Source: Gaeumannomyces sp. JS-464 (taxonomy: Eukaryota; Ascomycota; Sordariomycetes; Magnaporthales; Magnaporthaceae). Taken from it: DNA of 64,000 nt. The first letter of the stretch is position 1. The number at the start of each line of letters is the position of its first letter. The notes beneath the pieces were generated by a model. That model was not told the origin of the DNA. It made no database searches and was given only the letters and a program-made list of their open reading frames with translations. The DNA lies in assembly GCA_002197995.1 (NCBI GenBank), contig NGZR01000001.1, forward strand, positions 11,799,501 to 11,863,500. The letters run 5' to 3'. Positions 1 through 64,000 of the stretch are shown piece by piece. The translations under genes and the position numbers were made by a program.

Positions 1-1
1 G

Positions 2-388
2 TTTGCGACGGCCGACGTGCTGAGCATCCACCTCGTGCTTTCGGACCGCACCCGGGGCCTGGTGGGCGCCGACGACCTGGCGCGCATGAAGAAGACGGCG
101 CTGCTGGTCAACACGGCGCGCGGCCCCATCGTGCAGGAGCGCGCCCTGCTCGACGTGCTCGAGAGGGGCGCGATCCGCGGCGCGGCGCTCGACGTCTTCG
201 ACCTCGAGCCGCTGCCCCTTGACAGCCCCTGGCGCACGACGGAGTGGGGGAAAGACGGACGCAGCCAGGTCTTGCTGACGCCGCACATGGGGTATGTCGA
301 AAAGCAGACGCTGGGCGATTGGTATGCGGTCCAGGTTGAGAATATCCAGCGCTGGCAGAAGGGACAGGAATTGCTGCTACCGTTTTGA
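2..388 (+). CDS. D-isomer-specific 2-hydroxyacid dehydrogenase, 3' part
   Basis: The reading frame is open from the left edge of the window to a TGA, so only the C-terminal part of the gene is present. It covers the second half of the NAD-binding domain and the catalytic tail. The family signature is visible: NTARGPIV carries the substrate-binding Arg, DVFDLEPLP carries the catalytic-loop Glu, and TPHMGYV carries the catalytic His. These enzymes oxidise or reduce 2-hydroxy/2-oxo acids with NAD(P)H in the cytosol. The exact substrate cannot be told from this fragment. No frameshift is seen in the visible 128 codons. Confidence 0.9.
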   Translation, partial: FATADVLSIHLVLSDRTRGLVGADDLARMKKTALLVNTARGPIVQERALLDVLERGAIRGAALDVFDLEPLPLDSPWRTTEWGKDGRSQVLLTPHMGYVEKQTLGDWYAVQVENIQRWQKGQELLLPF

Positions 389-1061
389 AGTTGGGGGCAC
401 AAGCACTCTATCAAACGATGTATGTAGAGGTAGGTACCTAGATATGTGTACCTATTTCGATGTCAAGATGGTGTCAACTCCCTCCATACCCAAGTTCCTA
501 CTCCTTCCATAACGGGCGGTGTTATCCTCGCGGTGCTTGTTTGGTGCAAACGGGCCGAGTTGGGTTCCCACCCACCCCAGGATTGGATGGATTGGATGCC
601 TCTCGACGTTTCTATGCCCCAGTTCCCAGTCATTCCTTCCTCATCAGCATTGGGTGCCTGGTATCGGTAACCACCTTCACTCTGTTTTTTTTTTCCCCCA
701 AAGCCTCGTGCCCAACCTAGACACCCACCACCATCTGGTTTCTCCCAGGTTCAACGAAGGGACCAGGGAGGCGTCTGCCACCACCACTTCCGACAGTGAC
801 GCTCTGCTGCTCTCTTGCAACACGCCCTTCCTCGAGGAACACCGTGGCCAGCAATGGCAGGTCGCGGCCCTGCGAATTGGACTCCGACGGGCAAAAAAGA
901 GCCTCACTCCAGCCCAGAGCCTGGCCAAAGTGAGCTGAATATCCTCCCTTAGCTCCCAAGTCATCGTCCCCCAACCATATCAATATTAATCCGAGAGCCA
1001 AATCGCAGTTGCCTCGCCAGAGAATGACAATCCAGACCGTCCAGAAGGCGCATCCTTGCCT
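389..1061. other. intergenic, no gene seen
   Basis: This holds the 3' flank of the dehydrogenase and the 5' flank of the next gene. Pyrimidine-rich tracts (for example the T-run near 684) suit a fungal promoter or leader. No convincing coding frame is present on either strand. Confidence 0.5.
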
Positions 1062-2773
1062 ATGCAGCCTACAACCTCGGAAAGCCGGCAGCCTTCTCTC
1101 CGTCGGGATTCTCTCCCGGTCGTCGACAAAGACAAGGAGGCCATAAAGCAGGCCAGGCTGCGAGGGCTCCTCCTCGAGAGGGTTGCAAAATTGAAGTCCA
1201 GCCCCGGGCAAGCCCCAGGCAAGACCGAGCTGGAGAAAACGGCGACTCCCGTAGAAGATTCGAAAGCCGTCCAGAATTCCGGACCAGTTAGCGGCACTGC
1301 TCCGCACCCTCAACTACCCAAGCTACCACCAGCCAATGGTTCCATCTCGTTGCCTTTACTTCCCGACCAGCGTCATCGGATCATCAGCGTTGCTGATCCC
1401 AACTACGGTCGCCTGTCGCCTCCAAAGTTTGATGTTGCGCGGGATTCTCATGCCAGCGGACAAAGCTTCGCAAAAGTCTCCCCGAGCGGCGCCGGTCCAT
1501 CCCAGAACTACGGGCTGGTGAAGACCAATCATGGTCTTCCATCGGTTCCGAGACCTACTCAAACTCACTACCTTCCGCCGGTCGCCCGGGCTCCGATGGG
1601 GGTCACAGGTCCGGGGGCTCAGGGCGGAGGCAGTTTCAGAAACCCCACGCCTCGTCCGAGCATCCAGCCCAGCGCGGCGTCAGATCCCATCGGCCCCAGC
1701 CGAGAGGGGCCGGGGAAGCCTGAGAACAGCCTGGCAGTCACGTTTGGGGAGCCGTCGGACCAGGCTGAGAGGGCTGAGAAGTCGGAGCTTCACTCAAGCC
1801 CCCAGATCCTGTCGCACGAGTGCCAGATACGCAGGTTCAACCGTAAGTATCCCGCCCATAACTTTGGTCACGTTTTCACCGGGCCGTCTCCGTGTCTTTT
1901 ATGCCCAGAAGGCACCGCTAGATTCACCCGGGATCGATTCGAACGAATTCCCAGCTTGCCCGACTACTTCCGAACCTGGTTCTACCAAAATATATACTAA
2001 CTCGGGGCCTCAACAGCCAAATTCACTCAATGGAACGACGCTCAGGGTTTTTGGTGTGACCTCCATCTCCCGGCGGTAAGATCGTCACCAACGATGGACC
2101 CCCCAACCCAAACCACAATAGCCAAGATGGTGTGCGCAAAGAAGGCCATCCCCATAGTGCGAGAGCTGCCTATGTGGTACATAGACAATATACCACGGAG
2201 CAGCCCAGGCCACTCTCCACGAAATAATACGGGGCAGCGCGGGACATTCCGATCACGTCCAATGCCCTCGTTCTTGAGGAATGGGACGAACGGCAACAAA
2301 TGGAGGTGGCGACCACGCCCAAGAGGGCACTATGGTGACCCTGCCTGGCCTGTGCGACTGACTCGAGGGAAAGCAGGATTCGCCAAATGGAAGAGACAAT
2401 GGGATTTCTCATCCCACCTGTTTACCGAGACAGCGAGCTAGCTGCTCAGGCTTTCTTGGCGGGTGTCAAAGTGGCCAGGCAGGATTATGAGTCTGGCTCG
2501 AGCCCCGTTAGACCGAGCCATCGATCCCGGTCCCACCGCGAGCGCTCTCCGATCCGGGCCACACGAGGTGGCCCTGAGGCTGTCCGGCCACAGACCAGGG
2601 CGGACCGCCGCGCCCGCTCTCGCTCCCCGAGTCTGGAGACCGGCAGCAGCAGTGCTAGAACCCCAACGCCGTCGCGTCGAGGGAGAGGCGATTACTATTG
2701 GCCGACTAGCTCCCGCCGGCCCGCTGATAATTATCCAGCAGCCAGCGGAGGTGTCGACCACTACCACTCTTGA
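1062..2773 (+). CDS. uncharacterised fungal protein with Arg/Ser-rich C-terminal tail, frame interrupted
   Basis: I do not recognise this family. Coding begins near the ATG at 1062 with a polar, Pro/Ser-rich N-terminal region to about 1841. An intron with donor GTAAGT at 1842 and acceptor CAG near 2014 joins it to a segment containing FTQWNDAQGFWCD. From there the best frame shifts by one base near 2071 and continues through VRKEGHPHSARAAYVVHRQY, with one in-frame TAA at 2225-2227. It then runs through ITSNALVLEEWDERQQ to a 42-nt intron (2335-2376). The last exon reads IRQMEETMGFLIPPVYRDSE and ends in an SR-rich tail that resembles splicing-factor tails. Either the sequence has errors here or the gene is decaying. 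Exon borders after 2014 are tentative. Confidence 0.45.
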
Positions 2774-3403
2774 GCCCCATGGCCAAAAGGAACCCCTGCT
2801 AATCTCTCAAATCTTTTATGTACCTCTTTCTTCTGGCATCACTCTGGGCCACATTATTTCTTCGGTGTTTTCGGGCACTCGGCGCCAGGCCTCCGGGATT
2901 TGTGCAGAGGAGCCGTATTGTCATTTTGTTGCTGGGACGCGATACTTTGGGACTATATTCAGTCACTTGTCACTACTGCGCGCCGGGGTTGAGGTTAATG
3001 TACATTAGGTCTCGGCATGGACTATTACATACTGGGCCGGCATGTGTACCCCGGCCCCCGGCCCCTGCCTTTTGCCAATGTCGTAAGAGGCCAGGGGCCG
3101 GGATCGGGGGCTGGGCCAGCCGGCCTCGCTTGAGACTGTCGGTTTGTAGTTGTTATTTAATACAATGGAGGTCATTATTAAGCCTTTTTGCTAGCACCTC
3201 CACGCCATTGAGAAGCTGACACGAGAAGGTGGCCTCGGACCAGCAAGGACGCAAAGCCTCTCGAACATATTTTAGTGGAAAACGATTATTATACATTCTG
3301 TGATACGACCACGTACAGCCAGCCAAACCAAGTCGGAAACAGCTCCCGGGCGTTTTGACCCTAGGCCTGGGTCCATTCAGCAACATTTGAGAGTGCGTTG
3401 GGG
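2774..3403. other. intergenic, 3' flanks of two convergent genes
   Basis: This lies between the ends of the SR-tail gene (+) and the PI31 gene (-). It contains 3' UTR-like sequence and no supported coding frame. Confidence 0.5.
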
Positions 3404-4717
3404 TTAAAGAATGCCACCGCCAAAGCCACCTCCTCCAAAGGGAGATCCGCTCCCACCCCTACCGCTGCCTCCACGTCTGTCAAAGGGGCCACCGCCACCA
3501 CCACCGAAGGGGCCTATACCGCCGCCAGGGCCGATAGGGTCGTACCTGGCGCCGGGCGGCACCTGGGGATCGTACATGCCATCGCCGCCGCCGCCCCTCT
3601 GACCGCCAAAGAGAGGGTCGTCGAAGGTCGGGTGCATGCCGCCGCCGCCGCCGCCTGGTGCAGGCCGAATGAGACCTCCCCCGCCGGCGCCGGGGAGGAA
3701 GGGGTGGCCCAGGCCCGGTGGGTGCAGGTCGTCATGGCCGATGTCAAAGGGCGACCGGCCGGCGGCCCGGGACCCAGCGGGCCGGGGAGCGGGATGCGCC
3801 CCGCGTGGGGCCTGTTGATGTCGAGCTCGTCGTCAAAGTCCGGCGGCGGAAAGTCGGCGACGGGGCCCCTCGGGCGCGGCGCGGCGGCCAGCGGGTCGTC
3901 GTGCGGGTACGGCCTGGCCGGGTCGGGCATCGGCGGGGGCTGGCCGGCGGGGCGCGGGTGGCGGTGGCCGGCGGGGCCGGCCTCGCGGAGCGGGCGGCGG
4001 GCGTCGTCCTCGGCCGCGCGGTCGTCCGGGCCCTGCTCCTCGGTGTAGCCCTCCTTGGCGATGCCCGGGGCCAGCTGCTGGATGATGGAGACCTTGACCA
4101 GGGACGCGAGGTCGGCGATGCGCTCGGGCGAGATGAAGACGGCGCGGAGCTTGGCGGGAGGTCTGTCCTGTCCTCCTCTTCGCCTCCGTTTTCGTTGTCG
4201 TTGCTGCTGCTGCTGTTGTTGTTGTCGCTACTGTTATTGTCGGTGGCATCGCCGCCGCCGGTAGCAGGTGTGGGGCTCTTGAGGGTGATGCGAACGGGCA
4301 GGGCGGCCGACGAGATGTAGTCGCGCGGGGCGACGTCGAAGCGCACAACCTTGTCGGTGGCGCTGGCGATGCCGCGGATCTCGGCGCGCTGGCCCATGCG
4401 GTCGACCTTGATGACAAACGTCATGGCGGACTGGGCGTGGGCGTAGACAAACGAGTACGAGTTGAACGAGGCGTTCCACCTGGGCGGCAGGCGGGGCGCG
4501 AGGCGGCGGCACTCGTCGTTGTCGTCCCCGGTCTTTTTCTGGTCCTCTGCGAGCCCGACGAGGCGGAAGTCGAGGCAGGCCATGCAGGCGTGGACGAAGA
4601 GCGCGAGCGCCTCGTATGAGCTGCTCAGGTCCGAGGTCATGTCGCCCTTGGGGTGCGTCGGCAGGGCCTCGGCCATGGCCTGCACGACGGCGTCGGGGCT
4701 GAGGGATTCCTCGCCAT
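3404..4717 (-). CDS. PI31-type proteasome regulator
   Basis: This is the PI31 (PSMF1-like) family, which binds the 20S proteasome and modulates its activity or assembly. The N-terminal domain reads SSSYEALALFVHACMACLDF with FRLVGL, as expected for the PI31 N domain. The C-terminal part is Gly/Pro-rich and carries the family hallmark HPTFDDPLFGG followed by PGARYDPIGPGG. A poly-Ser/Asn linker lies between them. The start is the ATG at 4717-4715. The frame needs three one-base corrections, and each restores PI31 homology: in the GGG runs (CCC on the coding strand) at 4703-4705, 4156-4158 and 3749-3751. All three fit one missing C, which points to assembly error rather than decay. Confidence 0.88.
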
Positions 4718-6216
4718 TTTGTTTTGTGTTGTTGGCATTGAATATCTATTCGACAGCCGACTCCCAAAACGACGCGGAGGAGATTCTTGTCGATTATTCT
4801 TGACGGAATCAGGTTGACGGGGTTTGTAACTCCCTTGTTGTTTTCCGTTTCGATCGTGTAGGTAGGAGGGAGCTAGCAGGCTTGTTGTCGATACGCAAGG
4901 AGATGGAGACAGGTCAACCTAGCCGAGATATAAAGTCATGGCCGGGTGGCGGTAGGCATCCAAAACGAGCCCAATCAGCACGCCACTCGGGTTGAGGTGA
5001 ATGCGTCACCTCGACACCTAGGATTGCGGGGAAGCTCAGGCATCGATGCGCACCAGTTCAGCCCTATATTTGTGGGGCCCTCTCCACCTTATCTAAGCGG
5101 CATCAGTGGGGCGTGTCTCCAGGCAGGGAGGTGCGGCTAAGTTGCCCAGCCAAGATGGCACGGTGATCAATGATGACCAAACGCCCAGGCGACTTCGGCT
5201 CTTGATCCTGTCCAACTTTTCAAAAAGTTGAAAAGAAAAAAAGGAAAGGTTCGCTGTCAGTCATGAATGAGCTATCTACACGTTCGAAATCAGTTATGAA
5301 CCGCCCAGTCTACCTGCCGGCCAGTAGGCTCCCCGTCCCGATCGCTGGGCGTGCCGCACGTGGGATCATCTTTTCTGGTACGCATGCACGCATGGCAGTT
5401 TTCCCCCGAGCCGTCCCCATGGGCGTTTCATCAGCACACGGCCACCTGCCACCCAGCACAGCCACCTGGATGTTTGCGATGAGGCCGCCGGATTCCCATC
5501 CCGACCGTCGATGGGGCACCCCCGCAGGCGCTGTTGGATAGCCCGTCGCAGATCTTTTGGGCGCCGACCAAACGGGGCAAGGCAGAGAGAGTCATTGGTT
5601 CTGGTCTCTTTCTGAACTCTAGGGTCAAAATCATGAAGGTGCGCACGGTCGTTTAGATCGTCGCCTTGGCTGCCGTGTAGAGACCAATTACACCAATAAC
5701 GGCGTCCAGTTTTCATCCCATCCGTCTTGCTGCTGCACGCTTGGCAACTTGGCTACGAAAAAAAATCCGAGATGCTGCGCCTCACCTGTCCCGTGTCAGT
5801 ACAAGGGGATGGGCTCAACGGGCGACCTCCTTCTGTAAGTGACGTAGGTTACTCTATTTTTCCATGCTCTAGGTATCTCGTACAACGCTCCTCTCTAAAC
5901 GCTCAGTGGGAATCTCAAGACAAAATAGTGAAGAAAAAAAAACAGAAGAAAAGTCCTAGCAAGACAGTGACCCAAAAAAGAAATTGCAAGAACTCAATCG
6001 CGAGCCACGCGTTCCTCACAACCACTACGCCGCCTCGGCTGCGCAGGGCGTGCATGCATCTGGTTGACCAAGTGCCGCAACGAGTTAAATTGTCAGTGGG
6101 GGAGCATGTAGGTATCTAGCAGGAAAGCTGCGGCAAAATAATATTTTTTTGGTTTCGTCTTTTGTTGCTTGTTTTCCATATACAAGTTTCGCTCGATCCT
6201 GGAGGGGTTCAGTCGT
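4718..6216. other. intergenic, no gene seen
   Basis: This holds the promoter side of the PI31 gene and the 3' flank of the carbonic anhydrase gene. There are A-rich runs near 5233-5247 and 5932-5942. Open frames here are short, lack family signatures and look random. Confidence 0.5.
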
Positions 6217-7841
6217 CTAGTCGTCGTCTTCCTCCTCGTCGTTGCTCTTGGCCTTGGCCTTGGGAGCCTCGGCCTGGGGAGCCTTAGCCTTGTCAGCCGC
6301 GGGAGCGGCGGCCGGGGCGGAGGCGGCAGGGGCAGCGGGCTTGGCAGCGGCAGGAGTAGCGGGCTTGGCAGCGGCAGGAGTAGCGGGCTTAGCAGCAGCG
6401 GGGGCAGAAGCGGCAGGAGTAGCGGGCTTGGCAGCGGCGGGGGCGCGAGATCCGGCAGCGGCACCGAGAGCAGCCAGGTTAGTCTGGCCCGGGGCGTTCT
6501 GGGCGAAGCGGGCGTTGAAGCCGATGACGTTGCGGGCGGCAATGAAGTTCTCCATCGAGATGGCGAGCTTCTGGGTCGAGACGAGCCAGCGGACGCCCTC
6601 GCTGCAGGGAGGGTGGTCAGCGAGCCCGAGTAGCTCTGGAAGGAGCCGGCCTGGATGGTCGAGACCAGCTCCGACATGACCAGCGGCGGGGTCTCAGTCT
6701 TGGTGCCAGGCGTGGCGATCTTGCCGACCTCGCCCAGGACGGTGGACAGAAGGTTGGACCTGACGGGGGCGGCGGCGGCGGCGGGCATGACACCCATCCT
6801 CTGGGCGCCGGAGGCGGGAGCCGCGGCCTTGTTCTCGCCCGTGGGCGCCTTGGCCTTGGCCTCGCCACGGGCGGCGATTCTCACGGGGTGCCTGCGGTCG
6901 ATTGAGGTAGCGCCAGCCGAGGCGTTGGCGCCAGCAGCCGGGGCGGCAACAGCCTTACCGGCGTCGACGTCGATGTACATGCCAATGACGGCAATCTCAT
7001 TGGCGGCGCTTTGCCAGACCATATGCATCTCCACTGTTCACGCATATCAAGGTCAGTTACAAAGCCCTAGTATAGCGACGCATAAGAAGCCAGCCAAGGC
7101 GCGAGCGTCACAGGTTTGTGCCGCACGAGAGGAACGTACTGGCTTGGCTGGTGCCGTTGTCCAGGTGCTCGCTAGGCAGGTGGAAATGGAACTGCTTCAG
7201 GTCGTAGTTGACGCCAGCGGTGCTCATCTTGCCACCCTTGGCAATGACCTCGACTGTGGTGCCCAGGTTCTCGAACTCGGTACCGGCGGTCATGTCGGGG
7301 ATGTCGATCTTTACGTCGGCGGCCTGCACCATCTGGAAGCTGCCGGCCGTCATGGAGATGGGGCTCTGGCGGGTGCCCATGTTGCACAGGGCATTGGCGG
7401 CAGGATCAAGCGAGACCCAGTTGACGGGACCCTAATGCGCGTCACCGAGTTAGCTCAGCGTCGCCTTCAAACATGACCACCGAAGCCAAGCTGACTAGAC
7501 CGGCGAGCTAGGCCGGTGTCGGGTTGTGACGGCGCCGATCGGCCAAGCGGCCAAGATCAAGCTAGCGGCCGTGGCGCCGGCGCCAAGACATCGGCTTTTG
7601 CTTGTGCTTCTTGGAGTTTGCTTGTGCCGACCACCTCGCCGCTAGGCATGGGATGACAGCGAGAAAGGGGGGTGGTTTATATCAACTTACAATCGCACCG
7701 GAGTATCCGAACTTGCCAATGGGGACGGCGCCGCCCGCCTCGGCCCTGGGGTGAAGGTGAGTGCCGTAAGCACATGACGCCACGGCCGGCGACACAGCCG
7801 CGGCCAGGACACTGAGTCCGAAGAAAAAACGAAGCAGCCAT
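6217..7841 (-). CDS. alpha-carbonic anhydrase with Ala/Pro/Lys-rich C-terminal tail
   Basis: This is a secreted-type alpha-class carbonic anhydrase (CO2 hydration, zinc enzyme). Zinc-ligand motifs are HFHLPSEH in exon 2 and MEMHMVW at the start of exon 3. Further family marks are GTRQSPI and a C-terminal SLTTPPCSEGVRW motif. Two introns are supported: 7690-7432 and 7139-7034, the second joining at SQA/MEMHMVW. The N-terminus is a hydrophobic signal-like stretch (GLSVLAAAVSPAVAS) but is out of frame with the ATG at 7841-7839 by one small indel. A second one-base loss in the GGG run at 6611-6613 breaks the TTPPCSEG motif. After the catalytic domain comes about 85 residues of KPATPAA-type repeat ending in EEEDDD, unusual for the family. 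Confidence 0.88.
6320..6445. repeat. degenerate ~24-bp tandem repeat coding KPATPAA units
   Basis: The unit is about ggcagcggcaggagtagcgg plus gctt, repeated several times with small changes. It encodes the Ala/Lys/Pro tail of the carbonic anhydrase. Confidence 0.75.
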
Positions 7842-10800
7842 TTTGTCTGATGAGGGTATAAAAACGAAGAGAGAGCGTATGCTAAAAAAAATATGCAAGC
7901 AAAGATGTGGTACCAGAGAAACCGATTAAAAGAGACCAGCCCTAATAGAGTGTGATAGTGAGCTGAGCACTAGACACACTGCCAAGAAACGAATCAGAGA
8001 TCTTAAAGATGGAAAGCGAGCTGAGGTTGTCGAAGGGATCTCTGGAGATGGCCTAAGAGATTCCAAGCCTTCAACCAAGGCGGGAGACCAAGACCTTTAT
8101 GAAGGTTGGGGCAACAGCTAAGGCGGCGCCCCCATGGCGACTCTCCCGCAGGATCAACCTGAGATCCGCGGGCAGGGGATGCCCCGCCAGTCGGGGTGGC
8201 CATCGCAGGCGTGGCTGCCTCGGGTGGAGGACGGGGGTGCCGTGCTCTCTGACTAGCGTCACATTGTGACTTCTCCCTCTTCTCCCTCAGCGTTTCTCCC
8301 AAAAATGCCGTAGCCCAGGGTCACCAGCGAGTGCCCGCCCCGATGCAACCGATGCATGCCACTGGCCGTTTGCCCAAGTCACGTCTCCCCGCTGAGCGCT
8401 CTTGGCGCTGGAGACCTTCCCTAGGGGCCCTGGAAGGAATTCAAAACAGGACTCGACGAAGCAGCAGGCGCCAGTTTGGGGAGACGGGGGAGGCGTGTGG
8501 ACGAGGGACGGGGAAAGGGAAGGGGGGGCGTATTGATCTGGGCCGTCGAAACCGACATGCAAAAACCGGCCGGGAGAGGCAACTGGAGACGTCAAGGGGT
8601 CGCGCTGTGGCGCCCGCCAAGGCGCCATTCGGGGGTGCAGTTGCTCTGGCAGTTGGCCCTGCAAACCGACAGCGGCGATTGCTTGGCGCCCAGCCGCCTC
8701 AGCGTCGCGAGCGCATTTACGATGGAAGTTTTTCCCGCATTCTGTGATTGCTGTCCCGCCCGCCGTCCCGGCCATGGCTAGGCCGGGGTCAGGGTGGCTA
8801 CCTAGGTAGGTAAGTAGCTAGCCGAGCCGAGGTGATGTCGTCGACGTGCGCGAGTTGGCTATCGGGTGCAGATATCGGGGTCCCTGCCGCAACACACACG
8901 GTCGATGGCCACACACACAACACACCCAGCAGCGGGGGCGAAACACAATGGACGGCCCGGGTCTGGGGACGGGATGAACAGTCGCGGAGAGCGCATTTGT
9001 CCTCAGGGCTGGCTCGTCCAGACTCAGAAGCGCGCGAGGTAAGCGGGCCTACATAGAACGCGCACGCAACTCCACCAGCGCAGCGTCGAGCGTGCTGGAC
9101 CGCCGTTGCGGGCCTGGGATGGGAGGAGTCTGGTCTCGGCCACCAACAAAGCGCCGAGGTTTACCAGTCCCTACCTGGTGTGTTTGCCCGGCAGCGGAAA
9201 GGCCTGTGGCGGAAACAGGCGGGCTGCACTGCCTCCCGGGTCGAGCTGGAAGGCGATCGAATCCCCGGAGGTTCCATGTGCAAACAAGCCTGGGCCCAGA
9301 GTCTTGGGGCCTATGCGGCCGTCTTGGGACACGCCTCAAGCTTTGGCCCTGGTCGCCGTTTGACTTGGCGGGATGGGACCTGCGCTGCGACCCGCACGCT
9401 AGGCCTCAAATGGCGGGGCTACCGGTGTCAGGCCCCTGCCATATCCTCTCTTAAGGAGCAAAATCAGGCCACTTTCTCGATCGCGCCTCTCTGCTCTCCG
9501 CCCTGCAGCCCTCGACATCAATCCCGACCACCCCAACCTTGCCACTGACGCCCTCCACGCGCCGCCAACATCCGCGGCCCTCGATCATGCACATCGTACC
9601 TGTCATGCTGCCTGCCATGCTGCCCATGCAGCACCAGCCAGCCTGGATCCCCTCCTCGCTAGGGGGAGATCATCGAAGGCGACATCATTGGAAGGAGCCG
9701 AGAGACCGGGGTGCTTTCGCATGCTTCCTTCGCGCCTTCGAGTTCGAACTCGGCTTCCGTCGCGGCGGGTGAGAGTAGCCCAGCACAACGGGATACGCAA
9801 TGGCCACGTCCAGCTGCTCCCGCTCTTGCTTCTGCGTCTGAACATCGAAACGCCCGAACATTGAAACCGCGAGCTGCAGGAAAAGCCGTCCGCACGGGGG
9901 CCAGCGCCTATTGGCCACCCGGCCACCCGAGCTGTGGTGCGCCTCAGATTCGAGAAGACGCCCCTCCATCAGCCCGGCCATCCGTGTCGCGCCCTTCCGC
10001 CAGCTGCAACCCTGTGTTTCCCATCCGCTGCGAGTGCGGAAAAGGGATGGAAGACAGACACATGGACAAAAAAAGCCCCGGCTTCACCATTGCTGCCAAG
10101 TCCCCCTGTCCCCTGCTTTCGGAAATAAATATCGATGTCGAGCGAGATGCGACTGGGTGGGCTCGCTCCCTCCCTCACAGGGTTGTAGCCGCAGCGGGGG
10201 TGCGTCTCTGGTGCGGGCGGCTGCAATATCGCTCCCATACTCTGCGCTACGGGCATCTTCTGGCCAGCCAGCCAGCCAGCCAGCCAACCGGGGAAAGCTG
10301 CGCGGCCCCTCGTGGAGGCTACCCCTGTTTCTCCCAGCAGCAACCGTAACCAGCCAGAGGGGGTGGAGAGCCAGAGCTGGCGCTCTGCTGGCGCTACTTT
10401 TGGGAGCTGGAGTTGAGTGTAGTCCAAAATCTAAACGAGGTAGTCACAAGTACTGTCTAGATCACTCTCTCTGCTACAAGTCATGCATTTGACGTGGCTC
10501 CATCGTCACCTGCCCGCCACCTCAGCCCGCGCGAACGCCCAATCTCGGCGCTGCGCATCACTTTGGAGGTTTCATCAGTCCGGAACACGCGGCCTTAGCT
10601 CGACGGAAGAAGGACACGGCGATACAGCATGGAAGCCCACGGCAAAGAGCCGACAGTCAAGAATACCCGACTCACTAACACCCACACGAATGCACCCTCT
10701 TGGCTCAATGCGACTGCCCATGGCCCGCAAATTAGTCCGCCTCGCTCGGTCCAATCAGAAATGGCCGCCCAAGCCAAAACACTCGGCAGAGCCTGATATC

Positions 10801-12026
10801 TGATATCTTCCACCTCATCCTTGAGGCCCGTATGTAATTCCGCACCTAGTTGCTTTGGGCGTCTATCATTTTTTCTTCTTCTTTTTTTCTGTTGCCTGTT
10901 TTCTGCCGTTCAGACACCTCGGTCCACCATCGACGCTGTCCACCTCCGCATCCGACTCTTTCCCTGTCTGCCATCCGATACTGCACATTTTCTGGGATGC
11001 AAGCTGTGCGGGAGCCTAACAAGACCGCACACACTCAGGCCCGGCCCCAACGGACGAACCGCAGAGCTGAAAGTTTGAAACGTGCCCGCGGAGCTGCCTT
11101 CCCGGTAGATCCCCGAAATCCCACTTTCAACCACCCAAAAGGCCCCCACAGTCAGAAAAGAAAAGTCTTCCGAGTCAACGCCAACATGGGCCTTCAAAAC
11201 ACCACCCGGGATTGACGCCAAGATCGCGGTTCCGCTCCGCCCCTTGCCATCGCATCGCCTTCGCTTTGGCCACCTGACGGTGTGGCTCCGGAGGTGACAA
11301 CGGCTCGTCTGTCATCGATTACTGTAGACACCGAGGCAGTCTCAGATTTGGTATCCAAAAATTGGGGAGATGAGCAAGGTCCTCCTCTCTTGGCGCTCAC
11401 GGATCATATCCATAATCTTTAATGGCCCTTTGGATGGGATTGTGTGTTGCCGGCACCAAAAAAACCACTCGTCTTTGGTCTATCGGACCGACTCTGGAGG
11501 CATCCGAGCTCGCTTCCTTGCATGCTTCGCCCCCTATTTCCCGCAGAAGAAGATTGATCGAGAGCCGCATACCCAAGACGGGCGTTTTGTTGGGTCGAAC
11601 AACCTCACAACACCGAAATCGAGGTGCCGGAGCTAAAATGTTCGATAATTTTAGAATCCTATTTTCCATGGCATTTTCCTCTTTGCGTCTCCTTGGATCC
11701 CTTTTACTTCCCAACCCGTCCTTCTGTTTTGGTATCCGTGCCGCCGTATGGATATTTTTGGCCCGTCTAAAAGTTACTCTTCTTGCGATACAGCCCTCGA
11801 TCAAATACCACCGTACCATCACCACTGCTATCCACCCTCCAGGGCGGCAAAATACCCAGCCCTTCTATTAATACATCTGAATTGAGTTCAAGCCCTCGCA
11901 CTCGCTGCCTTTCGTTGCCCCAAAAGCCTCGACTCCTTCCGCCCTGTCCGATCTTCACCCTTCACCCTCCGTCCCAAGCAACCTCGGTATGACGCGTAGC
12001 CTTTCACCAGTTTTGCATTACCCCCT
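7842..12026. other. 4.2-kb gene-poor stretch
   Basis: I found no exon with a recognisable domain or a splice-consistent frame on either strand. It starts with the promoter of the carbonic anhydrase gene. Long open frames occur (for example around 8290-8780 and 9710-10490), but they overlap in several frames and on both strands, as expected from high GC content. A short (CAGC)n-like run lies near 10263-10286. Unannotated RNA or a lineage-specific gene cannot be excluded. Confidence 0.4.
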
Positions 12027-12499
12027 TCAGACGTTCAGGGTTCCGGGGCGTTTGAAAGGATGACGCCCCTTGACCGCCGGCTGCCGGCTGATGGCGCCGT
12101 CCACCGGCCGGCGGCGCCGCCCGGCCTCGGCAGCCTCGTCCTCCTTGTTCTCGGTCTGGATGTAGTCCCCGCAATGCCGATCAGTGAGCGTTAGCATCTT
12201 GCAGTCTTCCTCGGTGACGTGCCTCCCGGTGGGCTGGTAGCTCATGGGCCGCCGCCGGCCGGCATCGGCATCGCTCGTTCCTGCATCATCTGAACGCTGC
12301 CCGTCACGCTTGTGTTTTGCGGCCCGGCCGTGCTGTAGGCGGCGGCGGCGGCATGGCTAGGGATGCCCTGTCGGTCATCCCCCCTGTCCGTCTGGCCAGC
12401 CCGGACAACGCCGGCCGTGGCCCAGCGAGGAGGTTTCGAGTACGGGCTCTGCATGACGGAAGGCTCGCCGCGCTCGTCGCTGCTCCAGCCACAGCCCAT
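12027..12499 (-). CDS. hypothetical protein, weakly supported
   Basis: I do not recognise it. A minus-strand frame starts at ATG 12499 (MGCGWSSDERGEPSVMQSPY) and runs to AMPMPAGGG. It then continues in the next frame as SYQPTGRHVTEEDCKMLTLT and ends at 12027. Joining the two frames needs one extra C in the GGG run at 12245-12247 (CCC on the coding strand), the same type of error seen elsewhere. The composition is polar with a basic C-terminus. The downstream part could instead start at its own ATG (12243). Treat as tentative. Confidence 0.3.
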
Positions 12500-14192
12500 A
12501 TCTAACGTGATTGCGTCTTTATTACCCCTACAGCTTGACGCGAGTATCGACGCCTACGCCCAAGTGAGTATCCGTAGGGGTGTTGCGCATCGGGATTTAC
12601 TGTCGTAGGTTGTGATCCAGCGTGTTCCCTCACTAGCTTTCGGCTGGTTTCACCCCCTCCGGAGTCCAGTGTGCTTGGTGGGAGGTTTTAGCGCGGATTT
12701 ATAGCCCTTCCTACACAGCAATCTGCCGTATCTGAGTCTTTTTACTGTGCGCTGGCAGAGAAATGCCCGATCGACTGGGAGCTGGTCTCAAGACACAGCG
12801 CATAGTATCACACATTCTGTGGCACGACACGAAGATAGCAACAAGGACAAGGAGAAATATTTCGTCATGCAATCGAAAGACTTGGCCTAAGTCTCACTGG
12901 ATATTTTAGTCTAAAGGGGTTGCATGCATTTGTCTATCTTCTTCTTTTGTTTTTCTCCTGGTTTCACTTATTTCTTTGCCCTTCGCAATCGACTCCTGAA
13001 ATCTCGAGTAATTTGCCTACTCTTGGTCCGCCAGACATCAGGTGGCAGACGCACACATTGCTTCTAAATCCCTTGGCAAAATACCTTTGCACTCAAGGCG
13101 GCCTTCTGGGAGCATGTAACGGACGTTCCCGATGATGCCCGGTGAATTTCGAGGTGTTTTGCAATTGTGTACCCCCCTAGGTACCTAGCTCTTAGTGTTG
13201 AGATTCCCTTTGCATGCAAAGCACTACGAAAGAGAAGACACCTGAGGCTGCTCAAAGCTGATGGTATTAGGCAACATGAGTATTGCCAGGTGTCGGCCAT
13301 GGTTCGAGAGATCCTGTGCCATCTAGACCTAGTAGTATTCTAGAGGACGAGATGTCAAGATGTGCAACATCGAGAAATGGAGGAGATAGGCCAGATATAT
13401 CGATTTTTGCCGTGATACGCTTGAATTCCTAACAAAAAAAAAACGCATCTCCATGCCACGATATCTCGAGAGCTGAGATGCTCCGACCCTGGCGTCGGAT
13501 TACCCAGTATCATTGGGACCTAGGGGTGAGATAACCTGACCTCAGAAAAGCACCCAGAGGGTACAGTAGGCCGGCACCGGAACGAACTGCAATGTGGTGA
13601 GGACATTCGACGAGAAAAACAATAAAGACATTATTGACTGAGTTTGCATGGCTATGTTTCAAGGCTAACCCTTATAGATGTACCGCTGATACCCCGGACG
13701 CCCCGGAGCATGCTGGAATGGCCGCACTGAGCGCGAAAGCAACGGGAGGAAAGTTACGACAAAGAATAAGACTCCTCAAACTCAAGCAGGACTACCGAGA
13801 ACTCCCAAGCGCAATCCCGAAGACCGTCCTTGCCGGACCGGAACGCCAAACAAAGCTCGCCTCGTTGGAAGTATGCGAGGTTGATGGTGGCTACAAGTAC
13901 GAACATGCGCCATTATTTGTAGATATGCAAGAAACAACGAGAAAAATGAAGAGGAAGCTATGAAAACGGGGGATGAGGGACGAAATGGAAATGCTCACAG
14001 CTGCGATGCCCAGGGACTGGACAAAGCATGCCAACAAATGCCGATACTATGTTGACGAAAATGGAGGGATCAAGTATAAGACGAGGAAAGAAAACTAGAA
14101 CGGAGGCGTTCCTTGACGTCAAAGCGAGCGAGCCGACTATCGGATTCACGCAAGGCCAGGCGGCCGAAAATGCGTGCATGCGTTGGCCCCCG
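12500..14192. other. intergenic, no gene seen
   Basis: No supported exon was found. A plus-strand open frame around 13634-13963 has no recognisable domain and no splice context. AT content rises around 12900-13450. Confidence 0.45.
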
Positions 14193-16640
14193 CTACCATC
14201 GGCGGCTGGAAGGGAAAACTGTTAAAGGCGGGACATTCCAGACGATTCCGGGTGACGAAATGAAAAGGGTGTAACTAAGACGTACCTGAATGCATCGGCG
14301 ACTTTGATTTGGCGTCTCTTGGGCTTGACATCTGCCCTCGAACCCTTCTTTTCAGAGACGACCTCGCGGACCATACCCAGTATCTCCATTTCAAGATCAT
14401 CCAGCGGTGAGCTGGACCCGCTCCGGGGAGGACTCGCGGGAGCGCTGCTGGGAGAACGACCTCGGTCGTGCCGACCACGTGGACTTTCGGACCCCCTGCG
14501 TGACCCGTGCCTTGCATAGCCTCTCGGGGATGAGCGAGAGCGTGACCTGTGCCGGGCATCCGGTCTCGGTCTCGATCTCGACCTTCCATTGATCTTTCCC
14601 GGGGAATTGTTGCTGTGGTAGCCAGAATCATGGCGTCCACGGCCACTTGAAGACGAGTCGTTCGGCTGTCTGGGTTCTGGTCGGCCGTTGCTGTGGGCTC
14701 TAGCGTCCGATTGGTGTGAGGCTCTGTGTTGGGGCTGTTCAGGAGGGCCTCCGTCCCCGGCGTCTCCGCGATATCTCCTCGGCCCCGATGATGGTGAGTC
14801 GTACGCCGACCGAGGGGTAGAAGCTTCTGAACCCTTGAAGCGTTTTGGTTGAGTATGTCGATCCGATCCGTTACCCGCACGGCCATGCTTGCCCAAGGAA
14901 CCATGGGGCTTCATATCGCTGGATCTCGAAGTCGAGAGTTCCCGCTCTTGGCGCGGGGAATAGCGCTGTTTGACCACTATTTCATCCAACACGACCTCGT
15001 CTTTCACGATCGTCTCGCTTCGGCCGCTCGTTGGGGAGGTGCTGGGATAGCTTGGGTATTCGTGTGGGTTGTTTGGGAAACGACAGCGTACCATGCCTGG
15101 CCAGGCGAGGAAAGCAGGATCGTTCTTGGCCTTGTCCCAGAATTTTGACTCGCGGATCGAACGCAAAAACCCGGTGCAGTTGTCGGCAGAGAAAAATTCG
15201 GACCTGATCGAGTTGGAGTCGAATGCAGGCGGGATAGTTGGGGCATCACTATATTCGTTTGGTAAAGGCCGCCCAACTGCATCAGCCGGTTTGGTTGGGT
15301 GTTGCGCGAATGCAGCCTGTAACTCCCACTCGAACTCATCGTCCTCGGCCTCAGGGCTCAGTTCTTGCTTTGGCTTCGCCACATCATCATTGTCGGCTAC
15401 CGGCTCGCCTGAATCGGGAGTGCTGCGAGGTTGACGGGCGGGAAGGCTCGCAGGCAGTACCGTTGGAAGAGTCGAGGGACGGGCTGTGGCAGTCTCAGCC
15501 TTAGATGGGCTTCGGTTCCGTTGTGCCTGGCCTTTGCGCTGATGCTTTGAGCCCCGACCACGATCTCTATCTCGATCCCGATCTCTCCCCCTGTCTCTAT
15601 CTCTATCTCGGTCTCTATCCCGACCCTTGTGGTGTGGGCCGTTACGGTGGCGTTGATTGCGGTTGCGGTCATGCTGTGGTTGGCCGCGAGGGCTTTCACT
15701 TGGGTACGCAGGAGGATAATAAGGCTGATGTGCCTCGTAGGGTCCCGCTGGGTAAGATGGAATGGGAGGAGGATAGGGGTAAGTGGGTGGAGGAGGGACG
15801 GGAGGTAATGAGGGATGTGGAGGGTGTCCCGTGGCGACCGGCGGAGGTCCTTGGGCTGGATAAGGGGCAGGAGGGGTGTATGTCTGCTGTGGAGGCGGGT
15901 AATACGGTTGTGGAGGAGTGCCGTAAGGTGGATGATAGGAATTAACCGGGGGAGGGCCAGGTGGGTGACCAGGAGGAGGCGGGTGGCCAGGAGGAGGCGG
16001 ACCATACACCGAAGGCTGGCCATAGGGGTCATATGGAGGATACTGGTGAGGCGGTGGAGGAGGCGGCGCAGGGTAGCCTGCGCCGTAGCTGCTCGGAGGA
16101 TAGGGCCATCCCGTTGCCGGGGCCGGCGGGACGGGAGCATGTGCTGGGGGAGGTGGATAGTAGGGCGCAGGAGCCGGAGCCGGAGCCTGAGCGGGCGGCG
16201 GCGGCGGGAGCGGCAGGCTCGCAGGGGCGGATAATTAGCAAGTTGAGAGTGGTGGCCTGGCGGCGGGCCGTATCGGGTGATGACCATGCCGCCTGCGCCT
16301 TTGCCCTGACCAGAGCCTCCCTGAGAGGAGGCTTTGGACTGCGACGCAGCCTTCCGTTGACGGAAAGCTTGCAAGCCTCTGGATGGACCGAGGTCAGCGG
16401 GGCCTCTGGAGATAGCAGGAGATGACACGAGGAAATAGGATAAAAAAAAAGAGAGATGCTTCCAGGAGCGGAGCATCAACTTACGCCGGGACTTTCCGAA
16501 CCTCCTCGGGACATGCTATCACGAAGTGACCCTTGACTCCGCAGTTGAAGCACTCTGGCTCGTCCTTGGGACCATCTTGCCCCGGGCACGTTCCGACATG
16601 CTCGAGGGCGTAGTCGGAAAGGGAGGCCCGAGCAGAGACG
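14193..16640 (-). CDS. Pro-rich CCHC zinc-knuckle protein with RD/RS-rich region
   Basis: The 5'-most recognised exon encodes a CX2CX4HX4C zinc knuckle (CFNCGVKGHFVIAC), a single-stranded nucleic-acid binding motif. Intron 16484-16406 joins it to a long exon. That exon has a Pro/Tyr/Gln-rich region, an Arg/Asp dipeptide run, a conserved middle part (FSADNCTGFLRSIRESKFW) and an RS-rich region. A second intron (14285-14206, donor GTACGT) gives the C-terminus VADAFSRRW before the TAG at 14195-14193. The architecture suggests a role in RNA processing, which is inference. One indel near 16226 shifts the frame inside the Pro-rich region. The start codon was not found, so the 5' limit is approximate. 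Confidence 0.75.
15556..15626. repeat. hexamer-like repeat coding an Arg-Asp dipeptide run
   Basis: Repeated gatctctatctc/gatcccg units on the plus strand encode RDRDRDRDRG on the minus strand, within the zinc-knuckle protein. Confidence 0.8.
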
Positions 16641-17951
16641 GAAAAAGGAGAGACGGTATTGGAAGAATAGAAGCGCGGGGGAGGATGCAACGAAGGAGAA
16701 GCTAGTGTGGCGCAGGCTAACTGACTTATACGGGAGCATAGGGCTGTGAAGGGTGGTGATTCGTGCCAGAGACAAGGACGGCGGCGCAACCCACAGCAAG
16801 CGACCCAGGCAAGCAGGGCAGACAGGACGGCCGACTCGGCACGGTCCCGGGCGCCCACGGCCGAGCTTGGCTGCTCCCCCGGCTGCCGACCGACGCGCGG
16901 ACCGGATCTTGACCAGGCGGCGGGTCCCACCTCGACCGATCGCGACGTTGAAGCGACACGACGACTGGAGCTCAGCTTCGCCCGTCGCGGGTAAGCAGCG
17001 TGTGGTGCGCCGCGCGGACTGACGAGTGCCCCACCTTCACAATCAGCGATCGAGGATGCCGCAAAATGCCATCGAGAGCGTTGGGTGACTGGGATTCCAC
17101 AGAGCAAGAGACGTGACATGCTGTTGCTTCGGGAGCGCCTGGAAATTGAGGAAACGTGATTGATGTTGGACGCGACGGCCGATCCGCCATCGCCTCCAGC
17201 CAGGCTAGCGTTGGCACTTGGGGTCACAGCGCTGGAGTCGCAGCTGCCATGCGCCACAAAATCCAACACTGTGCCGCACATGCTCACGCACATGGCAGCT
17301 TTTGTGTCTCACTCAGCACGAACCAGTCGTTTGGCGGGCGTGGGCCCGTGCGCCGCCCGAAGACAATGGGGATTGTGATCTGCCACGACAATTGAATCGA
17401 AGGTCCATCCAATAAAGTCACGCAGCTCGACGCAAAAATCCCCACCGCGTGGGCGGTCTCCCGGACCGAGGTTTTTCCCGGCAGCCCAGCCCATAATGGG
17501 CGCATTCTGACAGCAGCCCGGTCGCGGAGCCTGGCGTGGCGGGGTGGGATGCCGATGCAGGCGGAAGAACCGCACCAGTCGACCGGCATCAGACTGCTGC
17601 AGACAGCTCTGGGCAGCTCCCGTGCGTCTTGGAAAGAGATTCCAAGAGAGTGACTCGCTCCAGAGAGCCGAGACAGCAACCTTCCTGCAAGCCGTCGCGT
17701 CCCGGTAGCACACCGCGCGTGACGCCACCCCCGCGGAATCAACAACACTCGACGGCCGAACGAGCCCCTGCGCGCGACGTTTCCACCCTCCTGATGTAAT
17801 CCAGAACATAGCTCCCTCACGCCTCAAATATGTTGGTTCTGGCCGAGACCTCCCCGCGATACCAATCCCTTATCGGCATCGCATCGACCCGACACCACTT
17901 TTAGAGCCGCGGAGACCTTCACCATAAGCTCCCACATCCTTGCGACAAGAA
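16641..17951. other. divergent promoter region
   Basis: This separates the zinc-knuckle gene (-) from the phosphatase gene (+) and probably contains the missing 5' exon or exons of the former. No domain-bearing frame was found. Confidence 0.45.
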
Positions 17952-19220
17952 ATGCCCGGTTACCATGTGCGTGTTTTGTTGTTTCTGTTCACAAACGCCT
18001 TCCCCTGAGAGGAAAGGCCTCGCTGACAGTGTCTCGGCGCGCTCCCGCAGCATCGGTAGATCTGGACGAGTGCATCTCGCCTATACAAAAAAGAGCTCCT
18101 GGCCGAGTCCGTCATCGAGGCAATATGCGCCAGACCAAGGAGCTGCTGATGCGCGAGAGCAATGTCGTCCACGTCCTCGCTCCTGTCACCGTCGTCGGTG
18201 ATATTCATGGCCAGTTCTTTGATCTGATCGAGATTTTCAAGATCGGCGGCTGGTGTCCAGACACAAACTACCTTTTCCTCGGTACGCCCCCTCTGTCCCG
18301 GGCCTGCGCAGCTGGCGCTCTCCTCCACCCCACGGATGCTTCTTTCAGGCTGCCACTGTACCAATCACCCCGCCGTTAGAAGGCGTTCTTTGCTGACGCG
18401 CGCGGCGGCTCCGCCCATGGCACGAACAGGCGATTACGTTGACCGCGGCATGTTCAGCGTCGAAACGATTTCTCTCCTTGTCTGTTTGAAACTAAGATAC
18501 CCAAACCGAGTCCATTTGATCCGGGGCAACCATGAATCCGCGGCGTCACCAGTCATACGGCTTCTACACCGAGTGTTCCAGGAATACGGCAACGCCAACG
18601 TCTGGCATCACTTTCCGATATGTTTGATTTTCTCACCCTGAGCGTCGTAATAAATGACCAAATATTTTGTGTTCACGGAGGTGAGCATGGTTCCGTGCTC
18701 CGCGCCCTTGTTCTTCGACGGAAAGTCAACCATCGGCTCACACTCTCGTTACCACATTACCTAGGCCTCTCACCCTCGATACACTCCATTGATCAGATTA
18801 AGATCATCGACGCGCTTCGAGAGATACCGCACGAAGGCCCCATGGCCGACCTCGTCTGGTCCGATCCGGACCCGGAGCGCGACGAGTTCAGCCTCTCGCC
18901 GCGGGGGGCAGGCTACACCTTTGGCGCGCAGGTGGTCAAGAAATTCCTATCGGTCAAAACATGTCGCACATCCTGCGCGCACACCAGCTCTGCCAGGAGG
19001 GCTACCAGGTGCTCTATGACGATCGGCTGAGCACGGTCTGGAGCGCGCCCAATTACTGCTACCGCTGTGGTAACATGGCCAGCGTGCTCGAGGTCAGCGA
19101 CATGGGAGAGCGCTACTTCAACGTCTTCGCCGCCGCACCCGAGAACGACCAGCACAAGGACATCCAGCCAGGCGGCGAAAAGGCCGCGGACGCCACACGC
19201 TGCCAGACTATTTCTTGTGA
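17952..19220 (+). CDS. ppg1: PP2A-like serine/threonine protein phosphatase, Ppg1 type
   Basis: This is the catalytic subunit of a PPP-family phosphatase. Metal-binding motifs are in order: GDIHGQ, GDYVDRG (restored across intron 18282-18429), GNHES, and [14 protein letters not shown] (restored across intron 18681-18764). [11 protein letters not shown] follows and the protein ends in LPDYFL, the carboxymethylation-type tail of PP2A-like enzymes. The phrase [13 protein letters not shown] and the C-terminal extension fit Ppg1 rather than PP2A or Sit4. At least six small indels break the frame (near 18090, 18133, 18546, 18613, 18957 and 19196). Each flanking segment is strongly conserved, so sequencing error is likelier than decay. 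The first exon and start (ATG 17952) are uncertain; an early intron may join near 18051. Confidence 0.88.
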
Positions 19221-19712
19221 GCCTCAAGGGCTCTTAAGCAGGTAGGAGCGAACAGATGTGCTACAGAGGGATGCTGCGAGAGCTGCTGAGCAAACATATT
19301 CCGAGCCAGCTTCCCTTTTTCTTTTTATTTAGCTTTTGTTTCCTTCTCCTCTGGACTTGCAAATCTGACGAAGTTGGGCACGTTGCCAATTGTTCTGTTC
19401 TCGGCGGCTGGCTAGACTGACTTCTGTTTTTGGAGCCTTGATGACATATAGCACTAATGAAAGCAACGTTGGCGGGGAGTTGTGAGAGGCCTCGCCAATA
19501 TAAAATTTTTTTTTATCCCCTGGGTGTTCTCTCTCGTGATAGATGAGGCACCAAACAAACAAACAACATAAGAAGGAGAAGAAATGATCTCATTATATCC
19601 GTGGATAGCCTAGCCTTTCAATCGTCAGCTTATGCGGGAGCCGGGTGCCTGTAAGTTGACTCGGCCCAGAATAAAACCGCGTCTCCTCGGCTTCCTCTCC
19701 CCCGGCCCCCTG

Positions 19713-19744
<32 letters not shown>

Positions 19745-19877
19745 GCGTCGATCGCCCACCATAGCCCATCCGTCATCTCGTCATCTGCTTCGTCGTGGTG
19801 TATTGGGCTTTGGCAGCTGCGGCTCCCTCGGCCGATCATGCAAGGTCCGAGACAATGTGCGCCGACCCGCTCGCCAA
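19221..19877. other. intergenic between convergent 3' ends
   Basis: This holds the 3' flanks of ppg1 (+) and Rho-GDI (-), with several T-rich tracts including a 29-T run. No coding frame is supported. Confidence 0.5.
19713..19741. repeat. poly-T tract (29 T)
   Basis: An uninterrupted run of T downstream of both convergent genes. Confidence 0.9.
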
Positions 19878-21395
19878 TTACCAGTCCTTCGCGATGTCGA
19901 AACTCCACCTAGGGGTTTCGATGGCCGGGTCAGCGTCTACCGTTCTCTATTCTACGTGGGGGTGTTGTGTGTGTGGGGGGGGGGGGGGGGGGGGGGAATC
20001 GCAAAGGGGTAAATACGCACTCGAACTCCAGGTGCTTCTTCTTGTCATCGTCAACGAAACTGGAAATGGCGTTATAGTGGCCGCGCGCAACATGCCCGAC
20101 GGCGCCTCCTCCTCGTGACTGTGTTTAAGCGCAGGTATCCGTCAGTAAAAGATTGCCGAGCAAGAGTAGACAAGGTTCCGGCGGGGAGCGCCCACATTTC
20201 TTGTGTAGATCGGCTGCTTGTCCGTGTTTGGTGGCGTAGCTGCCAATCATCTCGCTGTCCTTGCTAACCTTGATCCCCTTCCGCTTGACGACCTGGACGT
20301 AGTGGAGACCGCTCAGGATCTCGTGCTGCACCCTGAAGGTGGCCACCATGGTGAACTTGGCGCCCTCCTTGATCTTGAAGGGCTTTGTCCTTGAGCGTCT
20401 TCTCGCTGCCGGCGACGCTGAGGTCGATGGTGACGGGGTCGCGCCCGGGCCTCCATGGTCAGCTCGATGATGCAGACGCGGGGGTCGTTGGGTCCGAGAG
20501 GTCCTTGCCCTGGCCGAGGCCGAGGGACTGCTTGTATCTCTGCAGGGACTCGTCGTTGGCATCTGCGCGTGTTGCGGCCGGTGGCGTTCGTCGTCGTTGC
20601 GACGGCGCCACGCCTCCTGGTAAGCTTCTGTTCGAGTGGTAGTAGGCCCAGTCGATCCGGGAGATCACGTCCATCTGGCTCATGGCCGGCGGTGCGATCA
20701 TGGCCATGCGTGTGCACGGCGGAACAGGTCAAACGCGGTGTGGTGCCTTCTAGGTCGACTAGACCGCTGGGGCGATTTTTGGCGGATGCGGTGAGAAGAG
20801 GGGGAAAAAAATCAATCTGGGAGACAAAGGCGGGAGCCCAAAAGGTATTCGGCTGGAGGCATAGTGTAGAATCCGTTGTTTGCTTCGCTGACGACGGCCG
20901 CCACGTGGTGTGCGTCGGACAGCAGCGTTGGGTTGGGACATGCCCAAGGCTCGCTCCGACCCGGTTGGCGGAGTTGCCAAGAGGCCTTGCAAGACGATGC
21001 TCGAGCGACTCTCAAAACAGGAAGCCGCAGGGTGCGTGAGAGCAAACAACCCGCCGTACCTCTGTGCATAGAATAGCACGAGATCCCAAGAATTCATGAC
21101 TGTATATCAAATGATCATGCATGGCGGCAGTAGCAGAGAAGAAAGCGGGGAAGCCGCGGAAGCTCAACTGCGGCCAGCAGTCAAGACGAGGCGGACCGAA
21201 CGCAAGGGACAGACAGCAGCATGTGCACGGGGTCGAGATTTTAAACATCGAGAAAGCGAGCAAGAGAAAAAAAAAAAAAAAGCTTCGCCGCTGGCACTCA
21301 CCCATCTGGCTGTACTCGGCCAAGCTCTGTTTGGGCTGGGAGAGCTTGTAGCCCTGGGTCTCCTCCGGCATCGTGTCATCCTCGTGGGAAGCCAT
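19878..21395 (-). CDS. Rho GDP-dissociation inhibitor (Rho-GDI)
   Basis: Rho-GDI extracts prenylated Rho/Cdc42 GTPases from membranes and holds them in the cytosol. Exon 1 (21395-21302) encodes MASHEDDTMPEETQGYKLSQ and SLAEYSQM. A long first intron (21301-20563, 739 nt) leads to DANDESLQRYKQSLG. The immunoglobulin-like fold follows: FKIKEGAKFTMVATFRVQHE, SGLHYVQVVKRKGIKV and MIGSYA. Introns near 20195-20119 and 20020-19909 lead to the last exon, WSFDIAKDW and TAA. The frame is broken by several one- or two-base indels, for example a missing C in the run at 20490-20492 and an extra A in the DKPFKIKEG region near 20387. The last intron contains a 22-G tract. Confidence 0.9.
19975..19996. repeat. 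poly-G tract (22 G)
   Basis: It lies inside the last intron of the Rho-GDI gene, where it reads as poly-C on the coding strand. Confidence 0.9.
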
Positions 21396-24109
21396 TGTCG
21401 CGAAGGTTGGGCGGGAGGCGGTTGTGCTCGTGCTCGTGGAGAATTCAAAGAAAGCCAAATCGGTCTACGTAGGTACGGGCTCGTTTTCCGGACGGCTGGG
21501 CAGCTGTCTGGAGCAAGGTGAGGCTCGGTGATGCGGTGCTCGTCAGTCAGTCGGTCTGGGACGTCCGTCGGTGCGTGGAGGGGCAATGACGATGCTATTT
21601 ATTTTGGCCAGGTTCCAGCCCCGGGAGTGCCAGGGTGGAGGGGCACAGCAAGCGGCTGCATGGGTGCTGTGTGGCTAGCCGTTGGGTGGGGGAGGGTACC
21701 CCTGATTCCCGACCACCTCCTGCCATGCAACCCCTGAGCAGTGGGATGGATTGGGACGTGGCTCTCGTCTGTGAGCTGTGTCTCCATCCACCCGTGCTCG
21801 CTGCTGTCTTGAGTTGGCAGCCAAATGCAGTCGGCTGTTGGGGCTGTCCCCAGAATTGGGTTGGCCGAGTGCACAGCAGAAGCCTGCCTACCTGACTTTT
21901 GGTTATTCGACAGGCAGCCAAGCGGCTAGAGGTACATTGGATAACCTGTCGAGCTTGAAGAGTGGTGGTACCCTGCATTGTGCCTGTCAACCTCGAGTTG
22001 AACAGCATGGAGTCGAAGCCCGGTCTGGAAGCCGCCCTAAAAGACGTCAGTCGCAATCCCGGCGAGCCTGAAATCCATCCCAAGATCGATACTACGCCTT
22101 TGAGCCCAGGTGCCCGGGCCGCTATATACCATGATTTAAGACTGTCTCCTGCTGCAATTCACCCACAGCGTTCGCCCCGCCATTGCTGGAATGGGAGGCA
22201 CCACTCACTGCATTCACGCCTCTAGGTTCTCAGCGGGAGAAGCTCGATTAGATTGCGGTCTGTCCTCCCACGAGGGAACACGGCGAAACCACCTCTTTGC
22301 GTTGGACCTTGATGGATGTCGTGTCATCGATCACGTCCATGTCTGCCTTTCCAATAAACCTCAATCTCCGATCCATATCAAAATCGACAGAGCTCACTCG
22401 ATCGGATGCCAGTTTCCGCTTTTGCATACTCCCGTTTCTCTTTATACTTCATTCCAGAGTTGCTTTTCCTTTTCCATTTTCACCCCATTTGACCCATTCT
22501 GCTCTCATTTTTCCCTTTTACGGTTGGCTTGACGACATAGGTATGTCTGTAAAGGCCCCAGCATCCATAGCTTGTTTGAGCGAATGACTTGGCAAGCTTT
22601 CAAAGAGTATCATAGCATTTGGCTGGGTGCATCTACCCCTCACAAACAAGGTTAGGGGTAAGAAAGGACAGTGTGCCGCCTGGTTGACAGTGTGATTGGC
22701 AAGGTAGTGTTGTCAGGCTCGTCCAATAGCGATATGTGTGGCTGCCATGGCATTGCATGGCACGGCCACAGGGACCATGGTGGCGCGCTCTAGAGCGGGA
22801 GATCCGCGAACCAGCCGCGAACCAGACCCCTCCTCGCCGAAGGTCCGTTGAGCTGGCCGCGCGACGTGTGCAATCGCACTGTCGCGTCGAGATACCATGC
22901 GGGCAACCGACCTAGGTCTAGGCCGAGCCAAGCGAGGTCAGCAGTAAGGTTTGGGAAACAGGCGGCCACATAGAAAACCTAGGGCCGCCCGTGTGCTTCG
23001 GGAGGCAGAATGATGACCTTGTCGACAATGGATATCTGGATATGCTGCCAGGCAGGCGAGCTGCAAGCTCTCTGCCCTACAACGTTGGAGCACAACCTGG
23101 CAGTCGACGCGGGTGCTGCTGGTCAGGAGAAACGCCCCAGGGTCAGACGAAATGCGTGTGGGGCGTCTGGTCCACTGGGGGATGAATGGATTCGGCCTGC
23201 AGCGCCGGGTTCCGCTTACGGAACTTGCTGATGACCAGGCTGTTAATGCGCGACTCGAGGGTACGCGCGGGTCGGCACCGAAGCCTCATTAGACGCACCG
23301 GAAAGCGCAAATTTCCCAATGTATTAGTTTAACGTGCAGTCCGTCGCGCGATTGGCGGCGCGTCGGTGGGGGGCTTTGGCGGGTGGGGCCTCTTCCTTTC
23401 CCACTGCGCACTAGTCCCGAATTGGATGACGCCCTCTACAAATCGCGACGGCTCGCCCTCCCCCGGCTTCCACTCCACTCTCGTTCAGTAGGACCCCCAG
23501 CGTCCTCGATCTGACACTTCTCGAGTCCCGTCCCGTCATCCCCCTTTACACTCAGGCCCTCCAAAGTCAATCGACCAACAGAGGCCGGCGCCGGCTTACC
23601 TTTTCTCTTTAATCGCTTTATCTTAGCATCTTTATTTGTTGTGTTGTTACCGCTGCCTCATTCCCGTTGCATTTCGTTCCTTTACTTCATCGGTAGGACC
23701 TGCCCACTTCGTGTGCTGCTTTTTTCTTCTCACTGATCCTGGAGCGCGCGACTTGGCCCAAGCGACCTCCGAAAGCTCGCGCATCGACCGACGACGACTG
23801 AGAGCTTTGCCAGCCTGACGAGCCTCCCAGCCTCTGGCATTGCTTCCTTTCGAATTCCAACGATGCGCGGGAGATTATGAGACAGTCGATTGGATTGCGC
23901 GTCGCCAGCGACCAGAAGCTAATGCGCAACGGACAGCCAACTAGCACACACACATACACACACACACACACACACGCGCGCCTTCTGGCACCTACCTGTC
24001 CATCAGCAGACGTCCTCGTGCGTGAACTCGGGCTGTCTCGCATCGCTGCTTTTTGTCTCCCCTCTCGACTTCTCAAAGATTCTTTGGCCCAACGCCGCAA
24101 TCAGACACA
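21396..24109. other. 2.7-kb divergent promoter region
   Basis: This lies between Rho-GDI (-) and the Bqt4-like gene (+). The right part (about 23400-24100) is pyrimidine-rich and carries a CA repeat, consistent with a long 5' leader. No supported coding exon was found. Confidence 0.5.
23945..23976. repeat. (CA)n microsatellite
   Basis: CA dinucleotide repeat with one interruption, in the presumed 5' leader of the Bqt4-like gene. Confidence 0.9.
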
Positions 24110-25656
24110 ATGGCATCCAGACCTCTCCCAACCAAGCAGAACCAGTTCCTCATGGAGGACATACCCGATTGTAAGATAATACCACTATCTATACGGCCTG
24201 CGTCGAGCTGGCAGATCAGAAACCTCGTGCGAGACAAGATCGAGAAGACGACGCTCTAACCCAAGCCTTGCACTCCGAATAGACGCGGACCTCATTGGCC
24301 GTCGAGCCCTAGGGCAGACTAAGCTCAACTCGCGCAACGCTGATTCCGAGTCGCCCAAACCGAGTGTCTTTGACTACGCGCACCTCCGCGCACCGCTGCC
24401 AAAGGGAATTGTTTCGGGGATCTTCAGCAAGGGTAGCCCAAGCAGCTACTTTCTCATGCGCCGCAGTTCCGATGGCTTCGTCTCGGCGACCGGAATGTTC
24501 AAGGCCACATTTCCGTATGCCAGAGCCGAAGAGGAGGAGGCTGAGCGCCAGTACCTGAAGTCACTTTCGACGACGAGCTCCGAGGAAACCGCTGGCAATG
24601 TGTGGATCTCCCCTGACCAGGCAATGGTCCTCGCTAGCGAGTACGGGATTAAGCCCTGGATCAGCGCGCTTCTCGACCCCGCCGACATACCAATCTCCGG
24701 TTCTCAGTCGGCGCAAAACGTGGGAAACAAAAGTATCGCGGAACCACCCAAATACTTTCAAGGAGGCCTTGTTTCTCCGCCAACCCCGACGTCGCTGCCG
24801 CGAACCTTGCGCACCCGTCGCTCCGCAAGCCCGTCGAAGCTGCCAACCGCAAGGCGCGCACAGGCAAGCCCTCGCAAGCGGGCGACCAAGGCCACGGCGC
24901 AGCACTACGCATCCTCCGAAGCCAGCAGTGCGAAGGCCTCAGTCTCGCCATCGCTGTCAAACGCGCCGCTCGGCGCCGTTCCAGCGCTCCCGGTACCGGT
25001 TCCGGCCCTTGAGCCGGTCGCCGAAGACACGATAGTGGAGTCGCTGGAGCACGATAGCCTGGGCCAGGACGCTGCTCAGGACAACATGGAGCAGGATCAC
25101 GCGGCAGTGCTCGAGACAGTTGAGCAGGATGAGCCCAAAGTTAAAATCACTGTTGACCAGGACGTCAAAGTGGATGTAGATGGAGTGGAAACGAGGCACA
25201 CCAACGTTGAGATGGAGCTGCCTATGGCCGGCCAGCCGCCTTCAGCCGAGGAGACTGCTCGCATGCTCGCTGAAGCCAAGGAAATGGTCAGAGCGGCTGC
25301 TGAAACAATGGCCACTGAGACACCTGCCACGGCCAGTCCCAGTCAGCCTTGTGCCACCAAGGACAAACGCAAAATCGAAGATATTTCTGTGGGCGAAGAG
25401 GAGGCGGAGGAGTCTGTAAAAGATGCTGCTCCAGCCGAGGCTTCGGAAGCCCCCAGGACGAAGAAGGTAAAGACGGCGGCCGAGGAGAAGAGAGACCGGG
25501 TGCGAAAGCGGGCGCTTTTTGGATTCGGCGCAACTCTGGCAGTCGGGTAAGTACAGCTCCTCTTTGGCTTCGCTGGCTCACGGACGACATTTACGCTAAC
25601 ACAATTTCAATAGTGCGGCCAGCGCATTGGTGCCATACGTCATTGGCATGCTGTGA
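24110..25656 (+). CDS. bqt4: Bqt4-like APSES/KilA-N domain protein with C-terminal membrane anchor
   Basis: The spliced product is 455 residues. Introns 24171-24282 and 25547-25613 both have consensus borders and the frame is intact throughout. The N-terminal third is an APSES/KilA-N-type fold (SYFLMRRSSDGFVSATGMFK, then VWISPDQAMVLASEYGI and WISALLDP). An acidic, low-complexity middle follows. The last ~25 residues are hydrophobic (ALFGFGATLAVGAASALVPY) and encoded partly by the tiny third exon. This architecture matches fission-yeast Bqt4, an inner-nuclear-membrane protein that tethers telomeres. Function here is inferred from architecture; a plain APSES transcription factor is less likely because of the terminal membrane segment. 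Confidence 0.85.
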
Positions 25657-26366
25657 GGTGTCCCTCATCAGGTCGGAACGCGCATTGATACAAGGGCATA
25701 CTTGGGCACGGACTGGTCGGATCGAAAAAGCGAGAGGCGGTGGCACAGAGGCTCATGGGAGGTCGGCTGTGATGATTTTCCTTCCTTCATTTTGGGTCAT
25801 TTATTCCCTTTGTATAAGTTCGGTTTGCACATACCCCCTTTATCTTTCCTCTACATTCTCTTCCGCTGAATGGCTGGCGGTCGATCAAGCCCCATCCTCG
25901 GCGGAGGCGCTTTTTCGCAACAGCTTTCGCGGAGGCGCTTTTTTATTTTAGGAGCACCCGGGGTTGTAAGAGATTCAGGCACCACTCACGTACTTGATAT
26001 AATACTGTTGAACTTTTACTCTCGCCCCTGGGTGGATTCACACGCGTTCGGCCGAGAGTTGGGATCCAGTCAGGTGATGTCTAGCCGCTAAGACGGCCCA
26101 GCGGAGGAGCTAGGACGCACCCCGACGTCTGGGGCGCGGCAAGGACCGGCTCAACGCCCACCTACACGCTTCCCCGCATTCCACTCGACCCCGGCCTGAA
26201 CACTTGGTGGGACGCATGGTTTCTAGGGATACGCAGGCACATAAAGCTGATTGGGGACATGTGTGTCGATAAACCCCTTCGACCCAAGGGCCATTGATCC
26301 ATGTACTTGTTTCTGTTTATCCTCTCGTTGGATTGCAACATACATTCTAGCCTGACCGGTTGCAAT
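25657..26366. other. intergenic, no gene seen
   Basis: This holds the 3' flank of the Bqt4-like gene and the promoter of the dehydrogenase gene. No supported frame was found. Confidence 0.5.
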
Positions 26367-27550
26367 ATGAGATCGACGCTTTCGCCGCGGGCGCTCCGCC
26401 ATGTCAGGGCACCGTCAGCAAGGGCCTTCTCCTCGACGGCACGCCGACTCGACACGTACGGGTTCATCGGACTCGGCCAGATGGGCTATCAGATGGCCAA
26501 GAACCTGCAGTCCAAGCTTCCGCCGTCAGACACGATCCAGCTTTTCGACATCAACCGCGACGCCATGCGAAAGCTGGCCGCCGAGATGAAGACGCCGTCG
26601 TCGCCGTCCCAGGGCGGGGGCGCCGCGGTAGAGCTGGCCGAAAGCGCAGATGCGGCCTCGGCAGAAGCGGTAAGTACTGCTTACCTCGGCAGTTGAGCCC
26701 TCGCCATTCAAGTGTCTCCCTGGTCAGGATAAAAGGGAAAAGAGGGGCAAACGGGCTAACTGGATGGGCGGCGGGCAATTACATGATGCAGGACACCGTC
26801 ATTACTGTACTCCCCGAGCCGAGCCATGTCAAGTCCGTCTACGCATCCATAATCTCACACCTACAATCGTTGCCGACGACCAGCCCAACCGGCACCGGGG
26901 ACCAGCCGCACCGCCTCTTCATCGACTGCTCAACCATCGACCCGGCCTCGTCGAGGGAAGTGGCGGCGCTGGTGGCAGAGGGCACGGGCGGGGCGGCGGC
27001 GTTTGTGGACGCGCCCATGTCGGGCGGGGTGGTGGGCGCGGCGGCAGGCACGCTGACCTTCATGCTTGGGGCGCCGAGCGGGCTGGTCGGGCGGGCGGAG
27101 CCGGCGCTGCTGCGGATGGGGCGACGGGTGCTGCACTGCGGCGCGCAGGGCACGGGGCTGGCGGCCAAGCTGGCCAACAACTACATCCTGGCCGTGGCCA
27201 ACGTGGCGACGGCCGAGGCCATGAACATGGGGGTGCGCGCCGGGCTCGACCCGGCCGTGCTGGCCGGCGTGCTCAACGCCTCGACGGGCAGGTGCTGGCC
27301 CAGCGAGGTCAACAACCCCGTCCCCGGCGTGTGCCCCGCCAGCCCCGCGGCGAGGGACTACGTGGGCGGGTTCGGGATCGCGCTGATGCGCAAGGACCTC
27401 GGGCTCGCTATATCGGCGGCCCAGGAGACTGGCGCCAGGCTGGAGCTGGCGGCCAAGACCAAGGAGGTCTACGACGCGGCGGATACGAGGGAGGACTGCC
27501 GGGGGAGGGACTTTAGTGTCGTGTATCGATATCTGGGAGGCAAGGAGTGA
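26367..27550 (+). CDS. 3-hydroxyisobutyrate dehydrogenase, probably mitochondrial
   Basis: The spliced product is 353 residues with one phase-0 intron (26670-26791). It belongs to the beta-hydroxyacid dehydrogenase family that oxidises 3-hydroxyisobutyrate to methylmalonate semialdehyde in valine breakdown. The N-terminus is Arg/Ser/Ala-rich without acids (MRSTLSPRALRHVRAPSARA), like a mitochondrial presequence. The Rossmann motif is GFIGLGQMGYQMA. The substrate-binding motif is FVDAPMSGGVVGAAAGTL, and the catalytic Lys lies in GTGLAAKLANN. The C-terminal helical domain contains GFGIALMRKDLGLA. The frame is intact. Confidence 0.92.
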
Positions 27551-28834
27551 GTCGAGGGAAGATGGTCGAGTATACTAGAGGGGTCGAAAATAGACTGTGC
27601 ATAAAACGTTCTTGCTGTTTTGCAACTCTCGGCCATCATTTGGTAAAAAAGACAAAAGACCACGGAAACGCATCCATGCACTGGGTGTGATGACCGTTTC
27701 TCGGGGTCGCGTCATGTCTAGAATGCCTGACGACCCAAGAGAGCCTCGCCTGTCATGTTTGCAACGCTCTTCCGCTCAGCTCCCAGCCAGGGGGATAGCG
27801 GAGAAAAGGAAAGCCAAGCCCAAGCAAGCCATCACGGAAACCCGACAACAAGAAAAATCACGGCACAGTGGCAAACGTCGACCGGAGTTCGGACGAACGC
27901 ATTCTTGCCAACTCCTGAGCTGAGAAAAACGTGTCTGATGGTGGGTGCCGTCCCCAAGCTAAGCTAACCCAAAGCAGCTGCTCGTTTAGCCAGAGGTTCT
28001 AGGCCCGAGCTGCCGTACTTCATCGTACTTGGGTGCGTATAGTACTCCGTATCGTTAAAATAACGCTTCCCTTCGGTGGGTAGTGGGGGTCCACTTGCTC
28101 CATATCAGCGCCCCTCCTCCGATCCAACGCTCGGGGAAAGACGCCGCTCTGGTGATTTTGTCCCAACAGATTGGGGCTCCGTCCTGTTATGATCCCTGTG
28201 GGTAGCATGTACTGTATGTATGTCGTAGTCTGTCACCCCCACTGCGGCGAAAAAAAAAATGGCAAGAGAAGGAAAACACGGCATGGCGGCGCGTTCCTTA
28301 TTAGAGTCCCATCCATGCTCGTCTCGTGGTTGGCCCAGAGTTACGGGACGTCGAAGGCGACCCGGGGAGCCGGGCAGGGAGGTGTCCTGAAACGGCATAA
28401 TATTGCTACAGCATGTCAGGATATGGCTTGGCCAGGTAGATAGCTGACACCCTGGCAAACGCTGGGCATGCCGCTCTGGATGTATATACAGAGCCGAGAG
28501 TGCGTCAGACCCGGTAATCCTCCACACGCTCCCACTCGTTTTCCCATTCCTTGTCGCTGTCTCCAGGGATACCCAAAGATGATATCTATGACCTACCAGC
28601 GCCCGCATAGTGCTTGTCCCAACCAGCTTCTATCGCTGGCTACTTGCATTTAGGACCGGGCTATTTTCTCCTGTTTTCATCTTCCTGCCTCCCTCTTTCT
28701 GTTGGGAACCCGACCAAAGCCACCATCGACGAAAGAACACCATCGTTTACGACAAAAAAGGAAAAAAAAAAAAAAAAGGAAAAAAAGGAAGGAAAAAATC
28801 TTACACAGGAGAGACGGCATCCTGAAAGCTGCCA
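27551..28834. other. intergenic, no gene seen
   Basis: This holds the 3' flank of the dehydrogenase and the promoter of the RTA1 gene. It contains several A-runs (near 28250 and 28752-28770) and no supported frame. Confidence 0.5.
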
Positions 28835-29979
28835 ATGTCAGCGCCGCCAAACACCACTGTCGGCTCGGGGGGAGGCCGAGCCTACCGCCGATGCGAGGAA
28901 GTCAGTGTGTTTTGCCCCGTCAAATTGACTACGCTGGGCTATTATCCCAACAGGGGCGCGAATTATTTCTTTGCCATTGGCTTTGGGCTGTGCATCATTG
29001 TGACGCTCGTCTTGGGCACATGGAAGAAGACATGGAGCTACATGGCCTTTTTGGCTGCTGGGTGCGCGCTGGAACTCGCAGGTGAGCTGATCCTGGATCG
29101 CATATTCTCTCCATGGGCGCGAAAAAGGGGCGAAGGGATGATCTGACATACTAACTGTGGCATTGCTTTCCCCCTCCAGGTTACGGAGCGCGCGTTGCTC
29201 TGGCAGATAACCCGTGGAACCGCCAAGCGTTCGAGACGCAGATCTGCGCCATCGTGCTCGGCCCGACGCTCATCTGCATCTCCATATACCTGACGCTCAA
29301 GCACGTCACGCTCGCCCTCGGCCCGGCGCTCTCGCGGGTGAGGCCGCGCACCTACCCCTTCATTTTTGTGCCTGCCGACGTCTCGTGCCTGCTCGTCCAG
29401 GCCATCGGCGGCGCCCTGGCCGCGTCGGCGTCGGCGGGCGACGGCATACCCAACATGGACCTCGTCAACGCCGGCAACCGCGCCATCATCGCCGGCATCA
29501 GCCTGCAGGTCGTCGTGCTGGCCGCCTTCGGCATCATGTCGGCTGACTACTACCTGCGCGTGCGCCGCTGGATCGCGGGCGGGCAGGCCGACGCCGGCGC
29601 CGTGGCGCTGTGGCACGACGCAAAGTTCCGCGCCTTCGCCGGCGCCGTCGTGGTCGCCTACTCGGCCATCCTGATCCGCTGCATCTACAGGATCGCCGAG
29701 ATGGCGGGCGGCTGGGGCAACCACATCATGCAGGACGAGCCGTCCTTCATCGCGCTCGACAGCGTCATGATGCTCGTCGCCTCGGCCCTCCTGGCCGCCT
29801 TCGCCCCGGGCCTTCTCTTCCCCCAGATGGCCGAGGCCATGAACGCTAGGAAGGACAAGGAGCCGAAGGTGGGCGCCGCCGCTGCCGCCGACTCCGCCGC
29901 AGGCACAGGAAACGAGAGCCAGGATACGGAGAAGAGTGCGCCCCCTACCTCCGAGGGGCCAGCCAAGGTGGCTCCATAG
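28835..29979 (+). CDS. RTA1-like lipid-translocating membrane protein
   Basis: The spliced product is 348 residues with one intron (29082-29179). About seven hydrophobic segments are visible, beginning with NYFFAIGFGLCIIVTLVLGT and YMAFLAAGCALELAGYGARV. The RTA1 family signatures FIFVPADVSCLLVQAIGG, GNRAIIAGISLQVV and a YRIAEMAGGW-type motif are present. Family members include yeast Rta1, Rsb1 and Pug1, which act in sphingoid-base export, heme transport and azole or aminocholesterol tolerance. The substrate here is unknown. The C-terminal tail is cytosolic-type, Ala/Pro/Glu-rich. The frame is intact. Confidence 0.92.
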
Positions 29980-30466
29980 TGGAGGACTCTTGTCTTTTAT
30001 AGTTCTGTCGATCGCTTTCTTATGCGTCATTTCTGTTTGCTACCCACCGGGATGTGACAACTTTTACTTTCTCTTTTCATCATACGGCCCCTCGGTTAGA
30101 CATCGGACTTGTAGGCGCTCGCGGTAGCGAGTTGGGTGTAGCATACGAAGACACCCCTACCAGGGTCATCTTTCAATATTTTGTCAGGATTGGCAAACAC
30201 ACGATAGGAAGGTGTTGATTGCAGATTAGAATGCAAGACCATGCAAAAAGGTTCTCGCCTGGGACTTTCCTCGGGAAAGGGGCAACAATCAACGTCCTAG
30301 GGTGAACGCCGCAAATGGGGAAAAACGAGGACAAAAGAGAGAGTATCACTCAGAGTGCGTAATCAGGGGCTGAAAGACCTTGGGACAGGGGGACTGTGGG
30401 GATATCTAAGGGGTGTACATCTGTGGTAGATGATCTGTCACAAAAAAAGGGCGAGATACGTCCGTC
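29980..30466. other. intergenic between convergent 3' ends
   Basis: 3' flanks of the RTA1 gene (+) and the calmodulin-like gene (-). No coding frame is supported. Confidence 0.5.
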
Positions 30467-31421
30467 CTATTGCTTTGCCGACATGAGCTGAACAAATTCT
30501 TGATCTGTTGCCGCTGTGTCAGTGCCGGACGCTCGTATACTAGTCCCTAGAGATACGACTCACAGTCGATGGATCCATTGCCGTCCAGGTCGGCGTGGTT
30601 GATCATCTCAGTGATTTCCTCGTCGGTGTAGAAATCGCCGAGATGGCGCAGGGCTTGGCGCAGCTCCTCGGGGGAGATGGAGCCGCTGCCGTCCTGGTCG
30701 AAGACCTGGAAGGCTTGGAGGAGCTCGCGCTGCTCTTTTTTCATGTCGTGCTTCTGGGAGCTTGGGTCCAGGGCTTGGTTCGTCTCGGGATGTGCCATGG
30801 CCCGTAGGAACTCTGTTTTTACCGTGGACGGATTCAGGCGTACGTTGTCAGCGTAGCAATGCTTTCAGAATCCTGCCAGGGGGCCAAGTAGGAGCGTACC
30901 GTGAAAGTCAATCTGGCCATCCTTGTTGGTGTCGATGTCGTTGATGATATCCTGGGCCTCGGCGTCGGTGGCGCTCAGGCCAAGCGACTCCATGGCATCG
31001 GCAAACTCCTCGGCCGAGATGCTCCCTGCAAGGAACGTTTTTGGTCAGCCAAACGAACAGAACAGGTCCGGCAGCCCGGTCAGCTCTCAGCCAGGACGGT
31101 CTGGCCGGGATCCGATTCAGTGCTGCGCAGGGCTCATGTACTGCTGCTAGTGCATTGCGTGGTGGCAGTGCAAACTCGCGTGCGTGGTGGAGGTGTGGGC
31201 GGAAAACCTACCGGTACCATCTTTATCCTATCGCAATCCAAATTTGGTTGTCAACAAATCCAGCTCCAACCCCTCCCAACTTTTCTTCTTCTTTGCTCTC
31301 CGTCGCCCTTTTCACCTTCGTCCTTTTTTCTCATTGCGGTGATTTGGTGCCAACTCACGATGATGTCAAAAACTTCCTTCAGCTGCTTGAGCTGGTCGTT
31401 GGTAAGATGCGACTGTCGCAT
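30467..31421 (-). CDS. calmodulin-like protein with four EF hands
   Basis: The spliced product is 163 residues from five exons with consensus borders (introns 31358-31228, 31211-31026, 30899-30813, 30563-30505). The second exon is only 16 nt (31227-31212) and completes EF hand 1. Ca2+ loops are at about residues 22-33 (DKDGTGSISAEE), 58-69 (DTNKDGQIDFHE), 107-118 (DQDGSGSISPEE) and 143-154 (DLDGNGSIDYQE). All four have the acidic positions 1 and 12. The linker between EF2 and EF3 is longer than in canonical calmodulin and carries a Pro/His/Lys-rich insert. It is therefore calmodulin-like rather than calmodulin itself. The start at ATG 31421 is the first in frame; an earlier exon is possible. 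Confidence 0.9.
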
Positions 31422-32025
31422 ACAAAGCCCAAGCGCCGCCACGCGAGGGGTTGTTTGTTCTTAGCACCTGATTAAAACCGCCAAAGTTTTCAATAATGGG
31501 GGTTCGGTGTCCCTACCATCGCTTCCCTACGGTTGGTTGTGTCGATCGCAACACCTATTTTTTCACTCGAATGGATTTCCCAGTCGTGGGATATCCCTCC
31601 CCGTGAAATCTAGGAAGCCGGCTTGTTTTTTTTCGGCTGTTCTCGTCGAATTCGCTGGTTGCTCTTCTCTTTGTTCTGCGGCCTGAGGGGTAGCAGGCCA
31701 GGGCTTCAATGGACTGGGCGAGTCGAGATGACGACTTGACCCCAGCATGGGCGGGTTACCGAATCGGCAGGCCTGAAGAGGTGGACAGCAGCGCTGTCCA
31801 CGCCTGGCCGGGCCTGGCGGAGCCGCCTAAATCACGTGAAGGCTCATGCAAGCCACGACAACATCGGCATTCAACCCCCCACCTTGTGCTGCCGATTTGC
31901 CGTTCATCCACATGGAGTCGCACCATATTGCTCGTTAGGCCGCTCGCTATTCGGCGTCCTGACCCAGGCCGACACCAGCACGGCAAGCAGGGGACACACC
32001 TCCAGCGGAGCTGCCGCCGAACATC
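31422..32025. other. divergent promoter region
   Basis: This separates the calmodulin-like gene (-) from the archaemetzincin gene (+). No supported frame was found. Confidence 0.5.
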
Positions 32026-33419
32026 ATGTCCGCGCCGGACCGTTTCTGCAAACATACCGGCAGCTTTGTGGTCGAGGTCTCACCCCATGCCAATAAGGTC
32101 GGGTTTAAACGTGTAACACACGAGCGACGTCTCGCCGCCACCACAGCGTCGGGACGTGTCCCAAACCCAAAAAGAGACCCGTCATCCAATCCCGCCATTA
32201 CAGAGTCTGACTTGGCTTTGACATTCCCGGCGCCGCTAGTTTTGCCTGGTGATGACCTTGCTTTGGATCCCAGCTACCCGCCCCAGAGCCTGCGGTCTTG
32301 GAAGCGGGAGTCGGAACGGAACAAGATCACCAAGGACAAACAGACCATATACGTGGCAGCGCCGCCCGTGATAAACGCCAAGCTCAAGCACATGAGCGCC
32401 TGGTCAAGCCCTGGAGACGATGGCCGTGACAACCGTCCCTCCCTCGAACTTCCAAAAGTGGCCGAGTTGGTTGCCTTTCTCTCTGCATTTTACCACGGCC
32501 TCCCCGTAAAAGAGCTCGACGAGCCATTCGAGTTTGTTCCCTGGGAGCCGGACGAACCTAAAAGAAGAAAAGCCCGTGGTGGAGCTGGGAGAAGGGCGGC
32601 CGCTGCTGAACAGGAAGCGACGCATGTCGGGCTGCGGTTTCGCGACGACTGTACCCGCGTGCAGACTCGCCCTTGCCCTGACGGCGCCTTCAGCCGTCAG
32701 CTTTGTCTCAGCGACATGCTCGATGCCGTGCTCGAAATGGTTCCCGAAAACGCGTATGCGGTCCTGCTCCTGGTACACCACGACACGTACGAGGACGAGG
32801 ACGACGACTTTTGCTGCGGTCGTGCTTTTGGAGGCAGCCGCATCGCCGTAGTGTCGTCCGCACGCTACCACCCGGCCCTCGACGTAGCGAACGTGTCAGA
32901 CCCAATCGACCGGCCGCATATGTGGCCTGCGTCGCATTGTCGTGACTATGTCGCCTCTCTCTGCGACGGCGCCGCCCCGGCAGCAGTAGATCCCGCCGCT
33001 CCGTCTCCGATGCGCTCGGCGCTGGACACCACCGCTCTGCTGCCGCAAGATGCAACCGATCTCGGTGGTCTCTGGTTTCTCGCGTCTGCCGGACGGCGTC
33101 CCATGAGCTGGGCCACTGCCTCGGACTGGATCATTGTGTCTATTACGCTTGCATAATGCAGGGCACTGCGGGCATGGCTGAGGACTACCGCCAGCCGCCA
33201 TACACGTGCCCTGTTTGCTCCAAAAAGCTGGCTCATGCCGTGGCCACCGAGTTGGGATCGTCGTCAGTTATGCTGAGTGGTGCTGTTTCGAGTGAGGATG
33301 ACTATATTATGGCCCGCAACAGGGCGTTGCTCCTCGTGTGCCAGAAGTGGCAGCGGGTCGCCATGTTTGCTGGCTACCGCGCTTGGCTTCAGGATGTCGT
33401 GGCTACAAAGCAGCCCTGA
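32026..33419 (+). CDS. archaemetzincin-type zinc metallopeptidase (M54)
   Basis: The N-terminal region matches fungal archaemetzincin-2-like proteins (VVEVSPHANKVGFKR, then LTFPAPLVLPGDDLALDP). The zinc site is complete at the DNA level from 33102: HELGHCLGLDH followed by CVYYACIMQG, then CPVCSKKL. This gives the M54 pattern HEXXHXXGXXH with extra Cys that bind a second zinc. To read into it, one T must be restored in the TTT run at 33076-33078; without it the frame stops at 33156. With one base added the length is exactly 464 codons plus stop. Family members are predicted aminopeptidase-like enzymes of unclear physiological role. The start ATG 32026 follows a stop-rich leader. Confidence 0.9.
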
Positions 33420-35738
33420 GGATAACTGAACTCCTGTGGGCAGTGTAGGCGGAGATTCGTCCGCGTATTGATACGCGGCACTAGAAAAATGTGAAGGGTA
33501 GAATATACGCATCCTAGTCTGTCTTCTGTATGCGCTCGATACACGTTGTCCTACCCTTCTAGAAACTTTAAACTAGCTAGAAGCCTTTATAATAACAGCG
33601 GTGAAGGTTTTTAGGGGTTCAGAGGTGCGCACAACGCCTGAACCATGAGTTTGTTTATTTCCGTTGTTTCCGACTTTGGGTTGAGTTTTGAAGAAGCTTT
33701 CAAAGCTTCGGGGTGTAATTGATCGAAATGCCTTTGTAAAGGTAGCTAGTAAGATAGCTTTAACGCATATTTACAGGCTTTGTTGAAAACTCTGAAGGAT
33801 TTGTCGCTTCTGGCTAGGTAGACTTCTTTTTTTTAAAAAAAAAAAAAAATTGGGAGTTGATTAATTAGTCCATGTTCTGGGAAAATACTGTCTTATGAAT
33901 TAACTGCGCCGAGAGTTTACATAACGAGACTGGCCAAAAGTTAAATTAAATTGAGAAGTTTATAACGTCCGTTGTAGCTGATTTGGTTCACATGTTTGAT
34001 AGGTCTTTAATAACGGTTTTAAGAACCCTCTCAGACAAAGCCAAACAAACACAACTGCGGCAAAGGAACTTCCTGGGTCTTTGCAGCTGGGCCCCAAGAC
34101 TACGAATTAGCCTGCTGTGTTGTGATCCCCTCCCATAGGTACCGAGCGCCCAGAAATAATCCTCCTTACGGCTATGCATGTGTTGGGCATGCAGCGTCTC
34201 GCGTCCATTCCGAGCCGTCCAGCACTGATTGGCCCGCCTACAGTCCGTATACAGCGGGTTCGAGCCGCGACATGCACTTGATATTGGCCTTAATAGAGCA
34301 CGGAAGAGCCTCCCGCCGATCCAGGGAGCAATGTGCACGATTTGGCCGGTGAATAAGTGTCTGCAACCCTTCTCTCGACAAACCAGGGACGGGATAATGT
34401 CGCGACGGTGGCGGCACGGCCTCCCTCGGTGCCGACTCGTGCCTTTTCGCAGTATTGATGCTCATTGGGGCGGCTTCAGATCGGTCGTGGTCGACAGCTC
34501 GAGGGGTGCCGTCGGGGCGAGCGACAATCCTGGCTCCTGGTTTGACCGGGCATTGCCTATTCGTCGCTCTGGCAGAAGGTTCTTCTCCCCTTTGGTCATA
34601 TCGTGCACGAATTCGGCGGCGGTTCCACCAAGAAAAGAATTTCTCCGGCCGCCCGACCAAGGCCGGAACAAATGCCTACCTAGGTGGGCAAGCGGCGGGA
34701 GTGTGCTGCTGTGTCACGTAGTATTGGGTCTGGCGGTGGCGCCGGGCGCAGAAAGACCCCGTGGGGAAGGCGCGCCGAGATTTTAGTGGCGGAAAGTTGT
34801 GTTCCGGCTGTTTTGCGGCTGCAGGGACGTTGTCAGCCCAAGCCCGCGGCAGATCGCCAGTCTCCCAACTAATCTGTGTGCTTGTTCAGGCGCCGCTTCT
34901 TTGCGGCGATCTGTCAATCCTCCGAAGGTGCAGCCGGGGCGGAGGCGGGGTGCAGGCCGAGTTCAGTGTCCCCTGGCCTGGACGGCTAATACCCAAAACA
35001 TGATCTGGGGTTCACTCAGAATTGTTGGTGCTGCTGGCGCCCCCCCGCCGCCCGGCGTGCATGTATGCCCCTGGCAGGCGAGCGCTGCAGCTAACAGCCG
35101 GTGGAAAACACAGGAATGGGAACGGCGGAAATCCTCCGAGCGGTTGCCGCAAAGGGATTGAACGATGCGTCCCAGCATGCCACGCCCTGTTTCAGCGTCT
35201 CGTGATGCGGATCGCCAGATGTCCATTGCCCGGCAGTTGCGTGGGGCTGCGTGCCAAGTTCGTCCCAGTGGGCCCTCGCACACTGCGCCGTGGTGTTACC
35301 ATCGTGGACTCCCGGTTGATGAAAGGGGCCGCTGGACGTCCTGTCGATTATTGCCGTGACGGCATTCGTGCGGTTTCCCCGCTGGAAGCGAGCAGAACAA
35401 TAATTCCGCAAAAGCAAAGTGGGCGATCAACGACTGATGTCTCTGCTGACGCTGAACCCCTCACCCCTGCCCCTGAGGCCCAAAGGAGTAGCGCTGTCCG
35501 TCCATGCACCCGACCCCAAGAGAGCAGGCCGTTCAGCCGCCATGTATATTGATAGGCAAGGAGGTATATATAGCAGCCTGCCCAAGCGTGTTAATCTCAT
35601 CTATGAAGGGCCTAGCTACCCAGGGCACTCGTTCATTCATCTGCGCAGGCACCTCCCTTCGGCCCAGGCATATACTGGCGACCCTCCTTTGCTAGCCTAT
35701 CGACCGAGTGCTAATAGCACATTAAAAACACCAGCAAC
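33420..35738. other. 2.3-kb gene-free stretch with an AT-richer part
   Basis: Between about 33480 and 34030 the sequence is clearly AT-richer than the rest of the window, with a 14-A run near 33836 and many short stop-filled frames. It could be an old, mutated repeat, but no protein relic was recognised. The right part is the xylanase promoter. It contains GGCTAA at 34984-34989 and GC-rich matches to CreA-like sites near 34933-34950. GGCTAA resembles XlnR/Xyr1 sites; both sites are pattern matches only. Confidence 0.45.
35565..35572 (+). promoter_or_regulatory. TATA-like box of the xylanase gene
   Basis: TATATATA lies 167 nt upstream of the xylanase ATG, in the expected orientation and distance for a fungal core promoter with a short leader. 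Confidence 0.6.
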
Positions 35739-36886
35739 ATGAAGGGTCTATTCGCGCTCCTGCTCATCCCCCTGGCCCTCGCGGCGCCGACCCCCGAGGC
35801 AGGCGAGCTCGTGGAGCGCCAGGCGGCCCAGAGCATCGATGCTCTCATCAAGGCCAAGGGGAAGCTGTACTATGGCACAGCCACCGACCAGGGCCGCCTT
35901 GGTCAGGGAAAGAACGCTGCCATTATCCAGGCCAACTTCGGCCAGGTCACACCCGAGAATTCCATGAAGTGGGAATCGCTTGCGCGCAACAAGGGACAGT
36001 ACAACTGGGGACAGGCCGACTACCTGGTGGACGTACGTGAGCCTGGGGAATTAGAAACAAGAGCAAGGAAGGGGCGTCTTCAGCTGACCCGGAGAACGAT
36101 AAACAGTGGGCCGTCAAGAACGGCAAATCGATCCGTGGCCACACCCTCGTCTGGCACTCGCAGCTCCCCGGCTGGGTCAACAACATCAACAACCGGGCCG
36201 AGCTCACCAAGGTGATCCAGGACCACATCGCGACCGTTGTCGGCCGCTGGAAGGGCAAGATCCGAGCCTGGGTAAGCTACCAGCCGCTCACGGCATCGCG
36301 TTGCAAGTACTGGACGAACTGACCCTGTTTTTTTTTTTTTTCCGTTATCCAGGACGTCCTCAATGAGATCTTCAACGAGGACGGCTCGCTCCGGCAGTCC
36401 GTCTTCTCGCGCGTCCTGGGCGAGGACTTTGTGCGCATCGCCTTCGAGGCGGCCCGCAAGGCCGACCCGAACGCGGTGCTGTACATCAACGACTACAACC
36501 TCGACAGCCCCAACGCGGCCAAGCTGACGCGCGGCATGGTGGCCAACGTCAAGAAGTGGATCTCGCAGGGCATCCCCATCGACGGCATCGGCACGCAGGG
36601 CCACCTGCAGTCCGGCCAGGGCAACGCCCTCGCCCAGGCCATCAAGGCCCTGGCCGACACGGGCGTCAAGGAGGTCGCCGTCACGGAGCTCGACATCCAG
36701 AACAACAACGCCAACGATTACGCCGCCGTTACTAGAGGCTGCCTTGCCGTCAAATCTTGTGTCGGAATTACCGTTTGGGGCGTCCGTGACCAGGATTCGT
36801 GGCGGCCCCAGGGCAACCCGCTCCTGTTCGACAGCAACTTCAACCCCAAGGCCAACTACAACGCTATCGTCCAGGCTCTGAATTGA
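35739..36886 (+). CDS. secreted endo-1,4-beta-xylanase, GH10
   Basis: The spliced product is 330 residues with introns 36033-36106 and 36272-36352; all exon lengths are in frame. The signal peptide is [15 protein letters not shown], followed by a short propeptide. GH10 hallmarks are [28 protein letters not shown] and [11 protein letters not shown] (acid/base Glu about residue 158). VTELDIQ carries the nucleophile Glu, about residue 265, and the family-typical [13 protein letters not shown] closes the barrel. The enzyme cleaves the beta-1,4-xylan backbone outside the cell. There is no carbohydrate-binding module, so it is a single-domain enzyme. A T-run precedes the second acceptor. Confidence 0.96.
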
Positions 36887-37181
36887 GGCAATCAAACTCC
36901 CCCTGAGTCGCTGGGGCTGGTGGACGGCGGGTCGGGCTGGCACGGCAGCCAGAACACGTATTGCAGCACATAACCTTCCTTTTCGTGCGTCTTTGAGAAG
37001 CTTACCTACATATTTGGGGGGCCACTTATCTCTGTACATATCTTTTTGCTTGTATATATTTACAGCTTGTCTATTATGCACCCGCTTGTCGTTCGGAGCT
37101 TCGTATCTACGTCAACTGTCCTCGGCGAATGTCCACTTCGCAACCCGCATCCGTACCCAGAGGGCCCTCGCTGTCAAGCAC

Positions 37182-40105
37182 CTATCTGAAGAACGGCACA
37201 ATGTCGCAATCCTCGGAGCGATCAAACCTCTCGTACCGCGCCTCCAGCTGGCCGCCCTTCCACTTCTCAGCGAACTCCGTCCCTTTCTCGACCAAGTCGT
37301 CCTCGCGGAGTCGCCTCCACCGCCCGAACTCGCCGGCCGTCACGCATACGACCTGTGGCGGGCCAACGTAGGGTTGAGCCGCGTCGGTGAGGCTGTCTTC
37401 TGGCGAGATGATCACCACAGCCACGACCTTTTTGTCGTCCCCTTTCTCTTTTGTCTTTGGCGGTGAGGCTTTGCCTTGGCCTTGGATTTCTTACTCTTGG
37501 CTTGTCCTCGACGGCCTCCTCGTCGGGACAGGGGAAAAACTGAACAGAACGTCGGTCGGCCGATTGCGGGAGGAAGATCTTGGCGTCGCTGATGAAGGCC
37601 ACTGGTTTGGAGTCTTCGGCGTCGTGCTCGGAGTCGGATGGATCCTCCTTGCTGGTCTCGGCAGGGCCCTGCGGTGCGTCTTCAGCCCGCTCGCGCTCCT
37701 CGACTTTGCGGAAAAGCGGAACTCGGAACACGCGGAGCACTCTGTAGCTCTCGGTGGCGTAGACATGGTCGGCAGTCCAGGTGAGAGTATAAGGCAGCGG
37801 CGAGGCGGGAAGCCGGTCGTCCCCCTCCCGGAGTAAGTGGCAGTCGAGCGGGGTGCTGGCCTTGTACACCAGCCTGGGCGGACTCCTCGCCGGCTTCCTC
37901 TGCGACAGTCGGTAGGTGGAGACTCGCAGGTACAGCCCACGCAGGGCCGCTGTCGCCGACGCTGTCGTCTCCGTCTGACCTTGGCTCGTGTGTCGGCGTC
38001 CGTCGAGGCAGGCCAGGTGTAGGAACCGACCGCAGGCGGAGAATCTTGGCTGCACCGAGATGTGGCACAGGTCTCGGCCTCCGCAGCCGAGCAGCCGGGT
38101 GAAGTATGTCTTCCTGGCCAAGTCGGCAAAGAGGACCTCGTTTTTCCCGAGCGGCCAGACGGCCATTTCGTGAGCTGGATGGATGACAGGCGGCGAGTTG
38201 AACAGCTTGCCCTTCCATTGGTGTGCGAACCGAAATCGACGCTGGACCTGGATTGTAGGCCAGTCAAGGGAGAAGATCACGAGCTCGCGCTTGCCGGATG
38301 CACGGCCGTTCAGGTGCGTCTCCTCCCCGTCCATTCTGAATCCAGCTTCGCTCCCTAAGACGTCTGAGGCCCCGTCTGAGGCCCCGTCCGAGGGGCCATC
38401 GCTGTCGCCCCAAAAGTCCGGATGAACGGTACTCTTGAGGGAGAGATCCGATCCCTCGCCCTCGGCATCAATCTCGCGGATTTCCATGGCCATGGAACTA
38501 ACCTCTCCTTCCTCATCGTCATCGTCCTCCTCCCCCTTCCCCTGCTCCTCCTCGGATGACACCATCGATGCTATGGAAGGAGACTCGTCAGATGCTTCGT
38601 CCACCTCTCCCAAGGCCATGCCATCCTCCGCAGAAACCCAATCGTTGAAAAACTCCTCGTCGTGGATCTCATCCGAGATGTCCGTGGTCGAGCCCTCGCT
38701 GTAGGATTCTATCGCAGAATTCGACGACTCGAGAGAGTGTCCAAGTCATCTTCTGCCTGCATTCCGCCGGAGCTTTCGCTACCGCTCTGCTAATCAGATG
38801 CCTCGCCGTCGTCACCATCGTCGTTATCGCCGCCGTTGTCGTCTTCATCCCCGCTACTGGGGTCACTTGTGCTAGAAAACTCAGATGAAGACGTGGAGTC
38901 ATCTTCGTCCCCATCATTATCGGCATCAGGAACCCCCCCGGAGGCCGCTCCTAGCCCCTGCCGCGTCTTCACCACTCTCCACTGGCTCGGCAACTTTGAA
39001 CCCTCTGCGGTGGACAATGGCGGTAAATTGGCCGCGGCGGTGCATCTCTTCAATGTACTCGATACGGTGGTCTCCCAAGTCAATCAACTTGAGAAGCCCT
39101 TCCTCGTCTTCAGCGTATATCTCGGATCCAATCCGGAGGAGGCCGCCGCATTCTGTGATAGCGGCTCGCGCAGCCCGGCCTAATTCGTGGTCCTGAAGCG
39201 GCTGGGTGTATAGGCGCAGCCGCTCCTCGTCGACATCGAGAAGCCGGCTCCCTCCTCGTTGCTTGTGCCGATGACCTGGCGTCTTCATCGTCCACCACTG
39301 AAGCTGCATCTCCACACTGGTGTTTTTCTCATGGCCAAACCTCCGAGTACTAGATGAGTTGTCAGTTGTGGCCAACAAGTTCGTTTTTTTTTTTTTTTTT
39401 CTTTGGGGAGATCAGACTTACGGCTCTGGCAGCAACACGACACGGACGTCCTTACCATAGGGCCCGCAGCTGCTAAAGTATGACACCCTGCTTGACCCCG
39501 AGGAGGTGTAGTCTTTTTTCCCCTCCTCCTCCAAACGATAGCTCTTGAGCCGACTCTTGATCCCACGCAGAAAGTTGGATTCTTCGAGGCTCTTCCATTG
39601 GCACCGATCAATCTCGCCCCGGAAGCTGCCTGGGACGACCGGAGAGGATCCGAGGAAGTACCCCCTCCGCAATAGCTTCCAGGTACTGGTTGTGCAAGGC
39701 CTCTCCGCCGCGGCACTGGGTGTAATACGACGGCAGGGCCCTAGTGAAGTTCTTTTTCTTGAGCCTCTTCTCGACAATGCTCTGGTAAAACTGCATTTTT
39801 TCCTCGTCAAGGTACCAAATTGCGAATTTGGCTACAAATCGGTCAATAGGTGGTCAGTAAAAGAAGAGGATAAAACTCGCATTGATATTCCGTTTCAAGG
39901 AGTCTGGCTTCTCACCCTCGACGAAGATGCTCTGGACCTGGAGACACGTTCCAAAGTTGCCGGAATGAAGGAACTCATCCAGCTCATTGCGAAATTCCTC
40001 GCGAGTCTCTTCCGAACCATGAACCAGACACTCCAGCTGTTTGCAGGCCGCCTTTGAGCCGGGCATCATGATGTCTGCATGCTTCGCCCAGTTCTTCGCA
40101 CAGTA
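37182..40105 (-). pseudogene. NLR-type gene, C-terminal part downstream of the transposon
   Basis: This is the continuation of the SesA-NACHT gene after the inserted element. It begins YCAKNWAKHADIMMPGSK, in frame with the upstream half once the element is removed. A supported intron joins SIFVE to KFAIWYLDEEKMQFYQS near 39918-39835. Next come EEGLLKLIDLGDHRIEYIEE and an acidic low-complexity region. A beta-rich C-terminal domain (VIFSLDWPTIQVQRRFRFAH, FSACGRFLHLACLDGRR, YTLTWTADHVY) may be WD40-like. The terminal PEDSLTDAAQPYVGP and DIVPFFR close the gene. The frame is broken by a TAG near 38782 and several indels, for example near 38730, 39650 and 37480. Some may be assembly errors, but the TAG and the insertion are not of that type. 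Confidence 0.7.
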
Positions 40106-40146
40106 AGTCAGTGCACCCCCTGTCGGGCACCCCCCTGTCGGGCACC
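40106..40146. repeat. left terminal inverted repeat
   Basis: 41 bp beginning AGTCAGTGCACCCCCTGTCG; exact reverse complement of 41943-41983. Confidence 0.95.
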
Positions 40147-40206
40147 TCCACCAGCATCGGATCAACACCAAACCTGGTACATTTAACAGCAAATTTTTAC
40201 CCCAAT

Positions 40207-41839
40207 TCAACCGACCTCGATGCAACTATATATAGATTCCTGATCAGAATTTGACGCTCTTTCAGACGCTGTATCATTTGCCTCCTCAACTTGCCCCCTT
40301 GCCTTTGCAATCCGCCGGATATTTACGAAGGTCTCGTTGGGATCCGGTGCCACCCGCCTTTTTTTGCGAGGCCGTTGCGCCTCCAATTCGGCCTCTAATT
40401 GCCTAATCTTTTGCTTAGCGGCAGCCAGATCGTATTTGTGCATTCCGTAGGCTTTTTGGACCTTCCGGAAAAATAATCGGGCCGTAGGGCTTGCCGGAAT
40501 CCGGGCCTTAAAGGTGCTAATTTGGGAGGCCAACTCACAACTTTGTTTGGGAGTTTCCCAAGGCACCTGGGACATCTGGAAAAGGACGTTTAAGCGCTGT
40601 TTAGCCCTATTGTCCTCTGAAAATTGCTGAACTTGGGATCGTCGGCCGTCTTGTTGCGAGTTTTCCAATAAAAGCCGGTGCCTAAGGGGCTTGTTGATAT
40701 TCCGCGGCCAAAGGCCCGATGCCCGCCACCCCGATTTAATTATATAAGGGGTAAAGGCTTGTGATCTTGCAAAGGCATAGCCTTGCAAAAATAGGCGTTT
40801 TCCTACCACAGTTAAGCAGGTAAACAAAGCCTGGGAGCCGGTTATTTTGCGGTAGGCCTGCTTAAGAGGGCTGAAGACGGATAGATCCAAAGGCTGCAAA
40901 ACGTGCGTAGTATGGGGGGGGGGGGGGGGGGGGGGGGTATAAATAAAGGAGATAAACGCTGTTTTGCAGGCAAAAAACATAAATTCCTTTGTTATATGGG
41001 ATCCGTGGCCATCTAGGACCAAAAGCCGTGGTTTAGGGGTAGGGGGTTTAGTGCGAGCGAGAAAAACCTTTTGCAGCCATTCTACGGCCGTGCGATCCGT
41101 AGTCCAGCCGCTATCCGTTGCAGTAAATTCCCACCCCGGGAAATGGCCTAGGCCCTCCGGAAACCACTGCTCTTGCACGTATTTTCCTTTGAAAATAATA
41201 AGGGGAGAAAGCATAACCCCAGTGGCCGAAATGCACTCGAGAAAGCTCGTCCAAGTGCGAGATCCGGGCTCTTTTTTTTTTTTGCAAAATCCGGGCCTCC
41301 GCAAGGCCTAAAACGAGCCCGTTGCCCGTCTTGCCTTCTTGTAGGCCGCCCTCGTCCATATTGTACGTATTTTCCGGCTTAATCCCGGCCACCTCCGGGA
41401 CCTCGAGGCGTTGCTACCAGGCCTTTATTATATCCGTAGTAGCCCCTTTGATACGGGCAGATTCTATCCGCCGGCCTCGCCCGCTACGGATCTCTGGATA
41501 TCGGCCCAAAAAGCCACGGATCCAATGCTTCCCAAGGGGCCTGGAGGTGCCTCCTTGGCGGAGGATCTCTTGGGCAAAAAACCGGACCTCGGCGTGCGTT
41601 GGCGGGAGCCCTAAAGAGGCCTGCACAAGGACCCAATCCGCTAGGGCTTTTTCCTGCTCCGGGCGCAGGCGTTGATAGGGCTCTTGGGACTGCCGGATGG
41701 GTAGGGCGCCCTTTAAACGGCGTTGTAGGGTAGACCTCCGTATCCCCCAAAGTCGGGCAGCCTTCGCGATTGGGACCTTTGCCGCGACGGCGGTGACGGC
41801 CTGTTCGACTTCTTCTTCTGTATACTGTTTCTCCGACAT
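40207..41839 (-). pseudogene. pogo-type transposase, frame interrupted
   Basis: The ATG at 41839-41837 opens with a psq-type helix-turn-helix (EEEVEQAVTAVAAK, ARLWGIRRSTLQRRLKG). A CENP-B/Tc5-type DNA-binding domain follows (KALADWVLVQASLGLPPTHA). The DDE domain has its three catalytic Asp in TYNMDEGG, LLVLDGHGSH and HVLQPLDLSVF. A coiled-coil C-terminus (KQKIRQLEAELEAQ) ends at 40207. Two defects are seen: an in-frame TAG at 41416-41414, where a Trp codon is plausible, and a one-base frameshift at a 12-A run (41272-41283). A 24-G run (40914-40937) encodes a poly-Pro stretch just before the third Asp. As written this copy cannot make a full transposase. Confidence 0.9.
40914..40937. repeat. 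poly-G tract (24 G) inside the transposase gene
   Basis: On the coding strand it is poly-C and gives about eight Pro codons between IYT and HTTHVLQPLD. Confidence 0.9.
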
Positions 41840-41942
41840 CTCAGCAATCGATTGCAGCAAAAAGGAAGGAAATCGGGCCAGAATTGATGGAATGCCGTAG
41901 AATTGAAGTACGCACGACGATCTGAGGCTGTGGGGTTAACAG

Positions 41943-41983
41943 GGTGCCCGACAGGGGGGTGCCCGACAGGGGGTGCACTGACT
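41943..41983. repeat. right terminal inverted repeat
   Basis: 41 bp, exact reverse complement of 40106-40146, followed by the TA duplication. Confidence 0.95.
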
Positions 41984-44296
41984 TAGCTAAGGAGATGGTG
42001 ATGAATGATGTCCGAGTCGCAGCTCGTCAGGAATCTAGCCGAGTCACCTGTCCCTGCCGAGCGTAGAAGCTTTTGATACCGCGGCTGCCGAAGATATCGC
42101 AATGCAGCATACGCAAGGGCGCGAGGGGAGATCAAGAGATTCTTGGTGTCCTCGCTTTGGTGCTCTGAGTGGAGAATGTCCGGGTTGCGTGCGAGGAACA
42201 GGCGGACAGACATGTGGTAGACACTGCAGACGGGCTTCGTTGCAGCCCCTTGCTTGCTCGGCCCCGCATCCACACGAACGAATGGCGCACGCTGATCTTT
42301 GATATTGTCGAGGTATATCTCCTCGCCCAGGCCCAGGTTCTTCCTCGTGAATGGGTGGAGTTTAGACGCCCTGATGGCTTCACAGAGCTCATCGCATGAG
42401 AGAGGGCGTTTTGCATATACGAGACATGATAGGACTTGGCTGCAGAAAGTGACCGTCAGCGATCCGAGACGCCTTATATCGTTACCTCGCCTTCGAAGGC
42501 GAGGCAAAAGCGCCACGTGATCATACCACAAAATATGGGTACGCACCTGAAGGTTTCATGGTTTCTGGGCTTGATGCTCTTGACTTTCCTTCTCAGGTAC
42601 TCTTCGAAGCTCTGCGGCGGGTCTCTGAGTAGCGCATCGAGCTGCCAGCTTTTTGCTTCTCTCTTGATCGATTCCATAACCAGTTTTGCCCAAAGGATGT
42701 TGCCCCTGATTGTCGTTGCTAGTTCGAGCAAGCTCTCCTCCTTCTTCGAGTCGTAACCACTCCCAGAACCCGATTTGCCGCGTCGCTGAGGAGAGCCCAA
42801 CATCGTCCTTGTTCTCCTTCTCAGTGAGGCGCAGGCGGAAGCAGGTCGGAACTTTCTCCAGGGCGTAACGAATGTCGCACCGCTCTTGCGAGCTGCACCA
42901 CACGTTGACATCGACGTCATCTCTTTTGGTCAGGGAAAGACAGAAGTCCAAGGCTTGGAGAACGTTGTTCCCGCCGCCGTTGTTGTCTGGGACCTCGTCT
43001 AAGCCGTCCAGAAAGATGTAAGCTTCCTTGAGCTCCACGATGATGGCCGTGATGAACTCCTTGAGCGAATTTTCTGTCACTTGACTCCCCGTAAGCTTGA
43101 AGATTCTATCTGGGACTTCATCTCCGATGGCGTATTTCTGGCGGAACAGGCTGTCGGCCAGATTGCGGTACACTGTCGCCGGGGCTCTGGCTCGTCGCTG
43201 TCGTCGTAGAAGTGGAACGCAGCCTGGGCTGAGCGACAGGTCTGTTCCTTGAAGTGCGCCTCAAAGAGACCAATCGCGTGGACGCAAGAGGACAGACTTC
43301 CCGTATCCGGCCTCGCCGTAAAGCCAAAAGACTTTTGTCGCGGAGCCGGGTTTGAACCATTCCTGGAACGAAGGGCTCTCCAACAGCCACTTCCCAGTCC
43401 CCTCAAGAATTGCTCGCTCGTGATTGGATCTTGCGGAAGCACTGACTGTAGAGTGCAGCCATTCGATTATTGCTTTCCGTGAAGCCCCTAAGTGACAAGA
43501 AACTTTTAGAACAGGAGAGCTTTCCGGTTGCTCGCAACCCTACTATATCAAACTGGGGCTAGCACGAACCTGATCTTGAACGACAGTTGTTGATTCGCTC
43601 CTCCTGTCATACAGCGTCAGTTTACCACCAGCTAACTACCATTGACCCTGAGGTTTCGATGGGCCGGCTTCATACCACTGGTTGTTCAAGTAGATGGTCT
43701 GATTCATGTTGTCCCCTTTGTTGAGAAAACCGCCATTTGTCACACAAAGAAGACCCCCACCACCCTGGACCAGGTTCTGGACGTTGTGGTCGCCGTCAAT
43801 ACGGGGGGCTTGATGTCTACACATCGCCTCCATCTCGCTCTCCTCAAGTGATGGAGACACCTCGTCTAAGCGGTTGATTGACTTTTGCAGTTTGTCGACC
43901 TGATCGGCAATCTGGAACACCTGGTGCTCCGAGAGCTTCTGAATGGTCGACACGATTTCCTTCATCAGATCCTCAACTCGGCCACGCTTGCCGATTGTGA
44001 GCACGACCCGCTTGTACGTGCTCTTGACTGAGCTGCCCTGGGCCTCCTTGAGAGCCCCGAAGATGCTGCTAAGCTCTTTGGCGTTGTTCTCGCAGCGTTT
44101 CAGCATGTCTTTGATGGAGGCTTTTGTCGTGTCGTCAGGCTCGGATTCTGACACCCTCGCCTTGACGCGCTCCAGAATCGCTGAATGCTTTGGGGAGCCC
44201 CTGGAGTGTTTTGATGGCGTCATATGACGTCTTGATCACCTTGATGATCTCGATGGAGCTGCTGATAAGCGCGATGACCTCAAGCCCGCTGGCCAT
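41984..44296 (-). pseudogene. SesA-NACHT NLR-type protein, N-terminal part
   Basis: Fungal NLRs act in non-self recognition and regulated cell death. The ATG at 44296-44294 begins MASGLEVIALISSSIEIIKV, followed by a SesA-type N-terminal domain (YKRVVLTIGKRGRVEDLMKE, then GDHNVQN and GGFLNKGDNMNQ). The NACHT domain has Walker A LYGEAGYGKS (near 43325-43294) and Walker B YIFLDGLDEVP (near 43020-42990). A region typical of these proteins follows (RPLSCDELCEAIR, VYHMSVRLFL). The reading frame ends HHHLLS and then TAA, a stop created by the duplicated TA plus the first base of the transposon. A short deletion in the SesA domain near 44190 and indels near 43300, 42780 and 42540 are also seen. Confidence 0.85.
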
Positions 44297-45383
44297 TGTG
44301 GCGACTGTGTTGAGTGCCAGATATAACTGGCCCGGCAGCGCTAAGTGGTGGCGAGAAAGTGACAACTTTGATTGACAGCCGCTACAAAGTATCTGAATCT
44401 GAGATGGTAACACGCACGCGTCGTGAAAGTATGTGAGGCTAGGAGCTGCCCAGGGACAGAAATGTTTATGAAGACCGCCTGGAGAGCCGGGGCCTCCTGT
44501 GAAGGCACTTTGTTCCATTCATGATTTACGTCACATCAATTGTCAAGCGGGGCTTCCAGTGACCAATATGGAAGTTTCGGTCGCTGCCATGATTGCATAA
44601 AGTCTCTGCCGCCATAGCCCGACACGGCCTGCATGACTGCCCAGTGATAGGATTGTGGGGCCGGCGGTGACTAGGCTGCATGCAGGCGGTAAAGGCAGGC
44701 AACCAATAGTATACTGTTCTATGAGGGAATTGGCCTGGCGCTTGGGGAAACAGCACAAGTTTCCCGGACTATAGCTGTAGCTAGCACACCCTCCTTCACT
44801 GGTTCGTGTTATGCCATTTTGATAGTGAGGGGATGACTGCGGTTAGCCTCACGGACTCTCTCGATCACTAACTATCCGGGAGAGCTGAAGGGGATCGCCG
44901 CTGCAAAGGGACAAGGTATAGCGTTGCTGACTGCACTGTGCACATCTGTATGTAGCCGTGGGCAGGCCACAACAAATAGGAATGAGACTGAAGATCCATT
45001 TCCTGTTTCATGAACATGCGGGCAGATAACGACGCGGCCGGTGCCAGCTGCACCGATTGGTTAGAGGTTCCTCCCGCGGTTTCTGTCCAGGCTGTGACGT
45101 CTATCGAGTGGGCCCTAGGGGGGGGCTGATCAGCCACAAGGAACAGGACTCTGACAGTTCTGGTTAATTACTGGGCGCATCCACCTGTTCATCACACACT
45201 TTACCAGCGCAAGGCTCCATCCCAAAGATTCCTCTCATACCAGGCCATTTATGCGATCACCTAGGCACTGGTAACAGTGCTTTAACCTTATCTTCGTACC
45301 CTATCAGCCACTATCATTCAGTTAGGTGAACCCCATATACTCGGGCATAGTAAAGCACAGCAGGATCAAAGAACTAGAGGCTA
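44297..45383. other. divergent promoter region
   Basis: This lies between the NLR gene (-) and the AAA+ gene (+). No supported frame was found. Confidence 0.5.
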
Positions 45384-47854
45384 TGTCTGCAAGTGCCGAG
45401 GCGGCGCCGCCATTGGCAAGCATCTCAAAGAGCGGGGATGGGGCCCTCTAGCACAAAAGAGAATAGTTCGAGTGGATCAGATCTATAGCAGGTTGGTTGT
45501 GTTCTTCCCCTCCTTTCGTCACTGTGTGTGTATCCAGGTACGCTAACATTAAACCCACATTTCTAGGAAAGATCGCCAGACTCATCTCTTCAAAACGAAC
45601 AAGGTGCCCCGCAATAGGCTGAGGGGAAGTCTCCCGAGACACATTCTTGTAATCCGAAGAATCATCGACGCCAGAGGCTTGCCCCAGGATGTCGAGATTG
45701 ACGTCAAGTCCCCGGGGCTGTCAGCGGCTCTGAAAGATATTCCGAGACGCAGACAAGTATATGATTGCCGAGTCTGACAAGTCGCCAGTGGTGAGTAAAA
45801 AGACCAATTTTAGGACATCCGCTGGCGTCCAGACCGAGTTTCGTCACAGTTGCTTAGCATCTATACTTCCATGCAGATTTCGCCACAGAGCTTGTTCCTG
45901 GCCTGGGATGCATTGGAGGAGCGCCAAGCTCAAGAGAGTTCCCGAGAGCCACAAGATGTCCAACTTCTCCAGGACATATCCACCGCCCTGACCTACCTGC
46001 ATGATGACTTCGGCTCGAAGCGGACCGAGCTGAAAGGGCTCATCCAGGATGGCCTGATAACGTACGGCCTATTGGGGAGCATGTTCACGCCGAACACTGC
46101 GCTTTACACTGACAGGAACGGTCTGAAAGAGGGCCAGGTGATGATGTTCAAGTCGGGGTCTTACCAGAAAACCGAAAGGGTGGCGGAGCTTTACGTTGTG
46201 GAAGCCACTCTGATCTCGCATGATGGAGAGGACTTTGGTTGGGGGAACACCCGCATCGAACTGCCTATTTTCGAAGGCAAGGTGAAGATCACCGACCTCG
46301 AGGTGTACCCCCTCGCCCACCATGCTGAAGAGCGAGCAATTCGGCAAAATCTAGCCAACCGCGGGCGCGACTTCGTTGCTCTGTTCCAAAAGCCGACATG
46401 CAAGTGGTACGGCGCGACGGCAGTGTATTCGAAACGACAAGGGACGGAATGGGAAGAGCTTCAGTTCCCAGCTTGTCGGCGTGTCATGATTGACCCGTCA
46501 GCTTGGATGGCACACAACAGCAGCTTTGACAAATTGCGTCGCCCATATGTCCTCAAGAAGAACAAGCTGCGTCCAGAGCTGTTGAGGGACGGACCTGATG
46601 TTCTGCAACCATCGAGTTCTCGGCTTCGACTTTGAGGAGAAGCGGTGGGGCGCGTTTGCCGTCTCGAAGCTCAAAGATCCGAACTGGAACTCGAAGGCGT
46701 TCGACAAGGTCATCCTGCCAAGCAATCAGCTCAGGCTGATCAGGGATCTGGTGTTATTCCACCGCACCCGCCAGGAAGCCGGCGGCAAAAACAACAACAA
46801 CGACAGCGGCTTCGACGACATAATCACAGGCAAAGGGAAGGGCCTCGTCGGGCTGCTGAGCGGGGCCCAGGGGTCGGGAAGACGCTCACGGCCGAGGCGG
46901 TGGCCGAGGTGTCGCACCGGCCCCTCTACCCCATCTCGGCCGGGGAGCTGGGCACCTCGGTCAGCAGCGTGGACAGGCAGCTCAGCGTCGTCCTCGACAT
47001 CACGCGCCGCTGGAGCTGCGTGTTGCTGATCGACGAGGCGGACGTTTTCCTCCACAAGCGCGATGAAGATGTTAGCCTGGAGCGGAATGCGGTCGTGAGC
47101 GTGTTTTTGCGCCGCCTAGAGTCTGTTCATGCCCCCCTCCGAGTTTGGGGAATTGGACCCGTGGTGCGGGCGGGTGCAATAAGATTTCAGCTGACACTCG
47201 GGCTTCACAGGTACTTCCAGGGAGTCGCGATTTTGACAACGAATAGGAAGATCGACATAGATATGGCATTTGTGAGTGAGTGCCTGCCTTCAAATACAAT
47301 TTAACCATATGAACTTGTCTAGCGCGTCTTGCTAACCGACAGTGTAGGCCGCATCCACTACCAGTTCCATTACGGAGACCTTGACGCCGAAGCGCGGCTG
47401 AAGATTTGGAGGAATTTTGTGGGAGCGGAGGACCCCAGTCCTGAGGGGGGCATCGACGAGAATGGCCTCAGGAAGCTGGCTGAAGAGTACCGCTGAGTGG
47501 GCGTGAGGTGAGTGTACCTGTTGTCCAGACGGGTGGTTTCGAAACTTCATGTTGGGCATTTTCTAATACTTCTGGTACCCGACGCAGATCAAGAACGCTG
47601 CATTCTGCGCTCGGTCGATTAGCCAGGCCCGGAACGAAGCCCCGTCCTTCAAGCTCATCACCGACTGTATCGAAAATCTCAGCTTCGAGTCGTTTTCCAG
47701 CGAGAAGGAACAGTTGACGAAAGGGAGGCTACTGCCATCACTAATGGGTGGTCCTGAGAGGGCAGCTGTTGGGAAGGAGAGGGGCATGCTAAGAACAATC
47801 GCGAATACAAGGGTGGATTTATTCGGGGATGAAGGCATTCGATTCCGTCGGTAG
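45384..47854 (+). CDS. AAA+ ATPase of the fungal DUF7025-AAA type, frame interrupted
   Basis: The N-terminal region before the ATPase resembles the DUF7025-type module common in fungal AAA proteins (LISHDGEDFGWGNTRIELPI, VKITDLEVYPLAHHA, WYGATAVYSKRQG). The ATPase core has Walker A GAQGVGKTLTAE, which needs one G restored at 46870-46873. Walker B is CVLLIDEADVFLH and sensor 1 is AILTTNR. Introns 47121-47210 and one from 47273 are supported, though the exact acceptor of the second is unclear. After LAEEYR a missing C near 47494 restores the C-terminus (EIKNAAFCARSISQARNEAP), which ends at TAG 47854. The start at ATG 45384 is tentative, and the region 45470-45640 is not fully resolved. Cellular role is unknown; AAA proteins remodel other proteins using ATP. 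Confidence 0.8.
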
Positions 47855-48343
47855 CCTGGGTAGCATAATCCCAGAGAAATGAAGCATTTTCAATGCGCCG
47901 ATATCTGAGTGCCTACAGAAAATGTCAAGTAGTCGAGGTCCAAGGACCAAAAACGCCTATCCTTGGTGGCGTGTGACGGCTGGAAAAAGGACCCCAATAA
48001 AAATCACATAAAGGAGCCAGCCACCGAGGGGAGCTCTCAGCTGCAGCGTCGGGCAGCATGAACTCGGGCTCACCAGTCGGAAAGGAGCTTGCGTAATCCA
48101 CAATCGCGTCAGCCCACCACTCCCCGTCGCCCATCGAAATCTCGCCGGCATTGAGCCCATGTGGCATCGATTTTATCGTGGCAGGCGTGCATTGGCGTCT
48201 TCTATTTTTCTACCCGTTGTTCCTCGTCCGGGCCTTTTGATCGCTCCCGGAGCGAGAGAGAAATCGCCAGGGCGTTTTTGTAATAACGACGAGAGTCATT
48301 ATTGCCGAGCCCTTGGAAGAAAGTACCATCTACACGGCGAAAG
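47855..48343. other. intergenic, no gene seen
   Basis: 3' flank of the AAA+ gene and promoter of the peptidase gene. No supported frame was found. Confidence 0.5.
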
Positions 48344-50893
48344 ATGGTGGTCAAGCAGAAACTCACACCCGAGTCCTTCCTGAGTGCTCCGCGCCGGAGC
48401 GCTGCCGTGCCCAACCAGGACGGCACCCTGGCCTTTTTCACCGTCTCGACTCACACTTTCGGCGGCGGCGAGGACGGAGGCGGGAAAACGACGCAGGACC
48501 TTGTCATTGTAAGCCTTGAATCCGGCGACGCTTACACCCTGAGCAGCGACTGCCCTGACATCCACGACGCAACATGGATCCCCGGCGATAAACATCCGTC
48601 CGGCGGCGGCCCCCTGCTATGGCTCGAGTCCACCGCCAGGGGGGAGGGAGACGGCGAGACCCGGATGAGGGTCGTCACGCCACGCGCCCCGTCGTCGACG
48701 CTCTTGGCCAGGGACATGGACCCAAGCTCCGGCTCGCACTACATTGCGGTGTCATTCCGGCCCCCGTCCAGGCGCTGAAGCTTTGCGCTCTGAGGACGGC
48801 TCCGTCGCATGTGCTGTCATTGCAAGGGTGGCGCCAGACGGAAGCATGTTCAACAGCGTAGCGGCTCAGAAGAGAGGATCCACAGCCAGAATCTACGACG
48901 GGTGGAACGTGCGAGAGGTGAGCTCGCCCTTGGAAACCATCCTCGTCTTGTGACAAGGCCGCCATCTTGCTTGCTGACCAAAGATAGTGGGACACATACG
49001 TCAAGCCTCAGAGATACACCATCTGGTATTCCAAGCTGGTCAAAGACTTCCACGGAAGATGGAAGCTGGCCGGGCCGTTCCGAAACTCCCTCCACGGCAC
49101 AGACCTGGAAGCCCCTGACAGCATATATGAGCCTGGTGATGCCGGTAGCGCCTACGATCTTGGCCCAAAGGGAATCGCCTTCGCGGCTCGAAGCCCAAGC
49201 CACTCGTGAGCGGTAATCGCATTCTGTCCTGCTCAGATGTCTATTTCTTGCCCCTCGAGTCCTTCGTCGCGGAGGAGGACCTCATCCCCGGCCTCGGCAT
49301 CAGCAACGTAACGCGTCAGCACCCGAAACCCATCAAAATCAGCATGCTGGAAAATGCGCAAGAAGGGTGGTGCTTCAACGTGCGCTTCTCGCCCGACGGC
49401 ACCATGCTGGCCTTCCTCAAGGCCCCAGCCACCTGCTACCCGGACATGCGTCTTTTTATTACGCACATCGACCAACCCGCCACCTTCTCATCCAGTCATT
49501 CCGGTCCTTCTTTGTCTGCACTCGACGTCCTCGGCACCTGGGACTTGCGCCCATCGCAGTTCGAGTACCACCCATCCGGCAAGTCAATTATTGCCATGGC
49601 GGACGAGTCCGGCTGTGTGGTGCTATACAGTTTGCCTCTGGGGGGCCACGCCCCTAGCCCAACCTCCTGTTTCGCCCCCGTGGCGGCAGCGTCCATGGGT
49701 TCCGCGCGGTCCCCGACGCAACAAACAACCGAGGGACGCCAGCGACAGCGGGCCAGCTGCTCGTATCGTCAAGTAGCTTCACCGAGAGCAGCGTCTTCCA
49801 GATAGTCGACTGCGACAGCAGCCCACGACTTCGAGCCTATCCTGCTGGCTACGGGGCCACGCCACGGCGCCCGCTTTGATCTTTCGCGCGCCCGCCAGAT
49901 TTCCGAGATATACTTTGAGGCGGTGGCGATTATTGTGTCCAGGCCTTCGTCGTAAAGCCCAGCAACTTTGACGCGAGCAAGAAGTATCCCGTCATACTCC
50001 TCGTGCATGGCGGGCCTGTGGACGCGAGCAGGGACATATGGCACATGCGTGTGAGTTATCGGAACCTACATATATACGCGCAATCTGCCATCAGCACCGC
50101 AATAACTAATGCGAGCCAATGCTGTCTGGGCAGTGGAACCGGCGGTATGGGCCGAGCAAGGCTACGTCGTTGTCTTGCCCAACATCACAGGCAGCGTCGG
50201 TTTCGGCATCGACTTCGCCACAGGGATACTTGGAGAATGGGAGGCCGGCCGTATAGGGATCTTGCCAACTGCATGGAGTACTTGAAAGATGTTCCCTACA
50301 TCGACATAGAAAGGGCTGCGGTCGCAGGCGCTAGCTATGGCGGGTACATGGTGAATTGGATACTGGGCCAGCCACTTGCACGCAAGGTAGGTCTCACCAT
50401 CGGCCAGGCGATCGCCAGCTGGTAGCATATACTCTACCCGCCGGCTGGGCACGCCCGACTCAACGCTAACGGTCTGAAAACCACACCCACAGTTCAAGGC
50501 GGCCGTCTGCCAAGACGGCATCTTCAACCCTCCGCAACAATGCTGCAGCAAGACTTGGCCGGCGACCTGGCCGAGTTCGGCGGCCCGTCGTTCCCGTGGA
50601 CAGGCCCCGGCGGCGCCATCGACGGGCTGGACAAGTGGAATCCGACGCGGCCGGATCTGCTGCTCAACTGGGCGCAGGCCCCGCCGACGCTGATCATCCA
50701 CAGCGAGCGCGACTACCGCGCCCCCATCACGGAAGGGCTAGCCGCGTTCCGGACACTGCAGGTCATGGGCGTGCCCAGCCGACTGCTCACGTTCCCGGAC
50801 GAGAGCCACTGGGTCCAGAGCCCGAGAACGCGCTCGAGTGGCATCGTGTCCTGTTTGACTGGTTCAGCGGCACATTGGCGCTGGTCCGGATGA
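48344..50893 (+). CDS. S9C prolyl-oligopeptidase-family peptidase (DPP5/acylaminoacyl-peptidase-like), frame interrupted
   Basis: The N-terminal beta-propeller half (ESFLSAPRRSAAVPNQDGTL, WYSKLVKDFHGRWKL, FNVRFSPDGTMLAFLKAPAT) is followed by an alpha/beta-hydrolase domain. Its catalytic Ser is in GASYGGYM (near 50327), Asp in HSERDYRAP, and His in PDESHWV. No signal peptide precedes MVVKQKLTPESF, so a cytosolic enzyme is likely, unlike secreted DPP5. Introns near 48918-48987, 50050-50133 and 50387-50493 are supported. At least nine one-base losses break the frame, mostly in runs of C or G (for example near 48750, 49209, 49660, 50145, 50240 and 50830). Each restored base recovers family sequence. 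This is the most fragmented gene in the window, so real decay cannot be excluded. Confidence 0.82.
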
Positions 50894-51438
50894 CCCGCCA
50901 TTTCGGACCGCCAGTGCCTCCATTGATACCAAGATTGCGCGCGAAGGATATGGGATCACCCTCTCTGGTTATTTTGTACACATCCAGTCGCACTTTGAGA
51001 ATACCTACAGCCCACGGGCCAGAATTTTGGAACCACTTCCCGAGAGGAGTTATGATCAATGATCACGCCAATAACAGCCAATCGCTAGGTTCGCGCGCTC
51101 CCACTCGTGACATTCCAGACGCAACTCAGGTGCCATTGATTTGATGAAAACATGCGTCGACGCTACATAGGTAGGTCCTATCGGAGGAGACGGTGGAAGT
51201 AGAGACTGACAAGATGAGACAAAAAAGAAAACAGCTAGGAAACAAAGGAGGATGAGAAATGGCAGCGTGGAAAAGAAACAGGATAGCAGAGGAGGCAGGC
51301 GAGCGGAAGCAGAAACAAATTTCCGGTCTGATGCATATCACTAGTCCCCAAACCCCGGAGCTTACCAGCAAACATACCGGCATACTCTACTGGATCGCGT
51401 TGCCGCACGTGGCCAGCTCTTGTTCATGCCATGACCCC
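50894..51438. other. intergenic between convergent 3' ends
   Basis: 3' flanks of the S9C gene (+) and the TRP channel gene (-). No supported frame was found. Confidence 0.45.
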
Positions 51439-54189
51439 CTAGGTCGATCTTTGCTCCTGCATGGCCAAGACAAGCTCGGTGAGCCTGTCGATCTTGATTG
51501 AGAGTTTCCTGGATCCTGACATCCGCCTCGCTCGGAGCATCGATCATCGTGTCCTCGTCAAGGAGCTGCGGGGCCGCCGAGTGAAACTCGGTCGAGCTGA
51601 CAGGGCGAGGCGACGGCGGTAAGAGCCGCCATGTGACTGCGCCTTCCCATTCCCGAGCGACCGGTGATCCGCTTCGGTATGCAGAGATGCGCTTGGAATC
51701 TACGCGGGGCCCTTGAAGCCGGCAAAGTCGTCCATTTTGTCGAGATGGCCGCGGATGAGCTCGTAAAGCTTGATAACACCGACTATCGGCCAGTGGGTAG
51801 CCTTGAGGAGCCAGATGCGCGCAGCGCGGAACTTGTGATCCGAGGGAAGGAAGAGGCGCAGTGGTCGGAATATGATGAGGGCAAGGAGATGAAGGGTGGA
51901 TAGAAATGCGTGAGCCGGTTGCTGGTCGAGGCCTCTAGCACGTACACGCTGTAGACGTAAAGGTACTCTTCACGAGCATGGCTGATGACGCGTGAGAAGC
52001 TGTTGCTTAGCATACCCGTGAGTGAGCCCATCAGCAGGATCGAGCTGAGCGTGATGAAGATCAGCATGAGGGGAGGCCCAAAGACTTCATCGATATCCGA
52101 CATGATATCGAAGCCAACGTAGCTGCTTCCGAAAAAGATCTTGGTCAAAATCATGGTCATGGACGCCAGAGGATATCGGTCCCGGCCAATGAGAGAGAAC
52201 GTCGTTAGGAACCCGAGATATACGATGACGACTTGAGCAAAGTTAGCATCCGTTAACGCAGTCGTTTTAGCCAGCGAGGAGCCACGTAAAGAACCATGAA
52301 TTTGAGGAAGTCCTACGATTGCAATGACGTCAGCCGACATAGTACCAAAGAGACGTCGCAAACAAATGTAGATGTAGCAGAGAATTACCCTGAGCATGGC
52401 TTTGAAGCACGGTAAAAGGGTACCCCAGTATGGGCTTAGACTCAGGACCGAGGATCCTGGCACCATAAAGAGAGCCTCGAGCGAGAGGACATCGAATGAC
52501 AGTTCGATCAGGTATCGGTCGCCGTTGTACAATCCTACGGCGCGCAGGGTGGCAAATGTGATTCCGATGAGGAGCATGCATGTCGAAAAGATTCCAGACA
52601 TCGGTTGTGTAGAAGATCGACCCGGCATCGATCAGCTCGCTTAATTCGTCATAGAAAAAAAGCGGCAAACCAGATATACAGCACCGTTTCGAGCGGGGTG
52701 ATATGGCTGCCGCTGCGCTCATATAAAAACCGCATAGTAAAGACAGAGGAATGAGGCGAAGAAGACGACCTCAAACGACTTGAGATACTTGGGCACACGC
52801 AGCCGCGAATAGGGGTCGGCGGTGCTATGCTTGTAAAAGCGAGGCTTCTTGACGGTGTGGATCGAAAGCTCGTCCCAAAAAATGATGTCCCCGTTCCAGA
52901 TTCCCGTGACGATTTTCTGAACAATGTCCTGACTGAGGAATCGTTTGGCGTCTGCAATGGCGGCGATCTCGAGGGCGTTGAGCGAGATGAAGGCCCTCGT
53001 AGGGTCCTCGTCGTCCTCATCGTCCTCATCATCGTCCTCGCGACCCATGGTCATGGTGAGGCGGGAGAGCGACTGGAGTAACTGGTACTTTTTGGCACTG
53101 CTGCCCGGGCGAGGGGGCGTGCGACGAGAAGAACCAGAGGACGACGTCTGGGGCAGGAGGGCGGTGGTCTCGTCAGGGTGGCCGCCGCCATTCTCCTCGT
53201 CACGAGGCAGTCGGCTCCTTCCATTGCCGGCCGGGTCGTTGTCACTGTTGTTGTTGTTGTTGTCGTGCCCGTCATCCTCCGGGTCCGGGATCTCGTAGAG
53301 GCAGTACTCGACAGCCTCCCTCTCGGAAAGGTGAGTGAGAAAACGCCATGCCACTATCTCGCAAGCATTTGCCCGGGCTTCACCAAGCGTCTTCTCGCCG
53401 CTTTCACAGTTAACGGCATAGTGCCACTTGAGCGCGCTGTATTGGTGGGTAATGAATGGAGCGGGCCGCGCGCGAGTGTGTCAGTAAATGGTTGCCGCAC
53501 TTGACTGTTCTCATCTCCTTATTTCTCTTGGCGATATCGGGAGCAGATGGGGTGCGGGGATGATGTGAGTGAAGGTAGGGGCGGGAGGGAGTGTGGAGTG
53601 TGGGGGCTAGACCGAGATGCTGATTTCCACCCTGGGGAACTGGGCTCGATGTTATTGCTTGGGGTGGAAACCAGCCATTGCGCATACGTCAGGCGCGTCA
53701 CGTATTACGTATCGCAAACACAGCCGCGTACCCAGCGAACCGGGAGCTCACATGGCACCCATCCATGGCACACCCATCACATCCAGATAGCCCAATTGAG
53801 GCAGTGCGCCGAGATATAGAAAGAGGAGAACCTACAGGAGAGCATTGACTATTGCCTTGTTGTTGCACTCGGCGGTCAGGTGCGAGACCAGGGCGCGAAG
53901 GCCGTCGCCGGCCGAGGTCGTCCGGAGTTGCTCAAACGAGCAGGGCAGAATAACCACCTCGGCAATGTAGCTGCCCGCCGCAGGAGACGTGCGTTAGCAA
54001 CCATCGTTAGGGAAATTGTCCCAAGCGAGTGAGGTTGCCCTACATGGAAACCTTCTTGACGACCGCTCGGAAGCTGTCGTTGTCGTCGATGTCGGGCAGC
54101 TCGCACTCTGCGATTTTCTCGAGCGGCGACGGCGTCCGCTGCCGGCTCCCTGGCTCGGCTCGTTGCCGTGCCCTGACCCTGAGCGGCAT
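51439..54189 (-). CDS. YVC1-type TRP calcium channel
   Basis: Fungal TRP channel related to vacuolar Yvc1, which releases Ca2+ on stretch. The ATG at 54189-54187 leads into an N-terminal cytosolic domain (YIAEVVILPCSFEQLRTTSA, WRFLTHLSEREAVEYCLYEI). Introns 54043-53971 and 53835-53437 (399 nt) are supported. An Asn/Asp/Glu-rich insert precedes the membrane part. Six or so membrane segments follow, with the pore region ILTKIFFGSSYVGFDIM and the family motif HAREEYLYVYSVYVLEASTS. The C-terminus is a coiled-coil-like segment ending near 51439. Indels occur as extra T in runs at 52725-52729 and 52655-52661 (coding strand) and near 52580. The last residues also need an indel to match family ends (LVLAMQEQRST). 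Confidence 0.88.
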
Positions 54190-55147
54190 TGGATAAGCGG
54201 CTCCAGAAGGCGCGAGACTCGGAGGTTAATTCGAGAGATTCTTTGCCCTCGGCGTCGTCAAATTGCCTGCTTCATGCAGCGAGGCCGTCTTTCATTTGAG
54301 TGTGGAGTTTGAGGGAAAGCTTTGGAGCCGCCCGTCGAGGCCAGAAAAGGAGCAGTTCGCTGTGATGAATGCAGTCAATGCGCATCCAACATTTGAAGTC
54401 CGAGCACCAGACAGCGCGAACGCCTCTCCGCCCCACCGCGCGCAGGCCCCAATCCATTTCATTGCCTTGAAAACCTGGTCTACCCCGGCTTCGAACAGCG
54501 CTAACGTTTCCCCGCCGCCCACTTGACCTCTGCCCAGATGAAGTTGCTTGCCCGCTTCATCCCTGATCTTCACGCCGTGCCGCCGTTCGGGCCAGTCGTT
54601 TCTCTGAATCGCGTGGGAAATGATTTCTGCGTGTCGGGGGGTGGACAAACGCGTTGCACCCGTGATGGTTTTTTTGTTTGCTGCCGAGATGAGCATGCAT
54701 CGTCGATACGAAAGCTTGGGTTCTTGCCTTCGCACATCACATCCAAGACCGCCAGAGGGCGGCAAGGCTTATCGTCACATTTTCTTGGACTCGGCAGAGC
54801 CATCCATCATTTCCCCTCTCCCGACAGACACCGGCTGTCGTAGATTGCCGACATGCACATACAGGCATGGATAACAGCCGCCTCGACCTAGTCAACCCAC
54901 GGATCCCACCTGCCTTTCGAGGATGGCATGAGGGGCCGAAGGTGGACTCTCCAGGTGCTGCCAATGCGGGAAAAACAAACGCATGCCATGGAGGAGTGGA
55001 GGGTACCTATTGAATTCGGTATAAACACATGTCGGCAGCTCGACAGATTGACAAAATGCACATCTTGTTGTCCTCCGGTCCCCAGCTCCGGCCGCCTGTC
55101 TCGTTCCTTGCTGCCTCCTCGCCTGTGAGCTCATACCGGCCGCTAAG
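54190..55147. other. divergent promoter region
   Basis: This separates the TRP gene (-) from the mannanase gene (+). No supported coding frame was found. Confidence 0.5.
55020..55025 (+). promoter_or_regulatory. TATA-like box of the mannanase gene
   Basis: TATAAA lies 123 nt upstream of the mannanase ATG in the right orientation. Confidence 0.5.
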
Positions 55148-56605
55148 ATGAAGGTCCTCGGTGCTACAACAGCTCTGCTGCTCTCCCTGGCTGCCTCCGC
55201 TACCAGCAGCTTGGTCGAGAAGAGGGAGGCCGCTGTCACCGGGAACTCCACCTTCCCTTCGGTAGACGGCCTCAAGTTCAACATCGACGGCGTAACGAAA
55301 TACTATGCGGGCACCAACTCGTATTGGATCTCGTTTCTGGAGAACCCGGCCGATGTTGACCTGGTCCTCGACAACCTCGTCCGGTCCGGGCTGAAGGTGC
55401 TCAGGATCTGGGGATTCAACGACGTCAACACCAAGCCGACGGATGGCAAGCCCTACTTCCAATATCTCTCCGCCTCCGGCTCCGAGATCAACACAGGCCC
55501 TAACGGGTTGCAGCGCCTTGACGCCGTGGTTGCCTCGGCCGAGAAGCGAGGGATTAAGCTAATTATTAATTTCGTCAACAACTGGGACGATTTCGGCGGC
55601 ATCAAGGCTTACACCAACGCCTTTGGTGGAAACCACAACGGATGGTTCACCAACGCCAAGGCCCAAGCGCAGTACCGGGCCTACATCCAAGCCATCGTGT
55701 CTCGCTACGCCAAAAGCCCCAGCATATTCTCGTGGCAGCTGGCCAACGAGCCGCGGTGCAGGTTCTGCAGCACCGATGTGATTTACAAGTGGGCTGATGA
55801 GACATCCCGCTACGTCAAGTCACTTGACCCAGACCACATGGTCTCTCTCGGCGACGAAGGGTTCGGCTTATCAGGGGGGAACATCCTGACTCTGTACCCC
55901 TATTCGACCCTCGAGGGCGTCGACTTTGCCCGGAACCTCGGGATCAAGACACTGGACTTTGGGACGTTTCACTGGTACCCAGAATCATGTACGTGCTCGC
56001 ATCTTTGACTCGCCTTGCCCTACCACACAGAACTCTCGCCTTTGCATGCTGCGAGACACTCCCAGTTCCAAGTACTGACACCTGGCTCATTTTTGGACAG
56101 GGTTCCAATTCAAGAGTGCCGGCGCCGACTGGGTCAAGAACCATGCTGCAGCCTGCAAGAAGGCCGGAAAGCCTTGCCTGTTTGAAGAGTGTACGTCTCT
56201 TTACATTCATCATTACCTCAAGCCGTATCCCCCACGCGCAGCACCAAGGGTAGGGGACAGGGCAGAGGAACAAACATGTGCGGTGACCAGACGAACTGAC
56301 GAAGGATTTGTCGCTGCTATCCAGATGGAACGAAGAGCGACCACTGCAAGCACGAGAAGCCCTGGCAGAACGCTGCCATAAGCTCCGAGGGAAACGCCGT
56401 GGATCTCTTCTGGCAGTGGGGAGACACGATCAGCACCGGCAGGACGCACGACGACTCCTACACCATTTGTATGCTTGTTTCCTAGGCCCTCGCCTTGATT
56501 GCCTTTCAGCTAACCATGGGACTTCCTGGAATGATAGACTACGGATCGAGCGATGCGGAATGCATCGTGACGGACCACGTCAAAGCCATCAACGCCATGT
56601 CGTGA
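55148..56605 (+). CDS. secreted endo-1,4-beta-mannanase, GH5 subfamily 7
   Basis: The spliced product is 380 residues with introns 55989-56100, 56191-56324 and 56469-56537; the frame is intact. The signal peptide is about [20 protein letters not shown], followed by a Lys-Arg site (VEKR) that suggests propeptide cleavage. GH5_7 hallmarks are [34 protein letters not shown] (acid/base Glu201) and KPCLFEEYGTKSDHC (nucleophile Glu about 309). DLFWQWGDT and DDSYTIYYG lie at the end of the barrel. It cleaves mannan and glucomannan backbones outside the cell. No carbohydrate-binding module is attached. Confidence 0.96.
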
Positions 56606-57238
56606 TACGTTGACTGGACGACAGGTCCCTGGATATCTGTGGTGCTGACGCGAGAATGATCGCCGACGGGTTCAAAGTAGCTGTTCAAGACATTCATCCT
56701 ACCAGACTGCTTTTTGCATTTGTGTTGCTCCCTTCTCTCTGGCAGGGTTCACATTCTGATTATCCATCGATCATTGCCTCCATTGCCTCGTCGGTCTCCT
56801 GACGACGGGCGCAAGCCATAGTGGCAAAGGAAAAGCCCACTCTGCGTGCCAGCCGAGATAATATATGGGTGATCTGGTACGAGCCTTGAACAGCTTGTAC
56901 GACGCGCCCCAGCTGCGCGGCTTTGTACGCCGCATACCATGCAGTCATACACCGTCGATTACGTTGGATCGGGGGTCCGACTCATGGAGGTAGAAAGTGC
57001 CCGGGCAGAGTGTTAGGTACTGCTTCTTGTGGTTCTCCCGATTCCACTGCCTCCATCGTTTTTCGGCCAATTAATATCTTATACATATGCCGGCTATTTG
57101 GGTTTTTTGTATGCATGTTGATGATAAAGAACGCGCTGTATCTAGGACAAAGGGGAGATCGGATGTACCGACGGTCCACTAGACCCGCTTGGACCTGGCG
57201 CATATAACCCCGCCCAGCTCCCTTGGACGATTAAACTT
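56606..57238. other. intergenic, no gene seen
   Basis: 3' flank of the mannanase gene and upstream flank of the tRNA gene. No supported frame was found. Confidence 0.5.
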
Positions 57239-57334
57239 GGTCCGGTGGTGTAGTGGAATATCACATCGTTCTTATACTTGAGTTTTTCAGCTCCAGATAT
57301 GCGAGGGTCCTGGGTTCGAACCCCAGTCGGACCA
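57239..57334 (+). tRNA. tRNA with intron, anticodon probably UAU (Ile)
   Basis: The acceptor stem pairs GGTCCGG (57239-57245) with TCGGACC (57327-57333). The D arm is GTG/CAC. The T arm is CTGGG-TTCGAAC-CCCAG. Between the D arm and the variable loop are about 22 extra nucleotides. Removing CTTGAGTTTTTCAGCTCCAGAT leaves the loop CTTATAA, giving anticodon TAT. The intron sits one base 3' of the anticodon, as in nuclear tRNA introns. The anticodon stem TCGTT/TGCGA has one T-T mismatch, so identity is less sure than the tRNA call itself. Confidence 0.88.
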
Positions 57335-57339
57335 GATCA

Positions 57340-57344
57340 TTTTT
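57340..57344 (+). terminator. T-run terminator of the tRNA gene
   Basis: Five T residues six bases after the tRNA 3' end, the usual RNA polymerase III stop signal. Confidence 0.7.
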
Positions 57345-57821
57345 GCTCATGTTGTTGCTTCCAACCAGCTCATTGATATCATTCCCCTTCTGCGCTTTTT
57401 ATTATGCTTTCTTCCCTAAAATAAAATTATAGGGATGCCTGAATCGGAATGGTGCGAAGCACGCTCGTCTGCAGTTCCCATTCCGCTAACTTTTGCCCCC
57501 GGGTCACGGAGTTGCCGTCGCGGAAAGTTAGGTACTGTCGTCACATGTCGTACATTGTCCCAGCCGGATTGGTCCATAACCCGTCGCGCGCAGGGACGGA
57601 TATCAGGTCCGTCAGTGAGAAGCGGCCTCCTTCTGCTCCTTTCGGCTTTCACAATCTGGTCCGATATTTTGACCGCACACTCTCGGCTGCCGATCTTGCA
57701 GGCTGTGTAGCCACGCCCTCGACACAGGAGGTCCACCAGGGTCACCCCAGATGGTTTTCTAATCTTATTAGAGGGGGTTGACAGGATTGAACGTGAAAGG
57801 AATTCCCGTGGCCGTAGAAAG

Positions 57822-57842
57822 AAAAAAAAAAAAAAAAAAAAA
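57822..57842. repeat. poly-A tract (21 A)
   Basis: An uninterrupted run of A in an intergenic region. Confidence 0.9.
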
Positions 57843-60193
57843 GAGAGATTGAACACAGCTTCGTCATTGTCAGATTGTGGAAATGAAACGGCAGCAACGC
57901 CGTCAAAACAGCACATCAGTGCCTCCTGCAATCGCCGCCGACTTCTGAAGTAGCCTCTTGACCAAGCTGACATGCCCTGCCGCAAACCTAAATCTCGGGA
58001 TGAAACCGGCGAGTCCGATCCAGGATCTAACGAGGGCCAGTTGCTCTAGAGTCTCGGTAGAGCAGATGTCGACGTCTAATCTACAATGTGTCGTAGGCAA
58101 GGGCCGGACAGAGAGGGTACCGGCGACGCCTCGAAGTTGAGACGATCTGAGGGGCAAAATGCATCCCGTCAATGATTTCAACGACTGTTTCTTACTGAGG
58201 GATCTGGCCAGGCTCGACCGCATCGCGAAGGGACCGAGCCAGCCGTCTGCACTGCGGGTAATATGTTTGCGGTGCAGCTGAGCACGACGGGCCGGTATGC
58301 AAGTACCTCGGAGTGAGACTGTTCCTGCGTCCGTCCTGCGGGCGAGGACTGCGGCCAGCAACCAGGCTATCAGCGAGGTGCCCGTTGGTCCAAAGGGCAC
58401 GGCACACCATACGAGCGAAATTTGGCTCTCCCCACTCCAGATTCGACGCGGCAGGTCAGGGGCTGGGAGGCCCATGGCCATCGCCAAACTGGACCGTTGC
58501 ATCAATACAAGGCCGTTTGTTGGTTGGTGGTGCGTCGCAATGGCTAGGTATTTCACTCACCATAGTGGGCAAGGCAAGGGAGACAGGCAGTGCCTGGAAA
58601 TTGATGTCAGCAGCCAAGAGGTGTCCTTGGGTGGGGGTGTCTCAATCGGGCTCCGAGGAGGAGAGGTGAGATGGTGCACCGACTTGGAGACAGCCGCGGC
58701 GGCAGTCAGAAGGGACAGTGTGATTTCTGGCGCGTCTCATGTGTCTTTTCCCCCGCCGCACTGTGGCATGCTGCCTCCGACGCTAGAAGACGGCGCCTGG
58801 ATTGGGGCGGTGTGGGTCCACTTTTGGCACAGCCGCGGCACCAAGTTCGAGTGCGCGCGTCGCTGATTGGGCGACACGCGTGCCTTGATGGATAAAAATG
58901 GAAACGAGGCAGGGAACAAGGAGGAGCTCGTTTTTTCCCCCTTCTTTTCCTTGCTCCCGTGGTGGCAAGGCACCAACCGTGCAGATCTGAGCCACCCGAC
59001 AAGCGCGCTAGATGGCGACCCTGCCCGAGTTCTGGCCCGACACCACTGACAGCAGCCAGCTCCCTGCGCTTGGGACCTCTGCCTATTGGGCTCTCCCGGC
59101 CGGCGGCTTGCTGCTCTCAGCCCCTCGTCGGTGCCATTGTTATCCCATCTTGCCTGCTCGATGTGCATGGATGACACTGCAAGCGCACCGCGTCATGCGT
59201 GGTGGCCCTCCACTGGCCGGCCGCCAGCCCGCCTGTTCGCTGGCTGCCAGGGTCAGGGCCCGACGCTGTAGGGCTTCTGGCACTTACCGAAGCCACTATT
59301 GCAACCTCAAGAAACACGACACCCAGATCCCCGTCGGGTTCCGGCAAGCCTCTGCCCACCAGCCTCCATCGAAATGTGGGTGCAGGCCGACCTGATCTGA
59401 GCTCAGCCTCCCAGTGCGGTCTGCATGTTTGTCTGTCTGTCGGGCTGTCGTTGAATTCCATCTTCCTCTATTGTCTCGTCAGGCAGGTTCCTCTTCTCCG
59501 TTTCCCCTGTTTTTCGCGCTTTGTTCTCTGCCAGACATCAGACTTTCTCCCCGAATCTCGACTCTCTAACTCTGCTCTGCTCTTGCCTGACGTCGTTTTT
59601 GCTTTTGTTTCTTCGCTTTGCTTCAGGCTCCCTTCTGTTACGTGTGCGTGCGTGCGTGCGCGGGTTAGGTCTCATACTTGCGGTCTGGGTTGGACTGCAT
59701 GCAGTTAGCGATCGCCTGCTGTCCTGCTTCCCTACCTTTCCACCCACCCAATTTCCTGCTCCATCCCTCCACCGTCCTCCTCCGTACCGCGCTCCTCTCC
59801 CCCCTCCACACGCGCTCACCCAGCCGCAAACCCAATCTGGGTTGTCCTGCGTGGGGAGATCAGTGACCAAGCCGGCCGCATCAGCCTCTCGGAGCGACTT
59901 GGAGGAGTCCTCAGCGCCGCGCCCCCTGGTAGGGTGCAGCACCGCGGTTTGCTGTGCCTCTCGCTTGATAGGTTGTCGCAATTTAACACTACGTCCTCCT
60001 CCCGCCCGCCCTTCCAGGCCGCCCTCGTCACTTTCTTTTCCGCTCTTTCGAATCACCCTCCCTGCTTTCTGCTAGCAGCAGAATATCCTAGCGATAATCC
60101 TCGCAACAAACAGCCGCGAACGAACCGGCGCACTTCCCCGCCTGCGAGCGTCCGCATCCCATCACCACCTCACCTAGCGTCATCCGCTGCTCC

Positions 60194-61329
60194 ATGTCGT
60201 CCAGGCCACCGATGAGGGACGACATCTTCCAGCGCCTGCCTCGGGCAACGGCGCTTCTCATCCTTTCGGCGCTCCTGGAATCCGCTCAAGCTTCGGCACT
60301 TCCCAGGGCGACGGCAACTCTTCCCTATATGGTCCTTGACGTTGTCGCATGGCCGCCGCTTCCTACCGCCCCCGCCCTAACGCCTAACGAGTTCCACGAG
60401 CTGCTTCGCCGTCAGGATACCAACACAGTTTGCGGCTACATCGGCGGCGATCGCAATCTGCCCGCAACCTGCTCACCCGGTTCCCACTGCGTTCTTGATA
60501 GGCAACACAACGCCGTCGGTTGTTGTCCCAATGGCCAGCCGACCTGCTCCACCGGCGTTTTCACCGGCTGTGTCGACCACAACAGCGGCCCTCAGACCAT
60601 CGTCAACCCCTACGTCTACACCTGCCAGGGAAATGACGTTTGCTACAAGAATGTCTTTGGCGGCGGTCAGTCCCAATATGGATGTGGCACCGCTAGCGCC
60701 CTCGGCACCACGGTGGAGGCGTCCGCGTCGGGCCTGACCGACACCCTCTCCCTGACCAGCATCCAGGTCAGCTTCACCGAGTCACTCAGCACGCTGTCCA
60801 CGCCGACGACTATCAATCCGAGCACCGGGACATTCACGCCATCAACCAGGAGTAGCAGCACGACTAGCTCTAAATCATCTTCGTCGAGCAGTTCGAAAAC
60901 CACGAGCAGGTCGTCATCGAGCACTACGTCGTCTTCTACTTCGTCCTCGACCTCTCAGACGACGACCTCCACCACGGGCACCACAAGCTCTCCCGCCGAA
61001 ACCACCAGCGCCGGCGCGGCGTCTGTGAATGGCCCAGGCGGCAATGGAAGCTCGAGAGTCGACAAGACTGGGGCCATTGTGGGCGGTACTATCAGCGGCG
61101 TTGCTGTCCTAATTGCCCTCATGGCTGTTGCCATATTCTTCTGGCGACGGAGGGCGGCCTCCAATGTGCGCAAGGGACCAGGCGTGAACGGCAACACGCA
61201 GTACATCAGCCCGATGACCGGAGCCCAGGGCTTCCAGCGCCTGCACGACAGCAATGCCGCCTATGAGACGGGTATGCCTCCTGGTGCTGTCTCGGCGCTC
61301 CCGCCGGCAGCCGCCATGTACCAGCAGCC

Positions 61330-61363
<34 letters not shown>

Positions 61364-62406
61364 GGATGGCAACAGGAAATGGCGCAACAGCAAGCGCAGA
61401 GGGAGTTGCAGGGACAACAGTGGCAGCAATGGGAGCAGCAGCAGGCGCAGAAATGGGGCATGGATGCAAACGCGCAAGTCGGCTATAATGAAAACTCGGG
61501 CACAGTGCGATACGTCGAGGGTGACCCGACCGCCGCGCAGGCCGGCCACGGTAACGTTGCATACGTCGAGAGCGCGCCCGACGGCGGCAATAATAGTGGC
61601 TACCCACACAGCGCAGCGGCCGCTGCGACTCCGGCCGGTAGCAACCCGGCCGCCGGTGGCTTTGGGAACGCCACCGAGATCACCAGCCCCGCGCGTCCTG
61701 TGTCGGTTGCTCAGGCGCCGCCCACTCATGGCTACCACTACCCGGGTCAGTACCCAGCCGCCTACGCTGGCGCGCCCGTAGCCGCGGCCGCGGTGGCGGG
61801 CGGTGCTGCCGCCGCCACGGGTCTGAACCGGGGCGTTAGCCACGGCGCGACCAGCTCCAGCGGCGGCGCGAGCAGCTATTATAGCAACAGCCACATGCCT
61901 CCTCCGCCCACGTCACCCCCCTCAGGGCCAGTGCCGCCCCCGCCCAGCAGCGCTTACGGCGACAGCTCAGGATCGTCGGTCAGCCGGGGCATGAGCATCA
62001 GAGGCGGGGCGGCGGCAGCATAAGGAGCCACCCCACGCCCATCGCCAGCCAGTTCACCTCGGGAGCCTGGGCGGTGCAGATGCGCGGGTCCCTGCGCGAG
62101 TCAACCGACGATTACGCGAGAGGGTATCCCGATGGACTGGAGCGCATCGGCGAGGACGAGCCCCTGGCCACCAGCATGCAGGACAACCCCGTCGGCAACA
62201 ACAGAAGCAAGGACAACAGCAACGGCAGCTACGCTGACAGCGGCACCACGGGCTTCGACTCGTCAAACCAGCCCGAGGGCGGGGGCCTGGCTCCCAAGGA
62301 TTCCCTCATGTCCCGCGCTAGCGGCAGCAGCAACGCGTCCAGCAACGGTGGCAGGCCGCTCTGGCACCAGAACCGGCCGCACGGTCGCAACCAGATGTGG
62401 ATGTGA
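60194..62406 (+). CDS. Mid2-like single-pass cell-wall sensor protein
   Basis: A hydrophobic leader (TALLILSALLESAQASA) precedes a Cys-rich ectodomain (VCGYIGGDRNLPATC, HCVLDRQHNAVGCCPNG, TGCVD). A Ser/Thr-rich stalk likely to be O-glycosylated follows. One membrane segment (GGTISGVAVLIALMAVAIFF) ends in a WRRR stop-transfer signal. The long cytosolic tail has a Gln-rich run and Pro/Ala-rich parts. This layout matches fungal Mid2/Mtl1/Wsc-type sensors of the wall-integrity pathway. The frame reaches a TAA at 62021-62023, but adding one G in the run at 62006-62009 continues it (SQFTSGAWAVQMRGSLREST) to TGA 62406. The total is then an exact 737 codons plus stop. The start could also be the ATG at 60212. 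Confidence 0.8.
61316..61364. repeat. CAG/CAA repeat coding a Gln run
   Basis: Mixed CAG and CAA codons give about 12 consecutive Gln residues in the cytosolic tail of the wall-sensor protein. Confidence 0.85.
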
Positions 62407-63057
62407 GATGTTTCGAACTTGCATCTCTGAACGCAACACTTGTTTTTACACGCCACGCGCATCCTCGCCCGGAACGCGCTGGGTAGCGGATGTTTAATGA
62501 AACCATACACTACTGTCATTTTCTTTATAATATGTTCTTTTGCTGTCACCATCTCGGATTTTCTTCGTCATACAAGCGCCATTTCAACGCCTTCATTGCG
62601 CCGGAGTTAAGTTTGTTTCGAACCGGGGCGTTTAAAGGGAAAACAGAGTGAACCGATTTACACATGTCCGATCAGCATTTTCAACACAAGGGTTCGCATT
62701 ATCGCAAGGCTATTATTCTCTTATCGGTATTCCTGGTATAGCCCTATGAGATCTAAACTACTAGTTTTATCGGCTTGGCTATGAAATTCAGTATCTAGTC
62801 CTTTCGCAGCGTGTGGAGTTCCACATGATCTCGGTGCACCAAAATCACACATGAGTCCCATGGGAGCAACACTGTTTGGAAGGCGTCACTGTGCCGCGGT
62901 TGTTCCTCAAATATCAACGCTGATTGGTATCCTTACGGGCAAGAAATAGAAGCCATCGCTTTACGCCCACAGGAACGTGTTGGTTCTGCAATCGTACTTT
63001 GAACTTGTCGTCTCTCATGCCTCTGCCGTCCTCGGTTTCAGTCACAAGCAGGAATCT
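62407..63057. other. intergenic between convergent 3' ends
   Basis: 3' flanks of the wall-sensor gene (+) and the copper transporter gene (-). No supported frame was found. Confidence 0.5.
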
Positions 63058-63867
63058 TCAGCCGCAGCACACAGTGGCCTCGTTTGCAGCGCTGGTTTGG
63101 CCGCGGTTTCTGGAAAGACCACCTAGTTAGTTCTGTGATTTCTTGCGCTAAGGTCGCGAAGAAGCACACACAAAAAGAAGGACACATACCCCGCGGCCAA
63201 AGTTTCCCAACCGAACACAAAGTATCCGAGAGGTAGGAGCCGATGAAGATGCATATAATGATGTACCCATTGTAGTACATGGCCAGCAACATGACGAAGT
63301 AGGCGACGGCGAACTGCATCATGTGCAGCAGGGCACGGACGGCCTGCTGGGGCAGGATGGGCTTGAAAGAGGCCGCCGTCACCACGCCGCCGCCGGGGCC
63401 CTTGGTGCTGCTGCCGGCCGAGGCGCTCTCGGCGGCAGCGCCCGGCGCGGCGGCGACGGGATTGGGGGTGCTGGCCAGGTGCCGGCGGATCAGGAAACGG
63501 TCGTACTCCTTGACGGACCGGCGGAGGAGCTCGAGCGCCATGACGAGCAGGACGACGCCGACGCAGGAGCCCGCAAACATGCCGGCCGAGGTGATCCTCC
63601 ACGAGCTGGCGATGAAGCAGCTGTCGATCGTGTACCAGTTCCAAAGCATCTTGGACGGGCGACGAGGGGAGGGCCTGGTTAGTGGGGAAATTTGGCGGGC
63701 TGGGGGAGGGAGGATGGTTCCTCGTCCGGACACAAACTTACGGATATCTTGCAGCCGCCGCCATGCCTCCCATGCCTCCCATGCCCGCATGCCCATGCCG
63801 CCGCACCAGTAGCGGTGGACATGCCGGCCGAGGTGGTGCTTGTCATGGCTCCGTGGTCGTGGTTCAT
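63058..63867 (-). CDS. Ctr-type copper transporter
   Basis: The ATG at 63867-63865 begins MNHDHGAM, a short His/Met-bearing N-terminus ending in a Cys-Lys segment. Intron 63741-63650 joins it to MLWNWYTIDSCFIASSWRIT, the conserved start of Ctr domain 1. Three membrane segments are visible (FAGSCVGVVLLVMALELLRR, FAVAYFVMLLAMYYNGYIII, GYFVFGWETLAA). The second carries an MXXXM-like motif (MLLAM). A second intron begins at 63189 and the last exon ends near AANEATVCCG, matching the Cys-Cys tail of the family. One base is missing near 63225, and the final splice frame is uncertain. Ctr trimers import Cu(I); plasma-membrane versus vacuolar location is not decided by the sequence. Confidence 0.85.
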
Positions 63868-64000
63868 TGTGGGCGTCTTTTATCTAGCCAGACTGTTCAG
63901 GAGTCTGAGAGCCGATGACAAAATCCGCCGTGCAACTAACAAAGTTTTCGGGGGAAATATGAAAAGGTAGAAAACAAAAAGTATTTGGCAGTGTGTGTGT

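What the first reader, a model, noticed from the sequence alone, without database searches (positions are those of the whole stretch)
37182..44296. Fot1/pogo-like element splits an NLR gene, and the empty site reads through in frame
The 1878-bp element lies between TA duplications. Deleting it and one TA joins HHHLLS to YCAKNWAKH without changing frame, so the target was a coding exon. On insertion the duplicated TA plus the first element base creates an immediate TAA stop. NLRs in fungi control non-self recognition and cell death and are known for presence/absence variation, so this may be a null allele at a polymorphic locus.
Basis: partly seen in the sequence, partly recalled or inferred. 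Interest (0 to 1): 0.75.

Follow-up and report, generated by a model that had tools for sequence, protein, structure and literature searches.

The report
Jumping gene splits fungal immune receptor
In a relative of the rice-blast fungus a small jumping gene has landed inside a protein-coding part of an immune-receptor-like gene and cut it in two, probably knocking it out; this is a clear but ordinary example of something already described in another fungus.

Summary
A 1878-bp element (40106-41983) with perfect 41-bp terminal inverted repeats lies between two TA copies. It is a Fot/Pot2-type pogo transposon: DDE_1, Tc5-type and Psq HTH domains, 50% identity to a Pyricularia grisea transposase. 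Three of four aligned homologous fungal proteins read through the junction. So the target was a coding exon of a single-copy SesA-NACHT NLR, and the insertion makes an immediate TAA. The C-terminal half, probably a beta-propeller sensor, is cut off.

The gene has about nine further frame changes, but the assembly also has them in HSP70 and CCT-type genes, and no stop was found in the frames used outside the element; assembly errors are likelier than decay, though the changes are about five times denser here. Polymorphism cannot be tested with one genome. A transposon-inactivated NLR that differs among isolates is already published (nwd2, Podospora anserina; PMC3321046, passages). Verdict: real, well explained, ordinary.

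The parts
37182..44296 (-). SesA-NACHT NLR gene interrupted by the element (ATG at 44296, stop at 37182); about 1561 codons in 14 open pieces, with introns and about nine frame changes
   Evidence: three-frame reading, homologue alignments, pieces and coordinates
43645..44296 (-). N-terminal SesA domain and linker
   Evidence: Pfam PF17107, E 6.7e-23, on letters read over one frame change; 84 profile positions matched in one frame in the own-genome search
42889..43401 (-). NACHT-type NTPase domain (PF24883 NPHP3_N), spread over more than one reading frame
   Evidence: E 1.4e-14 for the first piece; C1:11842389-11842901
41986..42438 (-). exon part directly upstream of the insertion, ending ...HHHLLS
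   Evidence: aligned with P0001, P0002, P0004
41984..41985 (.). TA target-site copy on the upstream side of the gene; with the first element base it forms TAA on the minus strand
40106..41983 (-). Fot/Pot2-like pogo transposon, 1878 bp, transposase on the minus strand
41943..41983 (.). 41-bp terminal inverted repeat, one side
   Evidence: 41 of 41 identical to the other repeat
40106..40146 (.). 41-bp terminal inverted repeat, other side
41414..41860 (-). N-terminal part of the transposase (HTH_psq, HTH_Tnp_Tc5), ended by a stop
40207..41304 (-). C-terminal part of the transposase (DDE_1), with frame changes relative to a relative
40914..40937 (+). run of 24 G inside the transposase, where the apparent spacing of the last two catalytic Asp is 41 instead of 35
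40104..40105 (.). TA target-site copy on the downstream side; first two bases of the Tyr codon of the empty site
37182..40105 (-). C-terminal half of the NLR cut off by the insertion; probable beta-propeller sensor region ending in the conserved DCDIVPFFR
   Evidence: model of homologue P0003 and fold search

Best explanation
A Fot/Pot2-like pogo transposon inserted at a TA inside a tyrosine codon of a single-copy SesA-NACHT NLR gene and duplicated the TA (shown). On the gene's strand this gives an immediate TAA about halfway through (shown), so the message, if made, would encode only SesA-NACHT without the C-terminal, probably beta-propeller, sensing half (inferred). The most likely consequence is loss of the receptor's function, a null allele (inferred, about 75%). 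The gene was probably whole and under coding constraint until recently; most of the other frame changes in it are probably assembly errors (inferred).
For: Perfect 41-bp TIRs and TA duplication. Same family elsewhere in the genome, 23 of 36 copies examined with TA on both sides, the window's included. DDE_1, HTH_Tnp_Tc5 and HTH_psq domains; 73% identity to a Gaeumannomyces hyphopodioides protein and 50% to the P. grisea transposase Q01165. Homologues read through the junction in one protein (P0001, P0002, P0004 of the four aligned; the alignable part of P0003 starts after it). Only one locus with the C-terminal half in this genome. No stop in the 1561 codons of the open pieces; the four stops inside single-frame matches of the gene lie in stretches after a frame change or at an intron edge. 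If the frames are right, neutral change since loss of constraint is below about 1.6-2.0% per site. Frame changes also occur in HSP70 and CCT/Cpn60-family genes (10 in 25,497 nt of hits) and in a window gene 78% identical to a Gaeumannomyces protein (near 62008). Two element copies that are 99.1% identical (L055, L056) have 2 and 8 frame changes, both without stops, as sequencing-type indels would give. The C-terminal half of homologue P0003 is modelled strand-rich and its weak PDB matches are mostly beta-propellers (which entries are propellers is recalled).
Against: Frame changes are about five times denser in the NLR (9 in about 4.6 kb) than in HSP70/CCT-family hits (10 in 25.5 kb; binomial p 0.001), so the gene may already have been decaying. 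The 'no stops' count is partly by construction, because open frames were chosen; the homologue-guided alignment gave one stop call, at an intron edge. The N-terminal truncated product could still act. No transcript or second isolate was available.
Confidence: 0.85

Rival explanations
1. The NLR was already a decaying pseudogene when the element landed, so the insertion had no effect of its own.
For: Nine frame changes in about 4.6 kb, about five times the HSP70/CCT-family rate. Broken NLRs may be common here: 16 of 104 NACHT-type matches contain stops, though some can come from frame changes, as in the window's own match.
Against: No stop in the open pieces, 1561 codons, whereas of 13 other element copies aligned, six carry stops, five of them several (L045 3, L047 3, L050 2, L053 5, L054 5, L063 1) along with frame changes; of the seven without stops five have 2-3 frame changes, one has 8 and one has none (14 of 36 copies were aligned). 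The assembly has frame changes in housekeeping genes and in the control gene near 62008.
Confidence: 0.2
2. The insertion does not abolish but changes the protein: a SesA-NACHT protein without sensor remains active or acts as a decoy, or the C-terminal half is expressed separately.
For: The cut falls between the NACHT part and the C-terminal domain; the F. duplospermum homologue P0003 (896 aa, no Pfam match at E 0.01) corresponds to the C-terminal half alone.
Against: P0003 may be an incomplete gene model. No expression data. The usual result of a mid-gene stop is loss of function (general knowledge).
Confidence: 0.08
3. The junction is an assembly artefact.
For: The assembly has small indel errors.
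Against: Small indels do not create a 1878-bp element with perfect TIRs, a TA duplication and an in-frame empty site. Of 24 other full-length copies aligned the nearest is only 85% identical, so a mis-join through a repeat is unlikely.
Confidence: 0.02

Closest known systems
nwd2 of Podospora anserina inactivated by the REPA transposon in het-s isolates (PMC3321046, passages read)
   Same: An NLR-type (STAND) gene knocked out by a transposon; the passages say that nwd2 is inactivated in all wild het-s isolates analysed so far and functional only in het-S strains, that is, a polymorphic null allele.
   Different: Different element (REPA) and different receptor type; polymorphism is documented there and untested here.
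Pot2 / Fot family of the pogo superfamily (P0148, record Q01165_PYRGI named 'Transposase'; that this record is Pot2 is recalled)
   Same: DDE_1 + Tc5-type HTH + Psq domains, 535-aa transposase; 50% identity over 99%. TIR of about 40 bp and TA duplication for Pot2 are recalled, not from a call.
   Different: A distinct subfamily, closest to a Gaeumannomyces hyphopodioides protein (73%); this copy has a stop and frame changes.
AvrPib alleles of Magnaporthe oryzae broken by transposon insertion (PMC5387869, passages read)
   Same: Transposon insertion as the commonest cause of loss-of-function alleles in a relative of this fungus (81.7% of virulent isolates).
   Different: An effector gene, not an NLR; the passages name Pot3, and Pot2 in an assay and a legend.
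SesA-NACHT protein of Fusarium decemcellulare (P0001, NM208_g7374)
   Same: 39% identity over the full query; same domain order; continuous across the insertion site.
   Different: Uninterrupted.

Membership tests
Fot/Fot-like family of pogo transposons (features from PMC7386202, passages read) | pogo-type DDE transposase (DDE_1) with HTH DNA-binding domains | tested here: met
   PF03184 E 1.8e-31; PF03221 E 5.2e-11; PF05225 E 1.7e-6
Fot/Fot-like family of pogo transposons (features from PMC7386202, passages read) | DD35D catalytic spacing | tested here: inconclusive
   Apparent 41 in the window copy, at the 24-G run and frame changes; 35 in the 10 of 35 other copies in which the motif could be read in one frame, not readable in the other 25
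Fot/Fot-like family of pogo transposons (features from PMC7386202, passages read) | TIR of 40-60 bp (most Fot and Fot-like) | tested here: met
   41 bp, perfect
Fot/Fot-like family of pogo transposons (features from PMC7386202, passages read) | target duplication TAA in most Fot; TA in part of Fot (clades FotC, FotD) and of Fot-like | tested here: met
   TA, not TAA, in the window; TA on both sides in 22 of 35 other copies, with L050 a clear exception; the clade was not determined
fungal SesA-NACHT NLR | N-terminal SesA domain | tested here: met
   PF17107 E 6.7e-23 on letters read over one frame change; 84 of 122 profile positions in one frame
fungal SesA-NACHT NLR | NACHT/NPHP3_N NTPase domain with P-loop | tested here: met
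   PF24883 E 1.4e-14 for the first piece (read over a frame change) and 0.0012, below cut-off, for the second; 66.5 bits, over the cut-off,
fungal SesA-NACHT NLR | C-terminal repeat/propeller sensor domain | tested here: inconclusive
   No Pfam domain in the pieces given nor in P0003; homologue model mean pLDDT 59, Foldseek matches with low TM-scores
polymorphic null allele of an NLR locus | other isolates carry the empty site | not testable with these tools
   one genome only; no relatives held for it (banner)

The most novel reading that the evidence does not exclude
Pot2-like elements in this lineage land preferentially in or near NLR genes and drive their birth and death. Four of 39 element loci lie within 4 kb of a NACHT-type domain against 0.59 expected by random placement within contigs (p 0.0015 in 2000 placements; five distances tried, 2 to 20 kb, p 0.0465 to 0.0015). 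The window's own copy is one of the four and was given, and shared compartments could explain it; only the window copy is shown to interrupt an NLR frame.
Probability: 0.1. Interest if true: 0.5.

Novelty: new member of a known kind. Interest (0 to 1): 0.22.

Why it matters
It is a clean case of a transposon splitting an NLR in a fungal lineage for which one search listed no homologue of the gene, so it could serve as a marker for NLR turnover and for vegetative-compatibility typing. It does not change any general picture, since a transposon-inactivated NLR that differs among isolates is known from Podospora. The practical lesson is that frame changes in this assembly must not be read as pseudogenes without the reads.

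Tried and rejected
Rejected: mis-join (perfect ends, TA duplication, nearest of 24 other full-length copies aligned only 85% identical). Rejected: RIP as the cause of the element's or the gene's breakage (GC of the element 0.54, window 0.58; RIP indices of the window copy computed are like those of most other copies and unlike the AT-rich copy L072; no stops in the gene's open pieces, GC at third positions 0.70; RIP indices of the gene itself were not computed). Considered and left open: decay before insertion. Led nowhere: a paralogue or empty site in the same genome (besides the gene itself only SesA-region and NACHT-region matches); a clear second NLR interrupted by the element (four regions fetched; L080-L082 looked at, L083 not looked at; in L081 and L082 the element lies outside the NLR frames seen, L080 is undecided because its right end was not found). 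Literature searches for the same combination showed in their listings no report of a Pot2-type element inside an NLR; I read passages of nine papers only, and the library lacks most subscription journals. Rows dropped: 11 of 36 copies outside 1790-1900 bp or with unplaced ends, 22 of 36 copies were not aligned, match rows were condensed by hand (54 to 39, 104 to 88).
Full report
OBSERVATION. The element is window 40106-41983, 1878 bp, with 41-bp perfect terminal inverted repeats and TA on both sides. On the minus strand the frame ...HHHLLS runs into TAA formed by the TA copy and the first element base. Leaving out the element and one TA gives one open frame of 273 codons over the join; the next longest over the same join is 42.

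THE ELEMENT. Its two transposase frames match DDE_1, HTH_Tnp_Tc5 and HTH_psq. Of 278 protein hits (120 listed), the nearest is a Gaeumannomyces hyphopodioides protein (73% over the whole query); a Pyricularia grisea transposase, Q01165 (Pot2 by recall), is at 50% over 99%. The genome holds a family of copies: 54 match rows, with only 40 of 109 candidates scored, so a lower bound. I condensed them by hand to 39 loci for and fetched 35 besides the window's. Of 36 copies, 23 have ends with TA on both sides; of the other 13 most are truncated or an end could not be placed, but L050 has good ends without TA. The window copy has no close sibling: its nearest of 24 other full-length copies is 85% identical, while other subfamilies contain copies 97-99% alike (11 of 36 copies left out). 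Against the G. hyphopodioides protein it shows three frame changes and one stop. A run of 24 G lies at 40914-40937; there the apparent spacing of the last two catalytic residues is 41, against 35 in the 10 other copies that could be read (25 of 36 could not). By a published description of the pogo superfamily (PMC7386202, passages) DD35D and TIRs of 40-60 bp are typical of Fot/Fot-like elements, and TA rather than TAA duplications occur in FotC, FotD and part of Fot-like.

THE GENE. Read piecewise, the gene encodes an N-terminal SesA domain and a NACHT-type domain, then a long C-terminal half without Pfam match in the pieces given. A search with the X-joined protein gave 21 hits among 7988 scored candidates: Fusarium decemcellulare (39% over 100%), F. 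avenaceum (41% over 82%), F. duplospermum (46% over 50%), then more distant fungi such as Mollisia, Botrytis, Neocucurbitaria and Mycena. None is labelled Magnaporthales (P0017 has no name). Yet a neighbour gene places the genome there: 78% to Gaeumannomyces tritici and Magnaporthiopsis poae over 98-99%, 60% to Pyricularia oryzae over 58% (211 hits, 120 listed). The gene's distribution thus looks patchy; a missed, shortened or mis-annotated homologue cannot be excluded. Of the four homologues aligned with the window, three (P0001, P0002, P0004) run through the insertion point in one protein; the alignable part of the fourth starts after it. In this genome the gene is single: the junction piece finds only its own two halves, and the F. 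decemcellulare protein finds the C-terminal half nowhere else (19 matches from 30 candidates).

WHAT IS LOST. The stop falls about halfway. The C-terminal half was modelled through the homologue P0003 with an alignment of 17 proteins: mean pLDDT 59, strand-rich. Its best PDB matches (18 at E up to 0.001) are mostly proteins that I know as beta-propellers (SF3B, Arp2/3 subunit, WDR61), with TM-scores of 0.08-0.16 by the query. So a propeller sensor is likely, not shown.

OTHER LESIONS. Frame changes against homologues lie near 44164, 43287, 43190, 42797, 42760, 39664, 38950, 38740 and 37490; eight are seen with at least two of three references, the first with P0001 only, the sole one covering that end. 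Further calls by the aligner with P0001 only (43710, 37980, 37798), with P0003 only (42705, 37453), and at the intron edge 42434 (P0001 and P0002) were set aside as likely artefacts. The assembly itself has such changes in conserved genes: 2 in 12,051 nt of HSP70 hits and 8 in 13,446 nt of CCT/Cpn60-family hits, at one and five loci, and one near 62008 in a window gene against both references used. By eye the AAA gene next door (DUF7025 and AAA) has two, while the GH10-like gene at 35739-36886 and the dehydrogenase-like gene at 26360-27550 show none (by eye, names by eye). CCT subunits are essential (general knowledge), so these are best taken as assembly errors. The NLR's density is about five times that of the HSP70/CCT hits (binomial p 0.001), a result against the simple view. 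For it speaks that no stop occurs in the 1561 codons of the open pieces (frames were chosen open). The stops inside single-frame matches lie at 43263, 37493, 39420 and 39414, after a frame change or at an intron edge, and one search gave one stop call, the same intron edge. By contrast six of 13 other element copies aligned carry stops, five of them 2-5 each; the other seven carry none. If the frames are right, less than about 1.6-2.0% neutral change per site has accrued since constraint was lost.

MECHANISM AND CONTEXT. Shown: an insertion of cut-and-paste type at TA in a coding exon, and creation of TAA. Inferred: truncated SesA-NACHT without sensor, or no product; null allele. Other NLRs look broken too: 104 matches to the NACHT-type family, 16 with stops inside, the window's own, which is due to a frame change, among the 16. 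Four of 39 element loci lie within 4 kb of such a domain against 0.59 expected (p 0.0015), the window copy included; this may reflect shared compartments.

PRECEDENT. In Podospora anserina the gene nwd2 is inactivated by the REPA transposon in all wild het-s isolates analysed and functional in het-S strains (PMC3321046, passages). Other NWD pseudogenes there were inactivated by RIP or an inversion (PMC1805685, passages); nwdp-1 appears functional in some strains (PMC12222747, passages); at het-v a region of five genes is replaced by transposons in strain Y (PMC9262711, passages). In M. oryzae transposon insertion is the main loss-of-function route for AvrPib (PMC5387869, passages). The finding is thus a new member of a known kind.

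Noticed in passing
G000 C23:4056984-4058018, C23:7045780-7046778, C23:1547021-1548216, C32:399696-400030, C12:4147931-4148589, C1:7197157-7198879: Frame changes inside CCT/Cpn60-family and HSP70 genes: the assembly has indel errors, so gene models from it need care.
   Followed up: yes
window 40914-40937: Run of 24 G inside the transposase; the longest C/G run in each of the 35 other copies is 5-21.
   Followed up: partly
window 45850-47304: Gene with DUF7025 and AAA domains beside the NLR, with two frame changes in the three-frame reading.
   Followed up: partly
L080 about 4077; L081; L082: Pot2-like copies within 4 kb of other NACHT-type genes; in L080 the element starts about 0.2 kb after the NLR reading frame ends, so it may be a second interrupted NLR.
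   Followed up: partly
L050: Element copy with both inverted-repeat ends in place but no TA on either side.
   Followed up: no
G000 whole genome: Large NLR repertoire: 104 matches to PF24883 (condensed by hand to 88 loci) and 9 matches to SesA.
   Followed up: partly
P0003 (Fusarium duplospermum): An 896-aa protein corresponding to the C-terminal half of the NLR alone, its alignable part starting shortly after the insertion point; separate gene or incomplete model.
   Followed up: no
window 60194-62403: Gene named Mid2 domain-containing in relatives, 78% identical to Gaeumannomyces tritici and Magnaporthiopsis poae, with a frame change near 62008; suggests that the genome is of Magnaporthaceae (family name recalled).
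   Followed up: yes
window 43645-43780: Gly/Asn-rich linker between SesA and NACHT, in a position where other fungal NLRs can carry amyloid signalling motifs (recalled); not tested.
   Followed up: no
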